47,746 nt of DNA from Stygiobacter sp. (lineage in GTDB: Bacteria; Pseudomonadota; Alphaproteobacteria; Rhodospirillales; Magnetospirillaceae): assembly GCA_006218045.1 (NCBI GenBank), contig VBWB01000036.1, forward strand, positions 1 through 47,746. The letters are read 5' to 3'. Of this stretch, positions 1 to 47,746 are shown one piece after another. The notes beneath the pieces are model-generated. The model did no database searches. It was not told the origin of the DNA and worked only from the letters and a program-made list of their open reading frames with translations. Position 1 is the first letter of the stretch, and each line of letters begins with the position of its first letter. Position numbers and translations under genes: made by a program.

Positions 1-87
1 GCGCCGTGAAAAATCCCGGACAGCAGTGCGCGAAAGCGGGGGTCCAGGAGTCGCGGAAAAAGGCGAGCGGATCTAGGATCCCATGGG

Positions 88-1704
<1,617 letters not shown>

Positions 1705-1829
1705 GGCTTTCTGCGTCCTCGGGCCGGCGTGGAAACGGGTGGGAGCGCCCCACCCCCGACGGGTAGGCGCGTCGCCCTTCGTCAAACACCTTTTTCAGTC
1801 ATACGTCAAGTATTGGACGCGTGCCGGCT

Positions 1830-2321
1830 TTACTTCTTGCGGAAGGCGTCCAGCGCGATGACCTTGCCCTCGGCATCGGCGGGAATGTCAGTCGCCGGGG
1901 CGGCGGCGGTTTCCTCGGCCTCGGCCTCAACCGCCTCGTCCTCGCCTTCATCGTCGTCATCGCCGTCCATGGCCTGGAATTGCAGGCCGAATTTGGCCGA
2001 CGGATCGGCGAAACCGGTGATGGCGGCGAACGGCACGATCAGGGTTTCCGACTTGCCGGAGAAAGACAGGGTGACGCGGAAGAAGGTCTCGTCGACCTCA
2101 AGTCCCCAGAACTGATGCTGGAGGACGATGGTCATCTCCTCGGGGTGGCGGGCGAGAACGTGATCGCCCATGCCGATGCCGGGAAAGCGGGTGCGGAAGG
2201 TGATATAGAAATGATGGTCGCCGAACAGACCGTCGCGCGCGGTGATCGTCAGGGCTTCGCGCACCACGCCGCGCAGGGCGTCTTCCACCATTTTATCGTA
2301 ACGCAAAGTGTCTTCGCTCAT
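1830..2321 (-). CDS. sspB: SspB-type ClpXP adaptor
   Basis: Adaptor that binds ssrA-tagged proteins and tethers them to ClpXP for degradation in the cytoplasm. The 163-residue product has the compact SspB fold region (about residues 1-125, including GLFGDHHFYITFRT and the hydrophobic strand VTLSFSGKSETLIVPF). A low-complexity acidic and alanine-rich linker follows (about 125-150, DGDDDDEGEDEAVEAEAEE), then a short basic and hydrophobic tail ending VIALDAFRKK. That tail fits the ClpX-binding peptide known at the end of SspB proteins. The alphaproteobacterial SspB is divergent from the E. coli protein but has this same layout. The gene directly follows the tmRNA gene on the same strand, so the tag and the adaptor that reads it are encoded side by side. 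Confidence 0.9.
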   Translation of the reverse strand: MSEDTLRYDKMVEDALRGVVREALTITARDGLFGDHHFYITFRTRFPGIGMGDHVLARHPEEMTIVLQHQFWGLEVDETFFRVTLSFSGKSETLIVPFAAITGFADPSAKFGLQFQAMDGDDDDEGEDEAVEAEAEETAAAPATDIPADAEGKVIALDAFRKK

Positions 2322-2349
2322 GGACCCTCAGTCCCGCACCGGCCAAACA

Positions 2350-2635
2350 GTAAGTGGGGGGAGTTCTGTTGCCCGGTTCCCCCCGGACCGCGCTTACGGA
2401 TTACGCCGCAGCGGCAAGTTCAACGTTGTCGTTGGCACTTGTGAGATTTAGCCCGATAACGGTGGTACCATGCCGAGCACAAGCCAAGTCTTTACTACCC
2501 GCGTCGATCCTATTTCGCCCCCAATCGTCCGATCGTAACCTCGGATGGTTTGGTGGAGGCGCCGGGTACCGCCCCCGGGTCCGCAAGGCCTATTCCACAA
2601 GACGTTTAGCGCCATAGCCGGGCGAACCCGGCAAT
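2350..2635 (-). ncRNA. ssrA: Circularly permuted two-piece tmRNA
   Basis: Rescues stalled ribosomes and adds a degradation tag. The gene order is permuted as known in alphaproteobacteria. The acceptor piece comes first (about 2635-2551), with a T-arm stem CCGGG/CCCGG and an encoded CCA at its 3' end (2553-2551). A 28-base spacer (2550-2523), presumably excised, follows, and then the coding piece from 2522. The 5' strand GGGGGCG (2522-2516) pairs over all seven positions with CGCCTCC before the CCA, with one G-U, giving the tRNA-like acceptor stem. The block GAAATAGGATCGACG after it matches the conserved tmRNA 5' region. The coding piece ends near a G6/C6 stem (2356-2361 with 2379-2384). A hairpin with a UUCG loop (2617-2632) lies at the start of the acceptor piece. 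Outer ends are approximate. Confidence 0.9.
2401..2436 (-). other. tmRNA tag reading frame
   Basis: Within the coding piece of ssrA, the frame GCC AAC GAC AAC ... GCG TAA encodes ANDNVELAAAA and then stops. The ANDN start and the small hydrophobic end AAAA are characteristic of proteolysis tags; the final alanines are the ClpX-recognised end and the AND part is the region bound by SspB in known systems. The exact resume codon is not certain, because the preceding codon AGT could also be read. Confidence 0.88.
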
Positions 2636-2689
2636 ACCAATATAGTGCAGCGCGGCGACAAGCGCCACCCCGATATATGAATTCCCCGC

Positions 2690-4252
2690 CTATCCCCTGG
2701 GTATCGTGCGGTAAAGCTGGAATCCCCGCCCCTCGGCAACGAAGGCCAGATCGTCGGGATCGGGGTTGGCGGCACCAGGATCGGTGTACAGGATCATGAC
2801 GAAATCATAATGGCCGGGCCAGAAATCCCAGAAGCGGGCGCCGCCGGGAGTGGAACCCTCGGCGGTGGCGATCAACTGGCTGACCTGGGGCGGCGCGCCG
2901 TCCTCGCGGTCGACCAGATCGGCATGGCTGGGGCGGATGTTCAATATCTGCTTGCCCGGCACCGAAAAGATGGTGGAGACCAGGGCGTCGCGGTTGAGCA
3001 CGGCGATCAGTGGAGCATGGCTCAGCGCCTGGGTCAGAGCCGGGGTGACCGTAGGCGCATCGGCCTCGGCCACCAGCATGGTGCTGCCCATGGGCATGGC
3101 CGACACCGCCAAAGTCATGTCATCGGTGACCTGGGCCAGATCGCGCCAGTTGACCGCCACCTCGGTGACCCGGGCCAGGGTCAGGCCACACAGGCACAGA
3201 TAAAACACCCGGCGCGAAAACCGCCCGCTCAGGTCCGGCGTCAGAAAGCCCAGCAACAGGAAGAACAGGGCCACCGGCAGCCGCTGATCGGCGATCCACG
3301 AACCGAACAACTGCCGCGGCATCAGCAGGAACACCAGGGCGCCCAGGCACAACAGCGTCAAGCCGGCGGGATGCAGTCCCAAGGCGCCCCGGCGCCCCAG
3401 CCACAGGCCGGCGCCGATGATGATGCCGGCAAACAGCATGTCGACGCTGTCGCGGTACAATTCCACCGCCAGATACAGACCTTCCAGCTTGCCGCGTGAT
3501 TCCCACAGCATTTCATGCGACAGCCCCAAGGTGGGGCTGGCCAAAATCAGCGGCACAACCGGTAGAAACGGCAGGCCGAACGCGGCCAGATCGGCCAGCA
3601 GCGGGCCGACGGTCAAATCACGACGACGCCACAGCCGCCAGGCCTCGAAGGCCAGCAAGGCCATGCCATAGAGGCCGACGGCGAACAGATGGCACAGAAA
3701 CAGGGTCAGCACCACCGCCAGCGACGCCGCCCCACGCAGCCAGGGCGAGCGCTCGCGCAAGGCGATCCAGAAGGCCACGCCCCACAGGACGATGCCGGTG
3801 CCCAGCAGATAATTGACCAGCCCATACAGGAAGATGCCGTTATAGACCAACGGGAAAGCCAGCAGGGGCCACGGTGAAAACCGTCCCCACAGGGCTCGGT
3901 GGATGGCCATGGGACCAGTCACCAGCAAACCCACCATCAACAGCAGAAACGCCTGACCGGCGTGCAGCACCCCCATTTCATGTACCAGGGGCGGCACCAG
4001 CACGTCCATGATCAGATTGGGGATGACGGCCCAGCGGACTTCATAGAAACCAGCCAGAATGGGATTACCGCCCATCTCCGCCATCACATGCATACGCGCC
4101 AGATGGTTGACGTAATCCGTCAACGGCGGCAACGGGTCCGATAGAATCGGCGCAGCCACCAGAACCAGCAGGAAGGCGAGGGACAGAGCAAAGGCCCGCC
4201 CCCGGGTCAAGTGCCCAAGCGCGGGGTGCAAGACGGTCAGGTCACGCGGCAT
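2690..4252 (-). CDS. Polytopic membrane protein, possible GT-C-like
   Basis: A 520-residue protein of unknown function with about ten or more hydrophobic segments over residues 20-380 and a soluble C-terminal portion of about 130 residues. The first membrane segment (about 20-38) is followed by LTDYVNHLARMHVM, with an Asp at residue 46 and His at 50. An acidic motif in the first external loop is the hallmark of GT-C membrane glycosyltransferases, so this could be a transferase acting on lipid-linked sugars, but this is inference from topology. The soluble C-terminal domain has a GGARFWDFWPGHYDFVMIL stretch that I do not recognise. It stands alone between the mrp gene and ssrA, all on the minus strand. 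Confidence 0.8.
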   Translation of the reverse strand: MPRDLTVLHPALGHLTRGRAFALSLAFLLVLVAAPILSDPLPPLTDYVNHLARMHVMAEMGGNPILAGFYEVRWAVIPNLIMDVLVPPLVHEMGVLHAGQAFLLLMVGLLVTGPMAIHRALWGRFSPWPLLAFPLVYNGIFLYGLVNYLLGTGIVLWGVAFWIALRERSPWLRGAASLAVVLTLFLCHLFAVGLYGMALLAFEAWRLWRRRDLTVGPLLADLAAFGLPFLPVVPLILASPTLGLSHEMLWESRGKLEGLYLAVELYRDSVDMLFAGIIIGAGLWLGRRGALGLHPAGLTLLCLGALVFLLMPRQLFGSWIADQRLPVALFFLLLGFLTPDLSGRFSRRVFYLCLCGLTLARVTEVAVNWRDLAQVTDDMTLAVSAMPMGSTMLVAEADAPTVTPALTQALSHAPLIAVLNRDALVSTIFSVPGKQILNIRPSHADLVDREDGAPPQVSQLIATAEGSTPGGARFWDFWPGHYDFVMILYTDPGAANPDPDDLAFVAEGRGFQLYRTIPRG

Positions 4253-4297
4253 TCAGCTTTCCCGGGGCAGGGTATAGGTCGAAAGTATTGGTAAGAC

Positions 4298-4336
4298 GGA
4301 TGCCGGGTAAGCGCGCAAACGGCGTATCCGGCATCC
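4298..4336 (-). terminator. Inverted repeat downstream of mrp
   Basis: A perfect 9-bp inverted repeat (GGATGCCGG at 4298-4306 and CCGGCATCC at 4328-4336) lies just after the mrp stop codon on the minus strand. There is no clear run of T after it, so it may be a weak or factor-dependent terminator or an mRNA end stabiliser. Confidence 0.45.
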
Positions 4337-4349
4337 CCTTAAGGTGGGC

Positions 4350-5468
4350 TTATTGGAAGCTGATCTTCGGCCCCTTCTTGGCGCCGCTTTGGATCAGCTG
4401 GACTTTGTCCCACACCTTCTTGGCGATGTCGCGATAGGCCTTGGCGTGCGAGCTGGACGGCTTGGACACGACGATGGGCTCGCCGCGATCGGCGGTTTCG
4501 CGGATGACGATATCCAGCGGCACCTCGCCCAAAAAGTCGCACGACAGCTTGGCCGCTTCCGCCTTGGCGCCGCCATGGCCGAAGATATGAGCCTCGTCAC
4601 CGCATTTCGGGCAGATGTAATAGGACATGTTCTCGATGATCCCCAACACCGGGATATCCACCTTGCGGAACATGTTGAGCCCCTTCCGGGCATCGAGCAG
4701 GGCGATGTCCTGGGGGGTGGAGACGATGACGGCGCCGGTCAGCGGCAAATTCTGGCTGATGGTCAACTGGGTGTCGCCGGTGCCCGGCGGCATGTCGATG
4801 ACCATCACGTCCAGTTCGCCCCACTGGACGTCGCGCAGCAATTGCTGGATGGCGCCCATCACCATGGGGCCGCGCCAGATGATCGGGCTGTCCTCGGGCA
4901 CCAGGAAGCCGATGGACATGCACTTGACGCCATAGCTTTCCATGGGCAGCAAGGTCTGGCCGTCGGGGCTGACCGGCTCGCCCTCGATGCCCAGCATGCG
5001 CGGCATGGAGGGGCCGTAGATGTCGGCATCGAACAGGCCGACCTTCAGTCCCTGCTGTGACAGCGCCATGGCCAGATTGGTGGCGGTGGTCGACTTGCCG
5101 ACACCGCCCTTGCCCGAGGCCACGGCGATGATCGCCTTGACGTCGGGCAGCAGCGGACGCTCCTCGCCCGGCTGGCCGTGGCCATGATCATGACCGCCCT
5201 TGGGGCCGCCATGGACGTGGCGTTCGGCGGTCAGCACCGCCGACACGGTCAGCACTCCGGCCAGATCGTGCACCGCCTTTTCGGCGGCCTTGCGCAGGGG
5301 CTCCAACTTGGGGCCACGCTCGGGCTCCACCTCGATGGCGAAGGTCACGTGACCGTCCTTGACCACCACGCCCGACACCATGCCCAGCGACACGATATCG
5401 GCCCCCTTGTCGGGATCGACGATTGTCTTCAGCGCCTCAATAACCTGGCTTTCGGAGATCACGGCCAT
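4350..5468 (-). CDS. mrp: Mrp/ApbC (NBP35-like) iron-sulfur carrier ATPase
   Basis: P-loop ATPase that carries and inserts iron-sulfur clusters into target enzymes in the cytoplasm. The 372-residue protein has an N-terminal MIP18/DUF59 domain (about 1-80). A histidine-rich linker (about 84-98, with HVHGG and HDHGHG) follows, then the deviant Walker A motif ASGKGGVGKST (about 118-127). The ATPase domain includes DADIYGPSMPRMLG, WRGPMVMGA and VIDMPPGTGDTQL. The CPKC pair (in YYICPKCGDEAH) is the conserved cluster-binding site of this family. An in-frame ATG 54 bases upstream exists, but MAVISESQVIEALK matches the normal family start. Fumarase nearby is a potential iron-sulfur client, though this is only context. 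Confidence 0.93.
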   Translation of the reverse strand: MAVISESQVIEALKTIVDPDKGADIVSLGMVSGVVVKDGHVTFAIEVEPERGPKLEPLRKAAEKAVHDLAGVLTVSAVLTAERHVHGGPKGGHDHGHGQPGEERPLLPDVKAIIAVASGKGGVGKSTTATNLAMALSQQGLKVGLFDADIYGPSMPRMLGIEGEPVSPDGQTLLPMESYGVKCMSIGFLVPEDSPIIWRGPMVMGAIQQLLRDVQWGELDVMVIDMPPGTGDTQLTISQNLPLTGAVIVSTPQDIALLDARKGLNMFRKVDIPVLGIIENMSYYICPKCGDEAHIFGHGGAKAEAAKLSCDFLGEVPLDIVIRETADRGEPIVVSKPSSSHAKAYRDIAKKVWDKVQLIQSGAKKGPKISFQ

Positions 5469-5580
5469 GAACGTCCTCTTCCTCTTTGTTTGTTGCAGCG
5501 CAATATGGCGAAGCCGATGCACAATAGTTTACTCATATAAGGAGCCGCCTTGACTTTGGAAAGCCCCCCAAGCGCGCAAC

Positions 5581-5608
5581 CTTGAATCATGTCATTGTTG
5601 CTCCATAT
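5581..5608 (+). promoter_or_regulatory. Candidate sigma-32 heat-shock promoter for hflK
   Basis: CTTGAA (5581-5586), a 14-base spacer and CTCCATAT (5601-5608) lie about 95 bases before the hflK start. This agrees with the heat-shock sigma factor consensus (CTTGAA, then CCCCATNT at 13-17 bases), with one mismatch in the -10 element. The downstream genes are all membrane or periplasmic proteolysis functions, which fits heat-shock control. No mapping data exist here. Confidence 0.45.
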
Positions 5609-5703
5609 GGGCACAAACCCGCCTTGCTCGCCAGCGTGCGTTGCGCCGGGCGGATGGGTGGCCTATAAGGCCAGGAACGACGATTGAACCAAGAGGAACG
5701 CGC

Positions 5704-6852
5704 ATGCCTTGGAATTCCGGTGGAAACGGTGGCGGCCCCTGGGGCGGCGGTGGCGGTAGCGGCGGCAATGGTGGCGGCGGCAATAGCGGCGGCCCGTGGG
5801 GCCGTGGCCCCGGAAGCGGCGGCGGCAACAACGGCCCCGATATCGAGGATTTGATCCGCCGCAGCCAGGACAAGCTGCGCCGGGCCATGCCCGGCGGCAG
5901 CCTGGGCAATCTGGGCGGCAAGGGCCTGTTGCTGCTGGTGGCGCTGGGCGTTGCCGGCTGGGCGGCCACCGGCATCTATCGGGTGCAGCCCGACCAGCAG
6001 GGCGTGGTCCTGCGCTTCGGCAAATGGACCGACACCACCGAGCCGGGCCTGCGCTATCACCTGCCCTATCCCATGGAAACCGTGCTGCTGCCGCAGGTGA
6101 CCAAGATCAACCAGTTGCAATTGGGCTTCCGCGCCGTCGGCGATTCGCGCTTCGAGCGTAATTCGGGCCGCGACGTGCCGGAGGAAAGCCGCATGTTGAC
6201 CGGCGACGAAAACATCGTCGAAGCCGATTTCACCGTGTTCTGGCAGATCAAGGACGCCGGCAAGTACCTGTTCAACATCCGCGACCCCGAAGGCACGGTC
6301 AAGGTCGCCGCCGAAAGCGCCATGCGCGACATGATCGGTCGCAACCCCATCCAGGCGGCGTTGTCCGACAAGCGCCAGCCCATCGCCGATGCCGCCAAGG
6401 TGGAATTGCAGCGCCTGCTCGATTCCTATGACGCCGGCATCCTGATCACCCAGGTGCAGTTGCAGAAGGTGGAGCCGCCCTCGGCGGTCATCGACGCCTT
6501 CAACGACGTCCAGCGCGCCCGCGCCGACCAGGAACGCGCCCGCAACGAATCGGAAGCCTATCGCAACGACATCATCCCCCGCGCCCGCGGCGAGGCGGAA
6601 AAGATGGTCCAGGACGCCGAAGCCTATAAGGAACAGGTGCTCAACCAGGCCCAGGGTCAGACCAAGCGCTTCATGGCCCTTTTCGACGCCTGGAAGCAAT
6701 CGCCCGAGGTCACCGAGCGCCGCCTGTACCTGGAAACCATGGAAGAGGTGATGAAGGGATCGCACAAGATCATCATCGACCAATCCAAGAACGGCCAGGG
6801 CGTGGTGCCCTATCTGCCGCTCAACGACCTGAAGAAGGGAGCCGCCCAATGA
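5704..6852 (+). CDS. hflK: HflK, FtsH-modulating SPFH membrane protein
   Basis: Forms with HflC the large SPFH-domain complex that surrounds FtsH and modulates membrane protein degradation. The 382-residue protein starts MPWNSGGNGGG and has the Gly-rich cytoplasmic N-terminus typical of HflK (about residues 5-45). A single membrane segment follows (about 70-92, GLLLLVALGVAGWAATGIY), then the SPFH/band 7 domain beginning YRVQPDQQGVVLRFGKW, and a coiled-coil region rich in Arg, Glu and Ala (RARADQERARNESEAYRND). A longer start at 5641 would add 21 residues unlike the family, so 5704 is chosen. The stop overlaps the hflC start (ATGA), showing translational coupling. Confidence 0.95.
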   Translation: MPWNSGGNGGGPWGGGGGSGGNGGGGNSGGPWGRGPGSGGGNNGPDIEDLIRRSQDKLRRAMPGGSLGNLGGKGLLLLVALGVAGWAATGIYRVQPDQQGVVLRFGKWTDTTEPGLRYHLPYPMETVLLPQVTKINQLQLGFRAVGDSRFERNSGRDVPEESRMLTGDENIVEADFTVFWQIKDAGKYLFNIRDPEGTVKVAAESAMRDMIGRNPIQAALSDKRQPIADAAKVELQRLLDSYDAGILITQVQLQKVEPPSAVIDAFNDVQRARADQERARNESEAYRNDIIPRARGEAEKMVQDAEAYKEQVLNQAQGQTKRFMALFDAWKQSPEVTERRLYLETMEEVMKGSHKIIIDQSKNGQGVVPYLPLNDLKKGAAQ

Positions 6853-7715
6853 ACCCGCGTTCGCTGCCCTTCATCGCCGCCGTCATCGGCGGCCTGCTGA
6901 TCGTCGCCGGCTCGTCGCTTTACGTGGTCAATCAGGCCGAACAGGCCCTGATACTGCGCCTGGGCGCCCACCGCGCCACCATCAAGGAGCCGGGCCTGCA
7001 CTTCAAGGTCCCGTTCATCGAGGACGTGGTCCGCTATGATCTGCGCCTGCTGCCCTTGGACCCGCCGGCGGAAGAAATCATCCTGGGCGATTCCAAGCGT
7101 ATCGTCGTCGACACCTTCGCCCGCTACCGCATCGAAGACCCGCTGAAATTCTATCAGGCGCTGAAGAACGAGACCAATGCGCGCGGCCAGATGTCGCAGG
7201 TGGTGTCGTCGGCCATGCGCCGGGTGATGGGTCAGGTGATGCTGCCGTCGCTGCTGTCGGACGAACGCACCCGCATCATGGAAGACATCCTGCGCGAAGT
7301 CTCCGAACGCTCCGCCGCCTACGGCATCGTCGTCGCCGACGTGCGCATCCGCCGCGCCGACCTGCCGGAAGAAACCAGCCAGTCCATCTACGACCGCATG
7401 AAATCGGAACGCGAGCGGCAGGCCAAGGAACTGCGCGCCCAGGGTTACGAATGGGGCCAGCAGATCCGCGCCCGCGCCGATCGTGAAAAGACGGTCATCC
7501 TGGCCGAGGCCGAGCGTCAGGCCAACTTCCTGCGCGCCAAGGGCGACATCGAATCGTCGCGCATCTTCAACGAAGCCTACGGCAAGGATGCCCGCTTCTA
7601 TAAGTTCTACCGCTCGCTCGAAGCCTATCGCACGGCCCTGACCAAGGACACCACCATGGTTCTGTCGCCCAACAGCGAGTTCTTCGACATCTTCAACGGC
7701 CCCAACCGCCGTTGA
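6849..7715 (+). CDS. hflC: HflC, partner of HflK
   Basis: Second SPFH component of the HflKC complex at the cytoplasmic membrane, mostly exposed to the periplasm. The 288 residues contain an N-terminal signal anchor (about 7-27, LPFIAAVIGGLLIVAGSSLYVV), the band 7 domain (NQAEQALILRLG and KEPGLHFKVPF) and the long helical part with SERERQAKELRAQGYEWG, which is typical of HflC. Length is close to that of other family members. It overlaps hflK by 4 bases and its stop overlaps the start of the following DUF2065 gene, so the three are translated from one mRNA. Confidence 0.95.
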   Translation: MNPRSLPFIAAVIGGLLIVAGSSLYVVNQAEQALILRLGAHRATIKEPGLHFKVPFIEDVVRYDLRLLPLDPPAEEIILGDSKRIVVDTFARYRIEDPLKFYQALKNETNARGQMSQVVSSAMRRVMGQVMLPSLLSDERTRIMEDILREVSERSAAYGIVVADVRIRRADLPEETSQSIYDRMKSERERQAKELRAQGYEWGQQIRARADREKTVILAEAERQANFLRAKGDIESSRIFNEAYGKDARFYKFYRSLEAYRTALTKDTTMVLSPNSEFFDIFNGPNRR

Positions 7716-7912
7716 TCGAGCTGCTGACCGCCCTGTGTCTGGCCGTGGCCATCGAGGGACTCGCCTATGCGGCCTTCCCCGATGCCATGCGCCGGACCAT
7801 GGCGAAAATCGCCCTGATGCCAAGCGTCACCCTGCGCGGCATGGGCCTGATCGCCGCCGTAATCGCCATCGGCGGCTTATGGCTTCTGCGATCCGCCTTG
7901 ATAACGCCATAG
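7712..7912 (+). CDS. DUF2065 small membrane protein
   Basis: A 66-residue protein with two hydrophobic segments (about 3-19 and 43-62) separated by a short basic stretch (DAMRRTMAKI). The conserved pattern EGLAYAAFPDAMRR followed by LRGMGLIAAVIAIGGLWLL is that of DUF2065, whose genes often follow hflC. The function is unknown. It must start at the TTG overlapping the hflC stop (TTGA), because the conserved first helix begins right there and no ATG lies upstream. It probably acts with, or stabilises, the HflKC membrane complex, which is inference from synteny only. Confidence 0.8.
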   Translation: MIELLTALCLAVAIEGLAYAAFPDAMRRTMAKIALMPSVTLRGMGLIAAVIAIGGLWLLRSALITP

Positions 7913-7968
7913 TTTCCTATAAACGTTATGGTCGAGCGCGTTCCTTTTCACTGAGGAGGGTTCCTTTG

Positions 7969-9447
7969 GTGCCCAATCCCATGACTGCTTCCCGCCGGCT
8001 GATGGCCTGCGCCGTCACCGCCCTGGTTCTTTTCGCCCATGCCGCCGCCGCCACCGCGCGCGAAGCGCCCGGCAGCTTCGCCGATCTGGCGGAAAAGCTG
8101 CTGCCGGCAGTGGTCAACATCTCGACCACCCAAACCATCAAGAACCCCGAGCGCATCCCCGAGATGCCGCAATTTCCGCCCGGTTCGCCGTTCGAGGATT
8201 TCTTCAAGGAATTCATGGAACGTCAGGGCCGCCCCGATGCGGCACCCAAGCGCGCCACCTCGCTGGGCTCGGGCTTCGTCATCGATGCCGCCGGCTATGT
8301 GGTCACCAATAACCACGTCATCGCCGACGCCGACGAAATCACCGTCACCCTGCATGACGACACCACCCACAAGGCCACCCTGGTCGGACGTGATTCCAAG
8401 ACCGATCTGGCGGTGTTGAAGATAGAGCCGGGCAAGAAGACCCTGGTGGCGGTGCCGTTCGGCAATTCCGACCAGTCGCGCATCGGCGATTGGGTGCTGG
8501 CCATCGGCAACCCCTTCGGCCTGGGCGGCACGGTCACCGCCGGTATCGTCTCGGCCCGGGCCCGCGACATCAATGCCGGCCCCTATGACGATTTCATCCA
8601 GACCGACGCCTCCATCAACCGGGGCAATTCGGGCGGGCCGCTGTTCAATTCCGCCGGTGAGGTGGTGGGCATCAACACCGCCATCTTCTCGCCCTCGGGC
8701 GGTTCCATCGGCATCGGCTTCGCCATCCCCTCGACCCTGGCCAAGCCGGTGATCGACGACCTCAAGCAACATGGCCGCACCCGGCGCGGCTGGCTGGGCG
8801 TGCGCATCCAGTCGCTGGACCCGGAACTGGCCGAATCCATGGGCCTGACCGAATCCAAGGGTGCCCTGGTCGCTTCCGTCAATACCGGCGGCCCGGCGGC
8901 CAAGGCCAATCTGAAGCCCGGCGACGTCATCTTGAAGTTCGACGGTCGCGACATCACCGAAATGCGCAAATTGCCGCGTATCGTCGCCGAAACCGCCATC
9001 GGCAAGAAGGCGCCGGTGGAAATCTGGCGCGACGGCAAGCGCGTCATCGTCGATGTGGCAGTGGGCGAATTGCCGGAAGAGCCGGAAGAAGTGGCCAGCA
9101 AGTCGCCGGAAAAGCCGCAGACCCAGGCCCAGGGCCAGGTCATCGCCGGCACCGGCCTGACCGTGTCGGCGCTTAACCCGACCTTGCGCGAACGCTTCGG
9201 CCTGGAAGAGGACACCGCCGGTCTGGTGGTGACCGACGTCAAGGACGGCCCGGCGGCGGAAAAGGGTATGAAGCCCGGCGATGTCATCATCGAAGCCGGC
9301 AACAAGCCGGTGCGCAACCCCACCGATCTGACCAAGGCGGTGGAAGCGGCCAAGGCGTCGAGCCAGAAGTTCCTGCTGTTGCGGGTGGAAAACCCGCAGG
9401 CGCTGCGTTACGTGGCGCTGCCGTTGGGTGACGGCAAGAAGAAGTAG
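7969..9447 (+). CDS. degP: DegP/HtrA periplasmic serine protease with two PDZ domains
   Basis: Protease and chaperone for misfolded envelope proteins. A signal peptide (RRLMACAVTALVLFAHAAAA) targets it to the periplasm. The trypsin-like domain has the full triad counted from the GTG start: His116 in TNNHVIADADE, Asp146 in SKTDLAVLKI and Ser221 in GNSGGPLFNSAG. The first PDZ domain (about 300-380) contains GPAAKANLKPGDVILKFDG and the second (about 410-490) GPAAEKGMKPGDVIIEAGN. The start is set at GTG 7969, because GAGGAGG at 7953-7959 is correctly spaced for it; the ATG at 7981, four codons later, is the alternative. It sits 56 bases after the DUF2065 gene and ends before a strong terminator, so it is the last gene of the hfl operon. 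Confidence 0.94.
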   Translation: MPNPMTASRRLMACAVTALVLFAHAAAATAREAPGSFADLAEKLLPAVVNISTTQTIKNPERIPEMPQFPPGSPFEDFFKEFMERQGRPDAAPKRATSLGSGFVIDAAGYVVTNNHVIADADEITVTLHDDTTHKATLVGRDSKTDLAVLKIEPGKKTLVAVPFGNSDQSRIGDWVLAIGNPFGLGGTVTAGIVSARARDINAGPYDDFIQTDASINRGNSGGPLFNSAGEVVGINTAIFSPSGGSIGIGFAIPSTLAKPVIDDLKQHGRTRRGWLGVRIQSLDPELAESMGLTESKGALVASVNTGGPAAKANLKPGDVILKFDGRDITEMRKLPRIVAETAIGKKAPVEIWRDGKRVIVDVAVGELPEEPEEVASKSPEKPQTQAQGQVIAGTGLTVSALNPTLRERFGLEEDTAGLVVTDVKDGPAAEKGMKPGDVIIEAGNKPVRNPTDLTKAVEAAKASSQKFLLLRVENPQALRYVALPLGDGKKK

Positions 9448-9453
9448 GCGAAA

Positions 9454-9485
9454 AAGGGGGGCTTCGGCCCCCCTTAGAGCTTTTA
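9454..9485 (+). terminator. Rho-independent terminator after degP
   Basis: AAGGGGGGC, TTCG loop, GCCCCCCTT (9454-9475), followed by AGAGCTTTTAA. The hairpin begins six bases after the degP stop codon. Confidence 0.85.
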
Positions 9486-9491
9486 ATCGGA

Positions 9492-9520
9492 GACGCATCG
9501 GCAGTAACAGCCGATGCGTC
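9492..9520. repeat. Perfect 11-bp hairpin in the degP-purK gap
   Basis: GACGCATCGGC (9492-9502) and GCCGATGCGTC (9510-9520) form a perfect stem around a 7-base loop. It follows the degP terminator and has no T-run of its own, so its role is unclear; it could protect a transcript end or be a protein-binding palindrome. Confidence 0.6.
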
Positions 9521-9523
9521 TAT

Positions 9524-9575
9524 CGGGCTATCGCCCGAACCCATTTGGGGTGAAGCCCAAACCCCTTTTGATTCT
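9524..9575 (+). repeat. 3'-end two-hairpin element, copy A
   Basis: Read on the plus strand: hairpin CGGGC-TATC-GCCCG, a short spacer, then TTTGGG-GTGAAG-CCCAAA, then a C-run and CCCCTTTTGATTC. The order of hairpin, hairpin, C-run and T-rich tail is the same as in the copies at 9580-9638 (minus) and 35806-35862 (plus). The second stem differs in sequence but keeps pairing. It lies downstream of degP, tail to tail with the next copy. Confidence 0.6.
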
Positions 9576-9579
9576 ATTG

Positions 9580-9638
9580 ATAAAAATAAAGGGGGGTTCG
9601 GGGTTCACCCCGAGCGGGCATGGGCGGCGGCCCACCAT
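9580..9638 (-). repeat. 3'-end two-hairpin element, copy B
   Basis: Read on the minus strand: GGGC-CGCC-GCCC, then TCGGGG-TGAA-CCCCGA, then six C and TTTATTTTTA. It is nearly identical over about 55 bases to the copy at 35806-35862. It lies about 135 bases after the purK stop in the direction of purK transcription, so it can act as the purK terminator. Between it and purK (9639-9772) I see no gene. Confidence 0.65.
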
Positions 9639-9772
9639 TCTAATATGCAGGTAAGGGCCGCGATCCCGATCGCCACTTCTGGCCGATCCGGACCGCTGTC
9701 GCCACCGAAACATCAAACCGTTTCGCTGCCGAACGCGCCGTTTCAGCCGCATTCAAAGCCGCCGGGACGTGT

Positions 9773-10852
9773 TCAGTTCTGACGCGGGCGGATTCGGGTG
9801 ACGTGGCCCATCTTGCGGCCCGAGCGCGCCTCGGCCTTGCCGTAAAGATGCAGCTTGGCCCCCGGCTCTTTCAGGAAGTCCAGCCACTTGTCCACGTCCG
9901 AACCGATCAGATTGGTCATCACCGCGTCGGAATGACGGTCCGGGCTGCCCAGCGGCAGGCCGCAGACGGCGCGGATGAACTGCTCGAACTGATCGGTGAC
10001 GCAGGCATCCATGGTCCAATGGCCGGAATTGTGCGGTCTGGGCGCCATTTCGTTGACCAGCACGTCGCCCGCTTTGGTGACGAACATCTCCACCGCCAGC
10101 AATCCGACCAGATCCAGCGCCTCGGCGGCATTCAGCGCCACCTGGATGGCGCGCTCGGCCAAGGGCCGGGAAATGGGGGCGGGGATGGTGGTGGTGTCGA
10201 GGATGTGATTGGTATGAACGTTCCAGGCCGGATCGAAGGGGACACACACACCGTCCAGGCCGCGGGCGACGATCACCGACACCTCGCCGGCGAAGTCGAT
10301 GAAGCCCTCCAGCACGGCGGTGGCCCCGTCCATGCTGGCCCAGGCCTGATCCAGGTCGGTCTTGGCGGTGATCTTCACCTGGCCCTTGCCGTCATAGCCC
10401 AGCCGGGTGGTCTTCAGCACCGCCGGACGGCCGATGCGCTCCACCCCGGCCTTCAGATCGGCGGCGGAATTGATTTCCGCCCATGGTGCGGTGGCGATGC
10501 CGATGCCGTTGAAGAAGCACTTTTCGCTGATGCGGTCTTGGGCCACTTCCAGCACTTTCCACGACGGACGCACCGGCACCAGCGAGGTCAGCAGCCGCAC
10601 CGAAGCCGCTGGGATGTTCTCGAACTCGAAGGTGACCACGTCGACGGCGCGGGCGAAGGCCTCGAGCGCCGCCATGTCGTCATAGCCGGCGATGGTGGCG
10701 GTGGCCGCCACCTGTTCGGTCGGGCTGTCGATTTCCGGGGTGAGGACGTGGACGCGATAGCCCAGGCGGGCGGCGGCCAGGGCGGCCATGCGGCCCAATT
10801 GTCCGCCGCCGATGATACCGATGGTGCTGCCGGGGGGCAGGGGTGCGTTCAT
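9773..10852 (-). CDS. purK: N5-carboxyaminoimidazole ribonucleotide synthase
   Basis: ATP-dependent carboxylation of AIR to N5-CAIR in de novo purine synthesis. The 359-residue ATP-grasp protein has the nucleotide-fold start TIGIIGGGQLGRMAALAA, the ATP-grasp loop KTTRLGYDGKGQVKI and the late catalytic region FVTKAGDVLVNEMAPRPHNS followed by GHWTMDACVTDQFEQ, all characteristic of PurK. Length is normal. It starts 4 bases after purE ends, so the two form the usual purEK unit. A two-hairpin element downstream may end the transcript. Confidence 0.96.
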   Translation of the reverse strand: MNAPLPPGSTIGIIGGGQLGRMAALAAARLGYRVHVLTPEIDSPTEQVAATATIAGYDDMAALEAFARAVDVVTFEFENIPAASVRLLTSLVPVRPSWKVLEVAQDRISEKCFFNGIGIATAPWAEINSAADLKAGVERIGRPAVLKTTRLGYDGKGQVKITAKTDLDQAWASMDGATAVLEGFIDFAGEVSVIVARGLDGVCVPFDPAWNVHTNHILDTTTIPAPISRPLAERAIQVALNAAEALDLVGLLAVEMFVTKAGDVLVNEMAPRPHNSGHWTMDACVTDQFEQFIRAVCGLPLGSPDRHSDAVMTNLIGSDVDKWLDFLKEPGAKLHLYGKAEARSGRKMGHVTRIRPRQN

Positions 10853-10856
10853 GATG

Positions 10857-11378
10857 TCAGACGATCAGGTGCGGGTTGTCGGCATCGACGGGCTTTTCCG
10901 CCACCGATTCGGTCTGGCGGGTACGCCAGTCTTCCAGGCGCTGGGCCAGATCAGGATCCATCAGGGCGATGATCGCCGCCGCCAGAAGACCGGCATTGGT
11001 GGCGCCGGCCTTGCCGATGGCCAAGGTGCCCACCGGCACGCCGCCGGGCATCTGGACGATGGAATGCAAGCTGTCCACGCCCTTCAGCACCCGGCTTTCC
11101 ACCGGCACGCCGAGCACCGGCAAGGTGGTCATGGCGGCGGCCATGCCCGGCAGGTGGGCGGCACCGCCGGCACCGGCGATGATGACCTTGAGACCGCGGG
11201 CCTTGGCCCCGGTGGCATAGTCGTACAGCCGCTTGGGCGTGCGATGGGCGGACACCACGCGGGTTTCGTAGGAAACACCGAGTTCCACCAGCACAAGAGC
11301 GGCGTGGCGCATGGTCTCCCAATCGGATTGGCTACCCATGATGATGCCGATGACGGGGGTGCTTTGGCTCATATCCAT
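10857..11378 (-). CDS. purE: N5-CAIR mutase
   Basis: Converts N5-CAIR to CAIR, the step after PurK. The 173-residue protein carries the class I PurE signature [16 protein letters not shown] near the N-terminus, [13 protein letters not shown] in the middle, and [14 protein letters not shown], which contains the active-site loop, with the motif [15 protein letters not shown] later. The start MDMSQSTPV has a second in-frame ATG two codons on, and either is possible. It is the first gene of purEK; the divergent region 11379-11491 holds the promoters for it and for the GGDEF gene. Confidence 0.96.
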
Positions 11379-11491
11379 TTACTTTCCGGGCCAGGAAAGG
11401 GACGGATTATAGAAATCGGCGTAAACCGTGCAAGCATTGCTTTGCCTGTGCTACACTTCGTGCTTGAACCGGAAGAACACCGGGGGACGCC

Positions 11492-12223
11492 ATGGGCGAC
11501 GAGTACCGCACAGAAAAAGTGTCGCGAACCAGGGATATTCACGAATACGCGCGGGACGGGTATGACGGACAGCGTCGCCATCTGCCGCCCCATGCCTATG
11601 AAAATCCGGTCAAACCCCCGGCGCATACGGCATCGGACGCGGCCCTGGTCCTGGGGTTGCCGGCGGATCGGCTGACCCCGGAAATCCTGGATGCCTTGCA
11701 GCCGCTTTTGGCCGAACTCGAGCGGTTGCGCTGGAAGGCCGAGCAATCCGACCGCCGCCAGACTTGGCTGGAACAGCAATCCGACCGCCATTCCGTCGTT
11801 CCCTGCCTGACCCGGCGGGCCTTCATGCGTGAGCTCGACGCCTATCTGGGCAGCGGCGGGCGTGGCGTGGTCGCCCTGTTGCAGGTGGCTGGAATCGAGG
11901 CGCTTCGGCAATTGCACGGTCTGGCCGCCGGCGAGGGGGCGTTGCGCCATATCTGCGCCAATGTCATCGGTGCCTTGCGCACCACCGACATGGTCGGCTG
12001 TCTGGGCGGATCGGATTTCGCCATTTTGCTGCCCGGCTCCGATTATGCCCATAGCCGCGATAAACTGGATGAAATCGTCGGCCACATGGCGGCGCCGCCC
12101 TTCACCTGGCTGGGCCAGCGCATCCCGTTGCAGCCCGCTTGGGGTTTGCATGTACTCGCGGCCGGCGAGGGGGCGGAACAGGCGGTGGCCGCCGCCGACC
12201 GCCATCGGCGCGGCATGGGCTGA
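11492..12223 (+). CDS. Degenerate GGDEF-domain protein
   Basis: A 243-residue soluble protein. Residues about 1-60 are polar and unstructured, residues 65-95 are helical, and residues about 105-240 have the fold pattern of a GGDEF domain (LTRRAFMRELDAYL, then GEGALRHICANVIGALRTTDMVGCLGG). At the catalytic position the motif is GGSDF instead of GG(D/E)EF. The metal- and substrate-binding acidic pair is therefore altered, and diguanylate cyclase activity is unlikely. It may bind GTP or act as a structural or scaffold protein. The start at 11492 has a GGGGGA ribosome site 5 bases before it. It is divergent from purE. The degenerate motif is seen directly; the role is inferred. Confidence 0.75.
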   Translation: MGDEYRTEKVSRTRDIHEYARDGYDGQRRHLPPHAYENPVKPPAHTASDAALVLGLPADRLTPEILDALQPLLAELERLRWKAEQSDRRQTWLEQQSDRHSVVPCLTRRAFMRELDAYLGSGGRGVVALLQVAGIEALRQLHGLAAGEGALRHICANVIGALRTTDMVGCLGGSDFAILLPGSDYAHSRDKLDEIVGHMAAPPFTWLGQRIPLQPAWGLHVLAAGEGAEQAVAAADRHRRGMG

Positions 12224-12295
12224 TGGCGCCCCCTATCCCTTCATCCCCAAGCCGCGCGGCGCTTGAGCGCGCCCGTTCACGGGCTGGCCTTCAGC

Positions 12296-12333
12296 CCCCC
12301 TATCCCTTCGGCAAAAGCCGAAGGGATAGGGGG
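12296..12333. terminator. 17-bp perfect hairpin shared by the convergent gene ends
   Basis: CCCCCTATCCCTTCGGC (12296-12312), an AAAA loop and its exact complement (12317-12333) form a 17-bp stem. The stem covers the last codons and the stop of the Bcr/CflA gene on the minus strand and can also end plus-strand transcripts from the GGDEF gene. A second copy of one arm, CCCCCTATCCCTTC, lies at 12229-12242, so an alternative pairing is possible. Confidence 0.65.
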
Positions 12334-13478
12334 CCCAAGATCGCGAAACCCAGCATCACCATGGCCATGGGTAGGGCGGAATGGGCGTGCAGCAGGCCGA
12401 CCAGGGCCGAGGCGGCGGCGCCGATGGTGAATTGCAGCATGCCCATCAGGGCGGAGGCGGTGCCGGCGATGGCGCCGCCCCGAGGCGCCATGACCAGCAC
12501 CGATGCGTTGGGGGCGATGAAGCCCATGCAGGCGATGGTGGCGAACAGCGCCGCCGACAGCCCGATCACGCCGGCGAAATCGCTGGCGGCCACCGTCGTC
12601 AAGGCGGCGGCCAGGGCCAGTTGCCCCCATTGCGCCGTCGCCAGCACCTTGTGACGGTCCAGCCCATGCAGCACCCGACCATTGATCTGGCCGGCGATGA
12701 TGAAGCCGAAGGCGTTGGCGGCGAACACCCAACTGAACCGCTCCAGCGGCAGATTGTGGTACTGGATCAAGACGAAGGGCGAGCCCGAGATATAGGTGAA
12801 CAATCCGGCCATGCCGAAACTGCCGGCCAGGGCATAGGCCATGAACGAGCGGTCGGCCAGTAATCGGCCATAGGCGACCAGGGCACCGATGAAGCCTGAA
12901 CGCCGGCGCAGGTGCGGCGGGTGGCTCTCCGCCAGCCAGCGATGCAGCAGCATCAGGCACAGCCCGCCCATGATCGCCTGGGTGGCGAAAATCGAGCGCC
13001 AGCCCAGCAGGCCGATCAACCAGGCTCCGGCCAGCGGGGCGATGATGGGGGCGGCGCCCATGACCAGCATCAGCGTGGCATAGACGCGATGGGTGTCCTG
13101 GGGCGGATAGAGATCACGCACCATGGCGCGACCGATGACGCCGCCGGCACAGGCGCCGATGGCCTGGAAGAAGCGGGCGATGGTGAAGATTTCCACCGAT
13201 GGTGCCGCCATACAGGCCAGCGACGACAGGGTGTGGATGATCAGGCCGGCATATAGCGGCCCCTTGCGGCCCCAACCGTCGGAAATGGGGCCGTAGAGTG
13301 CCGGCCCCAGGGCGAAGCCGGCGAGAAAGGCGGCCAAGGTGATCTGCACCTGGGTGGAACTGGCGGCGAAATCGGTCTGCATCTGCGGCAGTGCCGGCAG
13401 ATACATGTCGATGGCCAGGGGGGCCAGGGCGGTGAAAATGCCCAGGATAATGACTATCAGTCGCGATGGCGCGTGCAT
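12300..13478 (-). CDS. Bcr/CflA-family drug efflux MFS transporter
   Basis: Proton-driven exporter of the major facilitator superfamily in the cytoplasmic membrane. The 392-residue protein has twelve predicted membrane segments. It carries the Bcr/CflA hallmarks: LAPLAIDMYLPALPQMQ in helix 1, the loop 2-3 motif GPISDGWGRKGPLYAGL, and IGACAGGVIGRAMVRDLYP in helix 4 and after. Length is typical. The substrate cannot be told from sequence; related proteins export bicyclomycin, chloramphenicol or sulfonamides. The last eleven codons also form one arm of a terminator-like hairpin. It is convergent with the GGDEF gene and separated by 37 bases from the YdcH gene upstream. Confidence 0.92.
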   Translation of the reverse strand: MHAPSRLIVIILGIFTALAPLAIDMYLPALPQMQTDFAASSTQVQITLAAFLAGFALGPALYGPISDGWGRKGPLYAGLIIHTLSSLACMAAPSVEIFTIARFFQAIGACAGGVIGRAMVRDLYPPQDTHRVYATLMLVMGAAPIIAPLAGAWLIGLLGWRSIFATQAIMGGLCLMLLHRWLAESHPPHLRRRSGFIGALVAYGRLLADRSFMAYALAGSFGMAGLFTYISGSPFVLIQYHNLPLERFSWVFAANAFGFIIAGQINGRVLHGLDRHKVLATAQWGQLALAAALTTVAASDFAGVIGLSAALFATIACMGFIAPNASVLVMAPRGGAIAGTASALMGMLQFTIGAAASALVGLLHAHSALPMAMVMLGFAILGPLSLRLLPKG

Positions 13479-13515
13479 GGAGTGTTCCGGGCGAAAGGAG
13501 TTCGCCGCTGTCCGT

Positions 13516-13722
13516 TCAGGCGATGATGTCGGGAATGAGCTGGTTTTCCAGCTTGGCGATCTGATCCTTGAGCGCCAGCTTGCGCTTTTTCAGGCGCTGC
13601 AATTGCAACTGGTCCTGCAAGGGATCGACGGCAATACGGTCGATGACATCGTCAAGATCACGATGCTCGGTCAACAGTTCCGCCAACTGGCGCCGGATTT
13701 CTTCGATGTTTTCGTCGATCAT
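13516..13722 (-). CDS. YdcH/DUF465 small coiled-coil protein
   Basis: A 68-residue, highly charged, almost wholly helical protein. The pattern LQLQRLKKRKLALKDQIAKLE is the DUF465 signature (K-R-K-L-x-L-K-D). The function of the family is not known. It lies upstream of the Bcr/CflA gene on the same strand and divergent from the phosphofructokinase gene. A second, shorter family member lies at 15770-15946, so two paralogues bracket the pfk and ubiX genes. Confidence 0.85.
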   Translation of the reverse strand: MIDENIEEIRRQLAELLTEHRDLDDVIDRIAVDPLQDQLQLQRLKKRKLALKDQIAKLENQLIPDIIA

Positions 13723-13820
13723 TATGAATTGGCGACACTTGCAGTCTGAAGCGTTGTTGACACTAGCAGAACTTCGTATGAAACGGTATGGGTAAGGTCA
13801 TGAACATTGCGGGGTATCCT

Positions 13821-14915
13821 ATGAGCAAGTCCAAGCGCATCGGCATTCTGACCAGCGGCGGCGATTGCGCCGGCCTGAACGCGGCGTTGCGTGCCGTCGT
13901 CCATCGCGCCATCCGCGGCTATGGCTGGCGGGTGTTCGGTATCCGCGACGGCAGCCTGGGGCTGATGAACCGGCCTTTGGATTATTGCGAGTTCGACCTG
14001 TCGGTCGCCTCGGGCGAGATGCTGCGCATGGGCGGCACCATCTTGGGCACCATCAACAAGGGCGACCCCTTCGCCTATCCCATGGCCGACGGCACCACCA
14101 AGGACCGCTCGGCCGAATTCGTCGAGGGGTATAAGGAACTGGGGCTGGATGCGCTGATCGTCATCGGCGGCGACGGCTCCATGCGCATCCTGAACAAGCT
14201 GTGCAAGCAAGGCGGCGTGCCCATGGTCGGCATCCCCAAGACCATCGACAACGACGTCGCCCACACCGACTATGCCATCGGCTATGTCACCGCGCTGGGC
14301 GTGGCGACCGAGGCCATCGACCGTCTGGCCCCCACCGCCGCCAGCCATCACCGCGTCATGATCCTGGAACTGATGGGCCGCGACGTCGGCCACATCGCTT
14401 TGTCCTCGGGCATCGGCGGCGGTGCCGACGTCATTTTGATCCCGGAAATCCCTTATACCCTGGACGGCATCGTCGGCAAGCTGGCCGAGGTCAACCACGA
14501 GGGCCGCAACCATGCCCTGATCGTGGTGGCCGAGGGCTGCAAGACCGAGACCGGCCTGCCGGTGACCCAGGTCCAAGCCGATGGCGAGTTCCGCTACGGC
14601 GGCATCGGCCAGTATCTGGCCGCCCGCCTGGGCAAGATGATCGAGGCGGAAACCCGCGTCACCGTGCTGGGCCACGTGCAGCGCGGCGGCACGCCGGGCA
14701 TGCGCGACCGTCTGGTCGCCTCGGCCTTCGGTGTCCACGCCGTCGACCTGATCGCCCAGGGCAAGATGGACCGCATGGTTGCTTGGCAACATGGTCAGGT
14801 GGTCGATGTGCCGTTGTCGGAAATCGCCGGCATCACCCGCGCCGTCGATCCCTTCGGCACCATCGCCCATACGGCGCGCGGCTTGGGCATCTATATCGGC
14901 GAGATGAAGGCGTAA
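13821..14915 (+). CDS. pfkA: 6-phosphofructokinase
   Basis: Phosphorylates fructose 6-phosphate in glycolysis. The 364-residue protein has GILTSGGDCAGLNAALR at the N-terminus, GGDGSMRILNKL, PKTIDNDVAHTDYAIG (catalytic TIDND) and LGHVQRGGTPGMRDR. In E. coli numbering the residue after GGD is Gly104, which goes with ATP use, but position 124 is Lys (PKTIDND) as in PPi-dependent enzymes. This mixed pattern occurs in some ATP-using PFKs, so the phosphoryl donor is not fixed by sequence. The start MSKSKRIGILTSGG at 13821 is chosen because it gives the normal family beginning; in-frame ATGs at 13788 and 13800 are alternatives. A strong hairpin follows the gene. Confidence 0.92.
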   Translation: MSKSKRIGILTSGGDCAGLNAALRAVVHRAIRGYGWRVFGIRDGSLGLMNRPLDYCEFDLSVASGEMLRMGGTILGTINKGDPFAYPMADGTTKDRSAEFVEGYKELGLDALIVIGGDGSMRILNKLCKQGGVPMVGIPKTIDNDVAHTDYAIGYVTALGVATEAIDRLAPTAASHHRVMILELMGRDVGHIALSSGIGGGADVILIPEIPYTLDGIVGKLAEVNHEGRNHALIVVAEGCKTETGLPVTQVQADGEFRYGGIGQYLAARLGKMIEAETRVTVLGHVQRGGTPGMRDRLVASAFGVHAVDLIAQGKMDRMVAWQHGQVVDVPLSEIAGITRAVDPFGTIAHTARGLGIYIGEMKA

Positions 14916-14925
14916 TTCACCGTCT

Positions 14926-14960
14926 GCGGGGGCGCCCCCCGGCGCTCCCGCGCCTTGTTT
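14926..14960 (+). terminator. Terminator after pfkA
   Basis: GCGGGGGCGCC, CCCC loop, GGCGCTCCCGC (14926-14951) form an 11-bp stem with one G-U pair, followed by GCCTTGTTT. It is eleven bases after the stop codon. The remaining gap to ubiX (to 15064) has a weaker CGGGTTTT stem and nothing else that I can identify. Confidence 0.7.
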
Positions 14961-15064
14961 AAAGAAGCAAACCCGCGCGGAAAGCTCGCTTGAGCACGGG
15001 TTTTCCATATTCAAATCGGGGAAAAGTACACCGAGGCAAAGCCGAGGGACTTTTTCACGGACGG

Positions 15065-15631
15065 CTATTCCCCCCAGCGCTTGATGTCGGCATCCAGGCC
15101 GAACAGATCCAGCGCCCGACCGACGCTGTGCGCCACCATGTCGTCCAGGCTTTGCGGCTTGGCGTAAAAGGCGGGCAGGGGCGGGGCGATCACCGCGCCC
15201 ATTTCCGCCAGTTGCAGCATGGTGCGCAGATGCCCGGCGTGCAGGGGTGATTCGCGCACCATCAGCACCAGCCGGCGGCGTTCCTTCAAGGCGACATCGG
15301 CGGCGCGGGTCAGAAGCGAGGTGGTGACGCCGCTGGCGATCTCGCTCATGGAGCGGATGGAGCACGGTGCCACCAGCATGCCCAGGGTACGGAATGAGCC
15401 GGAGGCGGGGGCGGCGGCGATGTCCTCGGCCCGATGGCAATGATCGGCCAGGGCGCGCAATTCCGCCACTTTCATATCGGTTTCATGGGCCAGGGTGATT
15501 TCCGCCGCCTTGCTGACCACCAGATGGGTTTCCACCCCGAGACGCCGCAATACCCGCAAGGCCTGGATGCCATAGACGATGCCCGAGGCGCCGCTGATGC
15601 CGACCACCAAGCGGGGTGGATGTGCCTTCAT
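15065..15631 (-). CDS. ubiX: UbiX flavin prenyltransferase
   Basis: Makes prenylated FMN, the cofactor of UbiD-type decarboxylases, and so supports ubiquinone synthesis. The 188-residue protein has the FMN-binding start LVVGISGASGIVYGIQAL and the signature GVTTSLLTRAADVALKERRR followed by LVLMVRESPLH. GAVIAPPLPAFYAKPQSLDD follows near the C-terminus; all are conserved in UbiX/Pad1. The start MKAHPPRLVV at 15631 matches the family; a longer in-frame start at 15742 would add 37 unrelated residues. It is a single gene, and no ubiD is visible in this window. Confidence 0.95.
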   Translation of the reverse strand: MKAHPPRLVVGISGASGIVYGIQALRVLRRLGVETHLVVSKAAEITLAHETDMKVAELRALADHCHRAEDIAAAPASGSFRTLGMLVAPCSIRSMSEIASGVTTSLLTRAADVALKERRRLVLMVRESPLHAGHLRTMLQLAEMGAVIAPPLPAFYAKPQSLDDMVAHSVGRALDLFGLDADIKRWGE

Positions 15632-15769
15632 CAAACTTTCTCCCAATGGAACGAAATAAGGGGTTGTATTTGCGCCTGCAACACGGCATAGAACACGATT
15701 TTTTTGCTGACAAGGCTTGGTCCGCTGTCTTACCCTGTCCACCTTAGCCCATTAGCAGGGAGGATTGTA

Positions 15770-15946
15770 ATGAGCCTTCAGGACCGGATCGAGTCTTTGA
15801 AAGTCCGCCATGCCGCGCTTGACTCCGCCATCCGGGCGGAAGCGCGCCGTCCCTTTCCCAATGAAGGCCAGATCAATGACATGAAGCGCCAGAAACTGCG
15901 CATCAAGGACGAGTTGACGCGCTTCGACGCTACCACTCCACATTGA
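15770..15946 (+). CDS. YdcH/DUF465 small protein, second copy
   Basis: A 58-residue charged helical protein beginning MSLQDRIESLKVRHAALD. It has the DUF465 core NDMKRQKLRIKDELTRF, which aligns with LKKRKLALKDQIAKLE of the copy at 13516-13722. GGGAGG eight bases before the ATG is a good ribosome site. The function is unknown. A clear terminator follows, so it forms a one-gene unit divergent from ubiX. Confidence 0.85.
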   Translation: MSLQDRIESLKVRHAALDSAIRAEARRPFPNEGQINDMKRQKLRIKDELTRFDATTPH

Positions 15947-15972
15947 ACGTCAGGGATCGTAAGGTAGTCAAG

Positions 15973-16012
15973 GCACCTGCCGGGCGTGCTCCGGCGGGTG
16001 CTTTTGTGTTTT
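15973..16012 (+). terminator. Terminator after the second ydcH-like gene
   Basis: GCACCTGCCGG, a 7-base loop, CCGGCGGGTGC and then TTTTGTGTTTTT. This is a strong rho-independent terminator with one mismatch in the stem. Confidence 0.85.
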
Positions 16013-16136
16013 TAAGCTTGTGATCGCAGGTTATTTTATTTCCGCATTTCGGTGATGAATTCCTGGGTTAAGGCGACATATTGTGGCGCTGCAACGGAAA
16101 TAAGTGAGGTTCTATTGCACTGACGATCAATGTGCC

Positions 16137-16144
16137 TTTGCAAA
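16137..16144. promoter_or_regulatory. TTTGCAAA palindrome upstream of the propionyl-CoA synthetase gene
   Basis: TTTGCAAA lies 93 bases before the start codon, with a related TATTGCA at 16113-16119. From memory, regulators of the PccR/ScfR type that control propionate genes in alphaproteobacteria recognise TTTGCAAA repeats. The match is short, so this is a weak call. No gene is seen in 16013-16236. Confidence 0.3.
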
Positions 16145-16236
16145 AATTTCGCGTCTGGTGCATCTTTGCCGCCTCGAAGGGAGGGGCTGGACCCTAACCA
16201 CGAGGATAGTTCGTTAAAGCAGAGGGAACGGCACCA

Positions 16237-18131
16237 ATGACTAACGCGTATCAACAGGCTTATGAGCGCTCGCTACAGGATTCCGAGGGATTCTGGGCTG
16301 ATGCCGCCAAGGATATTCACTGGAACAAGACCTGGGACAAGGTTCTGGATGATTCGCGCAAGCCGTTCTATCGCTGGTTCACCGGTGGCGAGGTCAACAC
16401 CTGCTACAACGCCGTCGATCGCCACGTCGAAGATGGTCGCGGCGCTCAGGCCGCCATCATCTATGACAGCCCGGTCACCGACACCGTTCGTACCATCACC
16501 TATGCCGAGCTGAAGGATCAGGTGTCCAAGTTCGCCGGCTTGCTGCGCGGTCTGGGCGTGGGCAAGGGTGATCGCGTTCTCGTCTACATGCCCATGGTCC
16601 CGGAAGCGGTGGTCGCCATGCTGGCCTGCGCCCGTCTGGGCGCGGTGCATTCGGTGGTGTTCGGCGGCTTCGCCTCGAACGAGTTGGCCACCCGCATCAA
16701 CGACGCCCAGCCCAAGGCAATCGTCTCGGCCTCGTGCGGTATCGAAACCAATCGTGTCATTCCCTATAAGCCGCTGCTGGATCATGCCATCGACCTGGCC
16801 GACCACAAGCCGGCCCATACCATCATCTTGCAGCGCCCGCAGGTGGAAGCCGCCATGACCGCCGGTCGCGACGTCGACTGGAGCGAGGCCGACAAGGCCG
16901 CCCCGGCTGAATGCGTGACCGTGGCCGCCACCGATCCGCTCTACATTCTGTACACCTCGGGCACCACCGGCCAGCCCAAGGGCGTGGTCCGCGACAATGG
17001 CGGCCACATGGTGGCAACGTCTACAACATCGAGCCGGGCCAGGTGTTCTGGGCCGCCTCCGACGTGGGCTGGGTGGTCGGGCACTCCTACATCTGCTATG
17101 CGCCCTTGCTGCACGGCGCCACTACCGTGGTCTATGAAGGCAAGCCGGTGGGCACCCCCGATGCCGGCGCCTTCTGGCGCGTCATCAGCCAGCACAAGAT
17201 CACCGCGCTGTTCACCGCGCCCACCGCCTTCCGCGCCATCAAGCGTGAAGACCCCAATGCCGAGCTTTTGAAGAAGTACGACATGAGCAGCCTGAAGGCG
17301 CTGTTCCTGGCGGGCGAGCGCTCCGACCCCGACACCATCAAATGGGCGCAGACCAATCTGAAGGTTCCGGTGGTCGATCACTGGTGGCAGACAGAAACCG
17401 GCTGGGCCATCGCCGCCAACTGCCTGGGCCTGCATGAATTCCCGGTCAAGCCCGGCTCGCCGACCAAGGCGGCCCCCGGTTGGGATTTGCAGGTGCTGGA
17501 CGAAGGCCATCATCCGTGCAAGCCCGGCCAGACCGGCTCGCTGGTGGTCAAGCTGCCGCTGCCGCCCGGCACCTTCTATACCTTATGGAATGCCGAGCAG
17601 CGTTTCTTTGAATCGTACATGGCTGAATTCCCCGGTTTCTACAAGACCGCCGATGCCGGCATGATCGACGAGGACGGCTATGTCTATGTGATGAGCCGTA
17701 CCGACGACATCATCAATGTCGCCGGCCACCGCCTGTCCACCGGTCAGATGGAAGAAGTGCTGGCCAGCCACCCCGACGTGGCCGAATGCGCCGTCATCGG
17801 TGTCGCCGACCAGTTGAAGGGCCAGTTGCCGCTGGGATTCATCTGCCTGAAGGCCGGCGTCACCAAGGCGGATGACGACGTCATCAAGGAAGTGGTCAAA
17901 CTGGTGCGCGAAGTCATCGGCCCGGTCGCCGCCTTCAAGAGCTGCACCGTGGTCAAGCGTCTGCCCAAGACCCGTTCCGGCAAGATCCTGCGCGGCACCA
18001 TGCAGAAGATCGCCGACAACCAGGATTACAAGATGCCGGCGACCATCGACGACCCTGCCATCTTGGAAGAAATCGACGAGAGCCTGCAAAGCATCGGTTA
18101 TTCCAAGGCCCGCACCGAGGCGGTGGAATAA
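16237..18131 (+). pseudogene. prpE: Propionyl-CoA synthetase (PrpE-like), frameshifted by an internal deletion
   Basis: Acyl-CoA synthetase of the PrpE/ACSS3 group, activating propionate (or acetate) with ATP. The first part (16237 to about 17015) reads from MTNAYQQAYERSL through the AMP-binding motif YTSGTTGQPKG to DNGGHMVA. The rest continues in another frame from NVYNIEPGQVFWAASD through WWQTETGW and the C-terminal PKTRSGKIL to a natural stop at 18131. Homologues have about six residues between GGHMVA and the Asn-x-Tyr that are missing here. The junction GTGGC/AACGTC therefore fits a 19-base deletion rather than a one-base slip. Without repair the first frame ends at 17271 as a 344-residue truncated protein. 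Everything else is well conserved, so the break is recent, strain-specific or an assembly error. Confidence 0.85.
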
Positions 18132-18158
18132 TCATCGGTCAGAGCATTCGAGTGGAAA

Positions 18159-18186
18159 CGGGGGGCTTCGGCCCCCCGATTTTTTT
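18159..18186 (+). terminator. Terminator after prpE
   Basis: CGGGGGGC, TTCG, GCCCCCCG then ATTTTTTT. A classic strong rho-independent terminator 27 bases after the stop. Confidence 0.92.
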
Positions 18187-18328
18187 CTGGTGAGCGAACG
18201 GGACAAAAATAGAGCGTCGAGCCTTATACCAAGGCTCTCTGATCGGGACTCACGTTCGGGATTCCCCTTTTGCCGAGAATGTGATTCACCATGGAAAACG
18301 CCGCGAGGTTTTTGGACACCAATTCTGA

Positions 18329-18344
18329 GTTTTTCCGCAGCCTG
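18329..18344 (-). repeat. Solitary end of a repeat element after uspA
   Basis: On the minus strand, CAGGCTGCGGAAAAAC directly abuts the uspA stop codon TAG. The same 16 bases directly abut the stop TAA of the PilZ receptor gene (40426 downward), where they form one end of a MITE-like element. The rest of the gap between prpE and uspA (18187-18328) holds a GAGCCTT/AAGGCTC inverted repeat and no gene; it may be the remnant of an insertion. Confidence 0.5.
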
Positions 18345-19151
18345 CTAATGGCTCATCAGTACCGGCAAGGTCATGTGCTTCAGGATATGGCGGGTGCCGG
18401 CGCCCTTGAAGAAGGGCAGGTGATAGCCGCCATGGCCGCCCATGACCAACAGGTCGCAGCCTTGGTCGAAAGTGCGCGACAGCAGCAGGTCCATGACGCC
18501 GATATCCTCGCCGGCCAGAACCTCGCGCGTCACCTTGGCGCCGTGCTGGGTCATGTGCTCGATGATGGACAGCGGCGGCAGCTTGGCGTCGGGGCTGCGC
18601 TGCTGGGCGCGGACCGAGATGATTTCCACCGTTTCCGCCGTTTCCAGTAGCGGCATGGCATCGTGCAAGGCGCGGGTGGCCTCGCGTCCGCCGTTCCAGG
18701 CGACCATGACGGTGTTGCCGATGGACGGATATTTGTCCACCGACGGCAGGATCAGCACCGGGCGGCCCGATTGCAGCACCAATTGCTCGATCAGATCCTC
18801 GGGGGCGTCCTTGCCTTCATGATGCTGGCCGACGATGACCAGATCGTGGAAGCGGGCGGCGATGGCGGTTTCAGCCAGGACGTGGCTTTGCTCGCCATGT
18901 TCCAACCGCCACCAGCGCGCGGTGATGCCGGTCTGGGCGACGACTTCATTGAACTGCTGTTCCGAGGTGGCGGCAGCCGCCTCGAAGGCTTCCGAACCAC
19001 GGCGGGCGATCACCGCCAAACCTTGGTTCTCGGCCCGGGCGAACAGGCCGGTCAGCCGACCGCCGAAGCGTTTGGCCAAGCTGGCGGCGGCTTCGATGCG
19101 TAGCGGATCGCGGTGACCGCCGTCCAGGTGAACGAGAATGTCCTTATACAT
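18345..19151 (-). CDS. Universal stress protein with two tandem Usp domains
   Basis: A 268-residue cytoplasmic protein. Domain 1 (about 1-140) starts MYKDILVHLDGG and ends VLQSGRPVLILP. Domain 2 (about 155-268) has NTVMVAWNGGREATRALHDA and the nucleotide-binding type end DLLVMGGHGG then HILKHMTLPVLMSH. The G-x2-G-x9-G-S/T-like pattern is partly kept in domain 2 (GGHGGYHLPFFKGAGTRHI), so ATP binding is possible there. The start MYKDIL at 19151 is preferred over a longer in-frame ATG at 19274 that would overlap livM. It starts 11 bases after livM stops and is thus the last gene of the transporter operon; a role in sensing the transported substrate or energy state is only inference. Confidence 0.9.
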   Translation of the reverse strand: MYKDILVHLDGGHRDPLRIEAAASLAKRFGGRLTGLFARAENQGLAVIARRGSEAFEAAAATSEQQFNEVVAQTGITARWWRLEHGEQSHVLAETAIAARFHDLVIVGQHHEGKDAPEDLIEQLVLQSGRPVLILPSVDKYPSIGNTVMVAWNGGREATRALHDAMPLLETAETVEIISVRAQQRSPDAKLPPLSIIEHMTQHGAKVTREVLAGEDIGVMDLLLSRTFDQGCDLLVMGGHGGYHLPFFKGAGTRHILKHMTLPVLMSH

Positions 19152-19162
19152 TTTTCTCTCCC

Positions 19163-20140
19163 TCAGGCCTCGATGCCGCGCTTCTTCAGGAACGGCGCGA
19201 ATACGCCGACGATGCCGGCCCGGAAGGCCAGGACGCAGACCACGAAGATGAAGCCCTGGATGATGGTCACCCACGACCCGGCGGAGGCGAAGTAGTTCTG
19301 GATGGTCACCACCAGATAGGCACCGGCGGCGGGGCCGAAAATGGTGCCGACGCCGCCCAGCAGGGTCATCAGCACCACCTCGCCCGAGGCATGCCAGTGC
19401 ACGTCGGCCAAGGATGCCAACTGGAACACCAGGCTTTTCACCGATCCGGCCATGCCCGACAGGCCGGCCGAGATGATGAAGGCGATCAGCTTGTAGCGAT
19501 GCACCTGATAGCCCAAGGAAATGGCGCGGGGCTCGTTGTCGCGGATGGCCTTCAGCACTTGACCGAAGGGCGAATGCACCACCCGGTACAGGAACAGGAC
19601 CGCCAGCACGAACACGGCCAAGACGAAATAATACATGTTCATGGTGTCGGACAGGTCGATCAGCCCGAACAGATGGCCGCGCGGCACGCCCTGGATGCCG
19701 TCCTCACCATGGGTGAAGGGGGCTTGCAAGGCGACGAAGTACATCAACTGGGCCAAGGCCAGGGTGATCATGGCGAAATAGATGCCCTGGCGGCGGATGG
19801 CCAGCCAGCCGACCACCGCACCCAGACCGGCGGCGCAGAAGGTGCCGAGCAGGATGGCGATTTCCGGCGTCAGCCCCCATTCCTTGGCCGCATGGGCGGT
19901 GATATAGGCCGACCAGCCGAAGAACATGGCGTGGCCGAAGGACAAAAGCCCGACATAGCCCAGCATCAGGTTGAAGGCGGCGGCGAACAGGGCGAAGCAC
20001 AGCCCCTTCATCAGGAACACCGGATAGACGGCGAAGGGGGCGGCCAGGGCCAGCACCAGCAGGAGGCCGACGAAGATGGTCTGGCGCGACGGCCCCGACG
20101 ACGCGGCGGCGGCGGGGGTGGTAACGGATTGCGAGGTCAT
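19163..20140 (-). CDS. livM: Branched-chain amino acid-type ABC permease LivM
   Basis: One of the two membrane subunits of a LivFGHMJ-type importer. The 325-residue protein has eight to ten hydrophobic segments. It carries the LivM pattern LGYVGLLSFGHAMFFGWSAY early, then AIRDNEPRAISLGYQVHRYKL (the cytoplasmic loop that docks on the ATPases), and SVKSLVFQLASLADVHWHAS. The N-terminus has a short Ser/Thr/Ala-rich extension before the first helix. It starts 3 bases after livH ends. The substrate class cannot be read from the permeases. Confidence 0.94.
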   Translation of the reverse strand: MTSQSVTTPAAAASSGPSRQTIFVGLLLVLALAAPFAVYPVFLMKGLCFALFAAAFNLMLGYVGLLSFGHAMFFGWSAYITAHAAKEWGLTPEIAILLGTFCAAGLGAVVGWLAIRRQGIYFAMITLALAQLMYFVALQAPFTHGEDGIQGVPRGHLFGLIDLSDTMNMYYFVLAVFVLAVLFLYRVVHSPFGQVLKAIRDNEPRAISLGYQVHRYKLIAFIISAGLSGMAGSVKSLVFQLASLADVHWHASGEVVLMTLLGGVGTIFGPAAGAYLVVTIQNYFASAGSWVTIIQGFIFVVCVLAFRAGIVGVFAPFLKKRGIEA

Positions 20141-20143
20141 GTC

Positions 20144-21031
20144 TCAGGCTCCCTTGCCGAACAGGCCGGCGGGCTTGATCAGCAGCACGATGACCATGAC
20201 CATGAAGATCACGGTGCCGGCTGCTTCCGGGTAGACAACCTTGGTCAGGCCTTCCAGAATTCCCAGCATGAAGCCGGTGACGATGGAGCCCATGATCGAG
20301 CCCATGCCGCCGATGACCACCACGGCGAACACCACGATGATCAGGTTGGACCCCATCAGCGGGTTGACCGAGTAGATGGGGGCGGCCAGCACGCCGGCAA
20401 AGGCGGCCAGGGCTACGCCGAATCCGTAGGTCAGGGTGATCATGACGGGGACGTTGATGCCGAAGGCCTGGACCAGGGCCGGGTTTTCGGTGGCGGCGCG
20501 CAAATAGGCGCCCAGCTTGGTCTTTTCGATCAACAGCCAGGTGCCGATGCACAGGACCAGCGAGGCGAACACCACCCAGGCGCGGTAGATGGGCAGGTAC
20601 ATGAAGCCCAGGTTCCAGCCGCCGGCCAGTTCCTTGGGAACGGCGTAGGGCATGCCGGAGATACCGTAAAGCTGGCGGAAGAAGCCTTCGATGATCAGCG
20701 CCAGACCAAAGGTCAGCAGCAGGCCGTACAGGTGATCGAGCTTGTAAAGCCGCGACAGCATGGTGCGTTCCAGCACGATGCCGAAGGCGGCGACGATCAC
20801 CGGGGCCAGGGCCAGGGCGACCCAGTAATTGGCGCCCAGATAGGTCAGGCCCAGCCAGGCGACGAAGGCGCCCATCATGTACTGGGCCCCGTGCGAGAAA
20901 TTGATGATGTTGAGCAGGCCGAAGATCAGCGCCAGCCCCAGGCTGAGCATGGCATAGAAGGCGCCGTTGATCAGCCCCAGCAACAGCTGGCCGAACAGGG
21001 CGGCCGTGGGAATGCCGAACAAGGTCATCAT
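20144..21031 (-). CDS. livH: Branched-chain amino acid-type ABC permease LivH
   Basis: Second membrane subunit of the same importer. The 295-residue protein has LLGLINGAFYAMLSLGLALI at the start and FGLLNIINFSHGAQYMMGAF, the most conserved LivH segment. It also has the ATPase-coupling loop RAATENPALVQAFGINV and the C-terminal VVVIGGMGSIMGSIVTGF. Length is normal. Two consecutive ATGs are present (MMTLFG); the first is given. An mRNA hairpin lies between the binding-protein gene and this one. Confidence 0.95.
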   Translation of the reverse strand: MMTLFGIPTAALFGQLLLGLINGAFYAMLSLGLALIFGLLNIINFSHGAQYMMGAFVAWLGLTYLGANYWVALALAPVIVAAFGIVLERTMLSRLYKLDHLYGLLLTFGLALIIEGFFRQLYGISGMPYAVPKELAGGWNLGFMYLPIYRAWVVFASLVLCIGTWLLIEKTKLGAYLRAATENPALVQAFGINVPVMITLTYGFGVALAAFAGVLAAPIYSVNPLMGSNLIIVVFAVVVIGGMGSIMGSIVTGFMLGILEGLTKVVYPEAAGTVIFMVMVIVLLIKPAGLFGKGA

Positions 21032-21075
21032 GGTGGCTTGGTCTCTTTTGTTTTACGGCTGATAGCGGCCGGATC

Positions 21076-21099
21076 GGGGCGCCGCCGTGGCAGCGCCCC
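21076..21099 (-). terminator. Hairpin between the binding-protein gene and livH
   Basis: GGGGCGC and GCGCCCC form a 7-bp stem with a 10-base loop just after the binding-protein stop. No T-run follows directly. Such hairpins commonly stabilise the upstream mRNA so that more binding protein than permease is made. Confidence 0.45.
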
Positions 21100-21115
21100 T
21101 TTCACGACGAAAGAC

Positions 21116-22333
21116 TTACTTCTTGACCAGGGCGCAGGTGCTTTCGGCCAGCGGCTGGTAGGCGTCATCGCCGGGGATGGTGCGGACGATGTTGTAGTAA
21201 TCCCACGGACCCTTGGACTCGGACGGCTTCTTCACCTGGGCCAGATACATGTCGTGGACCATGCGGCCATCGGCGCGGATCTTGCCGTTGACGGCGAAGC
21301 CCGAGGCATCCTTGATCGGCAAGGCGCGCATCTGGTCGGCGACCTTGATGCCGTCATCGGTCTTGGCGGCGGCCAGGGCCTTCAGGTAATGCATGACCGA
21401 CGAATAGGTGCCGGCATGAACCATGGAGGGCATCTTGCCATCCATCTTGGCCGACCAACGCTTGGACCAGGCGCGGGTCTCGTCGTCGCGGTTCCAGTAA
21501 TAGCCGGTGGTCAGCATCATGCCCTGGGCGGTTTCCAGGCCCAGCGAGTGGACGTCGGTGATGAACACCAACAGACCGGCCAGCGACTGGCCGCCCTGGG
21601 TGATGCCGAATTCCTTGGCCTGCTTGATGGCGTTGATGGTGTCGGCACCGGCATTGGCCAGACCGATGATCTGGGCGCCCGAGCTTTGCGCCTGCAACAG
21701 GAAGGACGAGAAGTCGGAATTGGGGAAGGGGTGCTTGACCGCGCCCTTGACTTCGCCGCCATTGGCCTTGACCACGCGCTCGGTCTGGGCCTGCAGGTTG
21801 TGGCCGAAGGCGTAATCGGCGGTCAGGAAGTACCAGGACTTGCCGCCGGTCTTGACCACCGCATTGGCGGTGCCGTTGGCCAGGGCGTAGGTGTCGTAGG
21901 TCCAGTGGAAGCCGGTGGGCGAGCACTTGTCGTTGGTCAGCGGGGTGGAAGCGGCACCGCTGACCAGATCGATCTTGCCCTTTTCCTTGGACACTTCGCG
22001 CACGGCGACGGCCGCCGCGGTGGTCACCAGCTCGGCAATGGCGTCGACGCCTTCGGCGTCATACCACTTGCGTGCGATGGAAGAGGCGATGTCGGCCTTG
22101 TTCTGGTGGTCGGCGGAGACGATTTCCACCGGCACGCCATTAACCTTGCCGCCGAAATCTTCCACCGCCATCTGGGCGGCGAGTATCGCGCCCTTGCCGG
22201 CCAAGTCGGAATAGGTGCCCGACAGATCGGTCAGCACACCGATCTTGATCTTGTTTTCGCTGTACTGCGCCTGCGCCTGGGCGGCGGTGAGCGCGGTCAG
22301 GGCGACGGCACCGATCAAAGCTTTCTTCAACAT
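21116..22333 (-). CDS. Periplasmic substrate-binding protein of the Liv-type ABC importer
   Basis: Captures the substrate for LivHMGF. The 405-residue precursor has a signal peptide (MLKKALIGAVALTALTAAQA, with cleavage near AQAQ). A type I periplasmic binding fold follows: KIGVLTDLSGTYSDLAGKG, then AVVKTGGKSWYFLTADYAFG and the hinge region NAGADTINAIKQAKEFGI. The pattern is that of the Peripla_BP_6 family. Members transport branched-chain amino acids, but others take urea, short amides or aromatic acids, so leucine-type specificity is not proven. It follows livF after a small hairpin and is followed by another, a layout that favours high expression. Confidence 0.92.
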   Translation of the reverse strand: MLKKALIGAVALTALTAAQAQAQYSENKIKIGVLTDLSGTYSDLAGKGAILAAQMAVEDFGGKVNGVPVEIVSADHQNKADIASSIARKWYDAEGVDAIAELVTTAAAVAVREVSKEKGKIDLVSGAASTPLTNDKCSPTGFHWTYDTYALANGTANAVVKTGGKSWYFLTADYAFGHNLQAQTERVVKANGGEVKGAVKHPFPNSDFSSFLLQAQSSGAQIIGLANAGADTINAIKQAKEFGITQGGQSLAGLLVFITDVHSLGLETAQGMMLTTGYYWNRDDETRAWSKRWSAKMDGKMPSMVHAGTYSSVMHYLKALAAAKTDDGIKVADQMRALPIKDASGFAVNGKIRADGRMVHDMYLAQVKKPSESKGPWDYYNIVRTIPGDDAYQPLAESTCALVKK

Positions 22334-22374
22334 ATGGATGTCCTCCCGTTGGATTTATTTAAGTCTTACAAAGG

Positions 22375-22387
22375 GCCCGTGACGGGC
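22375..22387 (-). terminator. Small hairpin between livF and the binding-protein gene
   Basis: GCCCG-TCA-CGGGC on the minus strand followed by CCTTTGT. A weak attenuator or processing site is possible; a GGGAGG ribosome site for the binding-protein gene follows further on. Confidence 0.35.
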
Positions 22388-22409
22388 TGTTCAGGCGCCA
22401 CTCGGGCTT

Positions 22410-23123
22410 CTAAACGCCGAGATAGCCTTTGAGTTTGCCCATGTTGGCTTGCAGCTCGGCATTGGGAATCATGTCGATGACATGGCCGTGTTCGACCACG
22501 TAATGGCGGTCGGCGACGGTGGCGGCGAAGTGGAAGTTCTGTTCCACCAGCAAGATGGTGAATCCCCGTTCCTTCAGTTTGCGGATGATGTCACCGATGT
22601 GTTGGACGATCACCGGGGCCAGACCCTCGGTCGGTTCGTCCAGCAAAAGCATGGTCGCGCCGGTGCGTAAAATGCGGGCGATGGCCAGCATCTGCTGTTC
22701 GCCGCCCGACAGCTTGGTGCCCTGGCTGTTGGCGCGTTCGGCCAGCCGCGGGAACAGGTCGTAGACCTCGGAAAGCGGCAGGCCGCCCGGCTTGACCACC
22801 GGCGGCAGCACCATGTTTTCCTTGACGTTCAAGGAGGCGAAGATGCCGCGCTCTTCCGGACACAGGGCCACGCCCAGCCGGGCGATCTTGTTGGAGTTCA
22901 TGGCGATGGTCTCGGTGCCCTCGAAGGTGACCGAGCCCTTGCGCTTGGCCACCATGCCCATGATCGAGCGCATGGTGGTGGACTTGCCGGCACCGTTGCG
23001 GCCCAAAAGCGTGACCACTTCCCCTTGATGCACATCGAACTTCATGCCGTGCAGGATGTGGGATTCGCCGTACCAGGCTTCCAGTCCGTCGACCTTCAGC
23101 AAAGCGCCGTTGTCGTTACGCAT
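22410..23123 (-). CDS. livF: Branched-chain amino acid-type ABC ATPase LivF
   Basis: One of two ATPases powering the importer. The 237-residue protein has Walker A LLGRNGAGKSTTMRSIMG, the ABC signature GTKLSGGEQQMLAIAR and Walker B TMLLLDEPTEGLAP, then LVEQNFHFAATVADR with the switch region. Length fits LivF. The start overlaps the end of livG by 8 bases, indicating coupled translation. Confidence 0.96.
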   Translation of the reverse strand: MRNDNGALLKVDGLEAWYGESHILHGMKFDVHQGEVVTLLGRNGAGKSTTMRSIMGMVAKRKGSVTFEGTETIAMNSNKIARLGVALCPEERGIFASLNVKENMVLPPVVKPGGLPLSEVYDLFPRLAERANSQGTKLSGGEQQMLAIARILRTGATMLLLDEPTEGLAPVIVQHIGDIIRKLKERGFTILLVEQNFHFAATVADRHYVVEHGHVIDMIPNAELQANMGKLKGYLGV

Positions 23124-23904
23124 GGCTACCCACTCCGTGTCCCATGTAAGCCTCGATCACTTCCGGGTTTTGCGAGATTTCGCCGTAGGGGCCTTCGGCC
23201 AGCACCTTGCCCAGTTTCAGCACCGTGATGGTGTCGGACAGGTCGGCGACCACCGACAGATTATGTTCCACCATCAAGATGGTGCGGTCCTTGGACACCC
23301 GCTTGATCAACTCGGCGGTGCGGGCCACGTCCTCGGTGCCCATGCCGGCCATGGGTTCGTCCAGCAGCAGCATTTCCGGGTCCAGCGCCAAGGTGGTGGC
23401 GATTTCCAGCGCGCGCTTACGGCCATAGGACAATTCACCGGCGGGAATGTTGCGGTATTCCTGTACGCCCACATCCACCAGCAATTCCTCCGCCCGGTCG
23501 TTCAACCGGGCCAGCGAGGCGTCCGACTTCCAGAACTGGAACGAGGTGCCGAGCTTGCGCTGCAACGCCACGCGCACGTTCTCCAGCGCGGTCAGATGGC
23601 CGAACACGGCGGAAATCTGAAAGCTGCGCACCATGCCCAACCGCGCGATGTCGGCGGGCGCGGTGTTGGTGATGTCGCGGCCGTTGAGCGTGATGGTGCC
23701 GCGCGACAGCGGCAGGAATTTGGTGATCAGGTTGAAGCAGGTGGTCTTGCCCGCCCCATTGGGACCGATCAACGCGTGAATGGTATGGCGCCGAACCTTC
23801 AGGTTGACGTCGGAAACCGCTACGAACCCTTTGAATTCCTTCGTCAGATTCTTTGTCTCGACGATGAAATCGTCACCCGTCTCGACGATGAAATCGTCAC
23901 CCAT
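23116..23904 (-). CDS. livG: Branched-chain amino acid-type ABC ATPase LivG
   Basis: First gene of the transporter operon. The 262-residue protein has Walker A ALIGPNGAGKTTCFNLIT, the signature SYGRKRALEIATTLAL (a variant ABC signature usual in LivG, here AGELSYGRKR) and Walker B MLLLDEPMAGM, then ILMVEHNLSVV. The start MGDDFIVET at 23904 has a GGGAGG ribosome site. A longer in-frame start exists at 24045 but lacks this. The first 17 residues are an exact tandem duplication, GDDFIVET twice, caused by a 24-bp DNA repeat. The usual family N-terminus corresponds to the second copy, so the first is extra. Confidence 0.95.
   Translation of the reverse strand: MGDDFIVETGDDFIVETKNLTKEFKGFVAVSDVNLKVRRHTIHALIGPNGAGKTTCFNLITKFLPLSRGTITLNGRDITNTAPADIARLGMVRSFQISAVFGHLTALENVRVALQRKLGTSFQFWKSDASLARLNDRAEELLVDVGVQEYRNIPAGELSYGRKRALEIATTLALDPEMLLLDEPMAGMGTEDVARTAELIKRVSKDRTILMVEHNLSVVADLSDTITVLKLGKVLAEGPYGEISQNPEVIEAYMGHGVGSHA
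23855..23902. repeat. 24-bp perfect tandem duplication at the livG start
   Basis: Two identical 24-bp units at 23855-23878 and 23879-23902. They encode GDDFIVET twice just after the livG start Met. The perfect identity points to a recent slippage or duplication event that kept the frame. Confidence 0.9.
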
Positions 23905-24275
23905 GCATGCCTCCCAGGGGTTACCCGCCCGTCCTTCGGCCATGGCGGTCGAGAGCGGTGGGGTTCCTGATGGGGCCATGCGGTTTTCGCAAGGCACCCA
24001 TCTACTTTTGCCGATATTAAGGGCACGGCTGCGAGCGCTTGTCAAACGAGACTTGGCAAAAACGCCGGTTTTTTTCTGCTAGAATCAGTAATGAAACTGT
24101 ACAATTCGTTACAATTGGAAATCTTTTAATAAAGATTAAGGTTAGGAAGAGTGAATTTGAAGAATAATTACATGTTCTAGTGTTGCCGTTGTGTTGTGAT
24201 GATGAAATCAAATCCTTGCTCTGGAAATCGCTTCGGGTGATAGCCATATGTTTGATGCATATGGGGAGGGGGCCC
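23905..24275. promoter_or_regulatory. AT-rich divergent control region between livG and the oxidase-like operon
   Basis: About 370 bases with no convincing gene. From about 24055 to 24260 the composition is clearly AT-richer than the surroundings, with a CAATTCGTTACAATTG near-palindrome around 24101-24117 and several TTTAATAAAG-like stretches. It must hold promoters for livG leftwards and the oxidase-like operon rightwards. I could not fix -35 and -10 boxes with confidence. Confidence 0.5.
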
Positions 24276-25541
24276 TTGTCAGCCAAGTTGATGCATTCGC
24301 AACTAAATAATTTGCGCCTTCTGGAATTGCGCCTGTGGCTGCTTGTTTCACTCGCCGCCCTGGCGGTGGCCGGCGCCTTGGCCCTGGGTTTGGCCTTGGC
24401 GCGAACCCCGGGCGTGCAGGATTGGTTGCCGTCGGGTCCGGATTTTTTCCATAAGGCGCTGGTCACCCATGTGGTGTTTTCCTTCCAGGTCTGGCTGTTG
24501 GCCATGCTGGCGGCGGCCTCGACGCAAGGCCGCGCCGCGCCGCTGCCCGGGCTGGTCGGGGTGGGGCTGACCATCGCCGGCTGTGCCCTTTTGTTGCTGG
24601 TCACCCTGGCCGGTTGGGGCGAGGCGTCGCTCAACAATTATGTGCCGGTGCTCGATCACCCGCTCTATCTGGCCGGCTTGGGGCTGATCGCCGTTGGAAT
24701 CGGCTGCGCCTTGTTGCGCCCCGGCAACGATATGACTGCCATGGCATTTGCCTATGCGGTCGCCCTGATCTGCTTTGCCGTCGCCGTCCTGCGGCTGCCG
24801 TCCGACCTGGATGCGGGCTTCCGCTACGAGCGGCTGTTCTGGGGCGGCGGTCATGTACTGCAATTCGTCAATACCGGCCTGATCATGTGGGCGTGGCGGC
24901 GTCTGGCCGGCGGCGGAGACACCCCGCTGTCCCGTCTGGCCTTCGCCTTGCTGGCGGCGGGAGCGGCGGCGGCCCTGGTCATCGAGTTCCGCCTCGATCC
25001 GCTGGGGCTGTCCTGGCGTCGGGCCTATACGGACATGCTGTGGTATCTGCTGCCGTTGCCGCCGATCGTGTTGGCGGCGGATATGCTGTGGCGTCGCCGC
25101 CGGATGGGGGGCATCGCCGGTATGGCATTATGGACGTCGTGGCTGGTCTTCGCCCTGGGCGGGGTGGCCGGCTTCGCCCTGGGGGCCGGAGATACCCGCA
25201 CCCCCAGCCATTATCACGCCATGATCGGCGGCGTGAACGTGGCGCTGATGGGCGTGATCCATGCGGCATTGTTGCCGACCTTGGGCCGGGCGGTGGCATC
25301 GCTACGCTTGGTGCGCTGGCAGATCGGCCTTTACGGCGGCGGCCAGATGCTGCACGCCCTGGGCTTTTATCTGGCCGGCTTGGCTGGGGTGGCGCGCAAG
25401 ACGGCGGGGGCTGAACAGGGTTTGGACAGCGCCGTCAAACTGGCATCCATGGGGGTGGTGGGGTTGGGCGGCGCCATTGCCGTTCTGGGTGGGGTATTGT
25501 TCGTCGGTCATGTCCTGGCCCGGTTGGTGCGCCATGATTAG
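24276..25541 (+). CDS. Divergent heme-copper oxidase-like subunit I lacking helix VII histidines
   Basis: A 421-residue membrane protein with twelve predicted helices, the core number of heme-copper oxidase subunit I. Conserved positions, counted from the TTG at 24276, are His65 in helix II (ALVTHVVFSF), a low-spin heme ligand position, His193 in helix VI (FWGGGHVLQF) and His312 and His314 in helix X (TPSHYHAMIGG). Aligning RRAY (248-251) with the TRAY after the normal His-His pair puts Glu237-Phe238 at that pair. The Tyr of HPEVY is Phe197. CuB binding and the His-Tyr crosslink are thus absent or altered. It may be a nitric oxide reductase-type or unknown enzyme. The TTG is preferred because GGAGGGGG precedes it; the ATG at 24291 is the alternative. 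It overlaps subunit II by 8 bases. Confidence 0.75.
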   Translation: MSAKLMHSQLNNLRLLELRLWLLVSLAALAVAGALALGLALARTPGVQDWLPSGPDFFHKALVTHVVFSFQVWLLAMLAAASTQGRAAPLPGLVGVGLTIAGCALLLLVTLAGWGEASLNNYVPVLDHPLYLAGLGLIAVGIGCALLRPGNDMTAMAFAYAVALICFAVAVLRLPSDLDAGFRYERLFWGGGHVLQFVNTGLIMWAWRRLAGGGDTPLSRLAFALLAAGAAAALVIEFRLDPLGLSWRRAYTDMLWYLLPLPPIVLAADMLWRRRRMGGIAGMALWTSWLVFALGGVAGFALGAGDTRTPSHYHAMIGGVNVALMGVIHAALLPTLGRAVASLRLVRWQIGLYGGGQMLHALGFYLAGLAGVARKTAGAEQGLDSAVKLASMGVVGLGGAIAVLGGVLFVGHVLARLVRHD

Positions 25542-25947
25542 GGCGCTGCCCATTGCCGCCTTCGCCGTCTTGGCCATGTTCTGGCCCGGCTGGACCGAGC
25601 CGGAGGCGGATATGGGGGAGGCGGTGGAGGCGACGGCCTTCATCGCTCGTGTCCATGCTTATGCCGGCCTTTATAGCGAGGATGCCCCGGCGGGTGAAAT
25701 TCCCATGCTGGCACGTCGGTTCGAGTTCTATCCAGCCGTGCGATTGCAATCAGGGCAAAGCTACCGCCTGTTGCTGATGGCGGAAGATGCGGTGCATTCG
25801 GTGGTGGTGAACGGGCGCGAGATGTTGCTGGTGCCCGGAATGGTGCAGGCGGTCGAGCTCTCGCCGCGACCGGGTGACGTGGTGGAATTGCGCTGCAACG
25901 AATATTGCGGCCTGGGGCACAATCGCATGCGGCTGAGGATTCATTGA
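25534..25947 (+). CDS. Short CuA-type subunit II (cupredoxin)
   Basis: A 137-residue protein with one N-terminal membrane anchor (about 4-17) and a periplasmic cupredoxin domain. The binuclear CuA site is complete: His88 (in EDAVHSVVVNG), Cys121, Glu123, Cys125, His129 and Met132 in RCNEYCGLGHNRM. This most resembles the ba3-type subunit II (CNQYCGLGH) and shows that electrons come from a periplasmic donor such as a c-type cytochrome or cupredoxin. It is much shorter than the usual 220-280 residues and has a single anchor helix. It is translationally coupled to the subunit I-like gene. A terminator follows 38 bases later, so the two genes are the whole operon and no subunit III or assembly gene is included. 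Confidence 0.85.
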   Translation: MIRALPIAAFAVLAMFWPGWTEPEADMGEAVEATAFIARVHAYAGLYSEDAPAGEIPMLARRFEFYPAVRLQSGQSYRLLLMAEDAVHSVVVNGREMLLVPGMVQAVELSPRPGDVVELRCNEYCGLGHNRMRLRIH

Positions 25948-25985
25948 GGCGACCCAATCGCGCCGTATCCGGCCCCGCCTGATGA

Positions 25986-26012
25986 AAGCCGCCCCAGGGC
26001 GGCTTTTCTTTT
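25986..26012 (+). terminator. Terminator after the CuA subunit gene
   Basis: AAAGCCGCC, a CCAG loop, GGCGGCTTT then TCTTTT. A clear rho-independent terminator that isolates the oxidase-like pair from the pdh operon. Confidence 0.88.
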
Positions 26013-26099
26013 GCCGATCCGCTCCCAATATCCCCGTCAGGCGCTAACCCGATGAAGCCATTGGCTTGCTGCATCGCACCACCTGTTGCCCGCCCATCT

Positions 26100-26250
26100 G
26101 GTTAGGTTTTGATAAATAACTATTATCCAGTTAATTGCCATTATTGCGTTGCAATATAAGCGTTTTTGACGCCAAAACGCCTTGCTAAAAAGGGAAGGTT
26201 GGTTTACCTATCTGTCCACGCACTCACATCATCCTGCCCTGGGAGGAACC
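26100..26250 (+). promoter_or_regulatory. AT-rich promoter region of the pdh operon
   Basis: The sequence turns AT-rich from about 26100 (GATAAATAACTATTATCC). A palindrome ATTGC-GTT-GCAAT lies at 26143-26155, followed by ATATAAG. The palindrome resembles the TTTGCAAA motif before the propionyl-CoA synthetase gene and may be an operator. GGGAGGA at 26241-26247 is the ribosome site for pdhA. Confidence 0.4.
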
Positions 26251-27252
26251 ATGGCGACCACGTCCAAGCGCAAAGCCAAGTCGGCGGAGATCGGACCGGA
26301 CCAGCTGATCGGCTGGTATCGCGATATGCTGCTGATCCGTCGTTTCGAGGAAAAGGCCGGCCAGTTGTATGGCATGGGTCTGATCGGCGGTTTCTGTCAC
26401 CTGTATATCGGCCAGGAAGCGGTGGTCGTCGGCATGCAATCGGCGGCGGGCGACACCGATTCGGTCGTCACCAGCTACCGTGACCACGGCCAGATGCTGG
26501 CGTGCGGCATGGATGCCAAGGGGGTGATGGCGGAACTGACCGGGCGCAGCGGCGGCTATTCCCGCGGCAAGGGCGGCTCCATGCACATGTTCAGCCGGGA
26601 AAAGCGCTTTTACGGCGGTCACGGCATCGTCGCCGCCCAGGTGCCCATCGGCACCGGCCTGGGCTTCGCCCACAAATACACCGGCGACCAGGGCGTCTGT
26701 CACGTCTACCTGGGCGATGGGGCGGTTAACCAAGGTCAGGTTTACGAGAGCTTCAACATGGCCGCCTTGTGGAAGTTGCCGGTGGTCTATGTGATCGAGA
26801 ACAACAAATACGCCATGGGCACCTCGTCCGAGCGGCACGCCGCCGGCACCGAGTTGTTCAAGCGCGGTTTCGCCTATGGCATTCCCGGCGAGGCGGTGGA
26901 CGGCATGAGCGTGCAGGCGGTGTACGAAGCCGGCAGCCGGGCGCTGGATCATGCCCGCTCCGGCAACGGCCCCTATATCCTGGAAATGAAGACCTATCGC
27001 TATCGCGGCCATTCCATGTCCGATCCGGCCAAGTACCGGACCAAGGAGGAAGTGACCAAGATGCGCGAGCAGCATGACCCCATCGACACCCTGAAGGCCA
27101 AGCTGCTGGAACTGGCGCTGGTCGACGAGGCGGCGCTCAAGGACATGGACCGCGAGGTCAAGGTCATCGTCACCGAAGCGGCGGAATTCGCGCAAACCAG
27201 CCCCGAGCCGGATTTGTCCGAATTGTGGACCGACGTGCTGATTGAAGCCTGA
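26251..27252 (+). CDS. pdhA: Pyruvate dehydrogenase E1 component, alpha subunit
   Basis: Thiamine diphosphate-dependent decarboxylation of pyruvate, in an alpha2beta2 E1. The 333-residue protein has FCHLYIGQEAVVVGM and SYRDHGQMLA near the start. The ThDP motif GDGAVNQGQVYESFNMA is followed by NN, here VIENNKYAMGTSS, and the phosphorylation-loop region YRYRGHSMSDPAKYR. Length and motifs match the alphaproteobacterial type. The start MATTSKRKAKS is directly behind GGGAGGAACC. It is the first gene of the operon, with 15 bases to pdhB. Confidence 0.97.
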   Translation: MATTSKRKAKSAEIGPDQLIGWYRDMLLIRRFEEKAGQLYGMGLIGGFCHLYIGQEAVVVGMQSAAGDTDSVVTSYRDHGQMLACGMDAKGVMAELTGRSGGYSRGKGGSMHMFSREKRFYGGHGIVAAQVPIGTGLGFAHKYTGDQGVCHVYLGDGAVNQGQVYESFNMAALWKLPVVYVIENNKYAMGTSSERHAAGTELFKRGFAYGIPGEAVDGMSVQAVYEAGSRALDHARSGNGPYILEMKTYRYRGHSMSDPAKYRTKEEVTKMREQHDPIDTLKAKLLELALVDEAALKDMDREVKVIVTEAAEFAQTSPEPDLSELWTDVLIEA

Positions 27253-27267
27253 GGGGGAGACGAGACG

Positions 27268-28641
27268 ATGGCTATCGAAATTCTGATGCCGGCGCTGTCG
27301 CCGACCATGACTGAAGGCAAGCTGGCCCGTTGGCTGAAGGCCGAGGGCGACGCGGTGAAGTCGGGCGACGTGCTGGCCGAGATTGAAACCGACAAGGCGA
27401 CCATGGAAATGGAAGCGGTCGAGGAAGGCACCTTGGGCAAGATCCTGATCGCTGACGGCACCGAGGGTGTGGCCGTCAACACTGCCATTGCCATCATTCT
27501 GGAAGAGGGCGAGACCGCTGCCGATCTGGGCAAGGTGATGGAGAATGCCGGCCCCAGCGCCACCCCGGTGATCCACGATGCCGGCCCGCAGGCGGCGATC
27601 ATGGCCCGGGCGCCGGCGGTCTGCGCCCCGGCGCATGTGGAAAAGGAATACGCCAAGTACAACCGTCAGACCGTGCGCGAAGCGCTGCGCGACGCCATGG
27701 CCGAGGAAATGCGCCGCGACGACGGCGTCTTCCTGCTGGGCGAGGAAGTGGCGCAGTACCAGGGCGCCTATAAGGTGTCGCAGGGTCTGTTGGACGAGTT
27801 CGGCGATAAGCGGGTGATCGACACGCCGATCACCGAGATGGGGTTCGCCGGTCTGGCCGTGGGTGCGGCTTTCGCTGGCCTGAAGCCCATCGTCGAGTTC
27901 ATGACCATGAACTTCTCCATGCAGGCCATCGACCACGTCATTAATTCGGCGGCCAAGACCCTGTACATGTCGGGCGGCCAACAGCCCTGTCCCATCGTCT
28001 TCCGTGGCCCCAACGGTGCCGCCGCCCGCGTCGGCGCCCAGCACAGCCAGGATTTCGCCTCGTGGTATGCCCATTGCCCCGGCCTGAAGGTGGTGGCGCC
28101 TTGGTCCGCCGCCGACGCCAAGGGTCTGCTGAAAGCGGCCATCCGCGACCCCAACCCGGTGGTGGTGCTGGAAAATGAAATCCTTTACGGCCAGTCCTTC
28201 GACGTGCCCGACGACCCGGATTTCATCGTCCCCATCGGCAAGGCCAAGATCGAGCGCGCGGGCGAGCATGTGACCATCGTCACCTATTCGCGCATGGTCG
28301 GCACCTCGCTGGAAGCCGCGGCGCTGCTGGAAAAGGACGGCATTTCCGCCGAAGTGCTGAACCTGCGCAGCCTGCGCCCCATCGACATCGACAGCATCGT
28401 CGCCTCGGTGAAGAAGACCAATCGCATCATCTCGGTGGAAGAGGGCTGGGCCTATGCCGGCATCGGCGCGGAAATCGCCGCCCTGATGATGGAGCATTGC
28501 TTCGACTGGCTGGACGCGCCGGTCATCCGGGTGTGCGGTGCCGACGTGCCCATGCCCTATGCCGCCAATCTGGAACGCCTGTATCTGCCGACCCCGGATG
28601 GCATCGCCGATGCCGCCCGCAAGGTCTGCTACGCCAAGTAA
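27268..28641 (+). CDS. pdhB: Pyruvate dehydrogenase E1 component, beta subunit with N-terminal lipoyl domain
   Basis: Second E1 chain. Residues about 1-78 are a complete biotinyl/lipoyl domain with the lipoyl lysine in [18 protein letters not shown] short Ala/Pro linker (about 90-120) leads to the transketolase-type beta domain ([56 protein letters not shown]). The fused lipoyl domain is a known alphaproteobacterial feature, so this is normal for the group at 457 residues. Its lipoyl domain is nearly identical to that of PdhC downstream, suggesting duplication or gene conversion between the two. Confidence 0.97.
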
Positions 28642-28653
28642 GGAGAGCGCGAA

Positions 28654-29871
28654 ATGCCCATCGAACTTTTGATGCCCGCGCTTTCTCCCACCATGACCGA
28701 GGGCACCTTGGCCCGGTGGTTGAAGAAGGAAGGCGATGCGGTGAAGTCCGGCGATGTTCTGGCCGAGATCGAAACCGACAAGGCGACCATGGAATTCGAG
28801 GCCGTGGACGAGGGCGTGTTGGGGAAGATTCTGATCCCCGACGGCACCTCCGGCGTCGCCGTCAATACCCCCATCGGCGTGCTGCTGGAAGAGGGCGAGG
28901 ATGCGTCCAGCATCGTCGCCAAGCCGAAAGCCGCCGCCCCGGCGGCTGTGGCTGCCCCGGTGGTGGCGGCTGCTGCTCCCGTCGCCGCCGCCGCTGCGGC
29001 GCCGTCCCATGGTGGTGACCGCGTTTTCGCCAGCCCGCTGGCCAAGCGCATCGCTGCCGATGCCGGCTTGGACCTGAAGGCGGTCAAGGGCTCCGGCCCC
29101 CATGGCCGGGTGGTCAAGGCCGACGTCGAACAGGCGCTCAAGGGTGGTGTCGCCGCCGCCCCGGTTGCCGTTGCCGCCGCCGCGCCGGTGGTTGCTGCCA
29201 AGGCTGCCCCGGCCCCGGCAATCGCCAATCCGTTCGAGCCGGCTTTCGAGGAAATCCCCAATTCCTCCATGCGCAAGGTCATCGCCCGGCGCCTGACCGA
29301 GGCCCTGCTGAAGGTGCGCAGCGATCTCAATGGCCGCTCGGACGCCTATAAGCTGTCGGTCAACGACTTCATCATCCGCGCCGTGGCGCTGGCCTTGAAG
29401 AAGGTACCCGCCGCCAATGCGTCGTGGGGCGAAGAATCCATCAAGCGTTATACCGACGTGGATATTTCGGTGGCGGTGGCTACCCCCAACGGTCTGATCA
29501 CCCCCATCGTCCACCATGCCGACCATAAGGGTCTGGCGGCCATTTCCAATGAAATGAAGGAACTGGCGGCCAAGGCTCGCGACGGCAAGCTGAAGCCGGA
29601 GGAATTCCAGGGCGGTGGCTTCACCATCTCCAATCTGGGCATGTTCGGCGTCAAGGACTTCGCCGCCATCATCAACCCGCCGCAGGGCTGCATCCTGGCG
29701 GTGGGCGCGGGGGAACAGCGCCCGGTGGTCAAGGCCGGCGCCCTGGCCATCGCCACGGTGATGACCTGCACGCTTTCGGTCGACCATCGCGTCGTCGACG
29801 GCGCGGTCGGCGCCGAGTTCCTGGCCGCCTTCAAGAAGCTGGTCGAAGACCCGCTTTCCATGCTGCTGTAG
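28654..29871 (+). CDS. pdhC: Dihydrolipoamide acetyltransferase (E2) of pyruvate dehydrogenase
   Basis: Core of the complex; transfers acetyl groups to CoA. One lipoyl domain (about 1-78) carries the lysine in [17 protein letters not shown]. An Ala/Pro linker follows, then the E1/E3-binding domain (about 125-165, [20 protein letters not shown] and [15 protein letters not shown]) and a second Ala/Pro linker. The catalytic domain (about 195-405) ends with [16 protein letters not shown], containing the catalytic His and Asp of HRxxDG. Length is 405 residues. It starts 12 bases after pdhB with an AGGAG ribosome site. Confidence 0.97.
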
Positions 29872-29885
29872 GGGAGGCCAAGGCC

Positions 29886-30497
29886 ATGGACCGGGAGAAA
29901 ATCGCCCTGGCCATGCCGGCCATCCGCCAGGAGTTTGAAGCCTTGAAGCAAGCCTTGGCCGAGGGGCGGATGCCATCCGCCGTCTCGGCCCTGTTCGGCG
30001 GCTGCCTGAGCTGGGGCGACGAGTTGCGCTCCATCTATGCCCACGACGACCGTCAGGCGCTGTCGGGGCGCGATCCGCTGACCCGCTTTTTCGTCACCCG
30101 TTTTCGCGGTCAGGAATGCGATACGGATATGGCCGGCGCCACTGGCGGCACCTGCTTTTTGCTGGCGTTTTCCGCCTTTCCCTATCTGGACGCCCTGATG
30201 GTGGAAATGTCGGTCGGCGACCATATGGGCTTTGACGAAGACGGTAATTGGCTGGTCAGCAAGATCGTCGCCGGCACCATGGACGGTTCGCGCCTGAAAG
30301 TGGACAAGGGCCATCAGGGCTGGCGCTTCGATCTGCTGAGCGTCTATCAGACCAAGGCCCAGGCCATGGATACTTTTATCACTGAACGCTTCGGCGGTGA
30401 TTTCGATGCCTTCTTGTGGCGTTACGTCGCCGATCACGATCTGGCATTCGACATGGATCGGGCCTGGCGCCCGCTGGTGGAAAAGGGGGGGATCTGA
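29886..30497 (+). CDS. Unrecognised protein in the pdh operon (203 aa)
   Basis: I do not recognise this protein. It is soluble, with no signal peptide or membrane segment. The N-terminal 45 residues look helical (IRQEFEALKQALAEGR). The middle has two odd stretches: GATGGTCFLLAFSAFPYLDA and SVGDHMGFDEDGNW. The C-terminus is rich in aromatic and acidic residues (FGGDFDAFLWRYVADHDLAF). Codon use and GC match the neighbours. It begins 14 bases after pdhC behind a GGGGAGG site and its stop overlaps the start of the next gene by one base. It is therefore surely translated with the complex, and a regulatory or assembly role for PDH is a reasonable guess from position only. Confidence 0.8.
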   Translation: MDREKIALAMPAIRQEFEALKQALAEGRMPSAVSALFGGCLSWGDELRSIYAHDDRQALSGRDPLTRFFVTRFRGQECDTDMAGATGGTCFLLAFSAFPYLDALMVEMSVGDHMGFDEDGNWLVSKIVAGTMDGSRLKVDKGHQGWRFDLLSVYQTKAQAMDTFITERFGGDFDAFLWRYVADHDLAFDMDRAWRPLVEKGGI

Positions 30498-30964
30498 TGC
30501 GGATCCGCGTACGTGAACTGGACCGGCCCTTGGCCGGCTTCTCTGCCCGGACGGTCGAGCCGTCACTGGCGGAATCCCAGGCGGTGGCCGGGTTGATCGA
30601 CATGGTCGGCGGCTCGGCCCTGTTCGGTGAACATCTGCTGCTGCCGGAAGAGCAGGAAAGCTGCTATCGCGCCATCTGCGACCTGCGCCGCCTGATCGGC
30701 GACACCAGCCAACTGATCGGCGACGATGGCGTCGCCCACGACACATTGCTGGCCATGCGTGCCGCCTGCCGTCGCTATCTGGATGCCGCCGAGGCGTGGG
30801 ACCGTCAGGCCGGGCGGCGCCACGCCATGCCCAGCTATCGTTTTTATCAATTGCTCGGCGCCTTCCGCGACGTCATGGGCATCTATCTGTGGCGTCTGGC
30901 CGATCTGCACGATCTGGACGTCGATGGACGGCTGGCCGCGTTTTTTCCCGCCGCCCGCGACTGA
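30497..30964 (+). CDS. Unrecognised protein in the pdh operon (155 aa)
   Basis: I do not recognise this protein. It is small, charged and mostly helical: CYRAICDLRRLIGDTSQL, then HDTLLAMRAACRRYLDAAEAW and a tail with YRFYQLLGAFRDVMGIYLW. No membrane segment or signal is seen. The start ATG overlaps the preceding stop (TGATG), a sign of coupled translation, so the two proteins may work as a pair. It ends 37 bases before lpd. Placement between E2 and E3 genes suggests a link to the pyruvate dehydrogenase complex, which is inference. Confidence 0.78.
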   Translation: MRIRVRELDRPLAGFSARTVEPSLAESQAVAGLIDMVGGSALFGEHLLLPEEQESCYRAICDLRRLIGDTSQLIGDDGVAHDTLLAMRAACRRYLDAAEAWDRQAGRRHAMPSYRFYQLLGAFRDVMGIYLWRLADLHDLDVDGRLAAFFPAARD

Positions 30965-31001
30965 GCCGGGCCGACATAACTGATTTGGGTGGAGACATCA
31001 C

Positions 31002-32396
31002 ATGTCCGACAACACTTTCGACGTGGTGGTCATCGGCGGCGGTCCCGGCGGCTATGTGGCCGCCATCCGCGCCGCGCAATTGGGGATCAAGACCGCGTTG
31101 GTGGAACGCGAGCATCTGGGCGGCATCTGCCTGAACTGGGGCTGTATCCCGACCAAGGCCTTGTTGCGCTCCGCCGACATCTTCCGCACCATGCAGCATG
31201 CTTCCGCCTATGGCCTGTCGGCCCCGGGCGCCAGCTTCGATCTGGCCGCCATCGTCAAGCGCTCGCGCGGGGTGTCGGCGCAATTGTCGGCGGGCGTCAA
31301 GGGCTTGCTGAAAAAGAACAAGGTCACCGTGTTCGACGGTGTCGGCAAGCTGGCCGGTAAAGGCAAGGTGGCGGTGGCCGGCAAGGATAATGTGACGCTT
31401 TCCGGTAAGCACATCATCCTGGCCACCGGCGGTCGCGCCCGCGTTATTCCCGGTCTGGAACCCGACGGCAAGTTCGTCTGGACCTACAAGGAAGCCCTGG
31501 TCCCCGATACCGTGCCGAAAGCTTTGCTGGTCATCGGCTCGGGCGCCATCGGCATCGAGTTCGCCAGCTTCTTCAATGCGCTGGGGGCCAGCGTCACCGT
31601 CGTCGAGATGATGGACCGGGTGATGCCGGTGGAGGACGAGGAAATCAGCGCCCTGGCCCGCAAGCAATTCGAGAAGCAGGGCATGCGCATCATCACCAAC
31701 GCTACGGTCAAGGGCTTGAAGAAATCGGCCAATAACGTCTCGGTGCAGGTGGATGTGGGCGGCAAGGTGGAAGACATCGTTGTCGATCGGGTGATTTCCG
31801 CCGTCGGCATCGTCGCCAATGTGGAAAACATCGGCCTGGAAGGGACCAAGATCAAGGTCGATCGCGGCCACGTGGTCACCAACAAGTGGTGCGAGACCGA
31901 CGAGCCGGGCGTCTACGCCATCGGTGATCTGACGGCGCCGCCGTGGCTGGCGCACAAGGCCAGCCATGAAGGCGTCATCTGCATCGAGAAGATCGCCGGC
32001 CTCAAGGACGTGCACCCGTTGGAAAATTCCAAGATTCCCGGCTGCACCTATTGCCACCCGCAGGTGGCCAGCGTCGGCCTTTCGGAAAAGAAGGCGATCG
32101 AGAAGGGCTATCAGGTCAAGGTCGGTCGTTTCCCCTTCATCGGCAACGGCAAGGCCATTGCGCTGGGTGAGCCGGAAGGTCTGATCAAGACCGTGTTCGA
32201 CGCCAAGACCGGCGAATTGCTGGGCGCTCACATGATCGGCGCCGAGGTGACGGAAATGATCCAGGGCTACACCATCGCCAAGACTCTGGAGACCACCGAG
32301 GCCGAGCTGATGCACACGGTGTTTCCGCACCCGACCCTGTCGGAAATGATGCATGAAGCGGTGCTGTCGGCCTATGGTCGGGCTATCCATTTCTAG
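31002..32396 (+). CDS. lpd: Dihydrolipoamide dehydrogenase (E3)
   Basis: Reoxidises dihydrolipoyl groups of E2 with NAD+. The 464-residue flavoprotein has the FAD motif VVIGGGPGGYVAAIRAAQLG and the redox disulfide GGICLNWGCIPTKAL. The NAD-binding motif VIGSGAIGIEFASFFNALG, a second FAD contact (GVYAIGDLTAPPWLAHKAS) and the catalytic His-Glu pair near the end (HTVFPHPTLSEMMHEA) complete it. Length is normal. It is the last pdh gene proper; the hairpin 32414-32447 follows. Confidence 0.97.
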   Translation: MSDNTFDVVVIGGGPGGYVAAIRAAQLGIKTALVEREHLGGICLNWGCIPTKALLRSADIFRTMQHASAYGLSAPGASFDLAAIVKRSRGVSAQLSAGVKGLLKKNKVTVFDGVGKLAGKGKVAVAGKDNVTLSGKHIILATGGRARVIPGLEPDGKFVWTYKEALVPDTVPKALLVIGSGAIGIEFASFFNALGASVTVVEMMDRVMPVEDEEISALARKQFEKQGMRIITNATVKGLKKSANNVSVQVDVGGKVEDIVVDRVISAVGIVANVENIGLEGTKIKVDRGHVVTNKWCETDEPGVYAIGDLTAPPWLAHKASHEGVICIEKIAGLKDVHPLENSKIPGCTYCHPQVASVGLSEKKAIEKGYQVKVGRFPFIGNGKAIALGEPEGLIKTVFDAKTGELLGAHMIGAEVTEMIQGYTIAKTLETTEAELMHTVFPHPTLSEMMHEAVLSAYGRAIHF

Positions 32397-32413
32397 CCTT
32401 GGCCGTTACCTTG

Positions 32414-32447
32414 GGCCTCGTCACGGCGAATACGGCGTAACGAGGCC
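32414..32447 (+). terminator. 8-bp inverted repeat after lpd
   Basis: GGCCTCGT (32414-32421) and ACGAGGCC (32440-32447) can pair perfectly around an 18-base loop. There is no T-run, so termination would be partial at most; the HD-GYP gene follows directly. Confidence 0.35.
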
Positions 32448-32465
32448 GGCAAGGGGTGTTGGGTG

Positions 32466-34349
<1,884 letters not shown>

Positions 34350-34391
34350 ATTTACTTGACCAACGCCATCCTTGTGGACGATACCCAAGCC

Positions 34392-35336
34392 ATGATCGAC
34401 AAGCCCGTTCTCCGCCATCCCGAAAAGGCCCGCCGTCCCGACAATCCGTCGCCCAGAAAGCCGGATTGGATCAGGGTCAAGGCGCCCACCTCCGCCGAAG
34501 CCGCCGAAGTGCGTAAGCTGATGCGCGACAAGAACCTGCACACCGTGTGCGAGGAAGCGGCCTGTCCCAATATCGGTGAATGCTGGAAGCACAAGCACGC
34601 CACGTTCATGATCCTGGGCGACACCTGCACGCGGGCTTGCGCCTTTTGCAACGTGAAGACCGGCAAGCCCGGTGCCGTCGATGTGTCCGAGCCCGAAAAC
34701 CTGGCCGCCAGCGTCGCCTCCATGGGCTTGAAGCATGTGGTCATCACCTCGGTCGATCGTGACGATCTGGCCGATGGCGGCGCTTTCCAGTTCGTCGCCT
34801 GCATCGAGCGTATCCGCGCCACCAGCCCCGATTGCACCATCGAGGTGCTGACCCCGGATTTCCGTGACAAGGAAGGCGCCATCGCTGCCGTCGCCCGCGC
34901 CCGGCCCGACGTCTTCAACCACAATCTGGAAACGGTGCCGCGCCTCTATCCGGGCATCCGTCCGGGGGCGCGCTATTTCCATTCGCTCCGGCTGTTACAG
35001 ATGGTCAAGGAAATCGACCCGAGCATCTTCACCAAGTCGGGCATCATGGTCGGCTTAGGCGAGACGCGGGCCGAAGTCTTGCAGGTGATGGACGACATGC
35101 GTTCCGCCGGCATCGATTTCATGACCATCGGCCAGTATTTGCAGCCGACGCTCAAGCATGTGGCCGTCGATCGCTTCGTCACCCCGGACGAGTTCGACGA
35201 TTATCGCGCCACCGCCAAGGCCAAGGGCTTTCTGATGGTGGCGGCGACGCCGCTGACCCGGTCGTCGCACCATGCCGACCGCGATTTCGACGAATTGCGC
35301 AAAGCCCGCGCCGCCGCCCAAAGCGCGGCGGAATAG
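34392..35336 (+). CDS. lipA: Lipoyl synthase
   Basis: Radical SAM enzyme that inserts two sulfurs into octanoyl groups to make the lipoyl cofactor used by the PdhB and PdhC lipoyl domains. The 314-residue protein has the auxiliary cluster motif [12 protein letters not shown] and the radical SAM motif [29 protein letters not shown] follows, and the conserved end part SSYHAD-like SSHHADRDF, where the Ser-x-x-His region supplies a cluster ligand. The start [10 protein letters not shown] is chosen; a TTG 36 bases upstream (34356) would add 12 residues and cannot be excluded, as neither has a strong ribosome site. The location behind the pdh genes is functional linkage. It ends 8 bases before the next gene. 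Confidence 0.96.
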
Positions 35337-35344
35337 GGACGATC

Positions 35345-35800
35345 ATGCCCACCCATGCGGAAAAGCGCCCGCTGCCCTATACCCCCGACCAGTTGTTCGA
35401 TCTGGTCGCCGATGTGGAACGCTACCCGGAATTCCTGCCGTGGTGCGTCGGCGCGCGCATCCGCAAGCGCGACGGCGACATGTTCTTCGCCGATCTGGTC
35501 ATCGGCTTCAAGATGATCCGCGAGCGCTATACCTCCAAGGTGGTGTTGGACCGCACCGCCATGCGCATCGACGTCACCTATACCGAAGGCCCATTCCAGT
35601 ACCTGAACAACCACTGGAGCTTCGTCCCCAACGCCGACGGTACCACCACCATCGATTTTTTCGTCGATTTCGAGTTCAAGTCGAAGATCCTGCAAAAGGT
35701 CATCGGCTCGCTGTTCAACGAAGCGGTCAAGCTGATGGTCGGCGCCTTCGAGAAGCGCGCCGGTCAGTTGCATGGCCCGGATGGGCGCAAAGCGTCCTGA
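35345..35800 (+). CDS. RatA/COQ10-like START-domain protein
   Basis: A 151-residue protein of the polyketide cyclase/START fold. It has the family start EKRPLPYTPDQLFDLVADVERYPEFLPWC and later YTEGPFQYLNNHWSF and FEFKSKILQKVIGSLFNEAV. In eukaryotes and alphaproteobacteria this group (COQ10) binds coenzyme Q and supports respiration; the E. coli homologue RatA was described as a toxin that blocks ribosome subunit joining. In this context behind lipA, a quinone-binding role is more likely, which is inference. A two-hairpin 3' element follows the stop. Confidence 0.92.
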   Translation: MPTHAEKRPLPYTPDQLFDLVADVERYPEFLPWCVGARIRKRDGDMFFADLVIGFKMIRERYTSKVVLDRTAMRIDVTYTEGPFQYLNNHWSFVPNADGTTTIDFFVDFEFKSKILQKVIGSLFNEAVKLMVGAFEKRAGQLHGPDGRKAS

Positions 35801-35805
35801 CAGGA

Positions 35806-35862
35806 TGATGGGCTGCCGCCCACACCCGCTCGGGGTGAACCCCGATCCCCCTTTATTTTAAG
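35806..35862 (+). repeat. 3'-end two-hairpin element, copy C
   Basis: Hairpin GGGC-TGCC-GCCC, then TCGGGG-TGAA-CCCCGA, then TCCCCCTTTATTTTAAGG. It is almost identical to the copy downstream of purK (9580-9638, opposite strand) and sits six bases after the RatA-like gene stop, so in both places it ends a transcript in the same relative direction. Confidence 0.7.
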
Positions 35863-35887
35863 GCGTTATTCGAGATTAAGTGATGTC

Positions 35888-36541
35888 TTATTTATGCGTT
35901 TTTGCATACTCCAAAACCTTACGTTCAAGCGCCCCTGTGGCCTGACAACGAACACGGATTTCCGCAGGGTTTCCATGGGTTCCCGTCCCCGCTTCCTTCG
36001 TCGTCAGATCAATGCTCGACTCTTGGACCCCGGCGGCCTGTCCCGCCAAGTTGGTAAAGTTGTATTTCACCCCAAAGACATACTTGGCGTTGACGCTGAC
36101 TGAGGTTGCTTTGTCTCCCGCAGGAGCCACATAGACGTTCGCACGGCCATCCAGCTTTGTGGAGCGGAAGACGTTGAAGGCAATCCCATTTCTATCCGTC
36201 GTCGTATAGGCCGAAGAGCCCGCAGTTGCATAGGTGTAGTCCTGCTTCCCACGGACATTGGTGAACGTCCGCATGGAGGTTCCGCAGTCGATGAACTGCT
36301 GGGCCTGTTGGGACGAGAACGAAACGTTGATGATTCGAGAGGCTCTCTCAACGTTGTTGATAACGAAGAAGTCCTCGGACAGGTTTCGAATGAGGCGATC
36401 CCACACCACGTCGAACGGCTCTTTGATTTCCACGGAGTTTTCGACCACGTGCTCGGTCGGAGGAACATAGTTCTCCGTGGTTGTCGCTGCACACCCGCCC
36501 AGCAACCCACAGACTACCGCCAAGACACTCCGCTTTATCAT
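35888..36541 (-). CDS. Putative lipoprotein of unknown function, lower GC
   Basis: A 217-residue precursor with a lipoprotein signal: MIKRSVLAVVCGLLGGCAAT, where LLGGC is a lipobox and the Cys is residue 17. The mature part is mostly beta-type and soluble (ENSVEIKEPFDVVWDRLIR and VNAKYVFGVKYNFTN). It resembles small outer-membrane lipoproteins whose function is unknown. Base composition and codon use are clearly less GC-rich than in all flanking genes, which points to acquisition by transfer. AAGGGCGG before the ATG is a good ribosome site, so a longer upstream start at 36679 is rejected. It is convergent with the RatA-like gene and not in an operon with the methyltransferase, as 207 bases separate them. 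Confidence 0.8.
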   Translation of the reverse strand: MIKRSVLAVVCGLLGGCAATTTENYVPPTEHVVENSVEIKEPFDVVWDRLIRNLSEDFFVINNVERASRIINVSFSSQQAQQFIDCGTSMRTFTNVRGKQDYTYATAGSSAYTTTDRNGIAFNVFRSTKLDGRANVYVAPAGDKATSVSVNAKYVFGVKYNFTNLAGQAAGVQESSIDLTTKEAGTGTHGNPAEIRVRCQATGALERKVLEYAKTHK

Positions 36542-36748
36542 GTTTCCGCCCTTCCTCAATCCACCACGCCAAGGAATATACCGAAGGTTGAGTTTATCAA
36601 CAACCCACCGCATAACGGGCGGTGCCGAAAGAAAAATCCGAGGCAGACAGATCGGCCAACCTCCGTTTTTTGATATCAAGGCGATAAAGGCTATTCCTTG
36701 ACCACGTTTAAAGCGAACCGGCTGGGGCGACCGCCCGCTTTTTTGCTT

Positions 36749-37393
36749 TCACAGATGGCTTTCGATGGCCCAGCCGCCCCAGGCCATGCGGTCGTTGGGC
36801 AATTGCTGGTGCAGCAAAGGCGGCAAGACCGCCTGCAAGGCGGTGACCCGGTTGGTGGCCAGGGCATTGCCGGTCAGCACGTAGACGCCGATATGGTCAT
36901 GGATGAAAAAGGCGGTGATGCCGGGGAAAGCGGCCATCACCTGCTGGTGGTCCCAATCGTCCTTGACGTGGACTTCAAACGGATTGCCGTTGATCTCGTC
37001 TTGGGGGTAATGCACCACCGGAATGGACAACAGCACATACGAGGCGACGGCCAGGGCCTTGCCGACCGCCGCTTGTGCTTCGTCTTTCTGCATGTGTTCC
37101 AGCACGTCGCCGAAAATCACCAGATCCACCGGGGCGAGGCTGGCGAAATCCACCTGCCGCAGGTCGCTGTTGATCACCCGGTGATACAGGTCGTCCAGGC
37201 CGAACTGGTCGATATAGGGCTCCCAGGCCTCGATGCCGATCCAGGTGGCCTTGCCCAGATGGGGGGCCAGCAAGGTGCGATAGGTGCCGCAGCCACAGCC
37301 GCAATCGACGACGGTGTCGATGCCGCCGGCTTCCGCCAGCTTGCGCATCAGCAAGGAAATGTACAGTTTTCCGTAATCGGCGCTGCCCGGCAT
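36749..37393 (-). CDS. SAM-dependent methyltransferase, class I fold
   Basis: A 214-residue protein with the AdoMet-binding motif I VVDCGCGCGTYRTLL (unusually rich in Cys), motif II acidic end IGIEAWEPYID, and LVIFGDVLEHMQKDEAQ (typical of Methyltransf_11/23 families). It then has SIPVVHYPQDEINGNPFEVHV. The substrate is unknown; the glycan-type HYPQDEINGNPFEVH pattern is seen in proteins linked to surface polysaccharides, but this is a weak hint. It starts 5 bases after tldD stops, so both are on one mRNA. Confidence 0.85.
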   Translation of the reverse strand: MPGSADYGKLYISLLMRKLAEAGGIDTVVDCGCGCGTYRTLLAPHLGKATWIGIEAWEPYIDQFGLDDLYHRVINSDLRQVDFASLAPVDLVIFGDVLEHMQKDEAQAAVGKALAVASYVLLSIPVVHYPQDEINGNPFEVHVKDDWDHQQVMAAFPGITAFFIHDHIGVYVLTGNALATNRVTALQAVLPPLLHQQLPNDRMAWGGWAIESHL

Positions 37394-37398
37394 GTTGA

Positions 37399-38832
37399 TT
37401 ATACCGCCGTGCCGCCGACGGTCAGGCCGTCCATGCGCAATGTCGGTTGGCCCACGCCCACCGGCACGCCCTGGCCGTCCTTGCCGCAGGTGCCGATACC
37501 GGGGTCCAGCTCCAGGTCGTTGCCGATCATGGTCACCTTGTTCATGGCGTCGGGGCCGTTGCCGATCAGGGTGGCGCCCTTGACCGCCGGCCCGATCCTG
37601 CCATCCTCGATCAGATAGGCCTCGGTGGCGGCGAAGACGAATTTGCCCGAGGTGATGTCCACCTGACCACCACCGAAGTTGACAGCGTAGATACCTTTTT
37701 TTACCGAGGCAATGATTTCCGCCGGGTCATGCCCGCCCGCCTCCATGAAGGTGTTGGTCATGCGCGGAATCGGTGCATGGGCATAGGATTGCCGCCGTCC
37801 GTTGCCGGTGGGCTTGACCCCCATCAGCCGGGCGTTGAGGCGGTCCTGCATATAGCCGACCAGGATGCCGTCCTCGATCAGGGTGGTGCGGCTGGAGGGC
37901 GTGCCCTCATCATCCACCGACAGCGAGCCGCGACGGTCGACCATGGTACCGTCATCGACCACGGTGACGCCCTTGGCTGCCACTCTTTGCCCGAGCATGC
38001 CGGAAAAAGCCGAGGTGCCCTTGCGGTTGAAATCGCCCTCAAGCCCATGGCCGACGGCTTCATGCAGCATGATTCCGGGCCAGCCCGGCCCCAGCACCAC
38101 GCTCATTTCCCCCGCCGGGGCGGGGACCGAGTCCAGATTGATGGCGGCCTGGCGGATCGCTTCATCGACGCAAGCCCGCCATGATCCCTCGTCGATCATC
38201 CGTTCATAGGTGAAGCGCCCGCCGATGCCGTGGCTGCCGGTTTCCATGCGGTCGCCGTCGCCCATCACCACCGAGACGTTCAGGCGCACCAGTGGGCGGA
38301 TATCGGCGGCATGGCTGCCATCGGCGCGCTGGATGAACACCGCCTGCCACGACCCGGTCAGCGATGCCGAGACCTGACGCAGGCGTGGCTCCTTGCCCCG
38401 CGCATAGGCATCCATGGCTTCCAGCAATTGGACCTTGGTCGCGAACGGGACCAAATTCAGCGGGTTTATGTCGGTGTAAAGGGCGGAGTTGGTGCCCATG
38501 GGCGCTGCCGCCATGGTGCCGGAATGACCGTTGCGCACCGCCTTGACCGTATCGCCGGCGCGACGGATGGCCTCTTCCGACAGCACCGAACCGTGGGCGT
38601 AACCGTGGGCCTCGCCCACCACCGAGCGCAGGCCGAAGCCCTGGGCGGTGTCGAAATTGGCCGATTTGATCTGACGGTCGTCCAGCACCATGCTTTCCGA
38701 CTGCCGGTATTCCAGGAACAATTCGCCGTCATCGGCCCCGGTCAAGGCATCGCCGACGATGGCCGTCACTTTGTCCTGGTCAAGCCCAGCGCGGGTGAAG
38801 AACAATTGATGGGCTTGGGACTCGTGAGGCAT
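37399..38832 (-). CDS. tldD: TldD metalloprotease
   Basis: Subunit of the TldD/TldE (PmbA) zinc protease that trims modified peptides and degrades unfolded small proteins. The 477-residue protein has the metal motif HEAVGHGLEGD (HExxxH) and the conserved GKDGQGVPVGVGQPTLR near its end. The family start MPHESQAHQLFF at 38832 is preferred to an in-frame ATG at 38922 that adds 30 unrelated residues. No tldE/pmbA gene is in this window. Co-transcribed with the methyltransferase. Confidence 0.95.
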   Translation of the reverse strand: MPHESQAHQLFFTRAGLDQDKVTAIVGDALTGADDGELFLEYRQSESMVLDDRQIKSANFDTAQGFGLRSVVGEAHGYAHGSVLSEEAIRRAGDTVKAVRNGHSGTMAAAPMGTNSALYTDINPLNLVPFATKVQLLEAMDAYARGKEPRLRQVSASLTGSWQAVFIQRADGSHAADIRPLVRLNVSVVMGDGDRMETGSHGIGGRFTYERMIDEGSWRACVDEAIRQAAINLDSVPAPAGEMSVVLGPGWPGIMLHEAVGHGLEGDFNRKGTSAFSGMLGQRVAAKGVTVVDDGTMVDRRGSLSVDDEGTPSSRTTLIEDGILVGYMQDRLNARLMGVKPTGNGRRQSYAHAPIPRMTNTFMEAGGHDPAEIIASVKKGIYAVNFGGGQVDITSGKFVFAATEAYLIEDGRIGPAVKGATLIGNGPDAMNKVTMIGNDLELDPGIGTCGKDGQGVPVGVGQPTLRMDGLTVGGTAV

Positions 38833-38949
38833 GAAGGCTCCTGCGGGACGGGTAGGGGGCGCGGGTAGGGCATGAGCAAGCCGGTCAGGTATTGGCAGGC
38901 CGTGACCCAAAGTGTACACCAAAACTTGTCGCTAAAAGGAATATAGGCA

Positions 38950-40257
38950 ATGGCCGAGACGATGCCAGGGCGAACCTGGGCCTTGAACGAACATTCCATG
39001 CGCCGGGCCTTGGCCGGCGAGGTGCATGCGCGCCCCTATGAGCAGATCGCCGCCCCGGTCCGCGCCAGTCATCTGGCGGTGCTGCACGATGGTCTGGGCG
39101 CGGCCGAGGAACGGGCTTACCTGACTGAATTGCTGTCCATCCACGGCGCCGAGGCACCGGCGGAAAGCACCAATTATTTTTCCCGCGATCTTGGCGCGCT
39201 GCGCCTGCGCTGGGAGCGCCATGCCGAGTTTTCCACCTATACCTTCCTGCGTTTCGATAGCTATGACCATCCGTTCAGTGATCCGGCCCTGGCCCTGGTG
39301 CCGGCGGAATGGCTGGAGCGTCTGCCCGGCAAGGTGTTGACCGCCACCCATCTGGCCATGGAAAAGGCCCCACGTTCCGCCGACGACATCACCACCTTAT
39401 TCGACGGCAATCCGTTGATCGCCGCCAAGATCATCGGTTCGGCGGCGGAATGCTGGACCGATTTTCGCCTGCATGCCGATGGCTTCGGTCGCATCTGGGT
39501 GCGCGACAAGGATCTGACCAAGGGGCAAAGCGGCCGGGTGATGCAGCGTCTGTTGGAAATCGAGACCTATCGCATGATGGCGCTCCTGGCTTTTCCGCCG
39601 GCCCGTCAGGCCAATGCCGAGATGTTTCGCATGGATAGCGGCCTGGCCGCCATCGTCACCGAACTGGCCGACCCGGCCATCGCCCAGAACGACCGCGAAT
39701 TGCTGGAGCGCCTGACCGCCCTGGCGGCCGAGGCCGAGCGGCTGGACGCCGCCACCTCGTTCCGGCTGGGGGCGGCGCGGGCCTATTACGCCATCGTCAA
39801 CCAGCGCATTGCCGAATTGCGCGAGGATCGCATTCCGGGTCTGCAAACCATCGGCGAATTCATGGACCGCCGTCTGGCCCCGGCCATGAAGACCTGCGAA
39901 TCGGCGGCGGAACGCCAACAATTGCTGGCGCGCCGCGCCGCCCGGGCCGGCGATTTGCTGCGCACCCGCGTCGATATCGCGCTCGAGGAAAAAAACCGCG
40001 ATCTGCTGCGCAGCATGAACCGCCGCGCCCAGTTGCAATTGCGCTTGCAAGAGACGGTGGAAGGCCTGTCGGTGGTGGCCATCAGCTATTATCTGCTGGG
40101 ACTGGTGTTTTATGCCGCCAAGGGCTTGAAGGGCGTCGGCCTGCCGGTGGATGCCGACATCGCCGCCCTGGTCGCCCTGCCGGTGATCATCGGCGCGGTG
40201 ATCCTGGGCGTGCGCCGCCTGCGCCGCGCCTTGGTCAAAGACCACGGCGAGGATTAG
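38950..40257 (+). CDS. DUF3422 family membrane-anchored protein
   Basis: A 435-residue protein with the DUF3422 pattern: RRALAGEVHARPYEQIAAPVR at the N-terminus, a long helical middle (RTRVDIALEEKNRDLLRSMN) and two C-terminal membrane segments (about 365-385 and 395-415). The large N-terminal part is cytoplasmic by the positive-inside rule. The function is unknown; the family is common in proteobacteria. AAAGGA lies before the ATG. It is divergent from tldD. Its stop codon is followed at once by a MITE-like element. Confidence 0.9.
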   Translation: MAETMPGRTWALNEHSMRRALAGEVHARPYEQIAAPVRASHLAVLHDGLGAAEERAYLTELLSIHGAEAPAESTNYFSRDLGALRLRWERHAEFSTYTFLRFDSYDHPFSDPALALVPAEWLERLPGKVLTATHLAMEKAPRSADDITTLFDGNPLIAAKIIGSAAECWTDFRLHADGFGRIWVRDKDLTKGQSGRVMQRLLEIETYRMMALLAFPPARQANAEMFRMDSGLAAIVTELADPAIAQNDRELLERLTALAAEAERLDAATSFRLGAARAYYAIVNQRIAELREDRIPGLQTIGEFMDRRLAPAMKTCESAAERQQLLARRAARAGDLLRTRVDIALEEKNRDLLRSMNRRAQLQLRLQETVEGLSVVAISYYLLGLVFYAAKGLKGVGLPVDADIAALVALPVIIGAVILGVRRLRRALVKDHGED

Positions 40258-40260
40258 ATA

Positions 40261-40423
40261 GCTGCGGAAAATTCTGTTTGCCACCCTCTGAGTCGTCACC
40301 CCCGCGCAGGCGGGGGTCCATGCCGGGGCAATATCGCGATCTATCCACAAGGTATGGTGTACTGAAGCATGGATTCCCACCTGCGCGGGAATGACGAAAG
40401 AAAAATAGGTGTTTTTCCGCAGC
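40261..40423. mobile_element. 163-bp MITE-like element
   Basis: Terminal inverted repeats GCTGCGGAAAA (40261-40271) and TTTTCCGCAGC (40413-40423). Inside are two inverted copies of a 29-bp unit, 40294-40322 and 40368-40396, of the type CGTCAyyCCCGCGCAGGyGG, each itself a hairpin in which the differences are paired. TA-rich flanks at both ends (TAGATA and TAACAG) would fit a TA-targeting transposase such as IS630/Tc1, but no transposase is present. The whole element fills the gap between the DUF3422 and PilZ receptor genes. Confidence 0.6.
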
Positions 40424-40426
40424 CTG

Positions 40427-42655
40427 TTAGGCGACATCCGCCATCAACTGGGTGAGAAAGTGCAAGTGGGCCTGGGTTTTGTCCTGGCCCACAACCTCCA
40501 CCTCGATGGCGCCGGCAATGCCATCCATGGTCAGGCGGCAGCGTTGTCCCGGCGATAGGGCGGCATCATCGGCCAGCATCAAGGTGGCGCCATTGCGGCT
40601 GCAATCGGTGACGCGCCCGCCATGGTCACGGCCGCTCACGCTCAGGATCGCCTCGCGGTCGATGCTGCGGCGTTCGTCCTGGCGGCGATCGACTTCGCGG
40701 GTCGAGGTGCGTACCACCCGGATCAGGGTATCGCGCAGATTCTGGATGGCATCGGCCACTTCGGTTGAAATGATACTGACCTGACTGGCCTGGAGGCGGG
40801 TGGTTTGCGCCTCATTGCTGACGGCGCCGATGCGCCTGGACACCTCGTTGGCGGCGTCCGAGGTCTGGCTGACATTACGCGAGATTTCCCCGGTGGCGGC
40901 GCCCTGTTCCTCGATGGCGGCGGCGATGGCGGCGGCGATGCTTTCCACCGCGTCGATGGCGCCGGCGATCTGCCCCACCGCGTTCACCGCGTTGCGGGTG
41001 GTGGCCTGAATGGCTTCCACCTGGGCGGAAATTTCGGCGGTGGCCTTCGACGTTTGCGCCGCCAGATTTTTCACCTCGTTGGCGACGACGGCAAAACCCT
41101 TGCCGGCTTCGCCGGCGCGGGCCGCCTCGATGGTGGCGTTGAGTGCCAACAGATTGGTCTGGCCGGCGATTACGCTGATCAGCACGGTGATTTCGTCGAT
41201 GCGGCCCACCGCATCGGACAAATGGGTGATGGTGGTCTGGGCGATTCGGGCCGATTGCACCGCGTCGTGGGTGACGCTGGTGGCGGTGGTGACCTGATGG
41301 GCGATTTCAGTAATGGAGGCACTGAGCTGTTCCGACGCGGCGGCGACGGTCTGGGCATTGGCCAAGGCCTGATCGGCGGCGGAGGCCACGCCCTGGGCGT
41401 CACTGCCTACGATTTCGGCGGATTGTGCCATGGCCTGGGCGGTTTTGGTCATGGACCGGGTGCGTTCCGCCACCCGGTCGACCGCCAGTCTGGATTCGCG
41501 CTCGACCGTTTCGGCCATGGTCTGTAGCGCGGCGACCTTGTCGCGCTCGCCGCGGGCACGCTGGTCCTCCTGGGACCGGCGCAGGGACTCGGCGTCGGCC
41601 ATGGCATCGCGGAAGACCAGCGCCGCCCGCGCCATCGCGCCGATCTCGTCGCCGCGGTCGGTGCCGCCGATGGTGACCGTGGTTTCGCCTTGGGACAGGG
41701 CGGCGAGGGTCGCGCTCATGGCGTCGATGGGACGATAGATCGAACGCGCGATGGCGCTGCCCACCAGCAGCAGGGCCGCGCCGCCCAGGGCCATGATCGC
41801 GGTCGTCATCCGCTGGAACAAGGTGGAGATCCGTGCGGTTTCAAGCCGGGCGGAATCGGCTTCCGCCCGTGCCTCGGCGGCCAGGGGCTCGGCGACGGAC
41901 TGGATGATGGCGTGCTGATCGGACAGCGTCGCGGTCACCCGCACCAGCTCCTTGACCCCGTCGGCGGCGGCCTCGAACTTGGCTCCGTAGCTGTCCATCA
42001 GGTCCGAGATGGTCGATTGCGCGTCGGCGGGAATGCGGGAGGAGGGAAGGGCCTTGGCGAATTCGCTCTGGCGCTTGTCCATGGCGTCGCGGTACTTGGA
42101 TTCGACCCGGGCGAAGTAGTCCTTTTCGTGCCGGCGCATCTGGAGCATCAGCACCATCAGCCGCGGCTCGTCGAACTTGTCGAGCGCCTCTTCGACCATG
42201 TGGACGGCGCCGCGCAGGTCGCCCATCAGGCCGTCCTTCTCGGTCAGCCCGACTTCGCGCTGGGTCGCTGCGACCATGGCGAAGCCGCCGGAATAGGTGG
42301 CCAGGGCCGCGCGCAGCTCGCCGATCAGCTTGGGCTGGTTGAGGTTGGCGGGGTCGAGGCTGGCCTCCATGCCGTCCAGAGCCGCCCGCGCCGCCGCCAT
42401 CGCAGCAACGTGGCTGGCGACGTCCGCTTCCTTGCGGGCGAGCAGGAAGTCCTTCTCGTAACGGCGGGTATTGAGCAGCGCCGTTTCCAGTTTGCCGGCC
42501 TGCCGACCGAGTTCGTCGGCCCGCGTCGCCACCGCCTCGGCGCTTGCCGACAATCCGTTGCCTATGGCCATGGAGATGCCTAGCAGCACAAGAACGAGGG
42601 CCGCCAGGGCGACCAGGGCGCCGATCTGGAACCGGATCGGATAGCGAGACAGCAT
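40427..42655 (-). CDS. Methyl-accepting chemotaxis receptor with HBM sensor and C-terminal PilZ domain
   Basis: A 742-residue transmembrane receptor. The first membrane segment (about 8-30) is followed by a long periplasmic helical bimodular (HBM) domain with its two typical repeats, [13 protein letters not shown] and [17 protein letters not shown] receptors such as McpS bind organic acids. A second membrane segment (about 300-320), HAMP ([17 protein letters not shown]) and the signalling hairpin with tip [20 protein letters not shown] follow. The end (about 640-742) is a PilZ domain: [12 protein letters not shown] and the DxSxxG motif in [13 protein letters not shown]. The start [10 protein letters not shown] at 42655 has AGGAGAGGAC before it. 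The stop abuts a repeat element. The PilZ fusion points to c-di-GMP control. Confidence 0.93.
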
Positions 42656-43007
42656 TCTTGTCCTCTCCTTGGCATCGAAATCTGTGAGAACGCGCCGATT
42701 GGCGTAACGTTCGACCAATGCAATTCGGGCCGGGTGGATCATCCCCTGGTTCTCCATCCCGGTAGAAGAGTAGGGACGGAGGCGGGGTGAAGTCAAACCG
42801 ACGTTTTCCAGATGGGCGGCCCATCCGCCCCTGATCGACGCCAGAATCGCCAAATTCCGGTCCAACCGGGAGGCGAAATGGCGCGATGGTGGCCACCATC
42901 GCAGCATGACCACCACCTCGACCGACTTGGAGGGCCCCTGCGGCGCGATTCCAACCCATTTCGCAACGTGACGGGCGCAGTTCGCCCCGTGCCGACAACT
43001 TCAGCCG
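42656..43007. other. Gap upstream of the PilZ receptor gene
   Basis: About 350 bases without a convincing gene. It contains the promoter of the receptor on the minus strand. Open frames here on both strands lack ribosome sites and family features. The region lies between a complete receptor gene and a receptor N-terminal fragment, so it may include a recombination joint. Confidence 0.4.
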
Positions 43008-43244
43008 TCAACATGGTGCCGGGTCCCGTGGTCGGAGATCGTCGATCATGTCGAGGATGCGGCGAAACAGGTCATACGGCACCGCGACCTCTGCCATCTG
43101 GAAGACGGCGTAGCGGGCGTGGGCGATAACCTTCGCGCCGCTCAACACCAGCACGCCGCCGACCACGATGAACACCATGGCGGCCAGGATGACGATGGCC
43201 GAGATTTGCGATTTCAGCGGCAGACGGGACAGCAGGCGGAACAT
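43008..43244 (-). pseudogene. N-terminal fragment of a chemoreceptor
   Basis: 78 residues beginning MFRLLSRLPLKSQISAIVIL, a membrane segment (about 14-36) like the start of a chemoreceptor, then KVIAHARYAVFQMAEVAVPY and a stop after DLRPRDPAPC. No HAMP or signalling domain follows. It resembles the first part of the neighbouring receptor ([17 protein letters not shown]). It is probably a truncated gene; a genuine small membrane protein is the alternative. Confidence 0.5.
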
Positions 43245-43329
43245 CTTCGCATCCGACTAAAACGAAAGTAGGTGATGGTTAATCCCTAGGCCGGATGCAC
43301 GCAAGCTGGGGGTGGGAGTGTCACATAAA

Positions 43330-43347
43330 ATTCACATTGAGGTGAAT
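43330..43347 (-). terminator. Terminator after the EAL gene
   Basis: On the minus strand ATTCAC-CTCAAT-GTGAAT followed by TTTTATG. A short, AT-rich stem about 12 bases after the EAL stop; moderate strength. Confidence 0.5.
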
Positions 43348-43359
43348 GATGTGCCTGTT

Positions 43360-44118
43360 TTATAGCCACGGAATCTGATCGTCCCCGACCAATCGCCCAA
43401 TCTGTGGGCGGGCGAAGTAATAACCCTGGAACAGATTGATGCCCATGTCATGCAGCATCCGCACTTCCTCGATGCGTTCCGTCCCTTCGGCTACGACCGA
43501 TAATCCCAGCATCTCGGTGGTTTTGACCAGTCCGGTGATGATCGCCTGACGGGCCGGGCTTTGATCCACCCGGGTGATCAGGCAGCGATCGATCTTGAGG
43601 ATGTCGGGCTGGAAATCGGCCAGCAGCGATAGGCCGGCGTAGCCCGCGCCGAAATCATCGAGCGCGGTACGAATGCCGTGCTGACGGTAGGTCTCGATGA
43701 TCGATCGCAGATGGGGCCGGTTGTGGATATGTTCGTCTTCGGTGAACTCAAAGGTGATCAGATGTTCAGGAAAGCCGTGTTGCTTGGCGGATGCCAAGGT
43801 CAGGCGCAGGCAGGCTTCCGGGTGATAGACGGCATTGGGCAGAAAGTTGATGTTGAGCCGACGGTCCAGCCCCAATGCCGCCGCCGTTTCGATGGCCTTG
43901 ACCCGACAAGCCTGGTCGAAGGCATAGCGGTTGTCGTCGGTGACCCGGGCCAGGACAGAGGCAGCGCCGGCGCCGTCGTCGCCGCGCACCAAGGCTTCAT
44001 AAGCGTAGATGCGGCGCTGTGCCACATCCACCACCGGCTGAAAGGCCATGGTGAAAGAAAAATCCAAGGGCGTCGCGCACCGATTGTCACAGCCTTGCCC
44101 AATGGAGAGGTCGGTCAT
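43360..44118 (-). CDS. Stand-alone EAL domain c-di-GMP phosphodiesterase
   Basis: A 252-residue cytoplasmic protein that is almost only an EAL domain. Active-site residues are all present: EAL in YAYEALVRG, Asn in LNINFLP, Glu in ITFEFTEDEH, the Asp pair in ALDDFGAGYAGL, Lys in ILKIDRCL, Glu in VVAEGTERIEE and the end FQGYYFARP. It should therefore cleave c-di-GMP to pGpG. Residues 1-20 contain two Cys (GCDNRCATP). It starts 45 bases after the unknown che gene on the same strand, so it is likely the last gene of the che operon. This makes it a probable link between the receptors and c-di-GMP level. Confidence 0.93.
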   Translation of the reverse strand: MTDLSIGQGCDNRCATPLDFSFTMAFQPVVDVAQRRIYAYEALVRGDDGAGAASVLARVTDDNRYAFDQACRVKAIETAAALGLDRRLNINFLPNAVYHPEACLRLTLASAKQHGFPEHLITFEFTEDEHIHNRPHLRSIIETYRQHGIRTALDDFGAGYAGLSLLADFQPDILKIDRCLITRVDQSPARQAIITGLVKTTEMLGLSVVAEGTERIEEVRMLHDMGINLFQGYYFARPQIGRLVGDDQIPWL

Positions 44119-44163
44119 ACGCTTTCGCCCTAAAAGTGAGTGATCCCTCTCAAAAGGGATGGG

Positions 44164-44652
44164 TCAGAACAATTCCATCTCGTCTTCGGCTCTTCTCCCG
44201 CATTCCGGGGTACGGCCATTGAGCGCATCGATCAGGCGGCGGCGCCAATCGGCCAGGGACACGTTTTGGCCGAGTGCCTCGATCCATTGCGCTGTTACCG
44301 TCCCGTCCATATGGGAGGGGGCGCACTGGCGGGTCTTGTTCTCCAATTCCTCGTGCTGGCGGCGCAGGGTGGTCAGCACCGAGGCCACCTGTTCCAGACC
44401 CTGGCGCGAGCGGTCGGCGGCTTGCAGGCGCTGCACCACTTCATTGGTCCGCACCTGCAATTCGCCCGCTTCGCTTTCACCGGCGAACTGGCCGATGCGG
44501 ATCAGCACGCCGGTGGCGCCGGCGGTGGAATCCTCGAATTCCTGACCGGTGGCCATGGCTTCCGAGGCAAGGAACTCGAAAGCGCGTTGCTGCAACTGTG
44601 AAAAAGCCTGCCAGTGGGCCAGTAATTCCAAAAGGGAAGCGTTGTCGTTCAT
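44164..44652 (-). CDS. Unknown che-operon protein with a CheZ-like DxxxQ motif
   Basis: A 162-residue all-helical soluble protein. I do not recognise its family. A long predicted helix contains VVQRLQAADRSRQGLEQVASV. The spacing Asp-x3-Gln, with LQ just before, is like the catalytic DxxxQ of CheZ-type CheY phosphatases (E. coli QDFQDLTGQVIKR). The following helix TTLRRQHEELENKT and the acidic end RRAEDEMELF, which could bind CheY as the CheZ C-terminal peptide does, support this idea. All this is inference from pattern. It begins 1 base after cheB ends, so it is co-translated with cheB. The start MNDNASLLELL at 44652 is chosen over a longer ORF overlapping cheB. Confidence 0.75.
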   Translation of the reverse strand: MNDNASLLELLAHWQAFSQLQQRAFEFLASEAMATGQEFEDSTAGATGVLIRIGQFAGESEAGELQVRTNEVVQRLQAADRSRQGLEQVASVLTTLRRQHEELENKTRQCAPSHMDGTVTAQWIEALGQNVSLADWRRRLIDALNGRTPECGRRAEDEMELF

Positions 44653-44653
44653 G

Positions 44654-45715
44654 TCACGTCCTTGCCACATCCTGGCGGCACAGCTTAAGGATTTCTTCGG
44701 CGATGCGCGATAGCGGAAGTTGTTTTTCCACCGCCCCCAAATCAAAAGCCGCTTTCGGCATGCCATAGACCACGCACGACGATTCGTCCTCGCCGATGGT
44801 GACGGCGCCGGCCTTGCGCATGGCCAGAAGACCGTCGGCGCCGTCGCGGCCCATGCCGGTCAGGATTACCCCCACCGCCTTGGCGCCACAGGCTTCCGCC
44901 ACCGAATTGAACAAGACGGTGACGCTGGGCTTGTGGCCGCAGACCAGGGCGCCGTCATGGCATTGGGTGATCAACTGGGCGCCGGAACGGTGTACCGCCA
45001 GATGACGGTCGCCCGGGGCGATATAGACATGGCCGGCCATGATGCGTTCGCCGTCGCTGGCTTCCTTGACGCGGACGGCGGCCAAGCTGTCCAGCCGCTC
45101 GGCGAAGCTGGCGGAAAATTTCGGCGGAATGTGCTGGGTGATGACGATGGAGGGCGAATCGGCGGGCAGGGCCAGGATGATGTCGCGCAAGGCCTCGACC
45201 CCGCCGGTGGACGAGCCGATGGCCACCAGCCGATCCGTGGATTTGTAAAGGGTGGTGACGGCCAGACGGGGCGGCGGCCGGACCGGGCGGTCGCTGAGCG
45301 AACGGACGCGGGCGGAGGCCGCCGCCTTGACCTTTTCGATCAGGATTTTGGCCTGGGCCTGCAAGCCGCCGCCGGCCAGGTCCACGGGTTTGCAGAAAAC
45401 GTCGACGGCCCCCAATTCCATGGCCCGCATGGTCACTTCGGCGCCTTTTTCCGTCAATGACGACACCATCACCACCGGCATGGGGCGCAGCGTCATCAGC
45501 TTTTCCAGGAAAGCCAGGCCGTCCATGCGCGGCATTTCCACGTCGAGCGTCAGCACGTCCGGGTTCAACGCCTTGATCTTTTCCCGCGCCACCAACGGGT
45601 CAGGGGCGGTGCCGACCACCTCGATACCCGGATCCGACGACAGGATGCTGGCCAGCATCTGCCGCATCAGGGCGGAATCATCGACGATCAGCACGCGGGT
45701 GATACGGTTGGGCAT
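44654..45715 (-). CDS. cheB: CheB chemotaxis methylesterase
   Basis: Removes methyl groups from receptors when phosphorylated. Residues about 1-125 are a receiver domain with the phospho-Asp in LTLDVEMPRMDGLAF. After a linker (about 140-165) comes the methylesterase domain with the catalytic Ser in AIGSSTGGVEAL, His in ITQHIPPKFSASF and Asp in TGMGRDGADGLLAM. Length 353 is normal. It starts 9 bases after cheD stops and ends 1 base before the next gene. Confidence 0.97.
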   Translation of the reverse strand: MPNRITRVLIVDDSALMRQMLASILSSDPGIEVVGTAPDPLVAREKIKALNPDVLTLDVEMPRMDGLAFLEKLMTLRPMPVVMVSSLTEKGAEVTMRAMELGAVDVFCKPVDLAGGGLQAQAKILIEKVKAAASARVRSLSDRPVRPPPRLAVTTLYKSTDRLVAIGSSTGGVEALRDIILALPADSPSIVITQHIPPKFSASFAERLDSLAAVRVKEASDGERIMAGHVYIAPGDRHLAVHRSGAQLITQCHDGALVCGHKPSVTVLFNSVAEACGAKAVGVILTGMGRDGADGLLAMRKAGAVTIGEDESSCVVYGMPKAAFDLGAVEKQLPLSRIAEEILKLCRQDVART

Positions 45716-45724
45716 GGCGAGCCT

Positions 45725-46366
45725 CTAATCGAACAATTCGATCTCGCCTTCGACCTGGACGGTCTGCAGGCGCGAGCGATAGGACATTTCGCGGTTGAGC
45801 ACGGCGCGTTCCACGTCCTTTTTCAGGAACAGGCGGATGACCTTGCCCAGGCGCGGAAAGAAATGGATGCGGCGCGGATGCGGGCCGCCCAGATCCTCGG
45901 CGGCGATGCGGTAGCCTTCTTCCTTCAGATATTGCCGCACGAACAGGGCGTTGCGGTCGCCGATGGGGGCCGAGCCGGTACCGGCGCCGCCCATGCCGGG
46001 CAGCACGTTGCCGCCGCCGAACACCTTGATTTCCAGACTGTCGCGGCGACCGCCACGGCGCAACACGTCGTTGATCAGCTCTTCCATGGCGAAATTGCCG
46101 AAGCGCATGGCCTTGTCCACCGGCACATCTCCGCCCGAGCCGGAATCGGGCAGCATGAAATGATTCATGCCGCCGATGCGCATGCGGGTGTCCCAGACGC
46201 AGGCGGCAACACACGAGCCCAGCACGGTGACGATCATCTCCTGGCCGGCGGTGGAAACGTAATGTTCCCCCGGCAGCACCTTGATGGCCATGATCTTGAA
46301 GGTGGGGTCGAACCAGCGCCGCCGCTCGGCTTCTTCCGCCGATGCGCCCCAGGAATCGGCGCTCAT
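45725..46366 (-). CDS. cheD: CheD chemoreceptor glutamine deamidase
   Basis: Deamidates receptor glutamines and can bind CheC/CheY partners. The 213-residue protein has the catalytic Cys in VTVLGSCVAACVWD and the His in IGGMNHFMLPD, with KVFGGGNVL and GDRNALFVRQYLKEEGY further on. An N-terminal extension of about 25 residues precedes the domain. Its start overlaps the cheR stop (ATGA type). Confidence 0.96.
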   Translation of the reverse strand: MSADSWGASAEEAERRRWFDPTFKIMAIKVLPGEHYVSTAGQEMIVTVLGSCVAACVWDTRMRIGGMNHFMLPDSGSGGDVPVDKAMRFGNFAMEELINDVLRRGGRRDSLEIKVFGGGNVLPGMGGAGTGSAPIGDRNALFVRQYLKEEGYRIAAEDLGGPHPRRIHFFPRLGKVIRLFLKKDVERAVLNREMSYRSRLQTVQVEGEIELFD

Positions 46367-47220
46367 TTGATCCGCCGGTACGATGTCTTGTCCACCGCCT
46401 CGAAGCGGTCGGTGACCCCGATCAGGCTTTCGGCGTGGCCAAGATAGAGGATGCCGCCCATGAACAGGCGATCGGCATAGCGGTTGAACAACTGGCGCTG
46501 GGTCGGCTTGTCGAAATAGATGGCGACGTTGCGGCAGAAAATGGCGTCGAACAATCCTTTCATCGGCCAGCTTTCATGCAGGTTGAGCCGGCGGAAACGG
46601 ATCAGCCGGCGGATTTCGTCGGCCATCTGCACCTTGTCCGCGTCATGGGCGCGGCGGACGAAGCGCTTGCGATAGCTTTCCGGGATATGGTCAAGGGCAG
46701 CGATGGGGTAAAGCCCTGCTTCCCCCCGGCGCAACACATTGGTGTCGATGTCGGTGGCCAGCACCAACGCATCCCAGCCGTCGCAGCCCTTGAGCGCATC
46801 GGCCATGGTCATGGCGATGGAATAGGGCTCTTCCCCGGTGGAACAGCCCGCCGACCAGATGCGCACGCGCGGACGGCGGGGGCGTTCGGTCAGGCGCGGC
46901 GCCAGAACCTGATCGCGCAGATGGTCGAAATGATGGGGCTCGCGGAAGAAATTGGTGATGTTGGTGGTGATGGCGTTAACCAGATTTTCCACCTCGGCGT
47001 GGCCCTGGGGGCCGCGCAGCATATCGCAATACTGGGTGAATTCCCGCAATCCCAAGGCGCGCAGGCGCTTGACCAGACGACCACAGACCATGTCCCGCTT
47101 GTGATCGGACAGGACGATGCCCGTCTCTTTCGACATGAACGACGCCAGGAAACGGAATTCTTCGTCACCCAGTTCAAATTCACGGCGCTGACCGTTGGCG
47201 GTTTCTTGCCGGCTGCTCAC
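46363..47220 (-). CDS. cheR: CheR chemoreceptor methyltransferase
   Basis: Methylates receptor glutamates using AdoMet. The 285-residue protein has the helical N-terminal domain (GIVLSDHKRDMVCGRLVKRL), the conserved NAITTNITNFFREPHHF, the AdoMet motif RIWSAGCSTGEEPYSIAM and AIFCRNVAIYFDK. The start is a GTG (VSSRQETANG) behind a run of G. It follows a receptor gene on the same strand whose C-terminus carries a possible CheR-docking peptide. Confidence 0.96.
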   Translation of the reverse strand: MSSRQETANGQRREFELGDEEFRFLASFMSKETGIVLSDHKRDMVCGRLVKRLRALGLREFTQYCDMLRGPQGHAEVENLVNAITTNITNFFREPHHFDHLRDQVLAPRLTERPRRPRVRIWSAGCSTGEEPYSIAMTMADALKGCDGWDALVLATDIDTNVLRRGEAGLYPIAALDHIPESYRKRFVRRAHDADKVQMADEIRRLIRFRRLNLHESWPMKGLFDAIFCRNVAIYFDKPTQRQLFNRYADRLFMGGILYLGHAESLIGVTDRFEAVDKTSYRRIK

Positions 47221-47238
47221 GACCCCCCCCAGGGAACA

Positions 47239-47265
47239 CCCCCGCCGCGACGATCACGGCGGGGG
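47239..47265. terminator. G/C-rich hairpin between the receptor gene and cheR
   Basis: CCCCCGCCG (47239-47247) and CGGCGGGGG (47257-47265) pair over 9 bp. On the minus strand there is no T-run after it, so it may weaken but not stop read-through from the receptor to cheR. Confidence 0.45.
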
Positions 47266-47281
47266 GACTTTTATAAGCGTA

Positions 47282-47746
47282 CTAAAATTCCGCCCAATCT
47301 TCATCCTTGGAAGCGGATGGGGTGGGCGAAGGGGAAGCCGAGGCGGATTTGGCCACCGGCTTGCGCATGAGCGCCGGCTTCACCGCCGGCTTCACCGCCA
47401 CCTTGACCGCCGGCTTGGCCTTGACGGCGGGTTTGGTGCTGCGCACCACCACCTGTTCCACCTGGGCGGAAGCATGCTCATTGCCGGTATGGAAGAAGCC
47501 CATCAACCGGTTGAGTTCGCGCGACTGGTCCTCCAGGGCATGGGCGGCGGCGGCGGATTCTTCCACCAAAGCCGCGTTTTGCTGGGTCATTTCGTCCATC
47601 TGGCTGACGGCGGAATTGACCTGATCGATCCCCGACGCCTGCTCGGAGCTGGCGGCGGCGATTTCGGCGACGATGTCGGCCACCCTTTTCACGCTGCCCA
47701 GGATGTCTTCCAGGGTCTTGCCGGCGCCCTTGACCAGATCGGCGCC
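47282..47746 (-). CDS. Chemoreceptor C-terminal part (runs off the window)
   Basis: Only the last 154 residues are in the window; the gene continues beyond 47746. The visible part has the end of the signalling domain, with ADIVAEIAAASSEQASGIDQ and QMDEMTQQNAALVEESAAAA, both typical of receptor methylation-helix segments. Then comes a linker of about 70 residues rich in Lys, Pro, Ala and Val with KPAVK-type repeats. The final residues are DEDWAEF. The end fits the W-x-x-F pentapeptide (NWETF in E. coli Tsr and Tar) that tethers CheR and CheB. The gene precedes cheR directly. Confidence 0.92.
   Translation of the reverse strand, partial: GADLVKGAGKTLEDILGSVKRVADIVAEIAAASSEQASGIDQVNSAVSQMDEMTQQNAALVEESAAAAHALEDQSRELNRLMGFFHTGNEHASAQVEQVVVRSTKPAVKAKPAVKVAVKPAVKPALMRKPVAKSASASPSPTPSASKDEDWAEF

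Follow-up and report, generated by a model that had tools for sequence, protein, structure and literature searches.

Heme-copper oxidoreductases (HCOs) share a common hallmark of their chemistry: three histidines that hold a non-heme metal next to the high-spin heme. Nitric oxide reductases (NORs) keep these three histidines, and in cNOR and qNOR the metal so bound is an iron, FeB. A 2024 survey of NORs reportedly defines newer families of these enzymes. In C-type (cbb3) oxygen reductases, the cross-linked tyrosine comes from helix VII. The biogenesis proteins DUF420/CtaM, CtaA, CtaB and SCO have folds unrelated to that of HCOs, and none is known to be an HCO homologue. At the position of the oxidases' cross-linked tyrosine, eNOR carries Gln, cNOR and qNOR carry Glu, and sNOR, gNOR and CuA-NOR carry Asn or Asp, according to the part of PMC8756737 consulted. 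CtaM, a DUF420 protein, is needed for active aa3 oxidase in Bacillus and Staphylococcus and probably acts at a late step, as described in the consulted part of PMC9145763.

The SubI-SubII locus

The window (the whole 47,746-nt stretch of DNA analyzed) contains two plus-strand open reading frames that overlap by 8 nt. SubI (24276–25541) encodes a predicted CuB-less HCO subunit I of 421 aa, and SubII (25534–25947) encodes a CuA subunit II of 137 aa. SubI residues are numbered from the TTG at 24276, which follows a GGGGAG-type Shine–Dalgarno sequence in the window and in all five aligned relatives (L004–L007 and L155); in-frame ATGs at 24255, 24261 and 24291 are possible alternative starts. Upstream lies a plus-strand direct repeat, TACAATTCGT-TACAATTGGA (24100–24119), which is alike in the same five relatives and may, judging from its sequence, be a regulator site. 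A loose TTG-N8-CAA scan of eight upstream stretches gave no match to an FNR-type box. Sequence features identify the flanking genes as a putative ABC-type transporter group on the minus strand (5′ side) and a putative pyruvate-dehydrogenase-like gene (3′ side). When the window was searched with profiles for DUF420, CtaA, CtaB, SCO, subunit III and the nirS cluster, SubI and SubII were the sole matches; the lack of a subunit III, reported in a first-pass annotation of this DNA, thus held for the window.

Neither protein scored above the cut-off of any NCBIfam model, and SubI matched Pfam COX1 at E 2.6e-4, under the curated cut-off. Sequence searches found no solved relative of SubI: phmmer returned only an antibody chain (E 0.65), and profile A1 returned nothing. 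No match among viral structures fell below E 0.16, and plasmids yielded no match. An AlphaFold2 model built from the 11-row alignment A1 had a pLDDT of 86.4 and a pTM of 0.88. Its top Foldseek match was subunit I of Thermus thermophilus ba3 (E 1.5e-7; query TM 0.75); cbb3, aa3 and cNOR came further down the list. By these two methods, SubI has the fold of an HCO subunit I.

The heme sites of SubI are intact. His65 in helix II (24468–24470) aligns with the low-spin heme ligand of the references, and His312-Tyr-His314 in helix X (25209–25217) supplies the high-spin and low-spin heme ligands, respectively. These three histidines are present in all 90 family members described below. Arg374-Lys375 in loop XI-XII (25395–25400) occupies the columns of the oxidases' Arg-Arg pair, which we take to serve the heme propionates. 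The metal site is another matter. In helix VI, His193-Val-Leu-Gln196-Phe197 (24852–24866) retains the sole CuB-type histidine of SubI, and Phe197 stands in the place of the tyrosine that is cross-linked in A- and B-type enzymes, four residues after this histidine. The helix VII columns that hold the His-His copper ligands fall on Ile236-Glu237 (24981–24986) in the reference alignment, although on sequence grounds a shift of one residue is possible. An adjacent His-His pair is absent anywhere in SubI. All of these features lie on the plus strand. The three-histidine site of helices VI and VII is thus represented in the window by His193 only, with Glu at 237.

The first-pass annotation had placed the gene pair here and had named His65, His193, Phe197, Glu237, Phe238, His312 and His314, all of which we find in the sequence. 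It was also right that the helix VII pair is replaced, but it had located the replacement at Glu237-Phe238; alignment with 20 reference rows puts it one residue earlier.

SubII matched Pfam COX2 at E 0.0064, below the curated cut-off. It has one N-terminal hydrophobic stretch, its single anchor, and the full CuA ligand set: His88 (25795–25797, plus strand), invariant in the seven rows of alignment A2, followed by Cys121, Glu123, Cys125, His129 and Met132 in the loop C-N-E-Y-C-G-L-G-H-N-R-M (25894–25929, plus strand). SubII resembles the CuA domain of ba3 in sequence (E 1.6e-5), and the fold of its model (pLDDT 81.8) is nearest to that same domain (2cua, E 7.9e-6). SubII therefore has CuA ligands in a cupredoxin fold, and the earlier description of a short, singly anchored subunit with a complete ba3-like CuA site is borne out.

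Conservation and phylogeny of the family

Ten relatives, six of them titled Magnetospirillum, came from a first scan of named genomes. With profile A1 at E ≤ 1e-10, matches were found in 204/297 genomes sampled from the order and 61/398 sampled from the phylum. Because an eNOR-like gene can pass the family profile at this threshold, we prefer the counts at E ≤ 1e-40, obtained by striking four weaker matches per sample from the 1e-10 lists: 200/297 and 57/398 genomes, respectively. Weak matches at 1e-10 include G284, G169 and G259 in the order and G441, G612 and G652 in the phylum; G065 (order) and G457 (phylum) look like matches through the eNOR-like gene alone. With 200 of 297 order genomes positive, the family is common among the bacteria sampled. 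For alignment, 112 profile matches were reduced to 93 distinct rows covering more than 380 columns, and then to 90 members by removal of three eNOR-like rows, which keep the His-His pair and score 109–117 bits. Dereplication at 62% left 46 rows.

Nine positions are invariant in all 90 members: His65, Tyr122, Trp189, His193, Gln196, His312, His314, Arg374 and Lys375. Position 197 is Phe in 65/90 and Tyr in 3/90. The first column of the His-His pair is never His (0/90), and SubI has no adjacent pair; as far as tested, then, neither a displaced pair in SubI nor a retained one in its relatives spoke against a remodeled site. Because 90 distinct homologues keep this pattern, it reflects more than chance or local decay. 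Loss of the copper ligands could in principle mark a decaying or non-functional duplicate, yet that reading is contradicted by the nine invariant positions in divergent relatives, by the wide spread of the gene and by its recurring gene order, and we give it almost no credence.

We compared active-site columns of the 46 dereplicated members with those of 10 eNOR-like rows, seven A-group rows, one B-type row and two other rows. Every row compared has the heme ligands, and in the loop XI-XII pair the first Arg is common to all. The His-His pair is present in 20/20 references versus 0/46 family members. Four residues after the helix VI histidine, Tyr is found in 7/7 A-group rows and Gln in 10/10 eNOR-like rows, versus Phe in 36/46 members and Tyr in 3/46. 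The T312/K362-like column of helix VIII is polar (T, H or K) in 18/20 references and nonpolar (V, A, M, L, I or F) in 46/46 members. This column and that of the cross-linked tyrosine presumably belong to the K proton channel, whose polar residues are typical of A- and B-type oxygen reductases; the helix VIII one is missing from all 46 members. With these columns nonpolar or mostly replaced, it is unlikely that the family reduces O2 with protons taken up through the K channel.

Could another metal site have taken over? The second His-His column (position 237) is Y in 43, H in 21, E in 8, F in 7 and another residue in 11 of the 90 members, so that a possible metal ligand (Y, H or E) is present in 72/90. 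In helix XI, 67/93 rows share the histidine seen in SubI as His360. One member, L045, has adjacent histidines in the loop just past the helix VII columns. Another, L103 (8129–9769, plus strand), has three spaced histidines in its helix VII stretch, Phe-His-Ile-His-Val-Ala-His, unlike other members, and from sequence a variant metal site is possible there. The patterns at position 237, in L045, in L103 and at His360 make some other metal site possible. A true NOR or oxidase whose non-heme metal sits on His193, the Glu, Tyr or His at 237 and other ligands would also suit the eNOR-like and nirS gene context of some loci. However, no more than two histidines of the usual trio are left, the type of residue at 237 varies, and the K channel is lost; we consider this reading very unlikely.

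The invariance of His193 despite the loss of its CuB partners invites a different explanation, in which it is the sixth ligand of a bis-His second heme and the complex serves diheme-CuA electron transfer, or redox or NO sensing, with no catalysis. The repeat-like C-terminal extensions of two members, L110 and L111, would fit such a role, but by inspection no fused signaling domain was noticed in most members. We judge such a role unlikely. The extensions themselves, in L110 (5313–7196, minus strand) and L111 (6273–9221, minus strand), span ∼160–185 residues and look tetratricopeptide-repeat-like by eye.

Two trees were built with A, B and eNOR-like references; C-type, cNOR, qNOR, verified sNOR, gNOR, nNOR and bNOR sequences lie outside both. 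The first had 68 rows (46 members, the distant relative L180 and 21 others). The second had 64 rows after removal of the long branches L112, L176, L178 and L180, and its bootstrap was not fully settled. Also outside both trees are L003 (same genome as the window), L002, L169–L171, L175, L177, L179, L181 and near-copies. The family forms a separate clade at 100/100 in the first tree, and again without the four long-branch rows; its branch in the second tree measures 1.53 changes per site. Nine oxidase rows (the A group, one B-type and L184) cluster together, as do ten eNOR-like rows. The family is split from the nine oxidase rows, the one B-type included, at 100/100, and in neither tree does it fall within the oxidase or eNOR-like groups. 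Together with the missing His-His pair and Phe197, this agrees with the earlier proposal of a remodeled active site that does not fit a normal oxygen reductase. Two very distant sequences have long branches: L180 (1179–2531, minus strand), which is not among the 90 and lacks the invariant Gln (His-Ile-Tyr-Val), and L112 (8977–10212, minus strand), which keeps it.

Within the family, the second tree resolves two clades, one of 27 order rows and one of 18 rows that come mostly from other classes. By profile search, 31/90 members have a CuA subunit gene immediately downstream, with the motif C-x3-C-x3-H-x2-M in 31/31; because this profile was made from sequences that bear the motif, it may overlook degenerate copies. 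The search found no directly downstream CuA gene for 59/90 members; of the 90 loci, 80 offer 600 nt or more of downstream sequence and 10 offer less. It found none in L008 or L011, which are closely related to the window gene. All nine CuA-linked tree rows sit in the 27-row order clade. CuA presence requires four to five changes on the tree, indicating repeated gain or loss of the link. The two-gene arrangement noted at first pass thus holds for the window and is not universal.

Gene neighborhoods and co-occurrence

DUF420, CtaB or CtaA genes lie within 1.5 kb of 30/46 dereplicated members and 39/90 overall, with many of the 90 loci having a flank of 1.5 kb or less. The arrangement DUF420-SubI-(SubII)-CtaB recurs, often next to an aa3 operon; a Pfam search of L012 bore out the identity of DUF420. 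Across the order, DUF420 was found in 193/204 gene-positive versus 5/93 gene-negative genomes at E ≤ 1e-10 (192/200 versus 6/97 at E ≤ 1e-40), and CtaA in 192/204 versus 58/93, figures that ignore shared ancestry. Outside the order, 24 of the 37 gene-positive genomes tested (59 in total) have DUF420, and CtaA is a neighbor in several loci of other classes. In L107–L109 (family f66), a CtaA-type gene directly follows the CuB-less gene, and one or two cytochrome b561 genes lie upstream on the opposite strand. The window copy of SubI-SubII is beside neither nirS, an eNOR-like operon nor heme-synthesis genes. DUF420 and CtaB occur together on another contig of the same genome, without SubI, which suggests that SubI-SubII moved away.

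These associations, and the presence of another HCO, speak either for provision of the heme O/A that the complex itself would use or for a function in oxidase biogenesis. The protein might be a biogenesis factor, a subunit I paralogue that, with DUF420/CtaM, passes hemes to, or redox-conditions, the nascent aa3 or eNOR-like enzyme. The gene order in many order loci, the CtaA neighbors in other classes and the co-occurrence with DUF420 and CtaA are as expected for such a factor. Consistent with this, another HCO was detected by PF00115 in 24/26 genomes tested, and CtaM is required late in aa3 assembly, according to the consulted part of PMC9145763. Yet two of the 26 genomes, G280 (97% complete) and G136 (79%), gave no PF00115 match at E 1e-10. 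Moreover, the 58 order genomes that have CtaA without the family gene indicate that the gene is not generally required. The intact-motif CuA subunit of 31/90 members and the heme sites kept in 90/90 also count against a biogenesis factor, and on balance we hold this role possible but less likely than not.

A second set of neighbors points to NO respiration. Within the genus, nirS lies within ∼2.1 kb of the family gene in 7 of the 10 gene-positive genomes for which the gene's place is listed (an eleventh is unlisted), and Crp/Fnr-type regulators stand between the two in the loci viewed. The nirS product has a clear cytochrome d1 domain (E 1.9e-150). In L007, a member of the ethylbenzene-dehydrogenase heme family (EB_dh; 11814–12917) is encoded between NirT and a NirE-type methylase in the nir cluster. 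A universal link to nirS is ruled out: in the taxonomic family of the window's genome, nirS is missing from 15/44 gene-positive genomes and present in 5/11 gene-negative ones.

A strong eNOR-like gene was found in 17/55 genomes of that taxonomic family and 20/150 phylum-sample genomes, and all 37 also have the CuB-less gene. Of the 17, 14 have both genes within ∼4 kb of each other. The eNOR-like copies read have His-Ser-Ser-Gln-Gln in helix VI and retain the His-His pair. In eNOR-like operons of L013 (3250–4851), L073 (10791–12362) and L097 (10357–14419), genes for a cytochrome b fused with 4Fe-4S and FlpD-like domains separate the CuB-less gene from the eNOR-like ones; the assignment was made by Pfam on the L013 copy and by clustering for the other two.

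The association of the family with NO is one of genome context only (nirS and the eNOR-like operon). The first-pass annotation had raised a NOR-like reaction, but since NORs keep three histidines on the non-heme metal, such a mechanism lacks support on structural grounds.

Proposed function and comparison with known systems

The CuA subunit, the kept heme sites and the nirS and eNOR-like neighbors speak for a cytochrome-c-linked redox enzyme. We envisage a membrane complex of HCO fold that would have lost the His-His part of CuB and the K proton channel and kept CuA and both heme sites. Electrons would pass from a periplasmic cytochrome c to CuA in SubII, then to the low-spin heme (His65/His314), and from there to the second heme (His312). 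The distal pocket of the second heme would be lined by His193, Gln196 and, mostly, Glu, Tyr or His at 237 instead of copper. This copper-free heme would act on a small ligand such as NO or peroxide, with any protons drawn from the periplasm. With neither copper nor K channel, no four-electron O2 reduction or proton pumping by the K route is expected. Our observations cover the gene context, clade, ligand pattern, predicted fold and sequence; heme content, absence of the metal, direction of electron flow and substrate of SubI-SubII are all predictions from them. Further, as 59/90 members have no CuA gene directly downstream, the cytochrome c route need not apply to all of them.

We thus tentatively favor, at only a little short of an even chance, a cytochrome-c-linked, CuB-less CuA/diheme complex that serves heme-O/A oxidases and NO respiration as an auxiliary redox enzyme. 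For the family at large it is possible, with confidence appreciably short of even, that the copper-free heme performs a reaction new to the superfamily, either NO or peroxide handling or heme transfer, that aids heme-A/O and NO respiration. That the family is an ordinary oxygen reductase or a known NOR is unlikely.

No CuB-less HCO family is described in the consulted parts of PMC8756737, PMC11388526, PMC9145763, PMC10715153, PMC4013037, PMC6431628, PMC8239418, PMC12808453, PMC12774639, PMC4065386, PMC12569097 or PMC11707229. The earlier suggestion of an undescribed family thus appears correct, provisionally so, as the survey of newer NOR families (doi 10.1073/pnas.2316422121) lies outside the literature searched. 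If our reading is right, a conserved CuB-less family with CuA and both heme sites would reveal what the second metal is needed for. Some members score high enough to pass PF00115, the general oxidase model, and genome surveys may therefore count them as oxidases. In addition, the steady company of DUF420/CtaM offers a handle on the role of that assembly factor.

How does the family compare with known systems? With DUF420/CtaM, CtaA, CtaB and SCO it has gene neighborhoods in common. With cNOR, qNOR, sNOR, gNOR, nNOR and bNOR it shares the membrane HCO fold and, in some loci, an NO context; the metal ligands that define those enzymes are missing from the family. SubI has neither the three-histidine FeB site nor the Glu of cNOR and qNOR, as the His-His pair is absent and Phe197 holds the Tyr position. 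At the residue level, Phe197 also differs from the Asn or Asp of sNOR, gNOR and CuA-NOR; an unverified row, L176, has Asn there. The eNOR-like enzymes are the top-scoring other HCO sequences with the family profile (80–124 bits) and have in common with it the Trp, the His and the Gln at +3 of helix VI. Unlike the family, they keep the His-His pair, Gln at +4 and polar K-channel columns, and they group apart in the tree; SubI has Phe197 where eNOR has Gln. The B-family ba3 of T. thermophilus resembles the SubI-SubII complex in fold, in heme ligands, in the Tyr133- and Trp229-like columns and in its short CuA subunit II. Compared with ba3, SubI is without the His-His pair and the cross-linked Tyr, its K-channel columns are nonpolar, it is ∼130 residues shorter, and in the tree its family stands apart from the single B-type sequence.
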